The notes under the pieces: generated by a model
Seen by the model: the letters and a program-made list of their open reading frames with translations, nothing else
What the model was told of the DNA's origin: nothing
Database searches by the model: none
In this document: piece after piece, positions 1 through 64,000 of the stretch
Layout: each line of letters starts with the position of its first letter
How positions within the stretch are numbered: position 1 is the first letter of the stretch
Assembly (NCBI RefSeq): GCF_022179545.1
Contig: NZ_AP025518.1
Span: 2,976,001 to 3,040,000, forward strand
Direction of reading: 5' to 3'
Length of the DNA stretch: 64,000 nt
From: Mycolicibacterium fortuitum subsp. fortuitum
Lineage (GTDB): Bacteria; Actinomycetota; Actinomycetes; Mycobacteriales; Mycobacteriaceae
Position numbers and translations under genes: made by a program

Positions 1-554
1 AGCGGCGCAAGGATGACATCGCGCACCGCCGCACCGCGATCACCGGGGTCAACGAGTTCCCCAATCTCGACGAAAAACCGCTCCCGCAGGCAGCTTCGGC
101 ATCGTCGATCGCTCGGTACGCGGCCGGATTCGAGGCGCTGCGTGACCGCTCGGATGCCTTCCTGGCCTCGACCGGCGCCCGTCCGAAGGTTCTGCTGCTG
201 CCGCTGGGGCCGCTGGCCGAGCACAACATCCGGACCACGTTCGCGTCGAACCTGCTGGCGTCCGGGGGGATAGAAGCGATCAACCCCGGGACCGTCGAGG
301 CCGCCGCGATCGCCGCGGCAGTGGCCGATGCCGGTGCTCCGACGGTGGCCGTGCTGTGCGGTACCGACGCCCGCTATGGCGCGGAGGCGTCGGACGCCGT
401 GGCGGCTGCGCGAGCCGCCGGTGTCCGGCAGGTGCTGCTGGCCGGCTCGGAAAAGGCTGTCTCCGAAGCCGTTTCGAAACCCGATGGATATCTGACCGCC
501 AAGATCGACGCGGTCGAAGCTTTGTCGAACCTGCTCACCGGACTGGGGGCCTGA
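1..554 (+). CDS. mutA: Methylmalonyl-CoA mutase small subunit (MutA), 3' part
   Basis: The open frame enters from the left edge (first full codon at base 3) and stops at 552-554, so only the C-terminal ~183 residues are present. They contain the end of the mutase barrel-like region followed by a degenerate B12-binding-like fold ([13 protein letters not shown], then [12 protein letters not shown]). MutA is the non-catalytic partner of MutB in the heterodimer that interconverts succinyl-CoA and methylmalonyl-CoA. The next gene starts one base after the stop, so the two are co-translated. The identification rests on similarity remembered for the family and on adjacency to an unmistakable mutB. 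The 5' end and start codon lie outside the window. Confidence 0.93.
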
Positions 555-555
555 G

Positions 556-2817
<2,262 letters not shown>

Positions 2818-2819
2818 TA

Positions 2820-3794
2820 GTGGCTGCATCAGTTTCCGAGCTGGCGGCCGCTATCCGCAGTGGTGACCGCGCCTCGTTGGCGCGGGCCATCACCATGGTG
2901 GAATCCACCCGGGCCGACCATCGTGACCAGGCTCAACAGTTGCTGCTGGAGTTGATGCCCGACGCGGGCAGAGCTCAACACATCGGCATCACAGGGGTTC
3001 CCGGCGTCGGCAAGTCGACGACCATCGAAGCCCTCGGTATGTACCTGATCGAGGCCGGCCACCGCGTCGCGGTCCTGGCGGTGGACCCGTCCTCCACCCG
3101 GACCGGAGGTTCGATCCTGGGCGACAAGACCAGGATGGCCAAGCTGGCGGTCCATCCGGATGCCTACATCCGGCCGTCACCGACGTCCGGCACCCTCGGC
3201 GGGGTGGCCAAGGCCACCCGCGAGACCATCGTTCTGTTGGAGGCGGCGGCCTACGACGTCATCCTGGTCGAGACGGTCGGGGTGGGGCAGTCCGAGGTCA
3301 CGGTGTCGAACATGGTCGACACGTTCGTCTTCCTCACCCTGGCCCGCACGGGTGACCAACTGCAGGGCATCAAGAAGGGTGTGCTGGAGCTGGCCGATGT
3401 CATCGTCGTCAACAAGGCCGACGGCGAGCATGCGATCGAGGCCAAGGCCGCTGCCCGCGAACTGACGGGCGCGATCCGTCTCATCTACCCGCGCGAAACA
3501 CTTTGGCGGCCACCGGTTCTCACCATGAGTGCGATCGAAGGCCACGGGCTTGCCGAATTGTGGGAGACGGTGCTCAAGCATCGCGAGGTGCTCACCGAGG
3601 CCGGTGAGTTCGATGCCAGGCGCCGGGCGCAGCAGGTGGATTGGACCTGGTCGATGGTGCGTGACACGGTGCTGGACCGTGTCATGTCTCACCCCGGTGT
3701 GCGCGACATCCGCAGCGAGGTGGAGCGCCGCGTGCGCGAGGGTGAACTCACCCCGGCGTTGGCCGCCCAGCAGATTCTCGAAGCGGCTGACTGA
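2820..3794 (+). CDS. meaB: MeaB/ArgK-type GTPase, mutase chaperone
   Basis: The product is a 324-residue G3E-family P-loop GTPase. The Walker A motif GVPGVGKST lies near residues 58-66, the switch/Walker B-like DPSSTRTGGSILGDKTRM segment follows, and NKAD is the guanine-specificity motif. MeaB proteins gate cofactor loading and protect methylmalonyl-CoA mutase from inactivation. The GTG start at 2820 is chosen because it sits 2 bases after the mutB stop and yields the normal family length. The shared operon with mutAB supports a dedicated mutase chaperone rather than a lysine/arginine transport ATPase, the historical ArgK name. Confidence 0.95.
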   Translation: MAASVSELAAAIRSGDRASLARAITMVESTRADHRDQAQQLLLELMPDAGRAQHIGITGVPGVGKSTTIEALGMYLIEAGHRVAVLAVDPSSTRTGGSILGDKTRMAKLAVHPDAYIRPSPTSGTLGGVAKATRETIVLLEAAAYDVILVETVGVGQSEVTVSNMVDTFVFLTLARTGDQLQGIKKGVLELADVIVVNKADGEHAIEAKAAARELTGAIRLIYPRETLWRPPVLTMSAIEGHGLAELWETVLKHREVLTEAGEFDARRRAQQVDWTWSMVRDTVLDRVMSHPGVRDIRSEVERRVREGELTPALAAQQILEAAD

Positions 3795-3859
3795 CACCTC
3801 GGCCACCGCACTTACGCTGGTTCGCAGCGAAACCGAAGCGAGAGGCTGGCTGATCCGAG

Positions 3860-4201
3860 ATGAGGAACGTGAAGTCGAAACTGCACGTGATGGTGGCTGC
3901 CGCGGTGGTCGGCGGGGTGGTGCTGACCGGCTGCGGAGGCGGCACGCCCGCCGGCACACATTCGACCGTGGCCAAGACCAAGCTGCAAACCATGGCGAAG
4001 GAGAAGCTGGAAGCCGCGGCCAAGCGCAAGGCGAAGTCTGTGACCTGCGACGACGGTATTGTCGGCAAGGTGGGCGCCACCCAGCACTGTGTGCTGACGG
4101 CCAAGGACGGCACCAAGTACGGCGTTACGGCTACGGTCAAGAATGTCGAGTCCGACAAGATAAACATCGACTTCAAAGTGGACGACAAGCCGAGCTCATG
4201 A
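3860..4201 (+). CDS. DUF4333-type lipoprotein
   Basis: The small protein (113 residues) has a basic N-terminus, a hydrophobic stretch and a lipobox VLTGC with the Cys near residue 25, so it is predicted to be a lipoprotein anchored on the outer face of the plasma membrane. The mature part is Lys/Ala rich and has two further cysteines (SVTCDD and TQHCVL) that could form a disulfide, the pattern of the mycobacterial DUF4333 family. No enzymatic motif is visible and the function is unknown. It lies 65 bases after meaB and may have its own promoter. Confidence 0.82.
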   Translation: MRNVKSKLHVMVAAAVVGGVVLTGCGGGTPAGTHSTVAKTKLQTMAKEKLEAAAKRKAKSVTCDDGIVGKVGATQHCVLTAKDGTKYGVTATVKNVESDKINIDFKVDDKPSS

Positions 4202-4275
4202 AGCCCTGACCGAACTCAGCTAACAGGTCGATAACGGCTGTGGAATTTGCCGGGGGGCCAGGTAAATTCAAGTGT

Positions 4276-5541
4276 GTGACCGATCACAACGGGAGGCGCG
4301 ACGAGGCGCTTCCACACGGCGTCCAAGGCGCGGCGGACAGGAACTTCGCCTGTACGGTCAGCGCGTTCTCGAAACTGTTCCCGGGCCGGAAGTACGGCGG
4401 GGGAGCGCTGGCGGTTTTTCAAGACGGAGAACCGGTCGTCGACGTGTGGACCGGATACTCGGATCGCCAAGGGGCACAACACTGGTCGGCAGACACCGGC
4501 GCGATGGTGTTCTCGGCGACAAAGGGGATGGCGTCCACTGTCATCCATCGCCTCGTCGATCGCGGTCTGATCGACTATGACAATCCCGTGAGCGCGTACT
4601 GGCCTGATTTCGCGGCCAGCGGCAAATCCGCGATCACGGTGCGGCAGGTGATGGCGCACGAGGCGGGACTCTCTCAGCTCAACGGCGTCAGCAAAGCTGA
4701 TCTGCTGGATCCGCTGGTGATGGAAGGCCGGATTGCCGCCGCACCCGTCAACTCACTTCTCTTCGGCAAGTCGGCCTATCACGCGCTGACGTACGGCTGG
4801 TTGTTGTCAGGTCTGGCACGTGCGGTGACCGGGAAGGGAATGCGTGAGCTGTTCCGGGTCGAGCTGGCCGAGCCGCTGGGGACGGACGGCCTTCACCTGG
4901 GACGTCCTCCGGTGGAGGCTCCCACGCGGGCTGCGCAGATCCTGGGGCCCCAACGTCGTTGGCCCAACCAGGTTTTCGATTTCATCGCGCCTCGGGTCGC
5001 GGCGTTGAACTTCTCGGGGGCCTTCGGCTCGATGTACTTTCCCGGCGTGATGTCGCTCGTGCAGGGCGATACGCCGTTCCTGGACTCCGAGGCGCCTGCG
5101 GTCAACGGGGTGGCCACTGCCCGCGGCCTGGCCCGGATGTACGGCGCCATCGCCAACCGGGGCCGGCTGGGTGGCGCGGAATACCTGTCAGAGAGCACGG
5201 TGAGGGGGCTGACCGGTCCGTCCGGTATCCGCCCGGACCGCAATCTGGGGGTGCCGCTGGGCTTCCATCTCGGATATCACTCGGTTCCGTTCGGGATCAT
5301 GCCGGGCTTCGGGCACGTCGGTCTCGGCGGATCGGTCGGCTGGGCGGATCCGACCAGCGGGTTGGCGATCGGCTTCGTACACAACCGGTTGTTGACGCCC
5401 ATGGTGTTGGACATGGCGACCTTCGTCGGTCTGAACGCACTGATTCGTAAAGATGTGGCACGTGCCCGTGAGCGCGGATACGCGGCCGTGCCGGATCTCG
5501 GTGCGCCGCCACACGAAGTGTCCAAGCCCGCTGCGGGCTAG
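4276..5541 (+). CDS. lipL: LipL-like beta-lactamase-fold serine esterase
   Basis: This is a 421-residue serine hydrolase of the class C beta-lactamase/family VIII esterase fold. The nucleophile motif is SATK (S80 and K83 from the GTG start), with a Tyr-containing segment near residues 170-180 and a late GHVGLGG box replacing the KTG motif. The family cleaves short acyl esters and some lipids; M. tuberculosis LipL (Rv1497) occupies the same place after meaB. No signal peptide is evident. The GTG at 4276 is preferred over an upstream GTG at 4240, whose extra 12 residues look unlike the family; the choice is moderate. A strong hairpin follows the stop. Confidence 0.88.
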   Translation: MTDHNGRRDEALPHGVQGAADRNFACTVSAFSKLFPGRKYGGGALAVFQDGEPVVDVWTGYSDRQGAQHWSADTGAMVFSATKGMASTVIHRLVDRGLIDYDNPVSAYWPDFAASGKSAITVRQVMAHEAGLSQLNGVSKADLLDPLVMEGRIAAAPVNSLLFGKSAYHALTYGWLLSGLARAVTGKGMRELFRVELAEPLGTDGLHLGRPPVEAPTRAAQILGPQRRWPNQVFDFIAPRVAALNFSGAFGSMYFPGVMSLVQGDTPFLDSEAPAVNGVATARGLARMYGAIANRGRLGGAEYLSESTVRGLTGPSGIRPDRNLGVPLGFHLGYHSVPFGIMPGFGHVGLGGSVGWADPTSGLAIGFVHNRLLTPMVLDMATFVGLNALIRKDVARARERGYAAVPDLGAPPHEVSKPAAG

Positions 5542-5561
5542 TCCGCCGCCCGCGCTTCAGA

Positions 5562-5590
5562 GCCGGCCTGACGCCAAATGTCAGGCCGGC
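5562..5590 (+). terminator. Hairpin after lipL, likely terminator
   Basis: A perfect 10-bp inverted repeat (GCCGGCCTGA / TCAGGCCGGC) encloses a 9-base loop, beginning 20 bases after the lipL stop. The downstream run is only weakly T-rich (GCATTTCGTT), which is common for mycobacterial terminators that lack a U tract. It sits at the boundary between the mutase/lipL operon and the long leader of the pks cluster. Confidence 0.6.
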
Positions 5591-5670
5591 GCATTTCGTT
5601 GCGGGGTGGCGGGAGCGGCTCGGGAACAGCGCCGTACCGCGCCGACCTGCAGTGATATACATCACATCCT

Positions 5671-5686
5671 GTCCCAAGTTTGGGAC
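5671..5686. promoter_or_regulatory. 16-bp palindrome GTCCCAA-GT-TTGGGAC
   Basis: Seven-base arms, perfect and separated by two bases, form an operator-like palindrome about 840 bases upstream of pks. A closely related 16-mer lies at 21844-21859 beside the HTH regulator gene; 12 of 16 positions agree when aligned. It is proposed as a binding site for that regulator. Sequence shows the symmetry; the binding partner is inference. Confidence 0.4.
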
Positions 5687-6018
5687 TGGCCTCCCGAGAT
5701 TGCAGCGCATGTCCACCGTTAACCTCGGCCGATTTGCCTCAGTAGACACATTGTGGTTTCTGTCACGCATTCTGGCCCGGGGTGGGCTGCATCTCAATCG
5801 GGCCGGCTCGGCGCCGGGCGACCGGTACGTCAACGTCCCAGAGTTGCGACCTTGTGGCCCATTTTCACGATCAACGCAGGTACTGACGTTGCGCTATCAA
5901 AATCAACCATTAGCTGATGCGCCATTCGGGTACACATTCGTACCATTGTGACGCGCGCTGCAAGCGGAACGTGAATTCGGTTCAACTACTGTTTCCGTAG
6001 TTTGCGTGCCGGTAGCTA

Positions 6019-6140
6019 GCTAACTATTGACAGCCGTCCTATGAATTAACTGTGAGTGGCAAACCTTCCATCATTTTCTAACTATGGACAACCTGTGAAA
6101 AACGGCTCGCTGGCCCGAAATCAACTCTGTGTTAGTTAGC
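6019..6140. repeat. Cluster of CTAACTA repeats in the pks leader
   Basis: CTAACTATTGACA (6020-6032) and CTAACTATGGACA (6078-6090) match at 12 of 13 positions as direct repeats. TAGTTAGC at 6133-6140 is the exact reverse complement of GCTAACTA at 6019-6026. Three copies within 122 bases in an AT-rich leader look like regulator half-sites; no known regulator is assigned. Confidence 0.35.
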
Positions 6141-6509
6141 GGGATAATTCCTGGTACCGCGCAGTGTGCGGGTACGTGGACTTGAAATGCATTGTGGCGC
6201 AGTATGATTGCGTATATCTCGGGTCAGCGTAGAAGCCTCGGTGGAGCCTCGCTGCCGAAATTGGCTGAAGCTGTCAATTCTCAAGAAATGATCGGCGCAG
6301 CGAACTTGCGACCATTTTTGCGATCGGATGTTTCCAACATCTAGGTTGGCCCACGCGCTAGGCTACGGACCCGCGTTGGCAACGACTCGTACCGGATACG
6401 GGGATTCGGTACCGTGCGTCGTGGGCGACGTAGCGCACATTCTTTTCCGCGTTCTAAGTATGTTGATCGACGCTTTGCTGATCGATCGCATCGAGAGAGG
6501 TGAGCCAAC

Positions 6510-9500
6510 TTGGCCGAGACACCAGTCACCCCGATCGCCGTAATCGGCATGGGCTGCCGTTTGCCCGGGGGGATCGACTCGCCGGCCGCGTTCTGGCAGG
6601 CCCTCCTGCGCCGAGACGACCTCGTCACGAAGGTTCCGCTGGACCGGTGGGACGCGGACGAATACTACGACCCCGAGCCTGGGGTACCTGGCCGATCGGT
6701 ATCGAAGTGGGGCGCGTTCCTCGACGACGTCGCAGGTTTCGACGCGGACTTCTTCGGTTACGGAGAGCGTGAGGCGCCGTCCATCGATCCGCAGCATCGA
6801 CTCCTGCTGGAGACGTCATGGGAAGCGCTCGAACATGCCGGACTGGCGCCGGCAGACATCTCCGGTTCCTCGACCGGTGTCTTCCTCGGAATGACGCACA
6901 ACGACTATCAGATGGTTGCCGCCGAGGCCGACGCGCTCGACGGGGCGTACGGCTTCGCGGGGACCAACTTCAGCCTCGCCTCGGGCCGCGTCGCCTACGC
7001 GTTGGGCGTGCACGGACCTGCGCTGACGGTCGACTCGGCGTGCTCGTCGGGCTTGCTGGCAATCCACATGGCCTGCCGCAGCCTGCATGAGTCCGAAAGT
7101 GACCTGGCCCTAGCGGGTGGCGCGTCGCTCCTGCTCGATCCGAAGAAGATGGTGGCCGGTTCGGCGCAGGGCATGCTGTCGCCCTCCGGTCGCTGCCACG
7201 CCTTCGACATCGGCGCCGACGGGTTCGTCTCGGGCGAGGGCGTCGCGATGGTGCTGCTCAAGCGCCTCGCCGACGCCGAGCGTGACGGCGATCGGGTGCT
7301 GGCTGTGATCCGCGGGACGGCGGCCAACCAGGACGGCCACACGATCAACATCGCGACCCCGTCGGAGGAGTCGCAGAGCGCGGTCTACCGCGCGGCGCTG
7401 GCCGCGGGCGGTGTCGATCCGGTGACCGTCGGCATGATCGAGGCCCACGGAACCGGAACTCCGGTGGGCGATCCGATCGAGTACGCGAGTCTGGCGGCCG
7501 TGTACGGCACCGACGGACCGTGCGCTCTCGGGTCGGTGAAAACCAACATCGGCCACGCCCAATCGGCATCAGGGACGATCGGCCTGATCAAGGCCGTACT
7601 CGCGCTCCAACACGGCGCGGTTCCGGCCAACCTGCACTTCACCGAACTTCCCGAACCGATGGCAAGGCTCAAGAGCTCGTTGGTGGTACCGACCGAGCTG
7701 ATGCAGTGGCCGGTCTCCGGGGAACACCCGCGGCGCGCGGCCGTGTCGTCCTACGGGTTGTCCGGCACCAACGTGCACGCAGTGCTCGAGCAGGCGCCCG
7801 CCGGCTCTGAGTCTGCGGACGCGCCCACCGGTGACACCGAGCCGATGATCTTCCCGGTGTCATCCACCTCGGCCGAGGAACTGCGCCGCACCGCGGGTCG
7901 GCTCGCCAACTGGCTCATCCACGAGGCCGGTGACCAGCCGTTGCCGGATCTGGCGTACACGCTGACGCGGCGCCGCGCTCATCGGCCGGTCCGGACCGCG
8001 GTGACCGCGGCGACCGCCGACGAACTCGCGACAGCGCTTCGGGAGGTTGCCGAGGGCGACGCTGTTTACGAGGCCGCAGTGGGGACCGGCGACCGGGGAC
8101 CGGTGTGGCTGTTCTCGGGTCAGGGTTCGCAGTGGGCGGGGATGGGCGCGCAACTTCTCGCCAACGAGCCCGCGTTCGCGGCGGCCATCGCAGAACTGGA
8201 ACCTCTCATCGCAGAAGAGTCGGGTTTCTCTGTGACCGAGGCGATTTCGGATCCCGAGCCGGTCAAGGGCATCGACCGGGTGCAGCCGACGATCTTCGCG
8301 ATGCAGGTCGCGCTCGCCGCAGCACTGAGGTCCAGGGGAGTCCACCCCGGTGCGGTGATCGGACACTCGATGGGCGAGGCCGCTGCTGCCGTGGTCGCTG
8401 GGGCGTTGTCGCTGCAGGACGCCGTGCGGGTGATCTGCCGGCGCTCGGCCCTGATGACCCGGATCTCGGGTTCGGGCGCCATGGCCTCTGTCGAACTGCC
8501 CGCGCAACATGTGCTGTCGGAACTCGCCGCCCGCGGCATCAAGGACGTGGTGATCTCGGTGATCGCATCGCCGAAGTCCACCGTCGTCGGCGGAACCACC
8601 GAACGCATCCGGGAACTGGTCGCAGACTGGGAACAGCGCGACATCATGGCCCGCGAGGTCGCGGTCGACGTCGCGTCGCACTCGCCCCAGGTCGATCCGA
8701 TCCTCGACGAGCTCGCCGAGGTGCTCAGTGACCTGACTCCGCTCACGCCGACGGTGCCGTATTACTCGTCGACCTCCTATGACCCCCGCGACGAGCCCTA
8801 CACCGACGCGGACTACTGGGTCGACAACCTGCGTCACGCCGTGCGGTTCTCCGCTGCGGTGCAGGCCGCTCTCGAAGACGGCTACCGCGTGTTCGGTGAA
8901 CTGTCCCCGCATCCGCTGCTGGTCCACCCGGCTCAGCAGGTCGCCCGCAGCCTGGACATCAACATCGCCGCACTGCCGAGCATGCGACGCGAGACCGAGA
9001 TGCCCACCGGCCTGCTGCAGTACGTCGGCGACCTGCACAGTGCAGGCGCCGCAGTGGATTTCGCGACGTTGTACCCGGCGGGCTCGCTCGTCGACGCGCC
9101 GCTGCCGACCTGGACCCGTCTGCCACTGACCGTGAGCCGCGACGCGCGTGAGCACGTTCCCGGGGGCGGACATCTGCTCAGCGTCCACCCGCTGTTGGGC
9201 GCGCACGTCGTGTTGCCCGAAGACCCCGAGCGCCACGTCTGGCAGGCCGATGTCGGTGTTGATGCGCAGCCTTGGCTCGCCGACCATCAGGTTCACAACG
9301 TGGCCGCACTTCCCGGCGCCGCGTATTGCGAGATGGCACTGGTGGCCGGCCGCTCACTGTTGGGCGATGCCTGCGAGGTGCGGGACATCACCTTCGAGCA
9401 GATGCTGCTGCTGGACGCCGAGACGGTGGTCTCCGCCGAGGCGAAGGTCACCCCAGAAGGTGCGGTGCAATTCCTGGTCGAGACGGCCGGCGACGGTGAA

Positions 9501-12500
9501 CAGATCCGGCGGGCCGCGGCAGTGATCGTCGAGGCGCAGCCCCTCCAGGCTCCGGTTCGGCGCGACCTGGCCGAGCTCAAGGCGGCCCACCCTCGTCGCG
9601 TAGAGGGTGACGCGCTACGGAAGTGGTATGCGGACAAAGGTATTCAGTACGGCCCCGCGTTCTCCGGGCTGGCGGCCGCACACACGGCCGACGGCCCCGT
9701 CACCAGCGTGCTGGCCGAGGTGGCCCTGCCCAGCGCGATCCGCTCCCAGCAAGGCGCCTACCAGATCCACCCGGCACTGCTCGACGTGTGCTTCCAGTCG
9801 GTGGCGGCGTATGCCGAAGGGGAGGATCCGGGCGGTCTGCTGCTGCCGCTGGGTGTGAAGAGCCTGCGCGCATCTGGTTCCACCCGCTCCGCGCACTATT
9901 GCCTGCTGCAGGTCACCAATGCCGGCGCCGGCAACGTCGAAGCCGATCTCGACCTCCTCGATGAGGACGGCGAGGTCCTGCTCGTGGTTCGCGGCCTGCG
10001 GCTCGGCACCGGGATGACCGAAGCCGGTCAGCGGGAACGGACCTTCAACGAGCGCCTGCTCGCCATCGAGTGGCATGAGCAGGAACTGCCGGAGTCGCAG
10101 ACGTCGGGTACCGGCAAGTGGTTGTTGATCACGTCCGACGCCTCCGATCTGCTGGCCACCGAGCTGGCGGACGCGCTCGAACCAGATCTCGGTGACGTGT
10201 CGACGGTGGTGTGGCCCGACGGGGTCAACCGGCCGACGAATGCCGAATCGTTGCGCAAACACCTCGATGCTGACACCTACGGAGATGTCGTCCTGATTCT
10301 GGGCGCGGCTGCGGATGCGGGGGAGATGCGGTCGGCTGCCCGTGGTCTGGACCTTGTCCAGCGAGTGGTCCACATCGTGCGTGAACTGGTCGACGTCGAG
10401 GACCAGGCGCCCCGACTGCACCTCATCACGCGTGGCGCGCAGTCCGTACTGCCCACCGATGTGCTCAACCTCGATCAGGCCGGACTACGCGGGCTGGCCC
10501 GGGTGATCGGCAACGAGCAGCCGCAACTGCATGCCACCCAGATCGATGTCGATGAGCGCACCGATCCCAAAGACATTGCGCGCCAACTGCTCGCGGGAAG
10601 TCCCGAAGACGAGACGGCCTGGCGCGACGGTCGGTGGTACACCGCACGACTGGGTGCCAGTCCGTTGGCTGCCGACGAGCGCCTGACTACCGACGTCGAC
10701 ATGTCCGCGGATGCGGTGCGCGTGAGTATCCGCACCCCCGGCGATTTCGGTTCTCTGGAACTCACCACCTTCGAGCGGACCCTGCCCGAGCCCGGCTGCA
10801 TCGAGGTACGGGTCAGCGCATCGAGCCTGAATTACGCCGACATCCTCGCGGCCTCGGGTCGATACCCGGCATTGTCCGAGCAATCCGCCGCGCTGGGCCG
10901 CGATTTCGCGGGCATCGTCACCGCGGTCGGACCCGATGTCACCGGACACAAGGTCGGTGACCGGGTGGCCGGTGTGGCCGCAACCGGCTGCTGGAGCACC
11001 TTCGTCACCTGCCCCTCCGACCTCGCCGTGACACTGCCCGATGGGCTGGCGATGGACAGCGCCACAGCGGTACCCACCGCGCACGCGACGGCGTGGTATG
11101 CGTTGCGTGACCTGGCGCGAATCTCGGCGCAGGACAAGGTGCTGATCCATTCGGCAACCGGGGGTCTGGGTCTGGCGGCCATCGCGGTCGCACGGGAGTG
11201 CGGTGCTGAGGTGTTCGCCACCGCGGGCAGCCCCCAGCGTCGACAGCTGTTGCGGGATATGGGCATCAAGTACGTCTACGACTCACGCACCCTTGGCTTC
11301 GCCGACGAGATCCGTCGCGACACCAACGGATACGGTGTCGACGTCGTACTCAACTCACTGACCGGGGCGGGGCAACGCGCCGGTCTGGACCTGCTCGCCT
11401 ACGGCGGCCGGTTCATCGAGACCGGGGTCGCCGACCTTCGGGGCGACGCGAGCCTCACACCCGCGATGATCCGGCAGGCCGTGTCGTTCCACGCCGTGGA
11501 TCTGGCATCGCTGAGCCAGCGCCGGCCCGACGTGGTACGGAATCTGCTGGAGACCGTGTTCGGCAAGATCGCCGAAGGCGCACTGCCGCACCCGGAGATC
11601 AGCACCTATCCGTTGACCGAGTGGTCGGCGGCGATGGAACTGATGAGTGCGGCCGAGCACACCGGAAAGCTCGTCGTCGAGATCCCGGGTTCCGGCTCCG
11701 AATCCGCAGTGGTGCCGCCCGAGCACGCACCGGTCTTCCGCGCCGACGGGGCATACGTGATCACCGGCGGACTGGGCGGCCTGGGGCGGTTCCTCGCCGA
11801 CAAGATGGCCTCGGCCGGGTGCGGCCGGATCGTGCTCAACGCCCGGTCGCAGCCCTCCGCCGAGGTCCTCGTCGAACTCGACCGGATCCGAAGCCTCGGC
11901 ACCGAGGTCGAGGTCGTCACCGGAGACGTCGCGGACCCGGCCACCGCCGCCGCACTGGTGTCGGCGGCAACGGCGACCGGACTGGCGCTCCGGGGTGTCC
12001 TGCACGCCGCGGCAGTGGTCGAAGACGCCACCCTGACCAACATCACCGATGACCTCCTCGCCCGAGACTGGACGCCAAAGGTCCTGGGGGCGTGGAACCT
12101 TCATGAGGCCACCCGAACGGAGTCGCTCGACTGGTTCTGCTGCTTCTCGTCGGCAGCAGCCCTGGTGGGCTCGCCCGGGCAGGGTGCCTATGCGGCCGCC
12201 AACAGCTGGTTGGACGGGTTCACCCACTGGCGGCGGCGTCAGGGACTGCCCTCGAGCGCGATCGCCTGGGGTGCGTGGACCGAGATCGGCAAGGGCACCG
12301 GATTCGCCGACGCCTCCGACTCGGCGATCGCGCCAGAGGAAGGCGCCCACGCTTTCGAGACGATCCTGCGGCACAACCGCGGTTACGCCGGCTACACACC
12401 GGTGGTGGGGGTGTCCTGGCTCGCGGACTTCGCCAAGCGGGTCCCGTTCGCAGAGTCGTTCCGGCCCGCCAGTTCCGGGGACTCCGATGCCAGCGGCTTC

Positions 12501-12785
12501 CTGACCGAGTTGTACGGCAGCCCGCAGGACGAATGGCCTTCGCGGTTGCGCCGCCTGGTCTCCGACCAGATCAGCGTGCTGCTGCGTCGTTCGATCGACC
12601 CGGATCGTCCGCTGGCGGAATACGGAATCGACTCACTGGGCAACCTCGAGGTACGGACCAGGATCGAGACCGAAACCGGAGTGCGGATCAGCCCGGCGGA
12701 CATCACCACCGTCCGCGGGCTCGCCGACAAGTTGTGCGAGAAGTTGGCCGCCAATGCCGCCACGGAGCCGACACCGACGGCGTGA
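6510..12785 (+). CDS. Single-module highly reducing type I polyketide synthase (Pks2/MAS/Pks5-like)
   Basis: The protein has 2091 residues in the order KS-AT-DH-ER-KR-ACP. Visible catalytic residues are KS C178 (DSACSSG), H313 and H349, AT S620 (GHSMGE), DH H926, an ER NADPH loop near 1547 ([10 protein letters not shown]), a KR loop near 1748 (TGGLGGLG) with a Tyr near 1894 (GAYAAANSW), and ACP S2042 (GIDSLGN). The AT has VASH where YASH marks methylmalonyl and HAFH malonyl specificity, so methylmalonyl-CoA is the likely extender and a multimethyl-branched acid the likely product, as for Mas, Pks2 and Pks5. The TTG start at 6510 has AGAGAGG upstream. papA, fadD, sap, chp and mmpL neighbours point to an acyltrehalose- or LOS-like lipid. 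It appears intact. Confidence 0.93.
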
Positions 12786-12819
12786 TGCCGAATTCGGTTG
12801 AATTTATAGAGGAGTCACG

Positions 12820-14010
12820 TTGCTGTTAGGGTCCGTTTCGATCGGTTCGATCGAAGAGTGGGAAGCACCGCCCGGTTCTGCCGTTTCCTGGCGAGCCTCG
12901 CCGGCCTCGTGTGCCAAGGCGGCTGAAGCGCCCGTCAGTGACGTGCCGGTCAGCTACATGCAGGCCCAGCACCTGCGCGGGTTCGTCGATCAGCGCGCCA
13001 AGGGCTTGGACTATTCCCGTCTGGTGATCGTGACGTGTGACATTCCAGGGCAATGCGACATCAGGGCGATGACATACGTCGTCAACGCCCATGTGCGCAG
13101 GCATGACACGTTCCGTAGCTGGTTCGAGTACCACGATGTCCACAACATCGTGCGCCACACGATGCCCAATCCGGCCGACATCAAGTTCGTGCCCACCCGG
13201 CACGGCGATCTCACGTCGGAGGAACTGCGTCAGTTGACGCTGTCGACACCGGATCCGCTGCACTGGGACTGCTTCACCTACGGCATCGTCCAGTACCCGG
13301 ATCGGTTCACGATCTATGTGAGCATCGACCATCTGCACATGGATGCGACGTTCGCAGGTGTCACGCTCATGGAGTTCCACGCGATGTACACCACCCTCGT
13401 CAGTGGTGGCGCACCGCTGGCACTTCCGGAGGCGGGCAGTTACGACGCCTTCTGCATGCGGCAGAAGGAATTGCTCGGTTCTTTGACGCCGGACTCACCG
13501 GAAGTCAAGGCGTGGGCCGACTTCGCGACCAGCAACAACGGCAGTCTGCCGGACTTCCCACTGCCCCTGGGCGATCCGCTCGAGCCCTGTGGAGCGGAGA
13601 TGTGGGTCGAGACCCTCATGGACGAGGAGCAGACAGCCAACTTCGAATCGGCATGCGTGGCAGCCGGGGCCCGCTTCATCGGTGGCATGCTGGCCTGCAC
13701 CGGGATGGCCGAACATGAACTGACCGGAGCGGATACCTACTACGGGCTGACTCCGAGCGATACCCGCAAGACCACCGCCGACCTGATGACGATGGGCTGG
13801 TTCACCGGGTTGGTCCCGATCACCGACCCTGACCTGGGGACAGCTCTATCGGCGCGTCCGAAATCTGGCGGGGGAGCTGCAGAGCCACGCCGCCTCAGGA
13901 GACCGGGCGGTGGTGCTGGCGCCGCAGAGCCTGGACTACATCGTCGCCTTCCTGGCCTCGCTGGAGGCCGGCGTGGTCTGTGTCCCGTTGTCGACACCGA
14001 TGGTGGGTAA
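12820..14010 (+). CDS. papA: PapA-type acyltransferase, C-terminally truncated by a deletion
   Basis: Residues 1-334 match polyketide-associated acyltransferases, from the typical start through the catalytic HLHMD (HxxxD) to TMGWFTGLVPI. PapA enzymes are about 470-510 residues and end with a region containing the conserved DFGWG motif; that last ~135 residues is absent. From about base 13822 the DNA is fadD sequence read in the wrong frame, giving a nonsense Gly/Arg-rich tail to residue 396. PapA enzymes move the Pks-made acyl chain onto a sugar such as trehalose. The TTG start follows GAGGAG by 7 bases, 34 bases after pks. The protein is probably inactive. Confidence 0.85.
   Translation: MLLGSVSIGSIEEWEAPPGSAVSWRASPASCAKAAEAPVSDVPVSYMQAQHLRGFVDQRAKGLDYSRLVIVTCDIPGQCDIRAMTYVVNAHVRRHDTFRSWFEYHDVHNIVRHTMPNPADIKFVPTRHGDLTSEELRQLTLSTPDPLHWDCFTYGIVQYPDRFTIYVSIDHLHMDATFAGVTLMEFHAMYTTLVSGGAPLALPEAGSYDAFCMRQKELLGSLTPDSPEVKAWADFATSNNGSLPDFPLPLGDPLEPCGAEMWVETLMDEEQTANFESACVAAGARFIGGMLACTGMAEHELTGADTYYGLTPSDTRKTTADLMTMGWFTGLVPITDPDLGTALSARPKSGGGAAEPRRLRRPGGGAGAAEPGLHRRLPGLAGGRRGLCPVVDTDGG
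13819..13830 (+). other. papA-fadD deletion junction
   Basis: papA coding runs in frame through ATC at 13819-13821. From ACC at 13826 the frame shifted by one base reads TLTWGQLYRRVRNLAGEL, which matches FAAL FadD proteins from about residue 38 of the usual ~580. The end of papA, the intergenic DNA and the start of fadD are therefore missing, and possibly whole genes between them. No IS end, direct repeat or tRNA is visible at the join. Confidence 0.75.
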
Positions 14011-15439
14011 TCACGACGAACGGGTCACCGCGGTGCTGCGTGACGCAGCCCCCAGCGTCATCCTGACCACGTCCGCAATCGCCGAGACCGTGGCACCGTA
14101 TGCGATTGCGCAGGACGGCAACCCGGCGCCGGTGGTGCTCGAGGTCGACAAGCTCGAGCTCGACTCCCGTAAGCCGGTACGGCTGCGGCGCGAAGCCGCC
14201 CCAGAGACCGCCTACCTTCAGTACACGTCGGGCTCGACGCGAATCCCCGCGGGCGTGATGGTGTCGAACCGTAACCTCACAGCCAATTTCGAGCAGATGA
14301 TGGCCAGCTTCTACCCGGACTACAACCGGGTGCCGCCGGCCGACACGACCGTGGTGACGTGGCTGCCGCTGTATCACGACATGGGCATGATGGCAGGCAT
14401 CGTCGCGCCGATCCTGGCTGGGTGGCGCACCGTGATGATGAGTCCGTTGGCGTTCCTGGCCCGCCCGGCACGGTGGATGCAGCAGCTCGGCAGCGTGACC
14501 ACCGGTTTGACCGCGGGACCCAACTTCGCCTTCGATCTGGCATCGGCCAAGACCACCGATGACGACATGGCGGGTTGCGACCTGGGCAACGTGCTGAGCA
14601 TCATCAGCGGCGCCGAGCGTGTGCACCATGCCACCGTCGAGCGGTTCACCAAGCGGTTTGCCGCATTCAATTTGCAGGGCAAGGTGATTCGCCCGTCGTA
14701 CGGTCTGGCGGAGGCCACGTTGTACGTCGCGACGCGCGAGCCGGGGAAGCCTCCGGTGGTCGCGCATTTCGAACCGGAGAAACTGGCCGCTGGGCATGCC
14801 GAGCGGTGCGCCAACGGCACCGCACTGATCAGCTATGGCACCCCGCAGAGCCCCGCGGTTCGGATCGTCGATCCGGAGAACCGCACCGAGGTGCCCGCCG
14901 GGATGATCGGTGAGATCTGGGCTCAGGGCGAGAACATCGCGGCGGGCTACTGGAACCGGCCGGATGAGACGCAGGAGACGTTCGGCGCCACGATCGACGG
15001 TTCGCCGGATGGAACCTGGCTGCGGACAGGTGATCTGGGATTCATCTCCGAAGGCGAGTTGTTCATCATCGGACGCGTGAAGGATCTCCTGATCGTTCGC
15101 GGGCGCAACCACTACCCGGATGACATCGAGGCCACCGTGTCGGCGATCTCCCGTGGTCGCGTGGCCGCGATTGCGGTCAACCACGACGAGGAAGAGAAAC
15201 TGGTCGCGGTGATCGAGGTCAAGAAGCGCTCCGACGAAAGTCCGGAGGCACTGTCCGAGCGTCTCACGTTGATGAAACGGGAAGTGATCTCCGCCATCTC
15301 GACGACGCACGGGCTCAACCCCGCCGACCTGGCGCTGGTCGCTCCCGGCTCGCTCCCGATCACCACCAGCGGCAAGGTTCGTCGTGCCGCGAGTGCGGAA
15401 CTGTACCGCCGCCAGGGGTTTGCGAGGTTGGACGCCTGA
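13910..15439 (+). CDS. fadD: Long-chain fatty-acyl-AMP ligase (FAAL, FadD21/FadD23-like), N-terminally truncated
   Basis: This adenylating enzyme activates a fatty acid as acyl-AMP and loads it on the partner Pks. The motifs are YTSGSTRIPAGVM (A3, about residues 102-114), SYGLAEATLY, RTGDLGF, GRVKDLLIVRGRNHYPDD and SGKVRR near the C-terminus. Homology actually begins at base 13826, 28 codons before the first usable start (GTG 13910), and runs 537 residues to the stop. Compared with ~580-residue FAALs about 38 residues are deleted, and about 66 are lost if translation begins at 13910. The lost part belongs to the N-terminal domain, so function is doubtful. The gene is otherwise undamaged, which argues for a recent event. 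Confidence 0.88.
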   Translation: MVLAPQSLDYIVAFLASLEAGVVCVPLSTPMVGNHDERVTAVLRDAAPSVILTTSAIAETVAPYAIAQDGNPAPVVLEVDKLELDSRKPVRLRREAAPETAYLQYTSGSTRIPAGVMVSNRNLTANFEQMMASFYPDYNRVPPADTTVVTWLPLYHDMGMMAGIVAPILAGWRTVMMSPLAFLARPARWMQQLGSVTTGLTAGPNFAFDLASAKTTDDDMAGCDLGNVLSIISGAERVHHATVERFTKRFAAFNLQGKVIRPSYGLAEATLYVATREPGKPPVVAHFEPEKLAAGHAERCANGTALISYGTPQSPAVRIVDPENRTEVPAGMIGEIWAQGENIAAGYWNRPDETQETFGATIDGSPDGTWLRTGDLGFISEGELFIIGRVKDLLIVRGRNHYPDDIEATVSAISRGRVAAIAVNHDEEEKLVAVIEVKKRSDESPEALSERLTLMKREVISAISTTHGLNPADLALVAPGSLPITTSGKVRRAASAELYRRQGFARLDA

Positions 15440-15468
15440 TCGGGCCTGACCCGACACGCTGAATCACC

Positions 15469-16176
15469 ATGTGGGCAACCCTTTTACTGATGGCCGTCGC
15501 GGTCAGTCTCGAACCCGTACGGATCGGGCTGACCGTGCTGATGCTGAACCGGCCCCGACCGGTGCATCAGTTGCTGGCATTCCTGTGCGGCGGGTTCCTG
15601 ATGGGCATGGTGGTCGGTGTGACGGCTCTGCTGGTGCTCGACGCCGCACCGCTGGCTGCGGGCACGCTCACGGTGCCGAGAATGCAGATCGGGATCGGCA
15701 TTCTGGCCCTGATCGCCGCCGCCTTGGTGGCAGCCAACGTAGGTGGGCGGCGGGCGAAGACGCCACCGGAGGAACCTGAGGCGTGCGGGCAGTCCGGCCA
15801 GGTGGCGCTTGCGGCTCCGCGAGTGGGTTTGCGCGCCCGGATACGGGCGGTGATGCAAGGCAATTCGCTGTGGGTCGCCGGTGTCAGCGGGCTGGGCATC
15901 GCCCTGCCATCGGTCGACTACCTGGCGGCACTGGCGGTCATCCATGCCTCCGGCGTCGCGCCGGGTACACAGCTCGGCGCGCTGATCGGTTTCAACCTGG
16001 TGGCATTCGCGCTCGTGGAGATCCCACTCCTGAGTTACCTGGTCGCCCCGCAACGTACGCTGGAGTGGATGACGCGCGTGCACGCCTGGATCCGCTCGTG
16101 CACGCGGCGCGACGTGGCGATGATTCTCACTGCGGCAGGCGCTTTGTTCATCACGATCGGCCTGCTCGGAATATGA
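15469..16176 (+). CDS. Sap/Gap-family integral membrane protein
   Basis: The 235-residue protein has six hydrophobic segments (about residues 1-20, 33-58, 66-90, 127-150, 160-185 and 212-233). It resembles the GAP family: Sap of sulfolipid-1 and Gap of glycopeptidolipid loci. These small plasma-membrane proteins work beside MmpL transporters to deliver the finished or partly acylated glycolipid to the cell surface. It follows fadD by 29 bases, and its TGA overlaps the ATG of the next gene. No transport motif is known for the family, so the role is taken from family and context. Confidence 0.85.
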   Translation: MWATLLLMAVAVSLEPVRIGLTVLMLNRPRPVHQLLAFLCGGFLMGMVVGVTALLVLDAAPLAAGTLTVPRMQIGIGILALIAAALVAANVGGRRAKTPPEEPEACGQSGQVALAAPRVGLRARIRAVMQGNSLWVAGVSGLGIALPSVDYLAALAVIHASGVAPGTQLGALIGFNLVAFALVEIPLLSYLVAPQRTLEWMTRVHAWIRSCTRRDVAMILTAAGALFITIGLLGI

Positions 16177-17450
16177 GCGACGGCATGGCACCGCCGACGG
16201 GCGGCGCACGGAAGGGAGACGGCAGGATGGCTGGAGTCAACGGAGGGCGTCGTCGTCCCGATGCCGGCCGCGTCCGGAGCCGGTCTCGAAACGCCCTCCG
16301 CCGCGGCCCCCAGGGCCTGCTGGCCGGAACCTTCGCCGTCGGACTCGTCGCCGCAGGAACGGTCTTCGGCGCCGGACCCGCCTCCGCCGAGACGGCGCTG
16401 ATCTTCGGCGGAGCGCGCGGGCCCGGTATTCCGTGGGATCAGATCACCAATAGGGTGGGCCGCGGCTATTACCCGAATGCGAACCGGCACATCGTCGAGT
16501 ATCCCGCCGGGATGGTGTACGGCCGGTTGCCGGACAAGTTGTGGCCCGGCAACGACATCTCGACCGAGAGCGTCGGTGATTCGGTGGACATCGGTGCGCG
16601 CAACCTGAAAACCGCGCTGCAGGGCACGCCCGGCCAGACCGTGGTCGTCGGCAACTCGGAAGGGGCCCTGGTGCTCAGCGAGGCGCTGGCGCGCCTGTCG
16701 CAGGATCCCGATGCGCGCGCGCCTGAAGGCGTGTCCTTCACGCTGTTCGGGCCCCCGCAGTCGGTGACACCGTTCAGCCATTCGGTGCTGTCGACGCTGA
16801 CGCCGGGAACGTACGTTCCGCTGATCGACTACACGGTGCGCGGTCCGGTGGAAAGCCAATACGACACCACCTTGGTGGTGGGTGAATATGACTTCATCGC
16901 CGACTTCCCCGATCGGCCGGACAACTTCCTGGCGCTGGCGAATTCGCTTGTCGCCCTGGAGTATCTGCACACCGAGACGTCGTACTCCACCCGTGAGGAC
17001 GTACCGCCGCAGAACATCTTCGTCACGGTCAACTCCAAGGGGGCGACGCAGACCGCGTATTTCCTGCCGACCAAACTCCTACCGCTGACCAGACCCCTTC
17101 GCGATCTCGGAGTTCCCAACGAACTGGTCGACCAGCTCGACGGCGTGGTGCGACCCATGGTGGACGCCGGATACTCGCGTAACGACTACCCGGGTGCCCC
17201 GGCTACCGGTATCGATCCCGTCGCGCGGGCCAACGTCGAGGATTGGTTGCGGCAGGCCGGCACTGGCCTGTCGGAATTGCCGCCGCCGCAGCAGCAGACT
17301 CCCGTGTCGCAGCCCACGATCAAGCTGAGCCGCACCGACCAGGAGAACATCGACAAGGCGGTCCAGGGCATCAAGGTGAGCCCCACCGATCAAGCGAACA
17401 TCGACAACGCGGCTGCGCAGGTGAAGAACCTGTTCCCGGGAATCGGCTAG
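16173..17450 (+). CDS. Secreted PE-PPE-domain serine hydrolase/acyltransferase (Chp-like)
   Basis: The 425-residue protein has an N-terminal Arg-rich extension and a signal peptide or signal anchor ending near GPASA (about residue 70). An alpha/beta hydrolase domain (PF08237 type) follows with nucleophile motif GNSEG near residue 160 and a later Asp/His region. In M. tuberculosis Chp1 and Chp2, encoded beside mmpL8 and mmpL10, complete acylation of sulfolipid and polyacyltrehalose outside the membrane. The ATG at 16173 overlaps the stop of the Sap-like gene (ATGA), supporting coupling. It is not itself a PE protein. The Gln/Pro-rich C-terminal ~80 residues contain two similar stretches ([14 protein letters not shown] and [14 protein letters not shown]). 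Confidence 0.85.
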
Positions 17451-20400
17451 ACGCGCTCGCGTTCGCCGGCTTCGGCGCCCGCCTTCAGCCGGCCTCTGAG
17501 CCGGCTGAGCTGCTGGGTGACGAAATCGGACGGCCACCAGTTCGCCGTGCCGATCAGGGTGGCGATGGCGGGAACGGTCAAGGTACGCACCAGGAACGTG
17601 TCCAACAGGATCCCCACGCCCACAACGAATCCCGCCTGAACGACAGTGGTGATGCTGGCGAACAGCAGCCCGAACATCGACGCGGCGAAGATCAGTCCGG
17701 CCGCGGTGATGACTCCGCCGGTGGATCCGACGGTGCGGATCACGCCCGACCGCACGCCATGGGGAGACTCATCGCGTATTCGGGAGATCAACAGCAGGTT
17801 GTAATCCGCGCCGACGGCGACCAGCACGATGAAGGTCAGTGCCGGCACGCTCCAATGCAACTGCTGACCAAGGACATACTGGAACATCACGACACCGATG
17901 CCCAGGGCCGACAGGTACGAGATCACCACGGAGGCGATCAGGTACAGCGGCGCCACGAGCGCGCGTAACAGGACCACCAGGATCAGCAGCACGACAGCGA
18001 TCGTGACCGCGATGATGAGCCGGATGTCGTGGTTGTAGAAGTCGCGCGTGTCGCGGAGCATCGCCGGATATCCGGCGATCGACACCGAGGACCCTTCGAG
18101 TGCGGTGTTGGGCAGCGCGCCCCGCGCGGTGTCGCCGATCGCGTTGACCAGGTTCATCGCCTCGGTGCCGAAGGGATTGATGTCGGTCTGGATCAAATAG
18201 CGCGCCGTATGGCCGTCCGGCGAGATGAACGTCGCTGCGGCCTTGCGGAAGTCGTCCTGGGTGAGGATCTGTGCGGGCACGTAGAACCCCGACATCGGTG
18301 GGCTGGCCGCGTCGGTCTTCATGCTGAGCAGGAATGCCGACGCCTCGTCGAGCCCCGAGCCCATCCGTTTGGTCTCGGTGACCAGTTGCGAGACTCCGTC
18401 GGCGATCTGCCTGCTGGCGTCGGCGAGAGTATCGGCGCCGGTCTGCAGCGTGCTGAGCTGCGAACGTGCCTGTGCCGGGTTGGCCAATCCCATGGATTGC
18501 ATGGCCTTGCCGGCGGTGTCGATGGTCGCGCTGAGCTTCTTGACCGTGTCGTCGAGCGACTGCATCGGATCCGTTGCTCTCAGATCCCTTGCCAGCGCCG
18601 CGATCTGATCGAAGGTCCCATCGGTGCGGGCTGCGGCCAGCCGGCGCAGCGAATTGCGGGCCTCAAGACAGGCCGGGTCGGTGAGGCAGACGGGGCTGGT
18701 GTCCAGGCCGCGTAGGACCGGATCGATCCACGGCATTCCGTTGGTCAGGTCGGCGAAGTTGGAACCGAGCGAGTCGCCGAGCGCCCGCATGCTGCTGACG
18801 AGTTTCGCCGCGCTGTCGATCTGCTGGAGCGTGGTATTTCCGCCGACCTGCTTCTGCATCGTCGCGAGGGCATCGACCAGGCCACGCGCTCCGGCTACGC
18901 CGCGGGTGACCTGCGTGCGCACATCGAGAAGGCTGGTGGCCAGCGAATCTGCGCCGTCGGTGAGACGGTTGAGATCGCTTGCACGCCCGCTGATCTGGGT
19001 GGAAGCGTCGTTCAGCTTGGTTCCGACCTCGCCGGCCTGATAGCTCAGTCGCGCCTGCTGCAGCGATTCTCCCGTCGGGCGGGTGATCCCGCGCACGACC
19101 GCGATCCCGGGAAGCTGGCTCACCCGCTGGGCCATCTGTTCCAGGTCGGCCAACGCCTGGGGGGTACGCAACTCGTTGGGGGACTGGATGATCAGATACT
19201 GCGGAATGGCCGAGCTGATCGGGAAGTGGTCTTCCAGCGCCGCATAACCCATCGAGCTCTCGGCGTGCGCCGGCAGCGCCTTGCGGTCGTCGTAGTTGTA
19301 TTGGACGAGCGCCGCGCAACTGGCCAGCGCCGCAAGGACGACCAGACTGGCGGCCAGATGAGACCACGGCCGGCGCACGATGCGGACGCCGGACCGGCGC
19401 CAGATCCGGCTCGTGAGGTCGCGGCGAGGGGCGATCCAACCCCGGCGTCCGACGAGCACCATGACGGCCGGAAGCAGCGTCAACGCGGCCAACAGTGCGA
19501 TGCCGATGGCGACGGCGAGGGCCGTGCCGACGGTGGAGAACACGCCGAGTTGGGCGAACGTCATCCCCAGGAAGGTGACGGCGACCGTAGCGGCGGAGGC
19601 GGCGATGACCTTTCCGATCGAGCCGAGCGCCTGTTCGACCGCACGATCGGACTCCAGCCCGTCGCGGAGATAATCGTGATACCGGCTGATGAGGAACACC
19701 GCGTAGTCGGTGCCGGCGCCGGCCATCATGGCGGTCAGGAACACCACGGTCTGGTTCGAGATACCCATGCCGAGTGACGCCAGGCCGGCGATCACCGATT
19801 GGGCGGTCACCAGCGATGCCCCGATGGTGAGCAGGGGCAGCAGCATCGTGACCGGATTGCGGTAGATGAGCAGCAGGATCACCAGAACCATGCCGATCGT
19901 GGCGATCTCGATGGCGGTGGTGTCGTGTTCGCCGATGTCGGTGAGGTCGGCGACCGTGGCGGCTGGACCGGTGAGACTGGCGGTCAGTGAGGCGTCATGG
20001 ACGCTGTCTTTGACGATGGCGGCGACGCGGGTATAGGCCGCGTATGACTGCGGTGAACCGACGTTGCCCGCGATGCCGACCGGCAATATCCAGGCCTTGC
20101 CGTCCTTGCTGGCCATGAACTCACGCAGGGGCGGGGTACTGATGAAGTCCTGCAGCATCACGACATCGGTGTCGTTCTTGCGCAGATTGTCTACCAGCGT
20201 GCGGTACGTAGCTTCGTCTGCGGGGCCCAGCCCCTTGTCGTTGCTCAGAACGACCAACAGGACGTTCTCTGAACCGGATTCGTGAAATGCCTCGGTCATC
20301 TCACGGGTGGCGAGGGTGACCGGTGCGTGTGAGGGCAGGATGGCGACCGGACGCTGTTGCACCATCAGGGTCAACGACGGGAACGTGAGCGGCAGGACAG

Positions 20401-20518
20401 CCGTGATGGCCAACCAGATTCCGATGACGAGCCAGGGCCATCGCACGATCAGCGAGCCGAGCCGGACGAACAGAGAGGAGTGTTCGGCCGTGCTCATAGA
20501 TTCTGTCGGCGACGGCAC
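17447..20518 (-). CDS. MmpL-family RND lipid transporter (MmpL8/MmpL10-like)
   Basis: The 1023-residue transporter has the MmpL layout: TM1 near residues 30-50, a porter loop, a TM2-6 block with [17 protein letters not shown], a long helical extracytoplasmic loop (about residues 440-770) and a second block with [14 protein letters not shown]. The paired DY residues are proton-relay positions of the family. It probably exports the glycolipid built by the facing pks-papA-fadD genes. The start may be GTG 20518 or ATG 20497; neither has a clear ribosome site. Its stop overlaps the stop of the chp-like gene, so the two units converge. The gene is intact although papA and fadD are damaged. Confidence 0.92.
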
Positions 20519-20592
20519 TTCACGATCCTACGGGCGAGAGGAACGGCGTCGGGCGGCGCCGTGGTGGCAGTGAATTGATGTGCGCCTCGATC

Positions 20593-21327
20593 TCACCGAT
20601 TGCTCGGAGACAGCCACCGCGTCTTGATCCGCCAGGAATGCGCGGATGCCAGTGCGAAGATCGCACCGCAACCGCAGGCGAAAATCCATACCAGATGGCC
20701 GTTCTCGATGGGTTGCAGCGCCGGTACCAGCGACGTGACGATCCGGGTCGTGCACGCGAGCACACCGCTGATGGAGGCGAAGAGATAGATGTTGGCGATC
20801 CGCCGGGACCGCGGATCCTTGCGGAGGACCAGCATGGCACGGGCACCGTAACCGAGCAGGTAGATCAAGGTGCCGCACAGGATGATCCAGTACACACTGA
20901 GCCAGAAGTCGGTGGGCACCTGGAAGAAGTCGGGCCGGTATACCGCAGCGCCGTTGCCGATCGAGAAGGTGGCGAGCAGCACCGGGATACAGATGGTGGC
21001 CGGGCGTTCGACGTACTGCTTGAACGAGCGCTGCATCGCGTTGTCGTCCTGGAGCCTGCCCAGGGAGTTGTAGACGATGGCCGACGCCGCCACGATGTAA
21101 CAGTCGTGTCCGATGTAGTCCTCGACGTTCCACTTGCCCGTCAGCTCGTACAGCAGTTGTCCGATGGTTGCCGACGCCCACGGCGACATCAGCAGCACTG
21201 CCAGGCCCTGCAGCGCGATGTTCAGCGTCGCGGCCACCTCCCAGCGGCATGACCAGGTGACCCTCCTGATCCACAGGCTCCACAGGATGCAGGCCAGTGT
21301 GATCAGGGTGAGTGTGGCGACGGACAT
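20593..21327 (-). CDS. Seven-TM membrane protein of unknown function
   Basis: The product has 244 residues and about seven hydrophobic segments (residues 1-20, 32-55, 78-95, 113-130, 140-165, 180-198 and 212-232). A short polar loop (SLGRLQDDNAMQRSF) follows the third. I do not recognise a characterised family; the arrangement resembles small actinobacterial membrane proteins encoded directly after an XRE-type regulator. It starts 48 bases downstream of that regulator and ends 74 bases before mmpL on the same strand, so regulator, membrane protein and transporter may be one transcript. A sensory or anti-regulator role is conceivable but unsupported by motifs. Confidence 0.7.
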   Translation of the reverse strand: MSVATLTLITLACILWSLWIRRVTWSCRWEVAATLNIALQGLAVLLMSPWASATIGQLLYELTGKWNVEDYIGHDCYIVAASAIVYNSLGRLQDDNAMQRSFKQYVERPATICIPVLLATFSIGNGAAVYRPDFFQVPTDFWLSVYWIILCGTLIYLLGYGARAMLVLRKDPRSRRIANIYLFASISGVLACTTRIVTSLVPALQPIENGHLVWIFACGCGAIFALASAHSWRIKTRWLSPSNR

Positions 21328-21375
21328 AACAATTTGCCTCGGACGGTGTTGCGGTTCAGCTGACGTGCGGGTGGT

Positions 21376-21744
21376 TCACAGTGGGGGTGCGTCGGGCCGT
21401 GGGGACAATTCGGACAGTCGCTTGGGCCGGTGGACGCTCGGGCGCACCCGGGTGGTGGTGTCCGCAGGCGCCACGGTGACCGGTGAGGATTCCATGTAGT
21501 GCCAGACTTCCTGGCGGCTCATCAGCCCGAACCGGATCTGCAGGTCCGGATAGCTGAGGTGGAAGCGGTCGGCGACCTGCCGCAGTTCCTCGGCATTCGG
21601 ATAATCGGCTTCTTTCACCCGCCGGTAGTACGTGCTGCTGGATACGCCCAGCGCGCTGTACACGGCCTTGGCGTCGACTTCACCATCCAGCAGATAGTCG
21701 AGGAGGGCCTTGAGCTGCCTGCCGTTCTCATCGGTGCGCGGCAT
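21376..21744 (-). CDS. XRE-like helix-turn-helix regulator
   Basis: The 122-residue protein has an N-terminal HTH (about residues 20-60) in which VYSALGVSSSTYYRRVK reads as the two DNA-binding helices. A Pro/Thr/Arg-rich tail follows. The ATG at 21744 (MPRTDENG) is chosen because the longer frame to 21861 runs through the intergenic palindrome and has no family support. It is divergent from the condensation-half gene and lies upstream of the 7-TM and mmpL genes. A 16-bp palindrome 100 bases upstream of its start, with a relative in the pks leader, is a candidate binding site. Confidence 0.75.
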   Translation of the reverse strand: MPRTDENGRQLKALLDYLLDGEVDAKAVYSALGVSSSTYYRRVKEADYPNAEELRQVADRFHLSYPDLQIRFGLMSRQEVWHYMESSPVTVAPADTTTRVRPSVHRPKRLSELSPRPDAPPL

Positions 21745-21843
21745 CAGAACACAATAGACCCCGTGCCCGGACTTGGTCACAGCGAACCGCGGCAAAGGCA
21801 GCAATGACGTTATTGACAACGATGTCAGACTTTTGGCACAGCT

Positions 21844-21859
21844 CTCCCATTTCTGGGAC
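21844..21859. promoter_or_regulatory. Palindrome CTCCCATTTCTGGGAC beside the HTH gene
   Basis: TCCCA and TGGGA arms surround four bases, 21 bases before the ATG of the condensation-half gene and 100 bases before the HTH gene start. Twelve of 16 bases match the palindrome at 5671-5686. It is a candidate operator controlling both divergent genes. Confidence 0.4.
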
Positions 21860-21880
21860 AACCTGGCTACCGTTACATAT

Positions 21881-22447
21881 ATGTCTGTTTCCGTCCTGCC
21901 CTATGCATACGGCGCGAGTTCGTGGATCGCCGACTACGGCACCGCGGGGCCGCCCGTCGCCGCAGACATGGCAACCGTGTCCAGTTCCCTGGATGAGGTG
22001 CTGGCCGCGGAAGTGCGCGAAGCCCAGATCGCGATGGGTTGCACCGCCGAGGAGCTGTTGCTGGCTGCGCTGAGCCGGACGGTTGCCCGCACCATCGGTG
22101 AAGGCGTACTGGTCGTCGACATCGTGAGCGGTCCTGCGCGGGCCGGATACCGGCGGGTCGGAGTGTCGTGCGTGTCGCACCGGGGCATGTCGGGGCCTGA
22201 ATTGCTGGCGGCTGCGCGCCCGGTCGCCGACAACGGCGACCATCTGTCGGCCGACGTCGAGTTCGCCTACGGCGCCGGCCCTCGGTCGGGGCAGTGTGAG
22301 CATCCGCTCGCAGTGCACATCCGCCGCGACAGCGCGACGACCATGCGTCTGGATTGGCGATTCGACAGCCGTGGTTTCGACCATTGCACCGTGCAGGAGC
22401 TGACTGAGCAGTTTCCGCTGGCACTGATCGAGGTCACCTCCGGGTAG
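21881..22447 (+). CDS. Stand-alone C-terminal half of a condensation/acyltransferase-like domain
   Basis: The 188-residue protein resembles the second half of an NRPS condensation or PapA-type domain. TAEELLLAALSRTVARTIGEG (about residues 51-71) and the ending RLDWRFDSRGFDHCTVQELTEQF are typical of the family. The N-terminal half with the catalytic HHxxxDG is absent and no such sequence lies upstream, so it cannot be a complete enzyme. It may be a decayed gene or an independent domain. The ATG at 21881 is preferred over a frame extending to 21773 because that extension crosses the palindrome. It lies just before the ileS leader. Confidence 0.6.
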   Translation: MSVSVLPYAYGASSWIADYGTAGPPVAADMATVSSSLDEVLAAEVREAQIAMGCTAEELLLAALSRTVARTIGEGVLVVDIVSGPARAGYRRVGVSCVSHRGMSGPELLAAARPVADNGDHLSADVEFAYGAGPRSGQCEHPLAVHIRRDSATTMRLDWRFDSRGFDHCTVQELTEQFPLALIEVTSG

Positions 22448-22469
22448 GCGGGATTTCCAGACGATTTGC

Positions 22470-22740
22470 GGTGCTCATTAGACTGGGCGCATCGGCACTG
22501 ATCCGGCCATCACCGGGGAGCCTTCGGAAGAACAGCGCGGCATCGCACGCCGCTGCCAAGTAGACCCGGACGGGTGGGGCCCGTGACAGCCCGCAAGTTG
22601 AGCGGCGCGCTGCGGTGCAGCGTGCAAGCGGGGTGGTACCGCGGCGCCTGCACACCCGTGCGACGTCGTCCCCGTGCCTGAACGGACAGGCTCCCCGAAT
22701 CGGGAGCCGACGCGGCCCGGCCGCGTCATAGGCACAGGAG
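22470..22740 (+). promoter_or_regulatory. ileS T-box riboswitch leader
   Basis: The region between the condensation-half gene and ileS has T-box features. A short stem I candidate contains an ATC isoleucine specifier (GATC at 22500-22503 or CATC at 22508-22511). The T-box core GGGGTGGTACCGCGGCGCC at 22630-22648 would pair with the uncharged tRNA acceptor end. Further hairpins follow at 22689-22708 (GGCTCCC/GGGAGCC) and around CGCGGCC/GGCCGCG near 22711. GTGCCT at 22674-22679 can pair with AGGCAC at 22730-22735, next to the AGGAG ribosome site, which fits the translational control known for actinobacterial ileS T-boxes with an ultrashort stem I. Confidence 0.88.
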
Positions 22741-22748
22741 ACGCGTCA

Positions 22749-25700
22749 GTGACTGCCCCATCGGAGTCTTCAACGTCGACCGGGTACCCCAAGCCGGCCG
22801 CGCCCAACTTCCCCGAGCGGGAACTTGAGGTGCTCGACTACTGGGCTGCCGACGACACCTTCCGGGCCAGCATCGCCCGCCGCGAAGGCGCCGAGGAATA
22901 CGTCTTCTACGACGGGCCGCCCTTCGCCAACGGGCTGCCGCACTACGGCCACCTGCTGACCGGCTACGTCAAGGACATCGTGCCGCGCTTCCGCACCATG
23001 CGTGGCTACAAGGTGGAGCGCCGGTTCGGCTGGGACACCCACGGGCTGCCCGCCGAGCTCGAGGTGCAGCGCCAGCTCGGAATCGCCGACAAGGCCCAGA
23101 TCGAAGAGATGGGCATCGAGAAGTTCAACGCGGCCTGCCGCGCGTCGGTGCTGAAGTACACCGACGAATGGCAGGCGTATGTCACGCGCCAAGCCCGCTG
23201 GGTGGACTTCGACAACGACTACAAGACCCTGGACCCCACCTTCATGGAGTCGGTGATCTGGGCCTTCAAGCAGCTGTGGGACAAAGGTCTGGCCTACGAG
23301 GGCAACCGGGTGCTGCCGTACTGCTGGAACGACGAGACCCCGTTGTCCAACCACGAGCTGCGCATGGACGACGACGTCTATCAGAGCCGCCAGGATCCCG
23401 CGGTGACGGTCGGCTTCACCGTGCCCGACGGGCCGCTCAAGGGCGCGCACCTGCTGATCTGGACCACGACGCCATGGACGTTGCCGTCGAACCAGGCTGT
23501 CGCCGTCAATCCCGGCATCGACTACGTGCTGGTGCAGGGCTCCGACGGGCGGCGCTATGTGCTGGCCCAAGCCCGGCTCGCCGCCTACGCTCGCGAACTC
23601 GGCGAGGAGCCCGAGGTGCTGGGCAGCTACACCGGACGGGACCTGCTCGGCACCAAGTACCTGCCGCCTTTCCCGTATTTCATGGACGCGCCCAACTCGT
23701 TCCAGGTACTGGCCGCCGACTTCGTCAGCACCGAGGACGGCACCGGCATCGTGCACATGGCCCCGGCCTACGGCGAGGATGACAAGGCCACCGCCGACAC
23801 CGCCGACATCGTCGCGGTCACACCGGTGGACTCGAAGGGCCGCTTCGATTCCACGGTGCCCGACTACGCGGGACTGCAGGTCTTCGAGGCCAACTCGCAG
23901 ATCATCCGTGACCTCAAGAACGGCGACGGGCCCGCGGCGGCCAATGGTGCGGTGCTGCTGCGCCACGAGACCTACGAGCACTCCTACCCGCACTGCTGGC
24001 GGTGCCGCAACCCGTTGATCTACCGCGCGGTGTCGTCGTGGTTCATCAAGGTCACCGAATTCCGGGACCGGATGGTCGAGCTGAACCAGCAGATCACCTG
24101 GTATCCCGAGCACGTCAAGGACGGCCAGTTCGGTAAGTGGCTGTCCAACGCCCGCGACTGGTCGGTATCGCGAAATCGCTACTGGGGCAGCCCCATTCCG
24201 GTGTGGAAGTCCGACGATCCGACCTATCCGCGGATCGACGTCTACGGCAGCCTCGACGAACTCGAACGCGATTTCGGGGTGCGGCCCACCGATCTGCACC
24301 GGCCGTTCATCGATCAGCTGACGCGCCCCAATCCTGATGATCCGACCGGCAAGTCCACGATGCGCCGGATCGAGGACGTGTTCGACGTGTGGTTCGACTC
24401 GGGGTCGATGCCGTACGCCCAGGTGCACTATCCGTTCGAGAACCAGCAATGGTTCGACGGCACCAACGCCGAGGACGCCCATTTCCCGGGCGATTTCATC
24501 GTCGAGTACATCGGCCAGACCCGCGGCTGGTTCTACACCATGCATGTGCTGGCCACCGCGCTCTTTGACAAGCCGGCCTTCAAAACCTGTGTGGCACACG
24601 GCATCGTGCTCGGCAACGACGGCCAGAAGATGAGCAAGTCGCTGCGCAACTACCCCGATGTCAGCGAGGTGTTCGACCGCGACGGGTCCGACGCCATGCG
24701 CTGGTTCCTGATGGCCTCGCCGATCCTGCGCGGCGGCAACCTGATCGTCACCGAACAGGGAATCCGCGAAGGCGTGCGTCAGGTACTGCTGCCGTTGTGG
24801 AACGCCTACAGTTTCCTGGCGCTGTACGCGCCGAAGAAGGGCACCTGGCGCACCGACTCGGCCAACGTGCTCGACCGCTACATCCTGGCCAAGCTGGCCC
24901 AGTTGCGTGACGATCTCACCGAGGCTTTGGACACCTGCGACATCTCCGGGGCCTGTGACGAGCTGCGGCAGTTCACCGAGGCGTTGACGAACTGGTATGT
25001 GCGCCGGTCACGTTCGCGGTTCTGGGAAGAGGACGCCGACGCCATCGACACGCTGCACACCGTCCTGGAGATCACCTGCCGGCTGGCCGCACCGTTGCTG
25101 CCGCTGGCCACCGAGGTGATCTGGCGAGGCCTGACCGGCGAGCGCTCAGTGCATCTGACGGACTGGCCGGAAGCCGGGGTGGTGCCGCATGACGCGGAGC
25201 TCGTGGCTGCCATGGATCAGGTCCGCGAGGTATGTTCGGTGGGCTCGTCCCTGCGCAAGGCCAAGAAACTGCGGGTACGCCTGCCGCTGCCGAAATTGAC
25301 TGTGGCGGTGGACCACCCAGCTGCTCTGGTGCCGTTCGCCGACCTGATCGCCGACGAACTCAACGTCAAGGCGGTCGATTTGACCGACGACATCGACACC
25401 TATGGCAAATTCGATCTGGCCGTCAACGCGCGCGTGGCCGGGCCCCGTATCGGCAAGGATGTGCAGGCCGCCATCAAGGCGGTCAAGGCGGGGGAGGGCG
25501 TGGTCAACCCCGACGGCACCCTGACCGCAGGGCCTGTGGTGCTGCAACCCGAGGAATACACCGCCAAATTGGTTGCGGCCGACCCGGAGTGGACGGCCGC
25601 GCTGCCCGACGGTGCCGGCCTGGTGGTGCTCGACGGCACGGTCACCGAGGAACTCGAAGCTGAAGGCTGGGCCAAGGACCGGATTCGCGAGCTGCAGGAA

Positions 25701-25907
25701 CTGCGCAAGTCGACCGGCCTTGAGGTGTCCGACCGCATCGCGGTCAAGATCTCGGTGCCGGCGCAGTACGAACGCTGGGCACGCACCCACCGAGATCTCA
25801 TCGCCGGTGAAATCCTCGCCACCAGTTTCGAATTCGTCGATACCGCCTCGGTGTCAGAGGGCTCGGTGATCGGGGACGGGGTGCGGGTCTCGATCACCAA
25901 GGCATGA
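22749..25907 (+). CDS. ileS: Isoleucyl-tRNA synthetase
   Basis: This 1052-residue class Ia synthetase charges tRNA-Ile. The HIGH-type signature HYGHL lies near residue 64, the KMSKS signature in [13 protein letters not shown] near residue 626, the editing CP1 domain lies between, and an anticodon-binding domain forms the C-terminal third. The [12 protein letters not shown] form and large size fit the eukaryote-like IleS2 subtype, which is often naturally insensitive to mupirocin. The GTG at 22749 follows CACAGGAGAC by a normal distance and lies just downstream of the T-box leader; an earlier frame start at 22674 lies inside the riboswitch. It is expected to be induced when charged tRNA-Ile falls. 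Confidence 0.98.
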
Positions 25908-25917
25908 CCCGGCAGGT

Positions 25918-26136
25918 TCAGGCGTCGGCCACCCGAGCGGTGCGGCCGGCGAACGTGACGGTGTCACCTGGCCGTAGCTGGCGGCCTCGGCGCAGTTCGA
26001 CCTCGCCGTTGACACTGACGAGGCCCTCGGCGATGACCGCCTTCGCGTCGGCGCCGCTGTCGATCAGGGATGCCAGCTTCAGGAACTGTCCGAGGCGAAT
26101 CGACTCATCCCTGATCGGCACGTCATCCGGCGTCAT
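25918..26136 (-). CDS. S4-domain RNA-binding protein
   Basis: This 72-residue protein consists almost entirely of one S4 RNA-binding fold: [20 protein letters not shown], then [21 protein letters not shown]. The family (YaaA/YbcJ-like) is thought to bind structured RNA. The ATG at 26136 ([11 protein letters not shown]) is used because the longer frame to 26217 overlaps the divergent dinB gene and adds unrelated residues. It converges with ileS, leaving a 10-base gap. Confidence 0.85.
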
Positions 26137-26169
26137 GGAAGTCAGGCTAGCGCCATAGCATCGGCAACT

Positions 26170-27552
26170 ATGAACGGCGCCGAGCTCCCGGGCGCAGGTG
26201 GCCGCTGGGTGCTGCACCTCGACATGGATGCGTTCTTCGCGTCAGTCGAACAGCTGACCCGGCCGACCCTGCGCGGACGGCCCGTGCTGGTCGGCGGGCT
26301 GGGCGGCCGGGGTGTGGTGGCCGGGGCCAGTTACGAGGCGCGTCGCTATGGGGCGCGCTCGGCGATGCCGATGCATCAGGCCCGTCGGCTGGTCGGCGCT
26401 CCCGCGGTGGTGCTGCCGCCGCGCGGCGCGGTGTACGGGGTGGCCAGCAGACGCGCGCTGGATACCGTCCGCAGCATCATCCCGGTGCTTGAGCAGCTGT
26501 CCTTCGACGAGGCGTTCGGTGAACCCGCCGAATTGGCAGGCGCCACCGCGGCCGACGTCGAGGAGTTCTGCCAGCAGTTGCGCGCCAAGGTGCGCGAGCA
26601 GACCGGGCTGGTGGCTTCGGTAGGGGCCGGCTCGGGAAAGCAGATCGCCAAGATCGCCTCCGGTTTGGCCAAGCCCGACGGGATCCGCGTGGTGGCCCGC
26701 GATGAGGAAGCGCTGTTGCTCGACGGGCTACCGGTGCGCAAGTTGTGGGGGATCGGCCCGGTGGCCGAGGAGAAGTTGCACCGGCTCGGCATCGAGACCG
26801 TCGGCGCGCTGGCCGCGCTGTCCGATGCGGAGGCCACCAGCGTGCTCGGGACGGCGGTGGGCACTGCGCTCCATCGGCTGGCCCGCGGCATCGACGACCG
26901 CCCCGTGGCCGAGCGTGCCGAGGCCAAGCAGATCAGCGCGGAGTCGACATTTCCCGAGGACCTCACCACACTGCGTCAGCTCCAGGATGCGATCGGCCCG
27001 ATCGGCGAACATGCGCATCGCCGGCTGGAGAAAGACGGCCGCGGCGCACGGACCGTGACGGTCAAGCTGAAGAAGTCCGACATGAGTACGCTCACCCGCT
27101 CGGCCACTCTGGCCTACGCCACCACCGAGGTCGCCACCCTGATCGGAACCGCTCGTCGGCTCTTGCTCGATCCGGTGGAAGTTGGACCGATTCGGCTTGT
27201 CGGAGTGGGCTTTTCGGGATTGTCCGACAGTAGGCAGGAATCGTTGTTCCCAGACCTCGAGCAGCTCGACGACATCGCCGATGCCCATCACCAGACCACC
27301 GAGGTAGCGCAGAGTGCCCAGACGGGCTGGCGCATCGGCGACGATGTGGCACACCCCGAGCACGGTCACGGCTGGGTACAGGGCGCCGGGCACGGCGTGA
27401 TGACCGTGCGCTTCGAAACCCGCGCCAGCGGGCCGGGCCCGGCGCGCACTTTTCCCGAGGACACCCCTGGATTCGTCCGGGCTGATCCGGTGGCGAGCCT
27501 GGACTGGGGCGACTATCTCAGCGGGCTGGCCGACTACCAGAGCACGCCGTAG
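26170..27552 (+). CDS. dinB: DNA polymerase IV (Y-family, DinX/DinB1-like)
   Basis: The translesion polymerase has 460 residues. Catalytic acidic motifs [12 protein letters not shown] (about residues 17-28) and LSFDEAF (about residues 111-117) are present, followed by HhH and little-finger domains. A clamp-binding pentapeptide QESLF occurs near residue 356. An extra ~100-residue C-terminal tail is typical of the mycobacterial DinX subtype (Rv1537, 463 residues), which also follows ileS in M. tuberculosis. It inserts nucleotides opposite damaged bases with low fidelity. Its end overlaps the end of the convergent secreted-protein gene by 19 bases. Confidence 0.95.
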
Positions 27553-28001
27553 GTGGCGTTCAGGACGAAGCCGTGCTCGCCATAGGTTTTGCACGTCACC
27601 GTGCCCTGATAGCCAACCCCGCAGCTGGCGCCCCAGTTCTCCAGCCGGTGGCCCTCGGGTAGGACGTCGACCTCGCGGGTGAACGACGCGGTGTCGGAGT
27701 GGCGATAGGCGGCGGGTGCTCCGCTGTTGACGTAAATCTGGTTGGTGCCTGCCGGTGCGTCCGCTGGCACCGCGTCGCAGCCGACCGGGCCGCCGTTGGG
27801 TCCGATACCGCAGTGACGGCCGTCCGGAGTCCGGAAGAACACGCCGTAGAAGTCGGTGGGCGAGCTGTAGTGGCCCTGCGCGATCGGATAGCGGTCGATA
27901 ACGTCGGCGCCCGGCGGCGGTTCGGCCGTGACGTTCGGCGCAGTGCCGAGCACCAACATGCCTGTGGCAGCGGCTGCCAGGAGGTGGCGCATAGGGTCCA
28001 T
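27534..28001 (-). CDS. Small secreted four-cysteine protein, paralogue 1
   Basis: The 155-residue precursor has a signal peptide (hydrophobic [14 protein letters not shown], likely cleavage after VTA near residue 26). The mature domain has four Cys in RHCGI, VGCDA, ASCGV and VTCKT, suggesting two disulfides. Conserved blocks YSSPTD and [12 protein letters not shown] are shared with the next gene, and both proteins end in LW. Function is unknown. The start may be ATG 28001 or ATG 27992 (MRHLL). It is a tandem duplicate of its upstream neighbour, 30 bases away. Confidence 0.82.
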
Positions 28002-28030
28002 TGAACCGGCGTCGTCAACCCCGTGGCGGG

Positions 28031-28501
28031 CTACCAGAGCGTGCCGGAAGCTGTGTCGAGGGAAAAGCCGTGCCGACCAGAGGTTTTGCAGATCACTGCG
28101 CCCTCCTGGGTGAGAGCGCAGGCGGCTTCCCAGTTCTCCAGCCGATAGCCCGCGGGCAGCACGTCGACGTCATCACGGGTGAACGACGGGGTCCCAGAAT
28201 ATCGGTAGGTCGCGGGCGCCCCCGCCTCCACGAAGGTCTGGTTCATGCCCTCGGGCGCGTCCGCGGGCACCGCGTCGCAGCCGACCGGGCCTCGGTAGGG
28301 GCGGATCCCGCAATGACGGCCGTCCGGGGTCCGGAAGAACAACCCGTAATGATCGGTGGGTGAGCTGTAGTCGCCCTCGGCAATCGGGTAGCCGTTGATG
28401 TCCTCGATGCCGGGTGGCGGCGGCCACGGCCAAGCCTGCGCGGGCGGAAGCGGGCTGAACACCGTCACGCCGACGGCAATGGCCGCCACAATGTGGAAAC
28501 G
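28031..28501 (-). CDS. Small secreted four-cysteine protein, paralogue 2
   Basis: The 156-residue precursor is closely similar to the downstream gene over the whole mature part ([38 protein letters not shown]), with the four Cys conserved. The signal peptide ends near AQA, followed by a Trp/Pro-rich WPWPPPPG linker. The GTG at 28501 gives a clean signal sequence; the longer frame from TTG 28531 adds MTACAQIEN and overlaps the end of ansA. The role is unknown. The pair is co-directional with ansA, 26 bases after its stop. Confidence 0.8.
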   Translation of the reverse strand, partial: RFHIVAAIAVGVTVFSPLPPAQAWPWPPPPGIEDINGYPIAEGDYSSPTDHYGLFFRTPDGRHCGIRPYRGPVGCDAVPADAPEGMNQTFVEAGAPATYRYSGTPSFTRDDVDVLPAGYRLENWEAACALTQEGAVICKTSGRHGFSLDTASGTLW

Positions 28502-28527
28502 CACGTTCTCTATTTGAGCACAGGCCG

Positions 28528-29496
28528 TCAACCCCAGGCGTCGATCACCGCTGCGGCGGACCGCCCGGTAGCCAACGCGGCCATCAACAGGACCCTGGCC
28601 TGGGCCGGGCGCACATTGGGGACCACGATGGCCCCGGCGTCGACCAACTGCCTGCCCGGCTCGTACCGGGCGGCGACCGGGCCGTCGGGAACCCGGCTCG
28701 ACACCGCGATCACCGTGCCGTCCCGGCAGTGCCTGCGGACCCCCTCGATCATCGCGGTTCCCGCGTTGCCCGAGCCCATCGCTGCGAGCACGACTGCGCG
28801 TGCCCCGGCCGCGACACAGGCGTCCAACGCCACCGGATCCGCTCCCGGATACGCGGCGACAATATCGACACGCGGCGCCGTCGCTGCGGAAAACTCTCCG
28901 AGAAACGGGCGGCGCTTGGTCGCAACGGCCTCATACCGACCGTCGACGACCCTGCCGAGAGCGCGGCCGGTGAAGGCGTTCAACTCGGCGGTGTGCCGCT
29001 TGTGCAGGCCCAGAGGTTGCCACACGGTCCCGGCGAAGCTCACGAGAACCCCGAGACCCCGAGCCTGCGGGTCGGCCGCCACCGTGACGGCGTGACGCAG
29101 GTTGTCCGGACCGTCTGCGTATGGCGCGTCCGCGCTGCGTTGGGACCCGGTGAGCACCACCGGTGCCGCCCCGTTGTAGGTGAGTTCCAGCCAGAGCGCG
29201 GTCTCCTCCATGCTGTCGGTTCCGTGGGTGACGACGATACCGTCGGCCCGGGCTGCTGCGGCGCTGACGGCCGCATGTATCGCGTCCCAGTCCGCGGGGG
29301 TCAGCAGGGCGCTGTCGGTCGCCAACGCATCGACTACCTCGATGTCGGCGTCGACGGACAACCCGCCCGTCAACTCGGCCCCGGTGCGCGTCGGATGTCT
29401 GATCCCGGCATCGTCTGTGCTGGTCGAGATGGTGCCGCCGGTGGTGATCACGACGACGCGGCTGCGCGGCTGCACGGGGCTCGTCCCGGTCTCCAT
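28528..29496 (-). CDS. ansA: L-asparaginase, type I/II superfamily
   Basis: The 322-residue enzyme hydrolyses L-asparagine to aspartate and ammonia. Both catalytic Thr motifs are present: TTGGTIS near residue 19 and the HGTDSMEET block near residue 95. There is no signal peptide. The ATG at 29496 (METGTSP) gives the length of M. tuberculosis AnsA (about 326); the much longer open frame to 29946 is antisense to lspA and is not used. Position next to lspA is conserved in mycobacteria. Confidence 0.95.
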
Positions 29497-29551
29497 CACG
29501 TCCAGATTGTCCCGCAATTGTTCCGTCTCGACTGTTTGGGATGATGGGGGA

Positions 29552-30247
29552 GTGACTGATGAAACGTCAGGCCCGGTAGAGCCGGTGACCGACGCAACCG
29601 GGGGTACGAAATCGCCCCCTGTAACCGCTGCTCCGCCTCGGCGGCGGCTGCGTCTGCTGCTCACTGTTGCCGCGGTCGTGCTGTTCATCGACGTGGTGAC
29701 CAAAGTGCTCGCGGTCCGGCTGCTGACGCCCGGGCAGCCGGTGTCGATCATCGGTGACACCGTGACCTGGACCCTGGTGCGCAACTCCGGTGCGGCGTTC
29801 TCGATGGCGACCGGATACACGTGGGTGCTGACTCTCATCGCCACCGGCGTGGTGATCGGCATCGTCTGGATGGGGCGTCGACTGGTCTCGCCGTGGTGGG
29901 CGATCGGTCTGGGCATGATCTTGGGCGGAGCGACCGGCAACCTCATCGATCGCTTCTTCCGCGCGCCCGGACCGCTGCGCGGTCACGTGGTGGACTTCTT
30001 CTCCGTCGGTTGGTGGCCGGTGTTCAACGTGGCCGATCCGGCGGTGGTCGGCGGCGCGATCCTGTTGGTGGCGCTGTCGTTGTTCGGGTTCGATTTCGAC
30101 ACCGTCGGGCGCCGCCGTCTCAACGACGATGCCGACGGTAAAGCGGCCGAAGACAAGGCGGCCGAAGACAAGCAGGCCGACGACAGCGAACCGGTCAGCT
30201 CGTCGGACGAGTCGAGCGCGGTCGGTCGTCAGGCCGAGACCTCATAG
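29552..30247 (+). CDS. lspA: Lipoprotein signal peptidase II
   Basis: This 231-residue aspartyl protease in the plasma membrane cleaves the signal peptide from diacylglyceryl-modified prolipoproteins, such as the lipoproteins encoded elsewhere in this window. Four TM segments run from about residue 35 to 175, with catalytic Asp motifs GNLIDRF and FNVADPAV. It has a polar N-terminal extension of ~30 residues and an acidic, repetitive C-terminal tail ([15 protein letters not shown]) of ~50 residues, longer than in E. coli. The GTG at 29552 is preceded immediately by GGGGGA. Its stop overlaps the GTG of the next gene. Confidence 0.95.
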
Positions 30248-31170
30248 TGACCACCCGGTCGATGCCGGTGCCGGAAGGCCTGGCGGGAATGCGAGTCGAC
30301 GCCGGTCTGGCCCGGTTGCTCGGCCTGTCGCGGACTGCCGTGGCGGCCATGGCAGAGGACGGCGGTGTCGACATCGACGGTGTTCCGGCCGCGAAGTCCG
30401 ACAAGCTCGTGGCCGGCGCCTGGCTGGAGGTCCGGTTGCCGGAAGCACCCGCGCCGGTCGAGAACACCCCGGTCGACATCGAGGGCATGGACATCCTCTA
30501 CGCCGACGACGACATCGTGGCGGTGGACAAGCCGCCGGGGGTGGCCGCGCACGCGACGGTCGGCTGGCACGGGCCGACGGTGTTGGGAGGCCTGGCTGCC
30601 GCCGGTTTCCGGATCAGCACCTCGGGCATCCACGAACGGCAGGGCATCGTGCACCGACTCGATGTCGGTACCTCCGGCGTCATGGTGGTGGCCCTCTCGG
30701 AGCGCGCGTACACCGTGCTGAAACGGGCGTTCAAGCAGCGCACCGTGGACAAGCGCTATCACGCGCTGGTGCAGGGGCACCCCGATCCGTCGAGCGGAAC
30801 CATCGATGCCCCGATCGGGCGGCACCGCGGTCACGACTGGAAGTTCGCGGTCGTCGAGGGTGGACGGCACAGCATCACCCACTACGACACCGTCGAGGCC
30901 TTCCAGGCGGCCAGCCTGCTCGACATCGAGCTGGAGACGGGCCGCACCCATCAGATTCGGGTGCACTTCGCCGCACTGCACCACCCGTGCTGCGGTGACA
31001 TGACGTACGGCGCCGATCCCACGTTGGCGAAAAGGCTTGGGCTGGAACGTCAATGGCTGCATGCCCGGTCACTGGCCTTCGCCCATCCGGCTGACGGCCG
31101 CCGCATCGAGATCACCAGCCCGTACCCGGCTGACCTGCAGGCCGCCCTCGACGTACTGCGCCGCCACTAG
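30247..31170 (+). CDS. RluD-family 23S rRNA pseudouridine synthase
   Basis: The 307-residue enzyme has an N-terminal S4 domain (about residues 8-70) and a RluA/RluD catalytic domain whose motif [12 protein letters not shown] (about residues 137-148) carries the catalytic Asp. [12 protein letters not shown] and GDMTYGAD are later family blocks. It converts uridines in 23S rRNA to pseudouridine; the exact sites cannot be told from sequence. The GTG start overlaps the lspA stop by one base, matching the lspA-Rv1540 pairing in M. tuberculosis. Confidence 0.93.
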
Positions 31171-31172
31171 AC

Positions 31173-32120
31173 GTGGGCGGGCAGACACCTGCGCAGCAGT
31201 CCAGCGCATCCCGCTCCGGGTTGCTCTACGGCGCAGGTGCCTACATCTGGTGGGGGCTGTGCCCCGGCTTCTTCCTGCTGCTGCTCCCCGCGGGCGCGCC
31301 CGAGGTGCTGGCCCACCGCATCGTGTGGAGCGCACTGCTGCTGCTACTGGTGCTGGCGGTGGCCCGCCGACTCGGCGACCTGCGGCGGCTGCCGCGGAGG
31401 ACCTGGCTTCAACTGCTCGGCGCTGCCGTACTGATCTCGGTCAACTGGGGAACCTACATCTTTGCCGTGACGACCGGGCATGTGGTGGACGCGGCACTCG
31501 GGTACTTCATCAATCCCCTGGTGAGCGTGCTGCTGGGCGTGCTGGTGTTCCGCGAACGGATCAACCGATGGCAGGCCGCGGCATTGGTGCTCGCACTCGT
31601 CGCGGTTGTGATCTTGACCGTCGAGTTGGGCGCACCGCCTTACATCGCGGTGGTCCTGGCACTGTCGTTCGGGGTGTACGGACTGATCAAAAAGGTGGTG
31701 CGGGCCGACCCGCGGGTGAGCGTGGCGGTAGAGACATTGCTGGCGCTCCCGTTCGCCGCCGGCTACGTGATCATGTTGGAAGTGCTGGACCAGGGGAATT
31801 TTCTCAACCACGGCACTTGGCACGCATTGCTGTTGTTGCTTGCCGGGCCCGTCACCGCTGTGCCGTTGCTGCTGTTCGCCGCGGCCGCGCAGCGCCTTCC
31901 GATGGTGACTCTGGGTCTGCTGTTCTACCTGAATCCCGGGCTGCAGATGGCCTGGGGTGTGTTGATCGGACACGAACCGATGCCGGTGGGGCGTTGGATC
32001 GGATTCGCACTGATCTGGGTGGCTTTGGTGATCATGACCGTCGGCGCACTGCGCAAGAAGCCGGCGGAATTTCCGGCCGACTTTGTCGATCAGGCGGAAA
32101 CGGAATCGTCATCACGGTGA
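31173..32120 (+). CDS. rarD: RarD/EamA-family membrane transporter
   Basis: The 315-residue protein has about ten TM helices in two EamA repeats (roughly residues 12-150 and 160-300). The opening LLYGAGAYIWWGLCPGFF and the NWGTYIFAV motif are characteristic of RarD proteins. RarD was named from chloramphenicol sensitivity in Pseudomonas; substrates are not established. It starts with GTG 2 bases after the pseudouridine synthase stop, so it is probably the last gene of the lspA operon. Confidence 0.88.
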   Translation: MGGQTPAQQSSASRSGLLYGAGAYIWWGLCPGFFLLLLPAGAPEVLAHRIVWSALLLLLVLAVARRLGDLRRLPRRTWLQLLGAAVLISVNWGTYIFAVTTGHVVDAALGYFINPLVSVLLGVLVFRERINRWQAAALVLALVAVVILTVELGAPPYIAVVLALSFGVYGLIKKVVRADPRVSVAVETLLALPFAAGYVIMLEVLDQGNFLNHGTWHALLLLLAGPVTAVPLLLFAAAAQRLPMVTLGLLFYLNPGLQMAWGVLIGHEPMPVGRWIGFALIWVALVIMTVGALRKKPAEFPADFVDQAETESSSR

Positions 32121-32150
32121 CAGGCTGAAAACCGAAACCGGGAGGACATC

Positions 32151-32528
32151 GTGCAGTACTGCCTACTCATGCATTACCAGGAGGGCCCGGAGGCGGGCCT
32201 GAGCGACGAAGACATGGAACCGGCGCGGGCCGCATTCGCCCGCTATGCCGACGACCTTGATGCGGCCGGAGTGCTGATCGGAACGCAGGTACTTCAGTCT
32301 GCGTCAGCGTCCACGACCTACACCGCACGCACCGGTACCGGCGAGATCCAGGACGGGCCATTCGCCGACACCAGGGAACGGCTGGGCGGTGTGTTCGTAA
32401 TCGACGTGCCCGATCTCGACGCGGCATTGACGTGGGCTGCGAAATGCCCTGCCGCGGCATGGGGTTCGATCGAGATCAGGCCAGTCGCAGTGACCTATCG
32501 CCGAGGCCGGGGCTGGTACACGCCCTGA
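32151..32528 (+). CDS. YCII-related (DGPF) protein
   Basis: The 125-residue YCII-domain protein has the diagnostic segment IQDGPFADTRERLGGVFVIDV (residues ~65-85). DGPF proteins are encoded next to ECF42 sigma factors across bacteria and are thought to belong to that stress-response unit; their biochemistry is unknown. The sigma gene follows at once, with its likely ATG 14 bases after this stop and its open frame overlapping this gene. A purine-rich site (GGGAGGA) precedes the ATG. Confidence 0.9.
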   Translation: MQYCLLMHYQEGPEAGLSDEDMEPARAAFARYADDLDAAGVLIGTQVLQSASASTTYTARTGTGEIQDGPFADTRERLGGVFVIDVPDLDAALTWAAKCPAAAWGSIEIRPVAVTYRRGRGWYTP

Positions 32529-32542
32529 ACACGCAGGTCTCG

Positions 32543-33760
32543 ATGCGGCTCGCGCAGGTGGTCGGTCAGTCCTACGGCCGACTGCTCGCGCTGCTGGCCG
32601 GCCAGAGCCGAGACATCGCCGCGGCCGAGGACGCACTGGCCGATTCCCTGGAGCGAGCGCTGCAGCGGTGGCCGCACGACGGGGTCCCCGCCAATCACGA
32701 AGCGTGGTTGCTGACGGTGGCACGGAATCGGCTGCGGGACATGTGGAAGTCGCCGGCCCACCGGATGAGCCGGCCGTGGACCGACGACCACGATGCGGCA
32801 TGGGAGATCACCGACCCGGCCACGTTTCCCGACCGTCGGCTGGAGCTCATGCTGGTGTGCGCCCACCCCGCCATCGCCTCCGACATCCGTACCCCGTTGA
32901 TGCTGCAGACCGTGCTCGGAGTCGACGCCGCCGCCATCGGCGCGGCCTTCGCGGTCGCCCCGGCCACCATGGCGCAACGTCTCGTGCGGGCCAAGAAACG
33001 CATTCGCGACGCCGGGATCCCGTTCACGATGCCGGAGCGCACCGACCTCGACGCGCGGCTACCCGAGGTTCTCGAGGCGGTCTACGGCGCGTACTCCATC
33101 GACTGGCTGAGTGTCCCGCAGGGTGAGGCCGTCGAATCGCTGTCTTCGGAGGCGCTGCACCTGGCGATGGTGCTCGTCGAGTTGCTGCCGGACGAGCCCG
33201 AGGCCCTGGGCCTGGCAGCCCTGATGTGTCTGAGTGAGGCGCGACGCCCGGCTCGGCGCGGCCCGGACGGAAGCTTCGTCGCGCTCGATGATCAGATTCG
33301 GGACCGCTGGGACAAGGGATTACACGCCCGCGGCGAGCGCCTGCTTGCCCGTGCCCACGGCTTCGCGCGTCCGGGCAGGTTCCAGTACGAGGCGGCGATT
33401 CAATCGGCGCACTGCGCCCCGACCATCGACAAACACGCACTGCGCAAACTGTATCGAGCGCTGCTTCGGGTCGGGCCGTCGTTGGGCGCTGCTGTGGCGC
33501 TGGCAGCCCTGGACGGCGAAATCGACGGCGCCCACGCCGGATTACGTGCCCTGGACGCGCTCACCGACCGCTCGGCTGACAGATTTCAGCCGGCGTGGGT
33601 CACCCGCGGACACCTCCTTGCGGAGCAGGGCCGGCTCGACGAGGCGGTGGCAGCCTACCGGCGCGCCATCGAATTGACTGCAGACGAGGCCGTCCGGCGT
33701 TACCTGCGGGGACGCCTGGAACGGCTGAGGGCGGCGGGCGGTCGCGGACCGGAGATGTGA
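32543..33760 (+). CDS. ECF42-type RNA polymerase sigma factor
   Basis: The 405-residue protein has sigma2 (about residues 5-75, EDALADSLERALQRWP and AWLLTVARNRLRD), sigma4 (about 110-160, LQTVLGVDAAAIGAAF and RLVRAKKRIRDAGI), then a long C-terminal extension of TPR-like helices (DUF6596 plus repeats). The long C-terminal domain and pairing with a YCII/DGPF gene define group ECF42, which lacks a classic anti-sigma factor. ATG 32543 is the first ATG after the YCII stop. Homology may begin a few residues earlier, so an upstream start overlapping YCII (for example 32459) cannot be excluded. Confidence 0.9.
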   Translation: MRLAQVVGQSYGRLLALLAGQSRDIAAAEDALADSLERALQRWPHDGVPANHEAWLLTVARNRLRDMWKSPAHRMSRPWTDDHDAAWEITDPATFPDRRLELMLVCAHPAIASDIRTPLMLQTVLGVDAAAIGAAFAVAPATMAQRLVRAKKRIRDAGIPFTMPERTDLDARLPEVLEAVYGAYSIDWLSVPQGEAVESLSSEALHLAMVLVELLPDEPEALGLAALMCLSEARRPARRGPDGSFVALDDQIRDRWDKGLHARGERLLARAHGFARPGRFQYEAAIQSAHCAPTIDKHALRKLYRALLRVGPSLGAAVALAALDGEIDGAHAGLRALDALTDRSADRFQPAWVTRGHLLAEQGRLDEAVAAYRRAIELTADEAVRRYLRGRLERLRAAGGRGPEM

Positions 33761-33794
33761 GCCGCCCCGGAGTTGATATTTGCGATCTCATGTT

Positions 33795-33823
33795 TTGACG
33801 CCCTTTTGGCAATGTCATAGTGT
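33795..33823 (+). promoter_or_regulatory. Sigma-A-type promoter of the TetR gene
   Basis: TTGACG (33795-33800) and TAGTGT (33818-33823) are separated by exactly 17 bases. The -10 ends seven bases before the ATG at 33831 and no Shine-Dalgarno is visible, so transcription likely begins at or next to the A of the start codon (leaderless mRNA). Confidence 0.6.
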
Positions 33824-33830
33824 TTGCTGA

Positions 33831-34475
33831 ATGACCGCCCGAAGCAGCTCTGGGACTGCTCGCCGGCCAGGTAGGCCGGTCGGCGCCGACGCTGCGCAAA
33901 CGCGTGAACGTATCCTGCAAGCGGCCTACGAAGTCATCAATGAACGCGGTTATGCGGCGACGACTTTCCAGGAGATCGCCAAGCGCAGCGGCCTCAGCCG
34001 TCCGACGCTGAACTACTACTTCGCCAGTCGCGAGGATCTGTATCGCGCGTTGCTCCAGCAGGCACATGACGTCGTCACTTCCTGCATTCACGCGGCGAAA
34101 CAGCATGAGGGATCGCTGAATCGGCTACGCGCCTACATCGATGCGGTGGTGGCGGTGTGGCATCGGGACCATGCCGTGGTCGGGTTCCTGGCCACCGCGC
34201 GGCTGGAGGCCTACCGTCATCCCGATCTGCCGTCGGCCACCGTCGCGGCGACCCGCGGGTTTCTCGGTGAACTGGTCACCGAAGCAGTCGATCGACGTGA
34301 ACTGCCGGCGCACACCGAACAGGCGAGTTTGGTCGAGTTGCTGTACGCGATGCTGTGGGGAATCGGCGCCTACTGCGGTTGGCAGAGCAGGCCCGTAGAT
34401 GTTTCTGAGATTGCCAAGCAACTGCAAATCGTGATCGGCGAAGGGTTGCTGTCCGATATCGGCGGTGATCGCTGA
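33831..34475 (+). CDS. TetR-family transcriptional regulator
   Basis: This 214-residue regulator has an N-terminal TetR HTH (about residues 25-70: TRERILQAAYEVI, then FQEIAKRSGLSRPTLNYYFASREDLY) and an all-helical ligand domain. The ligand is unknown. The closest upstream genes are the sigma unit and downstream is dnaE1, so targets are not obvious from context. The ATG at 33831 abuts a strong -35/-10 pair. Confidence 0.88.
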   Translation: MTARSSSGTARRPGRPVGADAAQTRERILQAAYEVINERGYAATTFQEIAKRSGLSRPTLNYYFASREDLYRALLQQAHDVVTSCIHAAKQHEGSLNRLRAYIDAVVAVWHRDHAVVGFLATARLEAYRHPDLPSATVAATRGFLGELVTEAVDRRELPAHTEQASLVELLYAMLWGIGAYCGWQSRPVDVSEIAKQLQIVIGEGLLSDIGGDR

Positions 34476-34544
34476 CACTTCGGCTCAGACACGCATCGCG
34501 ACACGCGCGGCGGTGTCGGTGGGGCGCAATAGACTGACAGCCCT

Positions 34545-37500
34545 ATGAGCGGTTCATCGTCGGGTTCCTCAGGATCTTTTGTTCACCTGCACAACCACAC
34601 CGAGTACTCGATGCTGGACGGTGCCGCGAAGATCACCCCGATGCTGGCCGAGGCGCAGCGGCTCGGCATGCCCGCCATCGGTATGACCGACCACGGCAAC
34701 ATGTTCGGCGCCAGCGAGTTCTACAACTCGGCCACGAAGGCCGGCATCAAACCGATCATCGGTATCGAGGCGTACATCGCGCCGGCGTCGCGGTTCGAGA
34801 CCAAACGTGTCCAGTGGGGTGACCCGAGCCAGAAGGGTGACGACGTCTCGGGTAGCGGTGCCTACACCCACATGACGATGGTCGCCGAGAACGCAACCGG
34901 TCTGCGCAACCTGTTCAAGCTCTCCTCGCTGGCGTCGTTCGAGGGTCAGCTCGGTAAGTGGGCCCGCATGGATGCCGAGATCATCGCCGAACATGCCGAG
35001 GGCATCATCGCCACGACCGGTTGTCCGTCGGGTGAGGTGCAGACCAGGCTGCGGCTGGGCCACCGCCAGGAGGCGCTGGAGGCCGCCGCCAAGTGGCGCG
35101 AGATCTTCGGTCCCGAGAACTTCTTCCTCGAGCTCATGGACCACGGCCTCGACATCGAGCGCCGGGTCCGCGAGGGCCTGCTGGAGATCGGGCAGAAGCT
35201 CAACATCCCGCCGCTGGCCACCAACGACTGCCACTACGTCACGCGCGAGGCCTCGCAGAACCACGAGGCGCTGCTGTGCATCCAGACAGGCAAGACCCTC
35301 TCGGACCCGAACCGCTTCAAGTTCGACGGCGATGGCTACTACCTCAAATCCGCCGAGGAGATGCGGGCGCTGTGGGACTCGCAGGTGCCGGGTGCGTGCG
35401 ATTCCACGGTGTTGATCGGCGAGCGGGTGCAGTCCTACGCCGACGTGTGGACGCCCACCGACCGGATGCCGGTGTTCCCGGTCCCGGACGGACATGACCA
35501 GGCCTCGTGGCTCACACACGAGGTCCAGGCGGGGCTGGAGCGCCGGTTCCGTGGGGCGGCCGTGCCCACCGAATACACCGACCGTGCGTCCTACGAGATC
35601 AAGGTCATCTGCGAGAAGGGATTTCCGTCCTACTTCCTGATCGTGGCCGACCTGATCAACTACGCCCGCTCGGTCGGGATCCGGGTGGGCCCGGGTCGTG
35701 GGTCGGCGGCCGGTTCGTTGGTGGCCTACGCGCTGGGCATCACCAACATCGACCCCATCCCGCACGGTCTGCTGTTCGAGCGTTTCCTCAACCCGGAACG
35801 TCCGTCGGCCCCCGATATCGACATCGACTTCGACGACCGTCGCCGTGGCGAGATGCTGCGGTATGCGGCCAACAAGTGGGGCAGTGACCGGGTGGCCCAG
35901 GTCATCACCTTCGGTACCATCAAAACCAAGGCGGCGCTGAAGGATTCGGCCCGCGTGCACTACGGTCAGCCTGGATTCGCCATCGCCGACCGGATCACCA
36001 AGGCGCTCCCGCCGCCCATCATGGCCAAGGACATCCCGGTCTCGGGAATCACCGATCCCAACCATGAGCGGTACAAGGAAGCCGCCGAGGTCCGCGCCCT
36101 GATCGACACCGATCCGGATGTGCGGACCATCTTCGAGACCGCGCGTGGCCTGGAGGGCCTGGTCCGCAACGCGGGTGTGCACGCCTGTGCGGTGATCATG
36201 AGCTCCGAGCCGCTCATCGACGCGATCCCGCTCTGGAAGCGGCCCCAGGACGGCGCGGTCATCACCGGTTGGGACTATCCGTCGTGTGAGGCCATCGGCC
36301 TGCTGAAGATGGACTTCCTGGGCCTGCGGAACCTGACGATCATCGGTGACTGCCTGGAGAACATCAAGGCCAACCGGGGCATCGACCTGGACCTGGACAC
36401 GCTGCCCTTCGACGATCCGGCGGCCTACGAGCTACTCGGCCGCGGTGACACGCTGGGCGTGTTCCAGCTCGACGGCAGCGCCATGCGGGACCTGCTGCGC
36501 CGCATGCAGCCCACCGGGTTCAACGACATCGTGGCGGTGCTCGCGCTGTACCGTCCCGGTCCGATGGGTATGAACGCCCACAACGATTACGCGGATCGCA
36601 AGAACGGCCGCCAGGCGATCAAGCCCATCCATCCTGAGCTCGAGGAACCGCTCAAGGACATCCTCGCCGAGACCTACGGTCTGATCGTCTACCAAGAGCA
36701 GATCATGTTCATCGCGCAGAAGGTCGCCTCCTACACCATGGGTAAGGCCGACGCGCTCCGTAAGGCCATGGGTAAGAAGAAGCTCGAGGTGCTCGAGGCC
36801 GAATACAAGGGCTTCAAGGAAGGCATGACCGCCAACGGGTTCTCCGAGGCTGCGGTGAAAGCCTTGTGGGACACGATTCTTCCGTTCGCCGGTTACGCGT
36901 TCAACAAGTCCCACGCGGCCGGTTACGGCCTGGTGTCCTACTGGACGGCCTACCTCAAGGCGAACTACCCGGCCGAGTACATGGCCGGGCTGCTGACTTC
37001 GGTCGGAGACGACAAGGACAAGGCCGCGGTGTACCTCGCCGATTGCCGCAGGCTCGGTATCACGGTCCTGCCGCCGGACGTCAACGAATCGGTGCAGAAC
37101 TTCGCCTCGGTAGGCGACGACATCCGGTTCGGTCTGGGCGCGATCCGCAATGTCGGTGCCAACGTCGTCTCGTCACTGATCAACACGCGTACCGAGAAGG
37201 GCAAGTACACCGACTTCTCCGATTACCTGAACAAGATCGACATCGCGGCCTGCAACAAGAAGGTCACCGAGTCGCTGATCAAGGCGGGCGCGTTCGATTC
37301 GCTCGGCCACCCCCGTAAGGGGCTGTTCCTGGTTCACACAGACGCCGTGGACTCGGTGCTCGGCACCAAGAAGGCCGAGGCGATGGGTCAGTTCGACCTG
37401 TTCGGCGGCACCGACGACGGTGGCGGAACCGACGCCGTGTTCACCATCCGGGTGCCCGAAGAGGAGTGGGAGGACAAGCACAAGCTCGCACTCGAACGCG

Positions 37501-38102
37501 AGATGTTGGGCTTGTACGTGTCCGGCCACCCGCTCAACGGGATCGCCCACCTGCTGGCCAACCAGGTCGACACCCAGATCCCGGCGATCCTCGACGGCGA
37601 TGTCGCCAACGATGCGCAGGTGGTGGTCGGCGGCATCCTGGCCTCGGTCAACCGTCGCGTGAACAAGAACGGCTTGCCCTGGGCCTCAGCCCAACTGGAA
37701 GACCTCACCGGTGGTATCGAGGTGCTGTTCTTCCCGCAGACCTACTCACTGTTCGGCCATGAGATCGCCGACGACGTGGTGGTTCTGGTCAAGGCGAAGG
37801 TGGCGGCGCGCGACGACCGGATCTCGCTGATCGCACACGAACTGGTGGTGCCCGACTTCAGCAGCGCTCAGGCCGACCGGCCGTTGGCGGTGAGCCTGCC
37901 GACCCGGCAGTGCACCATCGACAAGGTCAGTGCGCTCAAGCAGGTGCTGGCCAACCACCCGGGCACCGCACAGGTTCATCTACGTCTGATCAGCGGTGAG
38001 CGGATCACCACCCTGGAGTTGGATCAGTCGCTGCGGGTGACGCCGTCGTCGGCGCTGATGGGAGACCTCAAGGCGTTGCTCGGTCCGGGCTGCCTGGGCT
38101 GA
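34545..38102 (+). CDS. dnaE1: DNA polymerase III alpha subunit, replicative (DnaE1)
   Basis: The 1185-residue C-family replicative polymerase matches the M. tuberculosis DnaE1 length (1184). An N-terminal PHP domain begins [11 protein letters not shown] and carries the proofreading exonuclease in mycobacteria. The palm contains PDIDIDFDD (about residues 422-430) with the catalytic Asp residues. Fingers, tandem HhH, a clamp-binding region (MGQFDLFGG near residue 950) and a C-terminal OB fold follow. It is essential for chromosome replication. Its 3' end overlaps the convergent PPOX gene by 79 bases. Confidence 0.98.
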
Positions 38103-38551
38103 ACGTCCAGTTCTATCTTCACGATCGCGCTGTCGGGCCACAGGGCCCGGTGGCGGGCCCGGCGCAGTTTCTCGCGCAGCGGGAGGTCGCGGTGCACGTT
38201 GGTTACCCCGGGGATCTTCAGTAGCGGCACGATGTTCCATTGCCAGCCGTAGCGTCGGTGCAGCGCGCTGTTGGCCTGTTCGGCTTCTCGGCCGGCCAGC
38301 ATCGTCGCTCGACCGGTCAGCCAGGTGGTGCCGGTGACTCTGCCCTTGTAGTCGCACACCACCAGCTCGACCTCGGGTTGCGCCGCGAGCCTGCGCGTTT
38401 TCGGACCGATCTTGGTGCGGAACAAGGCCGTTCGCCCGTCGAGCACGAACCAGATCGGGGTGTCTACCGTGGTGCCGTCGCGCCGCAAGCTGCGCAGCAA
38501 CGCGTAGCGGGAGCGGGCAAGGGCTTCGAGTGTGGCGGCGGTATTCGGCAT
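38024..38551 (-). CDS. PPOX-class F420/FMN-dependent enzyme (Rv2061-like)
   Basis: The 175-residue split-barrel flavin/deazaflavin protein has [41 protein letters not shown] and [12 protein letters not shown], matching the probable F420-dependent PPOX subgroup. The substrate is unknown. ATG 38551 is the first ATG; the frame extends to a TTG at 38563. The final ~25 residues (after ELDVQ) are encoded antisense to the dnaE1 end and look unlike the family, so the C-terminus may have been extended by loss of a stop. It is divergent from a MerR gene, with a perfect palindrome between them. Confidence 0.85.
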
Positions 38552-38564
38552 GGTGCCAGTCAAC

Positions 38565-38586
38565 GACTTAGAGTTGACTCTAAGTC
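38565..38586. promoter_or_regulatory. Perfect MerR-type operator palindrome
   Basis: Ten-base arms GACTTAGAGT / ACTCTAAGTC separated by TG form a perfect 22-bp inverted repeat between the divergent PPOX and MerR genes. It lies 13 bases before the PPOX ATG and 20 bases before the MerR ATG. Length and symmetry resemble ZntR/SoxR-type MerR operators that sit in a promoter spacer. A TTGACT occurs on each strand within or beside it. Confidence 0.7.
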
Positions 38587-38606
38587 AAGCTCGGCGAGGA
38601 GGGCAC

Positions 38607-38996
38607 ATGAGCGCATTGCTGACCATCGGAGACGTCACCCAGCGGTCGGGAGTAGCCCAGACAGCGCTTCGTTACTACGAGCAGGTCGGCCTGTTGCCCG
38701 CGCCGCAACGTGTGGGCGGACAGCGCCGTTACCAGGAGTCGGTGCTGATGCGCCTGCACGTGATCGGGCTGTGCAAGACAGCCGGTTTCTCGTTGACCGA
38801 GATCGGACTCCTACTGAAGGACGACACTCCTGGCCGCCCCATGGCACGTGAACTGGCTCAGAGCAAGCTCGTCGAGATCGATGCACAACTCGAGGCGCTC
38901 GCGCGGGCTCGGGCCATCATCGAGTGGGGAATGCGGTGTACCTGTCCGTCAATCGAGCTGTGCACGTGCGGGATTCATCACGAACTGCCGGCGTGA
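38607..38996 (+). CDS. MerR-family regulator with C-terminal cysteine cluster
   Basis: The 129-residue regulator has an N-terminal winged HTH: LLTIGDVTQRSGVAQTALRYYEQVGLL at about residues 4-31. A dimerisation helix and a cysteine-rich end, RCTCPSIELCTCG, give two CxC pairs near residues 113-122. Such clusters bind metal ions or an iron-sulfur centre in MerR proteins such as SoxR and ZntR, though the spacing here is not the SoxR one. GAGGAGGG lies just before the ATG. The palindrome directly upstream suggests control of itself and of the divergent PPOX enzyme. Confidence 0.9.
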   Translation: MSALLTIGDVTQRSGVAQTALRYYEQVGLLPAPQRVGGQRRYQESVLMRLHVIGLCKTAGFSLTEIGLLLKDDTPGRPMARELAQSKLVEIDAQLEALARARAIIEWGMRCTCPSIELCTCGIHHELPA

Positions 38997-39010
38997 CGTA
39001 GTTGCGAAGG

Positions 39011-39844
39011 TCAGAACCGGTATCGCAGGATCCGCGCTTTGCGGGCGGTGGCCTCGCTGAGGCCGCTCAATCGCGTGGCGATCCGCAGGGCAGCCGGGAA
39101 GCGATCGACCTCCGGTTGGTGAGTCAGGCTGGATTCTTCGATGAGCCGCAGTTGTGGGGTCCAGGTTTCGGGATGGTGGGCGTCCTTGAAACCCGGGTAA
39201 CCCCACTGGCTTCCGACGTCTTTGAACATCTTGGCCGGAAAGAACTTCAGTGCGGCTCTACTGATCCATCCGATGCGGCCGTAGTCGTTGAAGGCCACCT
39301 CGCCCGAATCGAAGTGTTCGGTGATCTTTCGGAAGATGCCGATGATCACCGGCTCCGAGAGGAATGCGAACAGTCCGTCCGCCACCAAGATGGTGGGCCG
39401 ATCGGAGGGGATCGGATCGGTCCAGTCAGGGTCGGCCAATGACGCGGCGACGTTGTGGGCCTGGGGGAGCGGTGGAATCACGCATTCGCGCAGTTCGCTG
39501 ATCCCGGGGAGGTCCACGCTGTACCAGTCGACGGTCGGAGGGGGCGCGATGCGGTGGACACCGCTGTCCAGGCCTCCTCCCAGATCGACCACGACGGCGT
39601 CGGGGTGCTCGGCCACGAACACGCGGACCCGGTCGTCGAGCATCTTGGCGCGCAGCGCCGATTGGCACACCACGCTGGTCTGGACTCCGAGGCCTGCGAA
39701 GTCGTAGTCGAGTCGCGAAACGGTCTCATCGGCCACCGTGTCACCGAGGATCGGTCGGCCCCATCGGCTGTCGAGTGCCCTGGCGTAGAGCGTCAGGAAT
39801 GCGGTTTCTTCTATCGGCGTGAGGCCTGTCGTCGCAATACCCAC
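39011..39844 (-). CDS. SAM-dependent methyltransferase, LCM-like family
   Basis: The 277-residue protein has a SAM-binding glycine motif VVVDLGGGLDSGVHR near residue 88, DWYSVDLPG with the acidic ribose-binding residue, and FLSEPVIIGIFRKI typical of the leucine-carboxyl-methyltransferase-like family. Many mycobacterial members methylate small molecules, but the acceptor here is not known. It starts with GTG 39844. It converges with the MerR gene (14-base gap) and is divergent from the SRPBCC gene. Confidence 0.82.
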   Translation of the reverse strand: MGIATTGLTPIEETAFLTLYARALDSRWGRPILGDTVADETVSRLDYDFAGLGVQTSVVCQSALRAKMLDDRVRVFVAEHPDAVVVDLGGGLDSGVHRIAPPPTVDWYSVDLPGISELRECVIPPLPQAHNVAASLADPDWTDPIPSDRPTILVADGLFAFLSEPVIIGIFRKITEHFDSGEVAFNDYGRIGWISRAALKFFPAKMFKDVGSQWGYPGFKDAHHPETWTPQLRLIEESSLTHQPEVDRFPAALRIATRLSGLSEATARKARILRYRF

Positions 39845-39945
39845 GGGCCCGACGTTACACCCGCTGCGCGGCTGAACAGTTGGGCGAAAACGTTTACCGC
39901 CCTTGCGTTCCCGGGTAGGTACGCGGCATGGCCTACGGTGGAATC

Positions 39946-40350
39946 ATGCGTAGCACCCACGTGAGCGTCTGGATCGAGGTTGCCGCCGACGCGGTGTATG
40001 CCTACGCCGCCGACCCGCATCATCTGGCCAACTGGGCGGCGGGACTCGCCGAGGGTGGATTGCGGCTCACGTCGCGAGGATGGGTCGCGGATTCTCCGAT
40101 GGGCGAGGTCACCGTCGAGTTCACCGCGACGAACACATTGGGAGTGCTCGATCACGTGGTGCATCTGCCCTCGGGCGAGGCTGTCTACAACCCGATGCGG
40201 GTGGTGCCGGCCGGCGTCGACGCCACTTCGTGCGAAGTCGTGTTCACCGTGCGGCAGCGCGCCGGGATGACCGATGCGCAGTTCGAGGCAGACGTGGCTG
40301 CGGTGGCCGCTGATCTGGAGACGTTGCGGCGACTACTGGAAGGTCACTGA
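39946..40350 (+). CDS. SRPBCC/polyketide-cyclase-fold protein
   Basis: The 134-residue START-like protein has the opening VSVWIEVAADAVYAYAADPHHLANWA, the signature of the SRPBCC ligand-binding fold, and a long C-terminal helix. Such proteins bind hydrophobic ligands; no substrate can be named. The ATG at 39946 follows GGTGGA. A start 6 codons earlier (39928) is possible. Its end overlaps the convergent small membrane gene by 7 bases. Confidence 0.8.
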   Translation: MRSTHVSVWIEVAADAVYAYAADPHHLANWAAGLAEGGLRLTSRGWVADSPMGEVTVEFTATNTLGVLDHVVHLPSGEAVYNPMRVVPAGVDATSCEVVFTVRQRAGMTDAQFEADVAAVAADLETLRRLLEGH

Positions 40351-40574
40351 CCGGAAGGCCCCACGTGGCCGAGGCTCAGCCACACCACAAGGGTGGCCGC
40401 GGCCGCCGACAGTACGGCAGGCGCCGCGCTCAGCGTTGCCACGCCGACGACCACAAGCACGATGGCACCGACCGCCAGGGCGATCAGCTTGTAGGTCGGC
40501 CAAGGCACTCCGGCGATGTCGACCTGATGATCGGCCCGGGAGGTGACACTGCGAAAGTTCCCGGCGGTGGTCAT
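40344..40574 (-). CDS. Small two-TM membrane protein
   Basis: The 76-residue protein has two adjacent hydrophobic segments (about residues 29-48 and 51-68) rich in Ala and Val, with a short hinge (LSAAPA). It is probably a hairpin in the plasma membrane. No family is recognised. Credible start (ATG 40574), placement and hydrophobic pattern support a real gene, but it could be non-coding. Confidence 0.6.
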   Translation of the reverse strand: MTTAGNFRSVTSRADHQVDIAGVPWPTYKLIALAVGAIVLVVVGVATLSAAPAVLSAAAATLVVWLSLGHVGPSGQ

Positions 40575-40654
40575 GCAATAACGATAGCTCGCAACAATGA
40601 TTTCGGCCAGCCGAAACCTCGGATTTGGCGTGTCGCTTTATCGGTCCAGAATGC

Positions 40655-41080
40655 TCAGCAATGGGCTTCCATTCGATATTCGACCTCGGCCGGCCTGGTG
40701 GGCCGGTCGGCGAACCAACCGTGCGCCGTGCCGTTGATGTGGAATGTCGTGCCTTCGACGCGGGCGGCGGCGGGCGCCGACACGTTCGCTGAACTGCCGG
40801 TGAATCCCTGCAAGTCCGACAGCCGCATCACCTTCGGTTCGACCGTGGCGCCGGTCTGGATGATGGCGCTGAATCCGGGGGTGTCCGGCAGCGTCTCGAT
40901 GGTCCACAGCCAGGACCGTTGCGTGCACAGCACCGAATAGGTGGTCGGCATCTGCTCCCCGTTGATGAATATCCGCGCCGTGGAGGCGTCGGCCGGGATG
41001 CCGGTGGTCGCCGCGCAAGCAGACAAGGCCAGCGCGCCCACCGCAACGGAGTGCGTCGCAATGCGTCTGAGATGCCGCAT
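40655..41080 (-). CDS. LpqH-family (19-kDa antigen-like) lipoprotein
   Basis: The 141-residue precursor has a signal sequence with lipobox ALSACAA (lipidated Cys near residue 20). Two later Cys (SVLCTQ and the C-terminal EAHC) could form a disulfide. GFTGSSANVS and FHINGTAHGW are typical of the LpqH/LpqN-like surface lipoproteins of mycobacteria. Start ATG 41080 gives a standard signal; the longer frame to 41176 is unlikely. It would be processed by the LspA encoded upstream in this window. Confidence 0.82.
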   Translation of the reverse strand: MRHLRRIATHSVAVGALALSACAATTGIPADASTARIFINGEQMPTTYSVLCTQRSWLWTIETLPDTPGFSAIIQTGATVEPKVMRLSDLQGFTGSSANVSAPAAARVEGTTFHINGTAHGWFADRPTRPAEVEYRMEAHC

Positions 41081-41217
41081 GGGATTGTTTTCCCAGTTCG
41101 GACCGACTTCAACCAGGTCCGATGGCGTTGTCCGGTTTCTCGGCGCCGGCGGTCTGCTCACCGCGGGTGTGCCCACCCAGCTGCGGTGAAACCCCTGGCC
41201 AGTGGCACTATTGAACG

Positions 41218-42510
41218 GTGACTGCCGATCTGAGCAAGAGCTCCCGAGTCTCCCCGCTGGCTGCGCCCCTGTCCGCGGCCGACATCGACGAGGCCGCGAA
41301 GCGAATTTCCGGGGTGGTCACCCGCAGCCCGCTGCAGTTCAACGAGCGACTTTCGGAAGCCACCGGAGCCAACGTCTACCTCAAACGTGAGGATCTGCAG
41401 GCGGTGCGTTCCTACAAGGTGCGCGGGGCGTTCAATCTCATGGCGCAGCTCTCGCCGGAGGAGCTTGCCGCCGGAGTGGTGTGTTCTTCGGCGGGCAACC
41501 ACGCTCAAGGCTTCGCCATGGCCTGCCGGTCCATGCGCACCCATGGCCGGGTATATGTGCCGGCCAAGACGCCCAAGCAGAAGCGCGACCGGATCCGTTA
41601 CCACGGGCGTGAGTACATCGAGCTCATCGCGGGCGGGTCGACCTACGACCTGGCCGCGGCCGCGGCATTGGAGGACGTTGCGCGCACGGGGGCCACTCTC
41701 GTGCCCCCGTACGACGATGTGCGCACCATGGCAGGTCAGGGCACGATCGCCGCCGAGCTGCTCGACCAGCTCGATGACGAGCCGGATCTGGTCATCGTGC
41801 CGGTAGGCGGTGGGGGCTGCATCTCCGGCATCACCACCTATCTCGCCGAGCGGGCCTCGGGCACGTCGGTGCTGGGTGCCGAACCTGCCGGTGCGGCCTC
41901 GATGATCGCTGCGCTGGCCGCCGGGGAGCCGGTCACCCTGGAGCACGTGGACCAGTTCGTCGACGGTGCGGCAGTGGCGCGGGCCGGGGCGCTGCCCTAC
42001 GCCGCGCTGGCGGCCGCCGGTGACATGGTCGCCTTCACCACGGTCGACGAAGGCGCGGTGTGCACCGCGATGCTCGATCTGTACCAGAACGACGGAATCA
42101 TCGCCGAGCCCGCCGGAGCGCTGTCGGTGGCAGCGCTGCTGGAGGCGGACATCGAGCCGGGTTCCACCGTGGTGTGCCTGATCTCCGGGGGCAACAACGA
42201 CGTGTCCCGGTACAACGAGGTGGTCGAACGCTCCCTGGTGCACCTGGGGCTCAAGCACTACTTCCTGGTCGACTTCCCGCAGGAACCCGGCGCTCTGCGG
42301 CGGTTTCTCGATGAGGTGCTCGGGCCCGGTGACGACATCACGCTGTTCGAGTACGTCAAGCGCAACAATCGCGAGACCGGCGAGGCGCTGTGCGGTGTCG
42401 AGTTGAGCGCAGCGACGGACCTCGAAGGATTGTTGGCGCGGATGGCGGACTCCGACATTCACGTCGAGTTGCTCGAACCCGGATCACCGACCTACCGGTA
42501 TCTGACCTGA
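41218..42510 (+). CDS. ilvA: Threonine dehydratase (biosynthetic)
   Basis: The 430-residue PLP enzyme deaminates L-threonine to 2-oxobutanoate, the first step of isoleucine synthesis. The PLP lysine lies in SYKVRGAFN near residue 66, the phosphate-binding loop in GGGGCISG near residue 200, and a single C-terminal ACT-like regulatory domain (about residues 340-430) fits feedback by isoleucine. The length equals M. tuberculosis IlvA (429). The GTG at 41218 is the start. It is followed by a small hairpin, converging with the peptidase gene. Confidence 0.97.
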   Translation: MTADLSKSSRVSPLAAPLSAADIDEAAKRISGVVTRSPLQFNERLSEATGANVYLKREDLQAVRSYKVRGAFNLMAQLSPEELAAGVVCSSAGNHAQGFAMACRSMRTHGRVYVPAKTPKQKRDRIRYHGREYIELIAGGSTYDLAAAAALEDVARTGATLVPPYDDVRTMAGQGTIAAELLDQLDDEPDLVIVPVGGGGCISGITTYLAERASGTSVLGAEPAGAASMIAALAAGEPVTLEHVDQFVDGAAVARAGALPYAALAAAGDMVAFTTVDEGAVCTAMLDLYQNDGIIAEPAGALSVAALLEADIEPGSTVVCLISGGNNDVSRYNEVVERSLVHLGLKHYFLVDFPQEPGALRRFLDEVLGPGDDITLFEYVKRNNRETGEALCGVELSAATDLEGLLARMADSDIHVELLEPGSPTYRYLT

Positions 42511-42517
42511 CCCGGCT

Positions 42518-42532
42518 TGAGCGACTCGCTCA
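42518..42532. terminator. Short hairpin between ilvA and the M4 peptidase
   Basis: TGAGCGA / TCGCTCA arms (7 bp, one-base centre) span the 3' ends of the two convergent genes and include the peptidase stop codon. There is no T tract on either side. It is a weak bidirectional terminator candidate only. Confidence 0.3.
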
Positions 42533-44194
42533 GGCGCTGATGCCGGTGGCTTCGAAGCCGGCGCTGACGGCAGCCACTTTCTCTTCGCGAACACTTTCCG
42601 GGTCCGCGCGGAAGAGCGACTTGGCCACCAGCTCCACGGCCCGACGACTGTCACTGAAGCCAGAAGTCCGCGACAGGTGGACGGTCAGCGCGAGATAGAA
42701 CAGGGCTGCCGCGTCTTCGGGCGTGAAGAGGTGGCCGCCGCCGTTCTTCGCGGTGATGATGTTGAACGCCGCCTTGTTGTGGATGCCGCTGTTGGTGTGC
42801 ACACCGCCGTTGTCGCGGGTTGTGTGTACGTAGTCGCGCATGTGTGCCGGCTGGCCGCGCCGGGTCGGATCACTCAGGTCGCGCAACGGCACGCCGGTGC
42901 CGTCGAGTTCCTCGCCCATTTCCCAGTTCCAGCTGTCGATGTCAGCTTTCTGGGAGTTGGCGATGATCGTCCCCATGATGTCCGAATAGGACTCGTTTAG
43001 CGCCCCGGACTCGTCCTTGTATTCGAGGCGGGCGGTGTTGTCGGTCAGTCCGTGCGTCATCTCATGGGCGACCACGTCCATGGCCACCGCATACGACCGC
43101 AGTTCACCGTCGACACTGCGCTGTCCGTACACCATCTGAGTGCCGATCCATGCGGCATTTCGCCATTGCTGAGGAGTGGAATCCTGGATGGAGGTGCAGT
43201 TGATGGACGAGATGAAGGGGCCGCCCTGGTTGTCGAGTCCGTTGCGGCGCAGGGTGTTCGCCAGATAGTCCGCGACCTCCTGGGCATTGGCGTGGGCGCT
43301 GATCGCCGCGGGGCTCCACGGGGCGGGCGGATTGGAGATCGGCGCCGCACCGGGTAGGGAGCGGAATTGCGATTCGATCTTTCGGAATCCGAAATCGTAG
43401 GTCTCGATGCGTCGGGTGGGGTCCACCAGCCGCTTGTTGTCGTTCTCGTCGCGCTCGGCCCGGATGCGGCGGGTCTGCCCGAGGGCATCGGTCGAGTCCA
43501 GTTCTTCCAAGGACCACGAAATTGTCTGAGTACGAGGCAGTTTCGTGATCAGGTCGCCGGAATGTGCGTCCACGACGTAGTCGAAGAGTTCCGGTAGCGT
43601 CTCCGGATGACCGTCGGAGGTGCGGTTGCGGTGACGTTGTACGTTCTTGGCGATGTACACCAGCCGCCAGGCTCCCGGGTCAGCGCTCTTGTCGAAGTAG
43701 AAGTACAGCCTGGGCGGTTCCGGCAGTGGCAGGGCATCGTTGCCCGCGTCCTTGACGATCACGTCCTGGGCCTGCGCCGGCGATATGCTCGCCACCGCGT
43801 CCACCCCTTCTGGATTGCCGATGGCGGAATTGACCGCCAGCATGTTGTTCGCGTCATCCAGCTCGATGGTGACGAGCGACCCGTAAACGGGAATGCGCTG
43901 ACGGTATTGGGCGAACTTGACGACGGTGGAGTCGGTCAGCGGAATGGACTCGGTGCCGAGCGCCATGTACTCGGTGCCCGGCCCCGCGCTGCTGTCGGTG
44001 ATCGAAGGAACCTCGGGGCTGGCGATCATCTGGTTGAGGTAGCGGCGCGCCGCCGATTCCGGGTCGAGTGTGGCGACGTCCACCGTCGGAGCCCCACCCG
44101 GCACGACGGCCTCGTCGTTGATGGCCTGAACCGCCGGGCCCTGGTACTTGTCCGAGCTGTGCAGGGCAAAGCTCTCTAACCCGTTGTCGTTCAT
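42530..44194 (-). CDS. Thermolysin-like (M4) metallopeptidase without signal peptide
   Basis: The 554-residue protein has an FTP/PepSY-like propeptide region (about residues 40-240) and an M4 catalytic domain. The zinc site HEMTH lies near residues 375-379, the third ligand Glu in NESYSD about 20 residues on, and the catalytic His-containing loop GVHTNSGIHNKAAF near residue 475. M4 enzymes are normally secreted as preproenzymes, yet the start MNDNGLESFALHSSD is polar and there is no hydrophobic leader here or in the upstream frame. Either a non-classical route is used or the protein is intracellular. It is divergent from the tyrosinase gene. Confidence 0.9.
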   Translation of the reverse strand: MNDNGLESFALHSSDKYQGPAVQAINDEAVVPGGAPTVDVATLDPESAARRYLNQMIASPEVPSITDSSAGPGTEYMALGTESIPLTDSTVVKFAQYRQRIPVYGSLVTIELDDANNMLAVNSAIGNPEGVDAVASISPAQAQDVIVKDAGNDALPLPEPPRLYFYFDKSADPGAWRLVYIAKNVQRHRNRTSDGHPETLPELFDYVVDAHSGDLITKLPRTQTISWSLEELDSTDALGQTRRIRAERDENDNKRLVDPTRRIETYDFGFRKIESQFRSLPGAAPISNPPAPWSPAAISAHANAQEVADYLANTLRRNGLDNQGGPFISSINCTSIQDSTPQQWRNAAWIGTQMVYGQRSVDGELRSYAVAMDVVAHEMTHGLTDNTARLEYKDESGALNESYSDIMGTIIANSQKADIDSWNWEMGEELDGTGVPLRDLSDPTRRGQPAHMRDYVHTTRDNGGVHTNSGIHNKAAFNIITAKNGGGHLFTPEDAAALFYLALTVHLSRTSGFSDSRRAVELVAKSLFRADPESVREEKVAAVSAGFEATGISA

Positions 44195-44397
44195 CAGTTC
44201 TCATATCTCCTGCTCCGATGGATGGGCTGAACCGTTCCGGACCGGCCGGCCGTCAGCTCAGTGGCATGGGCTGATCATGCGTGGATCGCTGCGCGTTTGC
44301 GTGCGTAGTTGCCTACTCGAAAATCGGGCGACACGGTGCCGCTCATCGGTCGCGCCGACATCGAACACAGGTAGTGGTCTACGCGCGCGTCGCTACG

Positions 44398-44435
44398 TGG
44401 CGGATGCCTATCGTCCACAAAGTACGCATCCGCCA
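44398..44435. promoter_or_regulatory. 10-bp inverted repeat upstream of tyrosinase
   Basis: TGGCGGATGC and GCATCCGCCA are exact reverse complements separated by 18 bases, ending 29 bases before the tyrosinase ATG. It could be an operator or a 5'-UTR hairpin. The ~200 bases on its upstream side, to the peptidase start, show nothing else I can name. Confidence 0.4.
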
Positions 44436-44464
44436 ACCGAGATCCGAGGACAAGGGAGCCGGCC

Positions 44465-45931
44465 ATGGCCAGCCAAGTCGCACAGTCCGGCGAGACCCAC
44501 ACAGTCGCGGCGTCCGCGACCCGGGTTCGGCACAACATCTGGACGCTGGATCAAAGCGACCACTGGCATCCGATCATCTATGCCTATGCCCGCGGAGTAC
44601 AGGTACTGATCGACCGGTCAGATGCCGATCAGCTGGACCCGATCGGCTGGCGGTATCAGTCGGATATCCATGGCACCGCAGTCCAACCCGACAAATTCCG
44701 CAATCAGTGCCAGCACTTCAGCTGGTACTTCCTGCCGTGGCATCGGATGTATCTGCGATGGTTCGAGCGGATCATCAGGGCCGCCATCGCAGATCTCGAC
44801 GACGTCGACGCGCAGACCAGGTCGACCTGGGCGTTGCCCTACTGGGACTACAGCAGTGGTGACCCGGCCCACCGGCGGCTGCCGCAGGCCTTCCTGGACA
44901 CCACCTTGCCGGATGGCGCCACCCCGAATCCTCTGTGGGTGCCCGGACGGAACCTCAACGATGGTTCGTCATTGCCCGTCTCCGATGTCGATCTGGCGAG
45001 CGCGCTGGCACCTGTCGACTTCGCCGGGATCGGCGGGTTTGCCGGTGGCCGTACGGGATTCAGTCATGCCGGTGAAGACCCGGGTGCGGCGATGGGGCCG
45101 CTGGAGGGCACCCCGCACGGAGCCGTCCACGTGGGGGTGGGCGGCCTGATGGGGTCGTTCAATACCGCAGCACTGGACCCCGTCTTCTGGCTGCACCACG
45201 CCAACATCGACCGCATCTGGGAGATCTGGCGAACGATGCCGGACCGCGCGGACAGTACGGAGGCCGCGTGGCTGGCCGGCGTGACATTCCACTTCCACGA
45301 CGAGAATCGGGCGACGGTGACCGAGACGGTGCAGGACGTACTGACAACCGACCCTCAGCTGAGCTATCGCTACGAGGACATCACCGCCCCTGTCGCCCTG
45401 GAGGCTCTCATGCCAACGGCACCCGCGCCGCAGCACCCGCCGGAACTCGTCGGGGCATCGGACCGTGCGATCGCCCTCGTCGGCGAGACAACCAATATCG
45501 CCTTCGCCATCGCCCCGCCGATCGGCCCGTTGGCACAGGAAGAGGTCACGCCGTCGCGCGCCTTCTTGCGCATCGAGGACGTGACATCGCCGGGGCCGGT
45601 GGGGGTGACCTACAGGGTGTATCTCAACGTGGGCGGCGGTGCCCCTCTCATCGACGACGACCATTTCGTCGGTGTGGCCGCCTTCTTCGGGATCGAGGAG
45701 ACTGGTAATCCCGATAGTCCGCATGGTGGCATGCGGCTCGCATTCGACATCACCGGCCTGTATCAGAGATTCAACGCCGACGGCCGGTGGAGCGATGAGG
45801 TCAGCGTCACCTTCGTGCCCCAGTATGTGGAGCCGGCCGCTCATCCCATCCCGCTGCCAGGGGTTCAGGCTTCGGCGCCACAGGATGCGGGAAATGCCCG
45901 CATCGGGAGAGTGAGCGTCTTCCTGCAATGA
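44465..45931 (+). CDS. Tyrosinase (type 3 copper monooxygenase)
   Basis: The 488-residue enzyme has a central tyrosinase domain. CuA includes QCQHFSWYFLPWHRMYLRWF with His near residues 82 and 92; CuB has HGAVH near residues 219-223 and DPVFWLHHANIDRIWEIW near 239-255. A C-terminal beta-rich domain (about residues 340-488) may act as a lid, as in plant and fungal enzymes. It oxidises phenols to catechols and o-quinones. No Sec or Tat signal is seen. AGGACAAGGGAG precedes the ATG. Its TGA overlaps the ATG of a DUF2182 gene (ATGA), and there is no MelC1-type copper chaperone nearby. Confidence 0.93.
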   Translation: MASQVAQSGETHTVAASATRVRHNIWTLDQSDHWHPIIYAYARGVQVLIDRSDADQLDPIGWRYQSDIHGTAVQPDKFRNQCQHFSWYFLPWHRMYLRWFERIIRAAIADLDDVDAQTRSTWALPYWDYSSGDPAHRRLPQAFLDTTLPDGATPNPLWVPGRNLNDGSSLPVSDVDLASALAPVDFAGIGGFAGGRTGFSHAGEDPGAAMGPLEGTPHGAVHVGVGGLMGSFNTAALDPVFWLHHANIDRIWEIWRTMPDRADSTEAAWLAGVTFHFHDENRATVTETVQDVLTTDPQLSYRYEDITAPVALEALMPTAPAPQHPPELVGASDRAIALVGETTNIAFAIAPPIGPLAQEEVTPSRAFLRIEDVTSPGPVGVTYRVYLNVGGGAPLIDDDHFVGVAAFFGIEETGNPDSPHGGMRLAFDITGLYQRFNADGRWSDEVSVTFVPQYVEPAAHPIPLPGVQASAPQDAGNARIGRVSVFLQ

Positions 45932-46755
45932 CCTTTCCCTCGGTGGCCAGGCCGGTGCCGCGACCATCGGCATGGCGACGGTGGCGGTGGACTCATCCGG
46001 AACTGTCAGTCCTGGCTGTCGCGGTGGTGGCCTGGCTCTGGGTGCTGACCCTTCACCTGACGATGCCGTCTCATGGTGGCGCCCTGCATTGTTCGATGCT
46101 GCCGAACGCTGTCGTCCACCACCACGGCGCGATGGTGCAGGGCGCCTCGGTGGACCGGTGTGTGGCGTTGCCGTCCGGGGTCCCTGATTTCCCGGTGTCG
46201 CTGGTGCTGTGGGTGGGGATGGCGACGGCGATGATGCTGCCGACGACGGTGCCCGTGGTGCGGTCGATCGCGATGAACGGCCGGTGGAACCGTCGGTATC
46301 GCAGCCAGATGCTGTTTGCGTTCGGTTATCTCGGCGTGTGGTCCGCCTTCGGTGCTGTGGCACTGGGAGCCGTTCTGGTTTTCGGAGCCGAAGCTTTTGT
46401 CGTACCGGCCGTTTCCGTCATGCTGGCGACCGCGGCAGCCTGGGAGGTGACGCGCACGAAGCGGTTGTTCCTGCGGGCATGCCACCGGGTTCGGTCCATT
46501 CCGGCCGACGGCAGGCGAGCAGACCGTGCGTGCGTCGTCGCGGGTGTGCGCAACGGTCTGCAGTGCACGGGTGCATGCGGGCCGATGATGGTGCCGATGG
46601 TGTTGGCGCCGCATGCGCTGTGGCTGATGGTGTTGCTCTTCGGAATCGTCGTGGCCGAGAAGCTGCTGACCAAAGCTGTTGACCATCTGCCGATGTTCGC
46701 GGCGATGCTGGCGACAACCGCGGTCATCGTGGCGTTCGGTGCGCCGCTCGGCTGA
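45928..46755 (+). CDS. DUF2182 predicted metal-binding membrane protein
   Basis: The 275-residue protein has about six TM helices. The DUF2182 signature is visible as LQCTGACGPMMVPMV (about residues 209-223) followed by VAEKLL. An external loop after TM1 is rich in candidate copper ligands (SHGGALHCSM, VVHHHGAM, DRC), and a later helix has MATAMMLP. The family is predicted to bind metal, but its function is not established. Start-stop overlap with tyrosinase indicates co-translation and a shared task; copper delivery is the simplest guess. It converges with the MFS gene, with a 32-base 3' overlap. Confidence 0.85.
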   Translation: MTFPSVARPVPRPSAWRRWRWTHPELSVLAVAVVAWLWVLTLHLTMPSHGGALHCSMLPNAVVHHHGAMVQGASVDRCVALPSGVPDFPVSLVLWVGMATAMMLPTTVPVVRSIAMNGRWNRRYRSQMLFAFGYLGVWSAFGAVALGAVLVFGAEAFVVPAVSVMLATAAAWEVTRTKRLFLRACHRVRSIPADGRRADRACVVAGVRNGLQCTGACGPMMVPMVLAPHALWLMVLLFGIVVAEKLLTKAVDHLPMFAAMLATTAVIVAFGAPLG

Positions 46756-47890
46756 GGCCCCACACGACCAGGGCACAGGTGGCAAAGGATGCCCCGACGA
46801 TGCTGGAGCCGGTCCATCCCAGGGCGGAGAACGCGGCAGTCGTAGCGGTTGCTCCGAGCGCCGAACCGAGTGAGTAGAAGAACATGTAGCCGCCGATGAC
46901 GCTGCTGGTGCGGTGCGGATGGGCTTCGGTGAGTAGGTGCTGGTTGCTCACATGCACGGCCTGGACCGCGAAGTCGAGCACGACGACGCCGGCGATGATG
47001 GCCGACAACGACCATGATGCCTGCCCGACAAGCAGCCATGATGCGACCAGCAATGCGAGCGCTGCACCGGTGACAGTGCTCGCCGACCCGGAGTCAGCCC
47101 AGTGCCCGGCCCGCGCGGCGCCGAGTGCGCCTGCGAGACCGGCGATTCCGAATAGTCCGATCTCGGCGGTGCTCAGATGCCACGGTGTCGCGCCGAGTGG
47201 AAGTGCCAGGCCGCTCCACAGTGTGCCGAAGGAGGCAAAGAGGAAGAACGCGATCAGTCCACGTGAGACGAAGAGGTGGTCACGGCGCAATTCGATCAAC
47301 GACCCCAGCACTTCGGCATAGGTGGCGCGCTCGCGCGGCGGGTCAGCGGGCAAGAACCGCGGGACGAGGCACGCCAGCGCGACCAAGAACCCCGCTAGCC
47401 CGGCGTACACGCTGCGCCATCCCCACACTGCCGCCATGGCTCCCGCCACCACGCGGGATCCGAGGATGCCGATCACCACTCCGGAGGTCACCATGCCGAG
47501 GGTGCGGCCGCGTTGTGCGGGGGAGGACAGCGTCGCGGCGTAGGCCACCGTGGTCTGTACGACGACGGCGAACAGGCCGGCCACTGCCAATCCGGTGAGC
47601 AGTAGCCAGGTTCGCGGGGCTGTCGCGGCCAGTGCCACTGCGATCCCGGCCAGCAGCAGGTGCGCGCTGATGAGCCGACGGCGGTCGATGACGTCACCGA
47701 GCGGGACGAGGACGGCCAGCCCGACCAGGTAGCCGAGTTGCCCGGCCGTGACGATCCAGCCGAGCTCGGCCGCGGGCATACCCATGTCGTCACCGATCTG
47801 GGTGAGCACGGGCTGTGCGGCGTAGATCGTTGCCACGGCTACGGCGCACACAGTGGCCAGAAGCACCTTCCGACCGAAGGTCAGTTCCAT
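46724..47890 (-). CDS. MFS transporter (DHA-type efflux)
   Basis: The 388-residue protein has about 12 TM helices. The loop 2-3 motif GDVIDRRRLI is the MFS motif A equivalent. Proton-driven drug or metabolite export is likely; the substrate is not known. ATG 47890 is preferred over 47920 because GAGGAGGG lies just before it. It is divergent from an HxlR regulator, with a palindrome in the 84-base gap, so it is probably that regulator's target. Confidence 0.9.
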   Translation of the reverse strand: MELTFGRKVLLATVCAVAVATIYAAQPVLTQIGDDMGMPAAELGWIVTAGQLGYLVGLAVLVPLGDVIDRRRLISAHLLLAGIAVALAATAPRTWLLLTGLAVAGLFAVVVQTTVAYAATLSSPAQRGRTLGMVTSGVVIGILGSRVVAGAMAAVWGWRSVYAGLAGFLVALACLVPRFLPADPPRERATYAEVLGSLIELRRDHLFVSRGLIAFFLFASFGTLWSGLALPLGATPWHLSTAEIGLFGIAGLAGALGAARAGHWADSGSASTVTGAALALLVASWLLVGQASWSLSAIIAGVVVLDFAVQAVHVSNQHLLTEAHPHRTSSVIGGYMFFYSLGSALGATATTAAFSALGWTGSSIVGASFATCALVVWGLSRAAHRTPR

Positions 47891-47905
47891 GCACCCTCCT
47901 CTGGC

Positions 47906-47922
47906 GGTTGCATATTGCAACC
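47906..47922. promoter_or_regulatory. Candidate HxlR operator
   Basis: GGTTGCA-TAT-TGCAACC is a perfect inverted repeat with 7-base arms, 15 bases upstream of the MFS ATG and 52 bases before the HxlR start. Its position fits a repressor site over the MFS promoter. Confidence 0.55.
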
Positions 47923-47974
47923 AATCGGAGGCTACGGCAGAATGGTTTCAATCAGCAACTCTTGAGGAGTGGTA

Positions 47975-48403
47975 TTGAACTGGACCGATCCCACCTGTCC
48001 GGTGGCGCGGACCCTCGACCTGGTCGGGGACCGGTGGAGCCTGCTGATCGTGCGTGATGCCATGGACGGAGCACGCGCCTTCACCGACTTTCAGCAGCGC
48101 ACCGGGATCGCGCGCAACATCCTCGCCGACCGGCTGCGCCGACTGGTCGAGCGCGGCATCCTCGACCGGCAGACCGCCTCATCGGGTCGGCGGCAGGTGT
48201 ACACGCTCACCCAGACCGGTCGTGACCTGTTCGCCGTGGTGGTGGCGCTGCGACAGTGGGGCGAGCGCCACGCGTTCGAATCCGGTGAAGCCCACTCCGT
48301 ACTGGTGGACTCGAGCGGGCTTCCGGTTGCCGAAATGCGGCCCACCAACGCACACGGTGTCGAATTGGACCTCGACGGCACGTCCGTGCGGAAGGTTTAC
48401 TGA
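47975..48403 (+). CDS. HxlR-family winged-helix regulator
   Basis: The 142-residue HxlR-type regulator has CPVARTLDLVGDRWSLLIVRDAM followed by the recognition region GIARNILADRLRRLVERGIL and the wing SSGRRQVYTLT. A single early Cys in DPTCPVA could sense quinones or electrophiles, as in several HxlR proteins. The TTG at 47975 is chosen because GAGGA lies six bases upstream; the GTG at 47969 would be too close to it. It is divergent from the MFS exporter. Its 3' end overlaps treZ by 7 bases. Confidence 0.88.
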   Translation: MNWTDPTCPVARTLDLVGDRWSLLIVRDAMDGARAFTDFQQRTGIARNILADRLRRLVERGILDRQTASSGRRQVYTLTQTGRDLFAVVVALRQWGERHAFESGEAHSVLVDSSGLPVAEMRPTNAHGVELDLDGTSVRKVY

Positions 48404-50130
48404 TCGCGTTCGCGGCGCAGGACGGCGAAAGAATGCCCGGCTAAAACCGTGGCGCCGGCCAGGATGTCGGGGTTCTCCCATGCCAGAAGCAGCTCTCCGG
48501 AAACGGGAACTGTCACCGGCTCGGTGCCCAGGTTGCAGGCGATCGACACCGCGCCTCGATGCAACACGATCCAGCGCTGCTCTTCGTCGAAGTCGACCGA
48601 CATGTGGTCGAGCCAGGGGTCTGCGAGGTCGGGTTCGGTCCGCCGCAACGCGATCAGCGCCCGATAGGTCCGGTGCAGCCGGTCGTGGTCACCCTCGGTG
48701 ACCTCGCTCCAGTCCAGCTTGGACCGCAGGAAGGTCTGCGGATCTTGTGGGTCCGGCACCTCGTCGGCATCCCAGCCGTGTTCGGCGAACTCAGCCTTAC
48801 GTCCCTCGGCAGTGGCCCGGGCAAGCTCGGGCTCGGGATGTGAACTGAAGAACTGGAACGGCGACGAGGACCCCCACTCCTCGCCCATGAAAAGCATTGC
48901 AGTATAGGGAGATCCGAGCGCCAGCGCCGCCTTGACCGCCAGTTGGCCGAAGGTCAGCAGCTGCGATGGCCGGTCGCCGACGGCGCGGTTGCCCACCTGA
49001 TCGTGGGTGAGCGTATAAGCCAGCAGCCGGGTACCGGGAATGGTCGCGGTGTCCAACGGCCGGCCGTGCCTGCGGTGGCGGAACGACGAATAGGTGCCGG
49101 CGTGGAAGTATCCGTGCTTCAACGTCTGGGCCAGGGTGGCCAGCGACCCGAAATCGGCGTAATAGCCTTGTCGTTCGCCGGACACGGCGGTGTGGATGGC
49201 GTGGTGGACATCGTCGTCCCATTGTGCGGTGAGTCCGTATCCACCGCGGTCCCTCGGGGTGATCAGCCGGGGATCGTTGAGGTCACTTTCGGCGATCAGG
49301 GACAGCGGTCGTCCGAGTTCCCCGGCCAGGGCGTCGGTGTCTGCCGACAGTTCTTCCAGCAGATGGATTGCCGTGTTGTCGGCCAATGCGTGCACCGCGT
49401 CCAACCGCAGGCCATCTGCGTGGAAGTCGCGCATCCAGCGCAACGCGCATTCGATGATGTAGGCGCGCACCTCGTCCGCGCCGGCATCGGACAGGTTGAT
49501 CGAACTGCCCCAAGGATTATGGCCGGAGGACAGGTATGGGCCGAACCGTGGGAGGTAATTGCCCGATGGGCCGAGATGGTTGAACACGGCGTCGATCAGC
49601 ACGCCCAGTCCACGGGTGTGGCATGCGTCGATCAGCCGGATCAGGCCGTCCGGCCCGCCGTAGGGCTCGTGCACCGCATACCAGAGCACCCCGTCGTAAC
49701 CCCAGCCGTGGGTGCCGTTGAAGGCGTTGACCGGCATCAACTCAACGAAGTCGACTCCCAGATCCACCAGGTGGTCGAGCTTTTCGATGGCGGAATCGAA
49801 AGTGCCTTCGGGAGTGAAGGTTCCGACATGGAGTTCATAGATCACCGTGCCGCTGATCGAGCGGCCCGCCCAGCCGTCGTCGGTCCAGGCGTCGGGCGCG
49901 GGCTGCCACAGCTGCGAGCGTTCATGTACCCCATCGGGTTGGCGTGCTGAGCGCGGATCCGGCAGCACCGTCGGATCGTCGTCGAGCACGAACCCGTACC
50001 GGGCGTCGCTACGGCACGCGACTTCGGCCCGCCACCAGCCGTCTTCGGAGCGCACCATGTCGTGCAGCGTTCCGTCCACGTCGACCCGCACGAGCTCGGG
50101 CGTCGGTGCCCACACCGTGAATTCAGTCAT
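48397..50130 (-). CDS. treZ: Maltooligosyltrehalose trehalohydrolase
   Basis: The 577-residue GH13 enzyme releases trehalose from maltooligosyltrehalose. An N-terminal CBM48-like domain (FTVWAPTPELVRVDV) precedes the barrel. The nucleophile is in GLRLDAVHAL (near residue 240), the acid in IAESDLND, and HDQVGNR is the third catalytic block. The ATG at 50130 overlaps the treY stop by 8 bases. It is the last gene of a four-gene operon. Confidence 0.97.
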   Translation of the reverse strand: MTEFTVWAPTPELVRVDVDGTLHDMVRSEDGWWRAEVACRSDARYGFVLDDDPTVLPDPRSARQPDGVHERSQLWQPAPDAWTDDGWAGRSISGTVIYELHVGTFTPEGTFDSAIEKLDHLVDLGVDFVELMPVNAFNGTHGWGYDGVLWYAVHEPYGGPDGLIRLIDACHTRGLGVLIDAVFNHLGPSGNYLPRFGPYLSSGHNPWGSSINLSDAGADEVRAYIIECALRWMRDFHADGLRLDAVHALADNTAIHLLEELSADTDALAGELGRPLSLIAESDLNDPRLITPRDRGGYGLTAQWDDDVHHAIHTAVSGERQGYYADFGSLATLAQTLKHGYFHAGTYSSFRHRRHGRPLDTATIPGTRLLAYTLTHDQVGNRAVGDRPSQLLTFGQLAVKAALALGSPYTAMLFMGEEWGSSSPFQFFSSHPEPELARATAEGRKAEFAEHGWDADEVPDPQDPQTFLRSKLDWSEVTEGDHDRLHRTYRALIALRRTEPDLADPWLDHMSVDFDEEQRWIVLHRGAVSIACNLGTEPVTVPVSGELLLAWENPDILAGATVLAGHSFAVLRRERDQ

Positions 50131-52390
50131 CGGTCCGCTCCAACAGTGCCACCGGTGAATCGGCGAGCAGCTCGGAAAGCTGCACCAGGCCGGCCCACCG
50201 TCGGTCACTGAGCCGGTCCCTCCACCGGCCCGCGGGCAGCGGCAATGCTGTGTCACCCCAGCCGGTTTCGGCCAGCGCCACAGTCCACCGGCACGCGGCC
50301 ACCACCACGTCCTCGCCCCGCTGAAACGTCACCAGGTGTGTCGCGGCGCTGCCGGTGGCCGGCAGCGGGGTGTAGGCGCCGGCCAGGAATGTCTGGGGCC
50401 GGGCCCGGCGCAGCGCCAGTGCGGCCATGGTCACGCGGAGCTTGTCGTCGTCGCCGCGCTCCACAGCGCTACGCAGTGCCGCATGGTCGACCGGGCGCCG
50501 GTTGTCCGGATCGACCAGGCTGTCTTCGATGGTCTCGGTGCCCTGGTACACGTCGGGGATTCCGGGCGCCGTGAGCTGAATGAGTTTCTGGCCCAGACTG
50601 TCATTGCGGGCATGGGCTTCGAGCTGGGCCACCAACGATGTCAGTTCGGCTGCGACCGGCCCGTCGAAGACCCGGTCCAGCCAGGCGTGCACCTCATTCT
50701 CGAAATCCACGTCAGGGTCATGCCAGGACGTTCTGGTCGCGGCCTCCCGGATCGCCTTCTCGGCGTAGGCGTGCAACCGGCTGCGAAGCTCGTCGGTGAC
50801 GTTGCCGCCGACCGGCCAGACGCCGAAGATGTTCTGCCACAAGAACAGTGCGGTGTCGCGGTCCGGGGGAGCGGACGAAGCCGTCCACCGCGCGACCGAA
50901 TCTGCCCACGTCTCGGGCACCTGGGACAGCAGCCCGACGCGGGCGCGGACGTCCTCGCCGCGCTTGGTGTCATGGGTCGACAACGCGGTCATCGTGGACG
51001 GCCAGGCACGCATCCGCGTCGTCGCTCGCTGGTGGAACTCGGCCGCCGTGACCCCGAACAATTCCGGGGCACCGCCGACCTCGTTGAGCGAGACCAGCCG
51101 GGATTCGCGGTAGAACAGGCAGTCTTCGACGGCCTTGGCCGTCGCGGCGCCGCACAGTTGGTTGAACCGGGACACCACTTCGGCGCTGTTCGACAGGGCC
51201 ACCGCGGTCGTGGCCAGCGCGTCGGTGAGTTCCGGTGCGGTGCAGGCAGTCTGTTGCAGTGCGACCGGAAGGATCGCATCCAGCGCCGGATAATCGCTGC
51301 GGTACACGCCGATTCTGCCGATCAGCGCCGCGATGGCGGCAGGCAGCTGCGGGTCATTGTGCGCCGTGACCGCTGTGATGACCCGGCTCAGCCGGCCCAG
51401 TTCGCTGGCCAGGGTGTCGGTGACGGCCGCTGCCTTGAGCCGGTGCTCGGCCTCGGGATCGTGTGCTCGGCTCACGGCGGTGAGCGCGGCTTCACCGGCC
51501 GGCGCGACGAACAGTCCGCCGACCTCGCGCAGTGCGTCATACCCGGTCGTGCCGTCGACGGGCAGCGATCCGTCGAGGGCCTCGTCGGCAGCCAGGATCT
51601 TTTCCACCACGATCCAGGCGTCGGGGCCGGTGAGCTCGCGCAACCACCGCAAATATCCTGCCGGGTCTGACAATCCGTCCGGATGGTCGATGCGCAGACC
51701 GTCCACGAGCCCCTCATCGAACCAGCGTTTGACCTCTACGTGGCTGGCGTCGAAAACGGCGCGGTCTTCCTGACGCAGTGCCGCCAGGGACGTGATCGAG
51801 AAGAAACGTCGGTAGCCGCAGATGCCGCTGCGCCAACCCGTCAATCGATAGTGCTGGCGATCGTGCACCTCAGTGCCGGTGCCCGTGCCGGTTCCGGGTG
51901 CGATGGGGAAGACCAGATCGCCCAGGCGAAGCCGGTCTCCGTCGACCGCCAGGTCGGCGACGTCGTCATCGGAACCCAGGACCGGCAATACGATGCGGCC
52001 GGCGTCGAGGTCCCAATCGATGTCGAAGTAGTCCGCGTACGCCGAATCCCGGCCGTGCCGCAGTAGATCCCACCACCATGGGTTCTGCTCCGGGTCGGCG
52101 ACGCCGACGTGATTGGGCACGATATCGACGATCAGGCCCATGCCTCGGGACCGCGCCGCCTCCGACAGCCGCTGAAGTCCCTCCGGTCCACCGAGGGCGG
52201 CCGACACCGTGGTGGGGTCGGTGACGTCGTACCCATGGGTGGATCCCGGGGCGGCGGTCAGGATAGGGGACAGGTAGAGGTGGGACACCCCGAGACGCTC
52301 GAGGTAGTCGAGCAGGTTAACCGCGTCATCGAAGGTGAAGCAGTCCCCGCGCATCTGGAGCCGATACGTGGACAGCACCGGGCGTGGCAT
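50123..52390 (-). CDS. treY: Maltooligosyltrehalose synthase
   Basis: The 755-residue GH13 enzyme turns the reducing-end alpha-1,4 link of maltodextrins into the alpha-1,1 link of trehalose. Motifs are YLSPILTAAPGSTHGYDV, DIVPNHVG, GLRIDHPDGL with the nucleophile (about residue 225) and VEKIL with the acid. The ATG at 52390 (MPRPVLSTYRLQ) is the standard family start and lies 1 base after the treX stop. It acts between TreX and TreZ. Confidence 0.97.
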   Translation of the reverse strand: MPRPVLSTYRLQMRGDCFTFDDAVNLLDYLERLGVSHLYLSPILTAAPGSTHGYDVTDPTTVSAALGGPEGLQRLSEAARSRGMGLIVDIVPNHVGVADPEQNPWWWDLLRHGRDSAYADYFDIDWDLDAGRIVLPVLGSDDDVADLAVDGDRLRLGDLVFPIAPGTGTGTGTEVHDRQHYRLTGWRSGICGYRRFFSITSLAALRQEDRAVFDASHVEVKRWFDEGLVDGLRIDHPDGLSDPAGYLRWLRELTGPDAWIVVEKILAADEALDGSLPVDGTTGYDALREVGGLFVAPAGEAALTAVSRAHDPEAEHRLKAAAVTDTLASELGRLSRVITAVTAHNDPQLPAAIAALIGRIGVYRSDYPALDAILPVALQQTACTAPELTDALATTAVALSNSAEVVSRFNQLCGAATAKAVEDCLFYRESRLVSLNEVGGAPELFGVTAAEFHQRATTRMRAWPSTMTALSTHDTKRGEDVRARVGLLSQVPETWADSVARWTASSAPPDRDTALFLWQNIFGVWPVGGNVTDELRSRLHAYAEKAIREAATRTSWHDPDVDFENEVHAWLDRVFDGPVAAELTSLVAQLEAHARNDSLGQKLIQLTAPGIPDVYQGTETIEDSLVDPDNRRPVDHAALRSAVERGDDDKLRVTMAALALRRARPQTFLAGAYTPLPATGSAATHLVTFQRGEDVVVAACRWTVALAETGWGDTALPLPAGRWRDRLSDRRWAGLVQLSELLADSPVALLERTDD

Positions 52391-52391
52391 G

Positions 52392-54560
52392 TCAGGCCGT
52401 CTTACGCAATACGAGCAGGGAGCGAGCTTGCAAGGAGATCTTCTCACCGGCGGCTACTACGAGATCGGAATCGCCTGTGGGACTGGCGGTGTCGAGGTCG
52501 CCCGTCCATTCGGTGGCGTAGTCGCCGTCGGGTGTGACGAAGTCCTGCTCGTGGTCATTGGCGTTGAAACACAACAGGAACGTGTCGTCGACCACGCGCT
52601 CGCCGCGAGCGTTGGGCGCCGGGATCGAATCGCCGTTCAGGAACACCGCGACACAGGTGCCCAATCCGGTTCCCCAGTCCTCCGGAGTCATCTCGGTACC
52701 GCCTGGGGTGAGCCAGGCGATGTCGCGGACCTGGTCACCGCTGCGGATCGGCTTGCCCTCGAAGAACCGGCGGCGCCGAAATGCCGGATGACGCTTCCGG
52801 AATGCCAGCACCTTGCGGGTGAACTCCAGGTGCTCGGCGTTGGTCTCCATCAGTGACCAGTCCATCCAGGACAGCTCGGAGTCCTGGCAGTACACGTTGT
52901 TGTTGCCCAGCTGGGTACGGCCGATCTCGTCACCGTGCGCGATCATCGGGGTGCCCTGCGAGAGCATCAGGGTGCCGATGATGTTGCGCATCTGTTTGGC
53001 CCGCAGGGCCAGGATTTCCGGGTCGTCCGTCGGCCCCTCCACCCCGCAGTTCCACGACCGGTTGTGGCTTTCGCCGTCGTGGTTGTCCTCACCGTTGGCT
53101 TCGTTGTGCTTCTCGTTGTACGAGACCAGGTCGTTGAGGGTGAACCCGTCATGGCAGGTGACGAAGTTGATGCTCGCACCGGGACGACGACCGGTGGCCT
53201 CGTACAGATCCGAGGAGCCGGTCAGCCGGGAGGCGAACTCGCCCAGGGTTGCGGGCTCGCCCCGCCAGTAATCGCGCACAGTATCGCGATACTTCCCGTT
53301 CCATTCGGTCCACAAACCTGGGAAGTTGCCAACCTGGTAACCGCCCTCGCCGATGTCCCACGGCTCGGCGATCAGCTTGACCTGGCTGACCACCGGATCC
53401 TGCTGGACGAGATCGAAGAACGCCGAAAGACGGTCGACGTCATAGAACTCGCGGGCCAGCGTGGAGGCCAGGTCGAACCGGAACCCGTCGACGTGCATCT
53501 CGAGGACCCAGTACCGCAAAGAATCCATGATCAGCTGCAGTGTGTGCGGATGCCGCGCGTTGAGGCTGTTGCCGGTGCCGGTGAAATCCTTGTAGTACTC
53601 GGGCTGTCCGTCGAGCAGTCGATAGTAGGCGGCATTGTCGATGCCGCGGAAGTTGATGGTCGGACCGAGGTGGTTGCCTTCGGCGGTGTGGTTGTAGACC
53701 ACATCGAGGATCACTTCGATGCCCGCGTCGTGGAACGCCTTGACCATGGTCTTGAACTCGGCCACCGCTCCGCCGGCGTGCCGGGTGGCGGCGTACTGGA
53801 AGTGCGGGGCGAAAAAGCCGACCGTGTTGTAGCCCCAGTAGTTGCGCAGCCCGAGATCGAGCAGGCGGTGATCGTGCATGAACTGGTGCACCGGCATCAG
53901 TTCGATCGCGGTGATATTCAGCGACTGGAGGTAGGAGATGATCACCGGGTGGCTCAGTCCGGCATAGGTACCGCGGAGCTCTTCGGGAATCCCCGGGTGG
54001 GTCTGGGTCATGCCCTTGACGTGTGCCTCGTAGATCACGGTGTCGTGATAGGGCGTCTTGGGCGCGCGGTCCGAACCCCATTGGAAGAACGGGTTGATGA
54101 CCACGCTGGTCATCGTGTGGCCCAGCGAGTCGATGCCGGGTGGATTTCCGGTACCGGGAGGATCTGCGCTCAGGTCGTAGGAGAACAGGGCCTGGCTGAA
54201 ATCGAAGTCGCCGTGAAACGACTTGCCGTACGGGTCCAGCAGTAGCTTGCTGGGGTCACACCGATGTCCGGCGCCGGGGTCCCACGGGCCGTGCACCCGG
54301 TACCCGTAGCGCTGGCCGGGGGTGACCGTCGGCAGGTAGGCGTGCCATACGTAACCGTCGACCTCTTCGAGATTGATGCGGTTTTCGGTGCCGTCCTTGG
54401 CGATCAGGCAGAGCTCGACACGTTCGGCGACTTCGGAGAACAACGAGAAGTTGGTCCCCGCACCGTCATAGGTGGCGCCGAGCGGGTAGGCCTCACCGGG
54501 CCAGACAGTCGACATCGGCGTGGGTGCGGAAGAGGGCGGCACTGGAGACGACGGCGGCAT
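52392..54560 (-). CDS. treX: Glycogen debranching enzyme (TreX/GlgX)
   Basis: This 722-residue isoamylase-type GH13 enzyme hydrolyses alpha-1,6 branches of glycogen to give linear maltodextrins for TreY. CBM48 (PLGATYDGAGTNFSLFSE) is followed by the barrel, with nucleophile in GFRFDLASTL (near residue 365), acid in IAEPWD and FVTCHDGFTLND. ATG 54560 gives the length of the M. tuberculosis protein (721) and begins 5 bases after the acyltransferase stop. Alternative starts are GTG 54575 and ATG 54515. Confidence 0.96.
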   Translation of the reverse strand: MPPSSPVPPSSAPTPMSTVWPGEAYPLGATYDGAGTNFSLFSEVAERVELCLIAKDGTENRINLEEVDGYVWHAYLPTVTPGQRYGYRVHGPWDPGAGHRCDPSKLLLDPYGKSFHGDFDFSQALFSYDLSADPPGTGNPPGIDSLGHTMTSVVINPFFQWGSDRAPKTPYHDTVIYEAHVKGMTQTHPGIPEELRGTYAGLSHPVIISYLQSLNITAIELMPVHQFMHDHRLLDLGLRNYWGYNTVGFFAPHFQYAATRHAGGAVAEFKTMVKAFHDAGIEVILDVVYNHTAEGNHLGPTINFRGIDNAAYYRLLDGQPEYYKDFTGTGNSLNARHPHTLQLIMDSLRYWVLEMHVDGFRFDLASTLAREFYDVDRLSAFFDLVQQDPVVSQVKLIAEPWDIGEGGYQVGNFPGLWTEWNGKYRDTVRDYWRGEPATLGEFASRLTGSSDLYEATGRRPGASINFVTCHDGFTLNDLVSYNEKHNEANGEDNHDGESHNRSWNCGVEGPTDDPEILALRAKQMRNIIGTLMLSQGTPMIAHGDEIGRTQLGNNNVYCQDSELSWMDWSLMETNAEHLEFTRKVLAFRKRHPAFRRRRFFEGKPIRSGDQVRDIAWLTPGGTEMTPEDWGTGLGTCVAVFLNGDSIPAPNARGERVVDDTFLLCFNANDHEQDFVTPDGDYATEWTGDLDTASPTGDSDLVVAAGEKISLQARSLLVLRKTA

Positions 54561-54565
54561 GGCCC

Positions 54566-56740
54566 TCACCACCAACCGGTGGCAACCGCCATCTGACGGC
54601 CCAATTCACCTGTCATCGTGCGCATGTAGGTCGTCGAAATGTGGTGAGAATCGTGGTACAGCAACACATTTCCCTCCACCACGCGGCAATAGTCCTTCCG
54701 GCACACCGCATCGCTCATGTCCAGTGGCTTGAGCAGGGGGAACCTCCCGACGAAATCCAGCGTGGGGTTGTGGTCGGAGAGTACCTTGGAGCGGTCGATA
54801 CCGCAGGAGATGGAATCGCCGCCGTTGGCGAGGCAGTCGTACGGGAAGTAGGGCTTGCCGTTGCGGGTCAACCACGGGGTGTCGCGCATCGCCAGAACCG
54901 GAATGTTGTTCTGTGAGAGCGTTTCCCAAATCCCGATGTAGGTGCCCGGCATGACGTCGCCGTCTTTGATGTTCCAGGGCCGCGTCGATGTGGTGAACAC
55001 GTAGTCGGGGCGGTCGGTGATCAGCTGAGACATCACCTTCTGGTTCCACTCATGGCATTTCGGGTAGGGGCGGTTGTCGCCCATCACCAGCGGCGTTTCC
55101 TCGGTGGTCAGCGGGCAACCCATCTTGAGGTAGGTGACCACCTTGAAGTTGTGCCGGCGGCCGAGCAGATCCAGTGCGGTGATCCAGTGCTCGGCATGTG
55201 ACCCGCCGGCGACGGCGATGGTGCGCACCGCGTCCTTGTCACCGTAGGTGCAGTTGATCACGTCGGTGTTGCCGAAATCGCTGATACAACCGTCGGTCGT
55301 GGACGCAGGCAGATCGTCCTTGGCCTCCAGCACCGTCGGGCGCATCGGCAGCTTGGGTACGCGGGCGTGGTCGATCAGGGCACGGGCCCCGGGATAATCG
55401 CGGGCCGACAGCCCGGACAGTTCCTTGCCGTTGGCGCGCTGCACGGTGACATGCTCGCGCCAGGTGAACGAGGTGGCCGTCAACGCGACACCCAGGAGAC
55501 CGACGATGGAACCGACAACCATGGTGGGCCGGCGCAGCCGGACTCGCCACGGAACGGCGGGCGCAGCAGTGGTCGCTGTGGCCTTGGACTTCTGCGCGCG
55601 CAGCGGCTCCTCGATGTAGCGCGTGGTGAGCCAGGCGAGAACGCCCGACACCAGCAGCACGATCGTGCCCTCGAGGAAGTTCGCGTGCGCGTGCCCCGAG
55701 TAGGACAGCCAGAAGATGAGCAGCGGCCAGTGCCAGAGGTACAGCGAGTAGGCCATCGAGCCCAGTGACACGAACGGCTTCGTCGCGAGCATCCGGTTGG
55801 GTGCGGGCAGGCGCCGGCCGGCGTTCGGATCGTCGCTGCGGTTGGCCGCGGTCAGGATGAAGATGACGGTGGCCCCAACCGGAACCAATGTCCACGGCCC
55901 GGGGAACTCCTTGACACCGTCGATCCACCAACCGCACGTGAGGATGGCCGCCAGCGAGATGGTCGCCAATACGGTGCGCAGCCACATCGGCCACCGCACC
56001 GCCGGCACCAGGGCCCCGGCAAGGGCGCCGAGCAGTAGCTCCCAGCCGCGGGCGAAGCTGTTGTAGTAGGCGGTGGCCTGGTCGTTGTTGTGCGCGACGA
56101 TCGCGTACACGAAGGACGCGATGGTCAGGGCGCTCAGTAAAAGGATGAACGCGGTGCGCAGATGGCGGCCGAAAAGTCGGCGCCCCAGGAAGGCGAACCC
56201 GAATACCAGTAGCAGGAATGCCAGATAGAACTGCCCCTGGACCGACATCGACCAGATGTGCTGAAGCGGGCTGACCGCCTCACCGGCGCGAAGGTAGTCC
56301 GCGGCAGTGTTGGCCAGCTCCCAGTTCTGGTAGTAGCCCAGGCTGGCCAGGCTTTGGTCAGCAAATGTTTCCCAGCGAGTCTCGGGCTGAACCAGGATGG
56401 TCAGCACCGCGGCTGCGGCAAGCACGACAACCAGGGCGGGAAGCAGCCTGCGAATCAGCCGGACAACTTCTGGAAGCGGCCACAGCGGCGTCTCCGGGTC
56501 GAGCGCCATCCGCAGGATCTTGCCGCCGAAGAAGAATCCGGACAGCGCCAGGAACACGTCCACACCACCGGAAACCCGGCCGAACCAGATGTGGAACATC
56601 GCCACGAGCGCGATCGCGATACCGCGCAGTCCGTCCAGATCGTGGCGATAGAAACCGGAGGTACGGGTACCCATGGCCGCGCGTGGAACGGAACCGGATT
56701 CGGTGCCGGGCTCCGTCCGGGGGGCGTCAAGGGTTTTCAT
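54566..56740 (-). CDS. OafA/YrhL-type membrane acyltransferase with SGNH domain (Rv1565c-like)
   Basis: The 724-residue protein has an N-terminal acyltransferase-3 domain with about ten TM helices (residues 35-400). It carries the R-x10-H motif ([12 protein letters not shown]) and a periplasmic SGNH domain (about residues 480-724) starting at the block GGSHAEHW. Such proteins O-acylate sugars outside the membrane. The target is unknown; direct operon linkage to treXYZ and the M. tuberculosis order suggest a carbohydrate or glycolipid. The ATG at 56740 is used; the open frame to 56881 runs into the bioA side. Confidence 0.9.
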
Positions 56741-56831
56741 GGTCGAGGCCAATTTACCTAACATCGGCCTGCCGCTCACATTTCGGATGTGTGCGTCACA
56801 CCCTGTGAGCAAAGGGCTAGGCTGCCCGACT

Positions 56832-58130
56832 GTGCCTGAGCTGACACCGGCGCAGATCAGCGCCATCGACGCGGCCCACATCTGGCACCCCTACAGCGCC
56901 ATGGACGCGGACGCGTTGCCGCCGGTGGTGGCGGTCGGGGCCAAGGGCGCGTGGCTGACAGTGATCGATCCGACCGACGGCGCACCGATCGAGGTCCTCG
57001 ACGCGATGGCGTCGTGGTGGACCGCGGTGCACGGTCATGGTCACCCTGTGCTCGACCGTGCGATCAACAACCAGCTGGCCACCATGAACCACGTCATGTT
57101 CGGTGGATTGACCCATGAGCCGGCCGCCCGGCTGGCCCAGCTACTGGTCGAACTCACCCCCGAGCCCTTGGAGACAGTGTTCTTCAGCGACTCGGGTTCG
57201 GTGTCGGTCGAGGTGGCCGTCAAGATGGCGCTGCAGTACTGGCGCAGTCTCGGTCGGGGCGCCAAACACCGCTTGATGACGTGGCGCGGCGGCTACCACG
57301 GCGACACGTTCACCCCGATGAGCGTGTGTGACCCAGATGGCGGCATGCACTCGTTGTGGACCGACGTTCTGGTCCCACAGGTGTTCGCACCGCCGGTGCC
57401 TGCCGAATATCAGCCGTCCTACATCGAGGCGTTCGAGCGGCAACTGGCTGAACATGCCGACGAACTCGCCGCCGTGATCGTCGAACCGGTCGTGCAGGGC
57501 GCGGGAGGAATGCGGTTTCACGACCCCCGCTACCTGTCGGATCTACGCGCCATCTGCGACCGGCACGACGTGCTGTTGATCTTCGACGAGATCGCCACCG
57601 GGTTCGGCCGCACCGGCAAGTTGTTCGCCGCCGAACACGCCGGGGTCAGTCCGGACATCATGTGTGTCGGCAAGGCTATGACCGGCGGCTACATCACCTT
57701 GGCCGCCACACTCTGCACCCGCGAGGTCGCGCGGACGATCAGCTCGGGGGAGCCCGGAGCGCTCATGCACGGGCCGACGTTCATGGCCAACGCGCTGGCC
57801 TGCGCTGTAGGGGTGGCCGCGGTGGAGCTGCTGGTCAGCGATGATTGGCCGGCCCGGGTGGCCGAGATCGAGACCGGCTTGCGGGCGGGCCTGGAGCCGG
57901 CTCGGGTCCTGCCGGGCGTTGCCGATGTGCGGGTGCTCGGCGCCATCGGTGTGATCGAGATGAGCGAACCGGTCGACATGAAGGTGGCGACGCTGGCGGC
58001 GTTGCGTCACGGCGTCTGGTTGCGCCCGTTCGGCAAGCTGATCTACGCCATGCCGCCCTTCATCTGCACGCCGGCGGAGGTGGAACAGATCACCGCAGGC
58101 ATGGTCGGTGTGGCGCGTGCACTAACCTGA
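56832..58130 (+). CDS. bioA: Adenosylmethionine-8-amino-7-oxononanoate aminotransferase
   Basis: The 432-residue class III PLP aminotransferase converts KAPA to DAPA in biotin synthesis, using SAM as amino donor. [10 protein letters not shown], the GGYHGDT block, [13 protein letters not shown] and the PLP lysine in [10 protein letters not shown] (near residue 280) are present. GTG 56832 is the family start; the longer frame to 56673 overlaps the divergent acyltransferase. Its stop codon is part of the first BioQ box. Confidence 0.97.
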
Positions 58131-58140
58131 ACGGTGTTCA
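58128..58140. promoter_or_regulatory. BioQ box upstream of bioF
   Basis: TGAACGGTGTTCA (TGAAC-N3-GTTCA) lies 20 bases before the bioF GTG, and its first three bases are the bioA stop codon. The same 13-mer recurs upstream of bioB. The consensus matches that reported for the TetR-type biotin repressor BioQ. Confidence 0.85.
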
Positions 58141-58159
58141 ACTGAGCGAGGAGCCAACC

Positions 58160-59308
58160 GTGACGCGCACCGACCTATCACCGCTGGCCTGGCTGGCCGA
58201 TGTCGAAACACAGCGCAGGCAGGCAGGGCTTCGTCGTGAGCTGCGCACCCGCCCCGCCGTGGCGACCGAACTGGACCTGGCCTCCAACGACTACCTGGGC
58301 CTGTCGCAACACCCGCAGGTGCTCGAGGGCGGTATCGAAGCGCTGCGCACCTGGGGCGCCGGGGCCGGCGGTTCGCGGTTGGTCACCGGGAACACCGAAC
58401 TCCATGAAGGTTTCGAGGCCGCCCTGGCAACGTTTGTCGGCGCCGAGTCGGCATTGGTCTTCTCCTCGGGCTACACCGCCAACCTCGGTGCCGTCGTCGC
58501 ACTGAGCGGTCCCGGTTCGCTTCTCGTTTCTGATGCCCTCACCCACGCCTCGCTCGTAGACGCCTGCCGGCTGTCCCGCGCGCGGGTCACCGTCACGCCG
58601 CATCGCGACGTCGAGGCCGTCGAGGCGGCGCTGTCGTCGCGCACCGAGGAACGTGCGGTGGTGCTCACCGAATCCGTGTTCAGTGCCGACGGCGTCTTGG
58701 CGCCGCTGCGCGAACTGCACGCGGTCTGCCGGCGTCACGGCGCGCTACTGCTTGTCGACGAGGCGCATGGACTCGGGGTGCGCGGCCCGGGCGGACAGGG
58801 CCTGCTGTACGAGGCCGGCCTCGCGGGGGCGCCGGACGTCGTGATGACGACGACGCTGTCGAAGGCGCTCGGCAGTCAGGGCGGAGTGGTCCTGGGCCCG
58901 GAGCCGATCCGCGCTCACCTGATCGACGCAGCCCGTCCGTTCATCTTCGATACCGGGCTGGCACCGGCCGCCGTGGGTGCGGCGTGGGCCGCCCTACGAG
59001 TGCTGATCGCCGAACCTCAGCGGGCGCAGGCAGTGCTGGACCATGCCGCCGAGCTGGCGCGGATCTCCGGGGATTCCGCGGTGCCCGATTCTGCGGTCGT
59101 CTCGGTGATCCTCGGTGAGCCCGAGGTTGCGGTGGCTGCGGCTGCGGCGTGCCTGGACCGGGGCGTGCGGGTGGGTTGCTTCCGTCCGCCGACGGTTCCC
59201 GAGGGCACGTCACGCCTGCGTTTGACGGCACGAGCCTCACTGACGGCCGACGAGATGGATCTGGCCCGCCTCGTGTTGACCGAGGTCCTGGCTGAGGCCC
59301 GGTTGTGA
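58160..59308 (+). CDS. bioF: 8-amino-7-oxononanoate synthase
   Basis: The 382-residue alpha-oxoamine synthase condenses pimeloyl-ACP/CoA with alanine to [48 protein letters not shown] and the PLP lysine in [12 protein letters not shown] (near residue 235) are visible. GTG 58160 follows GAGCGAGGAG. It has its own BioQ box, so it can be controlled apart from bioA, and it overlaps bioD by 4 bases. Confidence 0.97.
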
Positions 59309-59982
59309 GCACGCTGGTCGTCACCGGCACCGACACCGGTGTCGGTAAGACGGTGACGACCGCCGCACTCGCGTGCGCGGCCCGACTGGCCGGCCTCCAT
59401 GTGGCGGTGTGTAAGCCGGTGCAGACCGGAACCGTCGACGGCGACAACGATCTCGCCGAGGTGAGCCGACTGTCCGGGGTCGACAACCTGCATGGGGGAT
59501 GGCGTTATCCGGAACCCCTGGCACCTGTCGCCGCTGCGCACCGAGCCGGGCTTTCGTTGCCGTCGCGTCGCGAGTTGGTCGATGCGGTACGCGCCGCTGA
59601 GGTTCCCGACGGGCTGACGCTGGTCGAAGGTGCGGGCGGTCTTCTTGTTGAGCTGGGGGCCGACAGCGTCACCGTGCGCGACCTGGCTGCCGATCTGTCC
59701 GCTGCCGTTCTGGTGGTGGTGTCCGCAGGATTGGGGACGCTGAACCACACCGCATTGACGTTGGAATCTCTTGCTGGGCAAGGGATTGACTGTGCCGGAC
59801 TGGTGATCGGCGCATGGCCCGCGCACCCCGGCGTCGCCGAGTCGGGTAACCGTGAGGCTCTGGCGCAGTTGGCGCCGGTGCGTGCTGTGCTCCCGGCGGG
59901 GATCAGCGGCGCGACCGCTGCGGAATTCGAGAAACTGTGCGCTGACGCCTTCGACCCGGCCTGGTTGACCGGCCTGGCCTGA
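59305..59982 (+). CDS. bioD: Dethiobiotin synthetase
   Basis: The 225-residue P-loop enzyme closes the ureido ring of DAPA with CO2 and ATP. The Walker A motif GTDTGVGKT occurs at residues 7-15, KPVQTG near 36 and [11 protein letters not shown] near 109. The GTG start overlaps the bioF stop (GTGA). It belongs to the bioF transcript. Confidence 0.97.
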
Positions 59983-59983
59983 G

Positions 59984-60502
59984 ATGGTCCATTCCGTCGA
60001 GCTGGTCTTCGACCCGGACACCGAAGCCACGGTCCGGCGGATCTGGGACGCACTGCGCGACGCCGACATTCCCAGCCAGGCGCCTGCCAGTCGACCTCAC
60101 GCCACCTTGGTTGTCGCACAACGCATCGATGCCCAGGCCGACGCTGTTTTGGCCCACCTCGCGGACCGATTCCCCGTCCCGTGCTGCCTCGGTGCGACGC
60201 TGATCTTCGGACGCTCGGCCGGAGTGCTGACGCGGCTGCTGGTTCCGACCGACGAGCTACTGGAGATTCAGGCCGACACCTATCGGCTGTGTCTGCCGTT
60301 CATGGACCCGGCGCCCATGCCGCACGCCGAACCGGGGAACTGGACCCCGCACGTGACGCTGGCTCGACGGGTGGCACCGGCCCGGTTGGCCACGGCGGTG
60401 CGGATCGCAGGGCGTCCTGCGGAGATCTCCGGCCAGGTGACCGGTCTACGGCATTGGGACGGCGACAAGCGCATGGAGCATGCGATCGGTAACAGCGCCT
60501 AG
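59984..60502 (+). CDS. 2H phosphoesterase (2'-5' RNA ligase-like)
   Basis: The 172-residue protein has two HxTx motifs, HATL near residue 34 and HVTL near residue 120, which define the 2H phosphoesterase fold. Members act on cyclic phosphodiesters or RNA ends; the substrate here is not known. It begins 1 base after the bioD stop, matching the place of Rv1571 in M. tuberculosis, and may be co-transcribed with bioFD. Confidence 0.88.
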   Translation: MVHSVELVFDPDTEATVRRIWDALRDADIPSQAPASRPHATLVVAQRIDAQADAVLAHLADRFPVPCCLGATLIFGRSAGVLTRLLVPTDELLEIQADTYRLCLPFMDPAPMPHAEPGNWTPHVTLARRVAPARLATAVRIAGRPAEISGQVTGLRHWDGDKRMEHAIGNSA

Positions 60503-60559
60503 GTCTGTCCCGCGCGAATTCGCCTCGGGGCGTCATACCCGCGATGTAATATCGAACAC

Positions 60560-62014
60560 ATGTTCGAAGGCGATTCCGATGCCGTACTGATCGACCGGAT
60601 CAGTGCCGCGACGCGAGCCGAATCGGTGGCGATCGCCGCCCGGCTGGCCGCGATCGGAGCACTGGATTCACTGCGCGAACAAGAACTGGTCGACTCGATT
60701 TTGTGGCGGACCGATCCGTTCGAGGAAGTCGCTGCCGAAATCTCGGCAGCGATGCGGATCGCCCGGGGTCGCGCCGCCACCCAGATTCATCACGCCCGAG
60801 TCCTACGGGACAAACTTCCCCTGGTCGCGGCCCGCTTCGCCGTCGGGGACATCGACTATCGGGTGGTGCGGATGATCATCGCCCGCACCGGCATCGTCGA
60901 TCCGTCGGTCTGGGGCGGGCTGGACGCCGAGCTGGCCGCCCGAGCCCACCGCTGGATGCGGTTCTCCGAACGACAACTCCGGGACCGTATCGATCAGTGG
61001 ATCGCCAAACTCGACCCCAACGGGGTACGCGTCCCGCCCGATATCAGTGAGCAACGGTTCGTCCAGATCGAACCCAGCACACCCGGCATGGCCTCGATCT
61101 GGGCCAACATCGATGCTGTCGAGGCGGCGGCGTTGGATCAACGCCTGGATGCGGTGGCCAACACAGTGTGTGAGCAGGATCCACGCAGCCATGAGCAGCG
61201 CCGCGCCGACGCGATCGGGCCGCTGGCCCGACTGCAAGCCCACCTGGCCTGCCGGTGCGGGCGCGAGGACTGCCCGGCCGCGCAGAACCGGGCCGCCGCT
61301 GATGCGGCCGTGGTGCATGTACTGGCTGGAAAGTCCACGGTCGACGGTGGCTCGGATGCGCCGGGCTATCTGCCCGGGCATGGGATCTTGCCGGCCGAAT
61401 CGGTGCGTAACGTGGCTGCCCACGCCAAAATCAAACCGGTCCGGATGCCGGCCACAACCAGCGAGCCGGCCGAGCAGGCGGTGAATGCAGAGCCGGGGTA
61501 TCGACCCTCCGCGGCACTGTCGGAGTTCATCCGCTGGCGGGATCTGACCTGTCGGTTTCCTGGGTGTGATGCCCCGGCTGAGCGTTGCGATATCGACCAC
61601 ACCGCCCCGTGGCCTTTGGGTCCGACGCATCCGTCCAACACCAAGCTGTACTGCCGGGCCCATCACCTGATCAAAACGTTCTGCCCGGGCTGGTCAGACC
61701 GCCAATACCCTGACGGCACCGTCGAAGTCACCACCCCGACCGGGCATACCTACACCACCGAACCCCACAGCGGCGCCCTGTTCGACGACCTGGCCACCCC
61801 CACCGGGAACCTCAATCTCACCGACCCGCCACCCGGACCGGGTCCGAACCGCAGTGCGAAGATGCCCAAACGGTCCCGCACCCGCGAACAAGACCGCCAA
61901 GACCGCATCGCCGAAGAACGCCGCCTACGTGCCGAATTCAACAACGACCTCGCCCACGAACGCGCCTACCAAGCCTGGCTCGCCGAAGAGCACGGACCAC
62001 CCCCACCCTTCTGA
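60560..62014 (+). CDS. DUF222/HNH endonuclease-type protein (REP13E12 family)
   Basis: The 484-residue protein has an N-terminal DUF222 helical domain (about residues 5-290) and a C-terminal HNH region: RDLTCRFPGCDAPAERCDIDHTAPW, then LYCRAHHLIKTF. It appears complete. This family forms the dispersed REP13E12 repeats of mycobacteria, whose copies contain the attachment site of phage phiRv1. In M. tuberculosis that prophage interrupts such a gene between bioD and bioB, so this is the corresponding uninterrupted copy. The orientation here is +, unlike the reported -. Role unknown. Confidence 0.9.
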   Translation: MFEGDSDAVLIDRISAATRAESVAIAARLAAIGALDSLREQELVDSILWRTDPFEEVAAEISAAMRIARGRAATQIHHARVLRDKLPLVAARFAVGDIDYRVVRMIIARTGIVDPSVWGGLDAELAARAHRWMRFSERQLRDRIDQWIAKLDPNGVRVPPDISEQRFVQIEPSTPGMASIWANIDAVEAAALDQRLDAVANTVCEQDPRSHEQRRADAIGPLARLQAHLACRCGREDCPAAQNRAAADAAVVHVLAGKSTVDGGSDAPGYLPGHGILPAESVRNVAAHAKIKPVRMPATTSEPAEQAVNAEPGYRPSAALSEFIRWRDLTCRFPGCDAPAERCDIDHTAPWPLGPTHPSNTKLYCRAHHLIKTFCPGWSDRQYPDGTVEVTTPTGHTYTTEPHSGALFDDLATPTGNLNLTDPPPGPGPNRSAKMPKRSRTREQDRQDRIAEERRLRAEFNNDLAHERAYQAWLAEEHGPPPPF

Positions 62015-62024
62015 ACGGGCCGGA

Positions 62025-62642
62025 TTAATCCGGGCTGTGTTGTGGCACCTCGCGCCCGGAGCTGAGCGTGCTGGCGCCACGTACCGCCAGGCCGTCTACG
62101 AGCAATTGCAGGCCGAAGGCGAATTGCCGGGAGGTGTCACGGGTGAGCACCGACTGCTCGTCGACCAATGCGCCGGCGGCGTCCCACTGCAGCCGGGACT
62201 GCTCGTCAGCGGTGAACCCAAGTACGTAGTAGAGCACCGTGCGGGCGGCCAACTCGTCGTCCGGCGACACCACCCCAGCCCGCCGGGCGGCGTCGGCGAG
62301 TTGGGCCACGATTTCCATGGCCAGCTGTGACTGTCCGGCCGCGAAGCTCGATGACACCAGTTCGGCTCCGTCGGTGTGCGACAGCAGTGCGTCGCGCAAC
62401 GCCACACAGATCTCGTGGATCTGGCCCGGCCAGGACGTTGTCGTGGATTCGGTGCGAGCAGGCTGCAGGATGCGGTCGGCGACGGCGCCGAGTAGCTCTT
62501 GTTTGTTGGCAAAGTGCCAGTACAACGCGCCGGGGCTCACGTTGAGCTCACGAGCCAGGCGTCGCATTGTCAGGTCGGCGATGCCGTAGTTGTCCAGGAT
62601 GGCTGTCGCCGCATCCACCACGTCGGGTTTGTGGAGTTGCAC
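62025..62642 (-). CDS. bioQ: TetR-type repressor of biotin genes (BioQ)
   Basis: The 205-residue TetR-family protein has the HTH at about residues 22-55 (LTMRRLARELNVSPGALYWHFANKQELLGAV). Position next to bioB, together with a BioQ box 16 bases upstream of its GTG, identifies it as BioQ, which represses bioF/D, bioB and itself. TAGGGT six bases before the GTG could be a -10, which would make the mRNA leaderless and place the box in the promoter spacer. Its end nearly abuts the DUF222 gene. Confidence 0.88.
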   Translation of the reverse strand: MQLHKPDVVDAATAILDNYGIADLTMRRLARELNVSPGALYWHFANKQELLGAVADRILQPARTESTTTSWPGQIHEICVALRDALLSHTDGAELVSSSFAAGQSQLAMEIVAQLADAARRAGVVSPDDELAARTVLYYVLGFTADEQSRLQWDAAGALVDEQSVLTRDTSRQFAFGLQLLVDGLAVRGASTLSSGREVPQHSPD

Positions 62643-62657
62643 ACCGTTACCCTAGCC

Positions 62658-62670
62658 TGAACGGTGTTCA
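62658..62670. promoter_or_regulatory. BioQ box between bioQ and bioB
   Basis: TGAACGGTGTTCA is identical to the box before bioF, including the flanking CC and A. It lies 15 bases upstream of the bioQ start and 42 bases upstream of bioB, so one site can control both divergent genes. Confidence 0.88.
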
Positions 62671-62694
62671 AGTGTCGGCTCGCCGACTACATGA

Positions 62695-63720
<1,026 letters not shown>

Positions 63721-63729
63721 AACAGGGGT

Positions 63730-63990
63730 GTGGTGATCTCCGAGATGGCAGAAACGCCGGCACTTCCCGCGCCCGTCGGCGCCGGCCTATACAACGTCTA
63801 CACCGGCGTGCAGGCTGACGCGGCGAACGGGGCAGCGCTGCCCACCGCTGCTCAGCTCGGCTTGGAGCCGCCCCGGTACTGCGCCGAGTGTGGCCGCCGG
63901 ATGATCGTCCAGGTGCGGCCTACCGGGTGGTGGGCCAAGTGTTCGAGGCATGGACAGGTGGATTCGACGGACCTGGACACGCGGCGATGA
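63730..63990 (+). CDS. bsaP: Biotin synthase auxiliary protein BsaP
   Basis: The 86-residue protein has the metal- or cluster-binding motif [10 protein letters not shown] and a further Cys and His in WWAKCSRHG. Small proteins with this pattern directly after bioB (Rv1590 position) have been reported as essential partners of mycobacterial BioB, probably through an iron-sulfur cluster. The start may be GTG 63730, GTG 63733 or ATG 63745; AGGGG precedes the first two. The stop overlaps the ATG of the next gene. Confidence 0.85.
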
Positions 63991-64000
63991 GCCTTTCGGG
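63987..64000 (+). CDS. Start of the next gene, cut by the window edge
   Basis: ATGAGCCTTTCGGG begins in the ATGA overlap with the bsaP stop and runs off the right edge after four codons (MSLS). The coupling suggests it belongs to the bioB-bsaP transcript; in M. tuberculosis a membrane protein gene (Rv1591) follows. Nothing more can be said. Confidence 0.5.

What the first reader, a model, noticed from the sequence alone, without database searches (positions are those of the whole stretch)
13000..14300. papA and fadD are joined out of frame by a deletion
Seen: PapA sequence runs intact to residue 334, and from base 13826 the DNA reads as a FAAL FadD from about its residue 38, one base out of frame. 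The PapA C-terminus with the conserved DFGWG region, the intergenic DNA and the FadD N-terminus are gone. Both remaining parts look undecayed, so the event is recent, a strain-specific loss, or an assembly error. Loss of acylated surface lipids often accompanies laboratory adaptation or colony-morphology change. In related loci other genes, such as an mmpL, can lie between papA and fadD and might also have been lost.
Basis: partly seen in the sequence, partly recalled or inferred. Interest (0 to 1): 0.75.

Follow-up and report, generated by a model that had tools for sequence, protein, structure and literature searches.

The report
Deletion breaking two lipid genes
One mycobacterial strain has lost a 557-base piece that ruins two neighbouring genes of a surface-lipid pathway still intact in its relatives; the break sits where DNA resembling a sister species ends, hinting that a gene swap and the loss were one accident.

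Summary
PapA reads intact for 334 codons and at 13825/13826 meets fadD, in another frame, at codon 38. All 6 close relatives with both halves side by side have exactly 557 more bases there: 410 of papA, 36 intergenic, 111 of fadD. None has a gene between; the MmpL is intact at 17447-20518. In the cut listing for 396 genus genomes, no other genome's match runs more than 9 bases across the junction. A 574-residue FadD named M. fortuitum is 99% identical, so intact near-conspecific copies exist; an identical 479-residue short FadD from a 17.8-kb contig suggests a second assembly with the break. The cluster (Pks2-type synthase, PapA, fatty-acyl-AMP ligase, Sap, PE-PPE protein, MmpL) resembles acyltrehalose clusters, so the strain probably lacks that lipid; a trehalose-polyphleate-like locus elsewhere is open. 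The 'DFGWG' motif is absent from intact relatives too. New here: papA up to the junction is about as close to M. peregrinum as those genomes are to each other (dS 0.14-0.19, against 0.44-0.51 in pks and fadD). Import and deletion may be one event; this is inferred. Verdict: real strain-level gene loss, modest interest.

The parts
12820..13825 (+). papA remnant: 334 of 471 codons, HX3DX14Y motif kept (motif name recalled), C-terminal 137 residues lost
   Evidence: Open frame; Pfam Condensation 44.6 bits, cut-off 30.6; nearest solved sequence PapA2, 6aef; motif and lengths
13825..13826 (.). deletion junction; 557 bp present in 6 of 6 close relatives are missing; 1-nt overlap
13826..14010 (+). 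out-of-frame tail added to the PapA frame, stop at 14008-14010
   Evidence: 12820-14010, 396 aa
13826..15439 (+). fadD (fatty-acyl-AMP ligase) remnant from codon 38; first ATG/GTG/TTG start after the last in-frame stop is GTG 13910 (codon 66), first ATG is 14000 (codon 96)
   Evidence: NF004509 fatty-acid--AMP ligase 826.5 bits, cut-off 775; nearest solved sequence FadD23
12500..13825 (.). tract of M. peregrinum-like ancestry; left edge placed between 12403 and 12539, right edge at the junction
6510..12785 (+). Pks2-type polyketide synthase, open
   Evidence: NF041183 3335.9 bits, cut-off 2400
15469..16176 (+). Sap-like membrane protein, open
   Evidence: PF11139 192.1 bits, cut-off 35
16182..17450 (+). 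PE-PPE domain protein (Chp-like acyltransferase by family), open; start approximate
   Evidence: PF08237 194.8 bits, cut-off 21; NF041570 acyltransferase PE 270.2 bits, below its cut-off of 580
17447..20518 (-). MmpL transporter, open
   Evidence: PF03176 609.1 bits; TIGR00833 948.9 bits, cut-off 874.7

Best explanation
A real, recent, strain-level 557-bp deletion in an acyltrehalose-type lipid cluster breaks two adjacent genes at once. PapA keeps its catalytic motif but loses its last 137 of 471 residues and gains a nonsense tail. The fatty-acyl-AMP ligase loses 37 codons outright and, for lack of an earlier common start codon, at least 65 residues in translation. The synthase then has no dedicated partner to activate its starter and the acyl chain has no enzyme to place it on the sugar, so the cluster's lipid should be absent or strongly reduced while pks, sap, the PE-PPE gene and mmpL stay open. 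Shown: the missing stretch, the frames, the intact relatives, the family of each gene. Inferred: that both proteins are inactive, that the lipid is lost, that end joining made the join.
For: 557 bases missing against 6 of 6 close relatives; no other genome in the cut listing for 396 genus genomes has a match running more than 9 bases across the join; a 574-residue protein named M. fortuitum differs from the window at 4 of 537 comparable residues; the identical 479-residue short form in a cluster whose one contig is 17,760 bp; no stops in either remnant and low dN/dS; the other cluster genes are open; of the 6 direct-repeat families found around the breakpoints in relative L002, none has one copy at each breakpoint; a Ku gene is present. 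In M. tuberculosis, loss of fadD21 or papA3 removes DAT and PAT (PMC4183827, passages).
Against: No raw reads were seen. The 17.8-kb contig may come from the same strain. Paralogues might substitute: ligases at 1045 kb (60% identical) and 358 kb (56%) and a PapA at 352 kb (50%); an M. smegmatis fadD23 mutant keeps some TPP (PMC10465359, passages). The lipid of this cluster is not known.
Confidence: 0.85

Rival explanations
1. Import and deletion were one event: a peregrinum-type DNA fragment recombined by homology near 12.5 kb, and its other end was end-joined to the native fadD at 13825/13826, removing 557 bp. This refines the best explanation rather than contradicting it.
For: papA dS to L002, L003 and L005 is 0.144-0.191, against 0.440-0.477 in fadD and 0.495-0.513 in pks; rate change placed at 13840, 13809 and 13840, with support 13770-13856 over the three; such a tract is among the top 0.9% of 1300-bp windows over 305 kb; a random 557-bp deletion would meet or touch a tract edge roughly 2-3% of the time (my arithmetic from the 6 tracts); Ku is present; mycobacterial conjugation leaves donor tracts of 59 bp to 226 kb (PMC3706393, passages).
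Against: A tract ending anywhere inside the 557 bp would look the same. The overlap is 1 nt, where HFIR usually shows 3-10 bp, and HFIR is rare in other bacteria (PMC3240628, passages). Mosaicism is not confined to papA: the PE-PPE gene also has lowered dS to the same group (0.255-0.316). The window's place in the papA tree has support of only 0.27. No intact papA of the window's own species was available.
Confidence: 0.38
2. Assembly artefact or contamination chimera: the join, and perhaps the peregrinum-like papA, come from mis-joined reads.
For: A mosaic edge and an illegitimate join at one place is also what a chimera would give; no reads were seen.
Against: Single-contig genome, 100% complete with 0.17% contamination; the short FadD identical to the window's also occurs in a cluster whose one contig is 17,760 bp; the papA tract is 3.8-4.3% different from each of L002, L003 and L005, so it is no copy of them; the left edge is clean homologous DNA.
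Confidence: 0.08
3. The remnants still work: a shortened FadD is made by re-initiation (papA-frame stop at 14008-14010 beside ATG 14000) and the short PapA keeps some activity, so the lipid is altered rather than lost.
For: Stop and ATG lie within 11 bases; a database holds the 479-residue form as a gene call; the HX3DX14Y motif is kept.
Against: Both proteins lose long conserved stretches; the FadD remnant enters the Pfam AMP-binding profile only at position 51 of 384. A gene call is not evidence of a working protein.
Confidence: 0.06

Closest known systems
Acyltrehalose clusters of M. tuberculosis (DAT/PAT: pks3/4, papA3, fadD21, mmpL10, chp2; SL-1: pks2, papA1, papA2, fadD23, mmpL8, chp1, sap)
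   Same: Same set of gene families: Pks2-type synthase, PapA, fatty-acyl-AMP ligase, MmpL, PE-PPE protein, Sap (roles in PMC4183827 and PMC9989471, passages).
   Different: One PapA instead of the two of SL-1; the two central genes are broken; product unknown.
Trehalose polyphleate (TPP) locus
   Same: pks, papA, mmpL, PE and fadD genes; natural loss of TPP genes is reported in M. abscessus clinical isolates (PMC10465359, abstract and passages).
   Different: In the own genome a separate locus at 341-360 kb has that shape and is open; the window's locus has its mmpL on the far side, on the other strand.
papA2 frameshift arising in M. nivoides during infection
   Same: Natural loss of a PapA-family gene in the M. 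fortuitum branch (PMC13095810, passages).
   Different: A one-base frameshift in 4 of the M. nivoides colonies, not a two-gene deletion; I did not test whether that gene is the orthologue.
Homology-facilitated illegitimate recombination (HFIR)
   Same: One tract edge in homologous DNA, the other at an illegitimate join with loss of several hundred bases (definition from PMC3240628, passages).
   Different: 1-nt overlap instead of the usual 3-10 bp; no foreign non-homologous DNA was gained; a single event is not proven.

Membership tests
SL-1 (Pks2-type) cluster | Pks2 synthase | tested here: met
   NF041183 3335.9 bits, cut-off 2400
SL-1 (Pks2-type) cluster | two acyltransferases, PapA1 and PapA2 | tested here: not met
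   The PapA piece finds only itself and one other place in the genome, at 352 kb in another locus
SL-1 (Pks2-type) cluster | FadD23-type fatty-acyl-AMP ligase | tested here: inconclusive
   General model NF004509 met (826.5, cut-off 775); FadD21 and FadD28 models not met (766.4 and 685.6, cut-off 1100 each); nearest solved sequence is FadD23; the gene is truncated
SL-1 (Pks2-type) cluster | Sap, Chp-type PE-PPE acyltransferase and MmpL | tested here: inconclusive
   Sap PF11139, PE-PPE PF08237 and MMPL PF03176 met; acyltransferase PE NF041570 below its cut-off (270.2 against 580)
SL-1 (Pks2-type) cluster | Stf0 sulfotransferase in the genome | tested here: met
   PF09037 350.1 bits, cut-off 22, at 664 kb, outside the cluster
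SL-1 (Pks2-type) cluster | sulfolipid product | not testable with these tools
   needs lipid analysis
TPP locus | mmpL10 lying between papA3 and fadD23 | tested here: not met
   The window's mmpL is at 17447-20518 on the minus strand; 6 of 6 close relatives have the same layout; the locus at 341-360 kb has the TPP layout. Gene order of the TPP locus from locus-tag numbers in PMC10465359 (passages)
Homology-facilitated illegitimate recombination | one homologous tract edge and one illegitimate join with deletion | tested here: inconclusive
   Ancestry step at the join and 557 bp lost; a tract end inside the lost piece fits as well
Homology-facilitated illegitimate recombination | 3-10 bp micro-homology at the join (usual, not invariable) | tested here: not met
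   1 nt; the criterion is from PMC3240628

The most novel reading that the evidence does not exclude
A natural, sequence-level record of a one-sided interspecies import in mycobacteria: donor papA DNA entered by homology at one end and was end-joined at the other, so that gaining a sister species' gene fragment and destroying a two-gene lipid module were the same event. If common, such events would help to explain losses of surface-lipid clusters in fast-growing mycobacteria.
Probability: 0.38. Interest if true: 0.45.

Novelty: new member of a known kind. Interest (0 to 1): 0.3.

Why it matters
A complete genome with a broken lipid cluster should not be taken as typical of its species for surface lipids. 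In related mycobacteria, loss of an acyltrehalose-type lipid (TPP) changes phage infection (PMC10465359, abstract and passages), though the TPP-like locus here is open. The junction is also a small, testable case of whether mycobacterial mosaicism and end joining act together.

Tried and rejected
Rejected: loss of an mmpL between the genes (nothing lies there in 6 of 6 close relatives). More distant loci do have genes between: in L006 and L014, the two that I opened, two genes each, three of the four with a WS/DGAT acyltransferase match just above the Pfam cut-off and one with no Pfam match, none MMPL. Rejected: a conserved fusion (cut listing). Rejected: recombination between direct repeats at the two breakpoints (6 repeat families in L002:9300-9980, none with one copy at each breakpoint). 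Rejected: an unusual DNA fold at the join (z -0.17). Weighed: that papA is simply conserved. papA dS in the three relative-relative pairs is 0.288-0.506, not specially low, while window-peregrinum is 0.144-0.191; but papA does evolve more slowly than pks in most pairs. Left open: whether P0001 (90% identical PapA, 60 members) is the species' native PapA; it is nearer L106 (92.6%) than the window (90.1%), and clustering at 90% hides members. Paper searches listed no title or abstract that ties this locus to a lipid of M. fortuitum; I read none of those papers in full.

The single genome-contig scan kept the best 80 of 261 loci. The match lists and the hit lists (best 120) were cut. dN/dS is pairwise Nei-Gojobori and mostly records time before the deletion. 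The step test used L001, L002, L003 and L005; L001 gave only a weak step with a wide interval (13611-14008). No structure was predicted.

For this version I re-checked the counts, ran, replaced 'no listed match spans' by the exact overhang, and added the distant loci with genes between.

Full report
What is there. The window lies in a 6,406,072-base, single-contig genome. The nearest named relatives of the locus are Mycobacterium sp. DL99, three Mycolicibacterium peregrinum records and Mycobacterium sp. GA-1841 (L001-L005). The window's FadD piece is 99% identical to a 574-residue protein named Mycolicibacterium fortuitum, so the species is probably M. fortuitum or very near it; that rests on one name. 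The locus reads: Pks2-type synthase 6510-12785, papA remnant 12820-13825, fadD remnant 13826-15439, Sap-like protein 15469-16176, PE-PPE protein to 17450, and on the other strand an MmpL, 17447-20518. The solved proteins nearest in sequence are PapA2 for the PapA piece and FadD23 for the FadD piece.

Check of the observation. In L001-L003 the papA alignment ends at window base 13825, in L004 and L005 at 13829; in all five the fadD alignment begins at 13825. Counting the overlaps, 557 bases are missing from the window. The same figure follows for G361, G021, G201, G364, G217 and G159, the six genomes in the listing whose two matches lie within 1 kb of each other, and for L106 directly. Contig lengths show that the first five are L005, L003, L002, L001 and L004, so there are six independent relatives, not eleven. 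From the coordinates the 557 bases are 410 of papA with its stop, 36 intergenic and 111 of fadD (37 codons). In one search, 384 of 396 genomes had some match; in its listing, which was cut, no match outside the own genome runs more than 9 bases across the junction.

Frames. The papA frame crosses the join and reads out-of-frame fadD to a stop at 14008-14010. The fadD frame is open back to a stop at 13787; its first ATG, GTG or TTG after that is GTG 13910, codon 66 of the intact protein, and its first ATG is 14000, codon 96. PapA keeps an HX3DX14Y motif (name recalled; a paper search with the term found no occurrence). DFGWG is absent from the PapA of all 6 relatives and from P0001.

What lies between papA and fadD elsewhere. 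Nothing in the 6 close relatives, whose MmpL sits as in the window, on the minus strand beyond sap. In 2 more distant loci that I opened, L006 and L014 (FadD 68% and 64% identical), two genes of 452-476 codons lie between; three of the four match the WS/DGAT acyltransferase domain just above its cut-off, one matches nothing, none is an MmpL. In the own genome's TPP-like locus an MmpL does lie between.

Real or artefact. P0122, a 479-residue protein identical to the window's FadD from ATG 14000, stands for 4 member sequences and one contig of 17,760 bp. That is not the 6.4-Mb contig, so a second assembly probably yields the short form; it may be of the same strain. P0121 differs from the window at 4 of 537 comparable residues; by eye, three of the four window residues agree with P0123 and P0124, and one (235) is the window's alone among these.

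Age. Neither remnant has a stop. dN/dS between the window and 6 relatives is 0.021-0.095 for papA and 0.054-0.085 for fadD; three relative-relative pairs give 0.055-0.107 and 0.064-0.079. These values mostly describe the time before the break, so they say only that no long decay followed it.

A step in ancestry at the join. Against L002, L003 and L005 the window's papA has dS 0.175, 0.191 and 0.144; fadD has 0.477, 0.440 and 0.456; pks 0.497, 0.495 and 0.513. In papA the window differs from these three at 3.8-4.3% of sites, about as L002 differs from L005 (3.7%); in the first 675 bases right of the join it differs at 11.4%. A two-rate model puts the change at 13840, 13809 and 13840, with support 13770-13856, 13781-13856 and 13799-13852, and the left change between 12403 and 12539. 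L001 gives only a weak step with a wide interval (13611-14008). L002-L001 dS in papA (0.359) lies between their fadD (0.291) and pks (0.486) values, so the window rather than the peregrinum group looks like the receiver (inference). In the papA tree the window joins beside the peregrinum group with support of only 0.27, so no donor can be named. Over 305 kb aligned to one peregrinum genome, 0.9% of 1300-bp windows are as similar as this tract and 6 tracts, this one included, reach 95%. Some may be conserved genes rather than imports. The PE-PPE gene also has lowered dS to the same group (0.255-0.316), so mosaicism is not confined to papA.

How it most likely arose. Two readings fit. In one event, a donor fragment recombined at its left end and was end-joined at its right end, losing 557 bp. 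In two events, an older import ended somewhere in the stretch that a later deletion removed. With about 12 tract edges in 305 kb, a random 557-bp deletion would meet or touch one about 2-3% of the time (my arithmetic), which favours one event; the rarity of HFIR in other bacteria and its usual 3-10 bp of micro-homology (PMC3240628, passages) weigh against it. The 1-nt overlap and the Ku gene fit end joining. I put the single event at 0.38.

What it does. In M. tuberculosis FadD21 activates the starter for Pks3/4 and PapA3 places the acyl chains on trehalose; loss of fadD21 or of papA3 removes DAT and PAT (PMC4183827, passages). By analogy this cluster should make no finished product. Paralogous ligases at 1045 kb (60%) and 358 kb (56%) and a PapA at 352 kb (50%) exist, and an M. 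smegmatis fadD23 mutant keeps some TPP (PMC10465359, passages), so the loss of PapA is probably the weightier. The TPP-like locus at 341-360 kb is open. Which lipid the window's cluster makes is unknown: it meets the Pks2 model but has one PapA, so I do not file it as an SL-1 cluster.

Verdict. The finding is true and well placed. It is an ordinary kind of event, a strain-level loss of two lipid genes, made more interesting by the ancestry boundary at the join.

Noticed in passing
16182-17450: The PE-PPE gene also has lowered synonymous divergence to the peregrinum group (dS 0.255-0.316), perhaps a second import tract.
   Followed up: partly
556-3794: A methylmalonyl-CoA mutase and its MeaB GTPase lie upstream of the synthase; they may bear on the methylmalonyl-CoA pool for methyl-branched lipids.
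   Followed up: no
L099-L100 (G000:C1 about 341-360 kb): An open TPP-like locus: 3693-codon synthase, PapA 473, MmpL 1008, a 404-codon frame, FadD 588.
   Followed up: partly
L101 (G000:C1 about 1037-1055 kb): A third related locus: a synthase 62% identical to the window's, a ligase 60% identical, a Sap-like gene and MmpL genes; the PapA piece has no match there.
   Followed up: partly
L006 6898-9705 and L014 7035-9791: In more distant species two acyltransferase-like genes lie between papA and fadD; they are absent from the window's clade.
   Followed up: partly
G000:C1:829961-831796: An MmpL-type match split over two frames, one with an inner TAG, possibly a broken gene.
   Followed up: no
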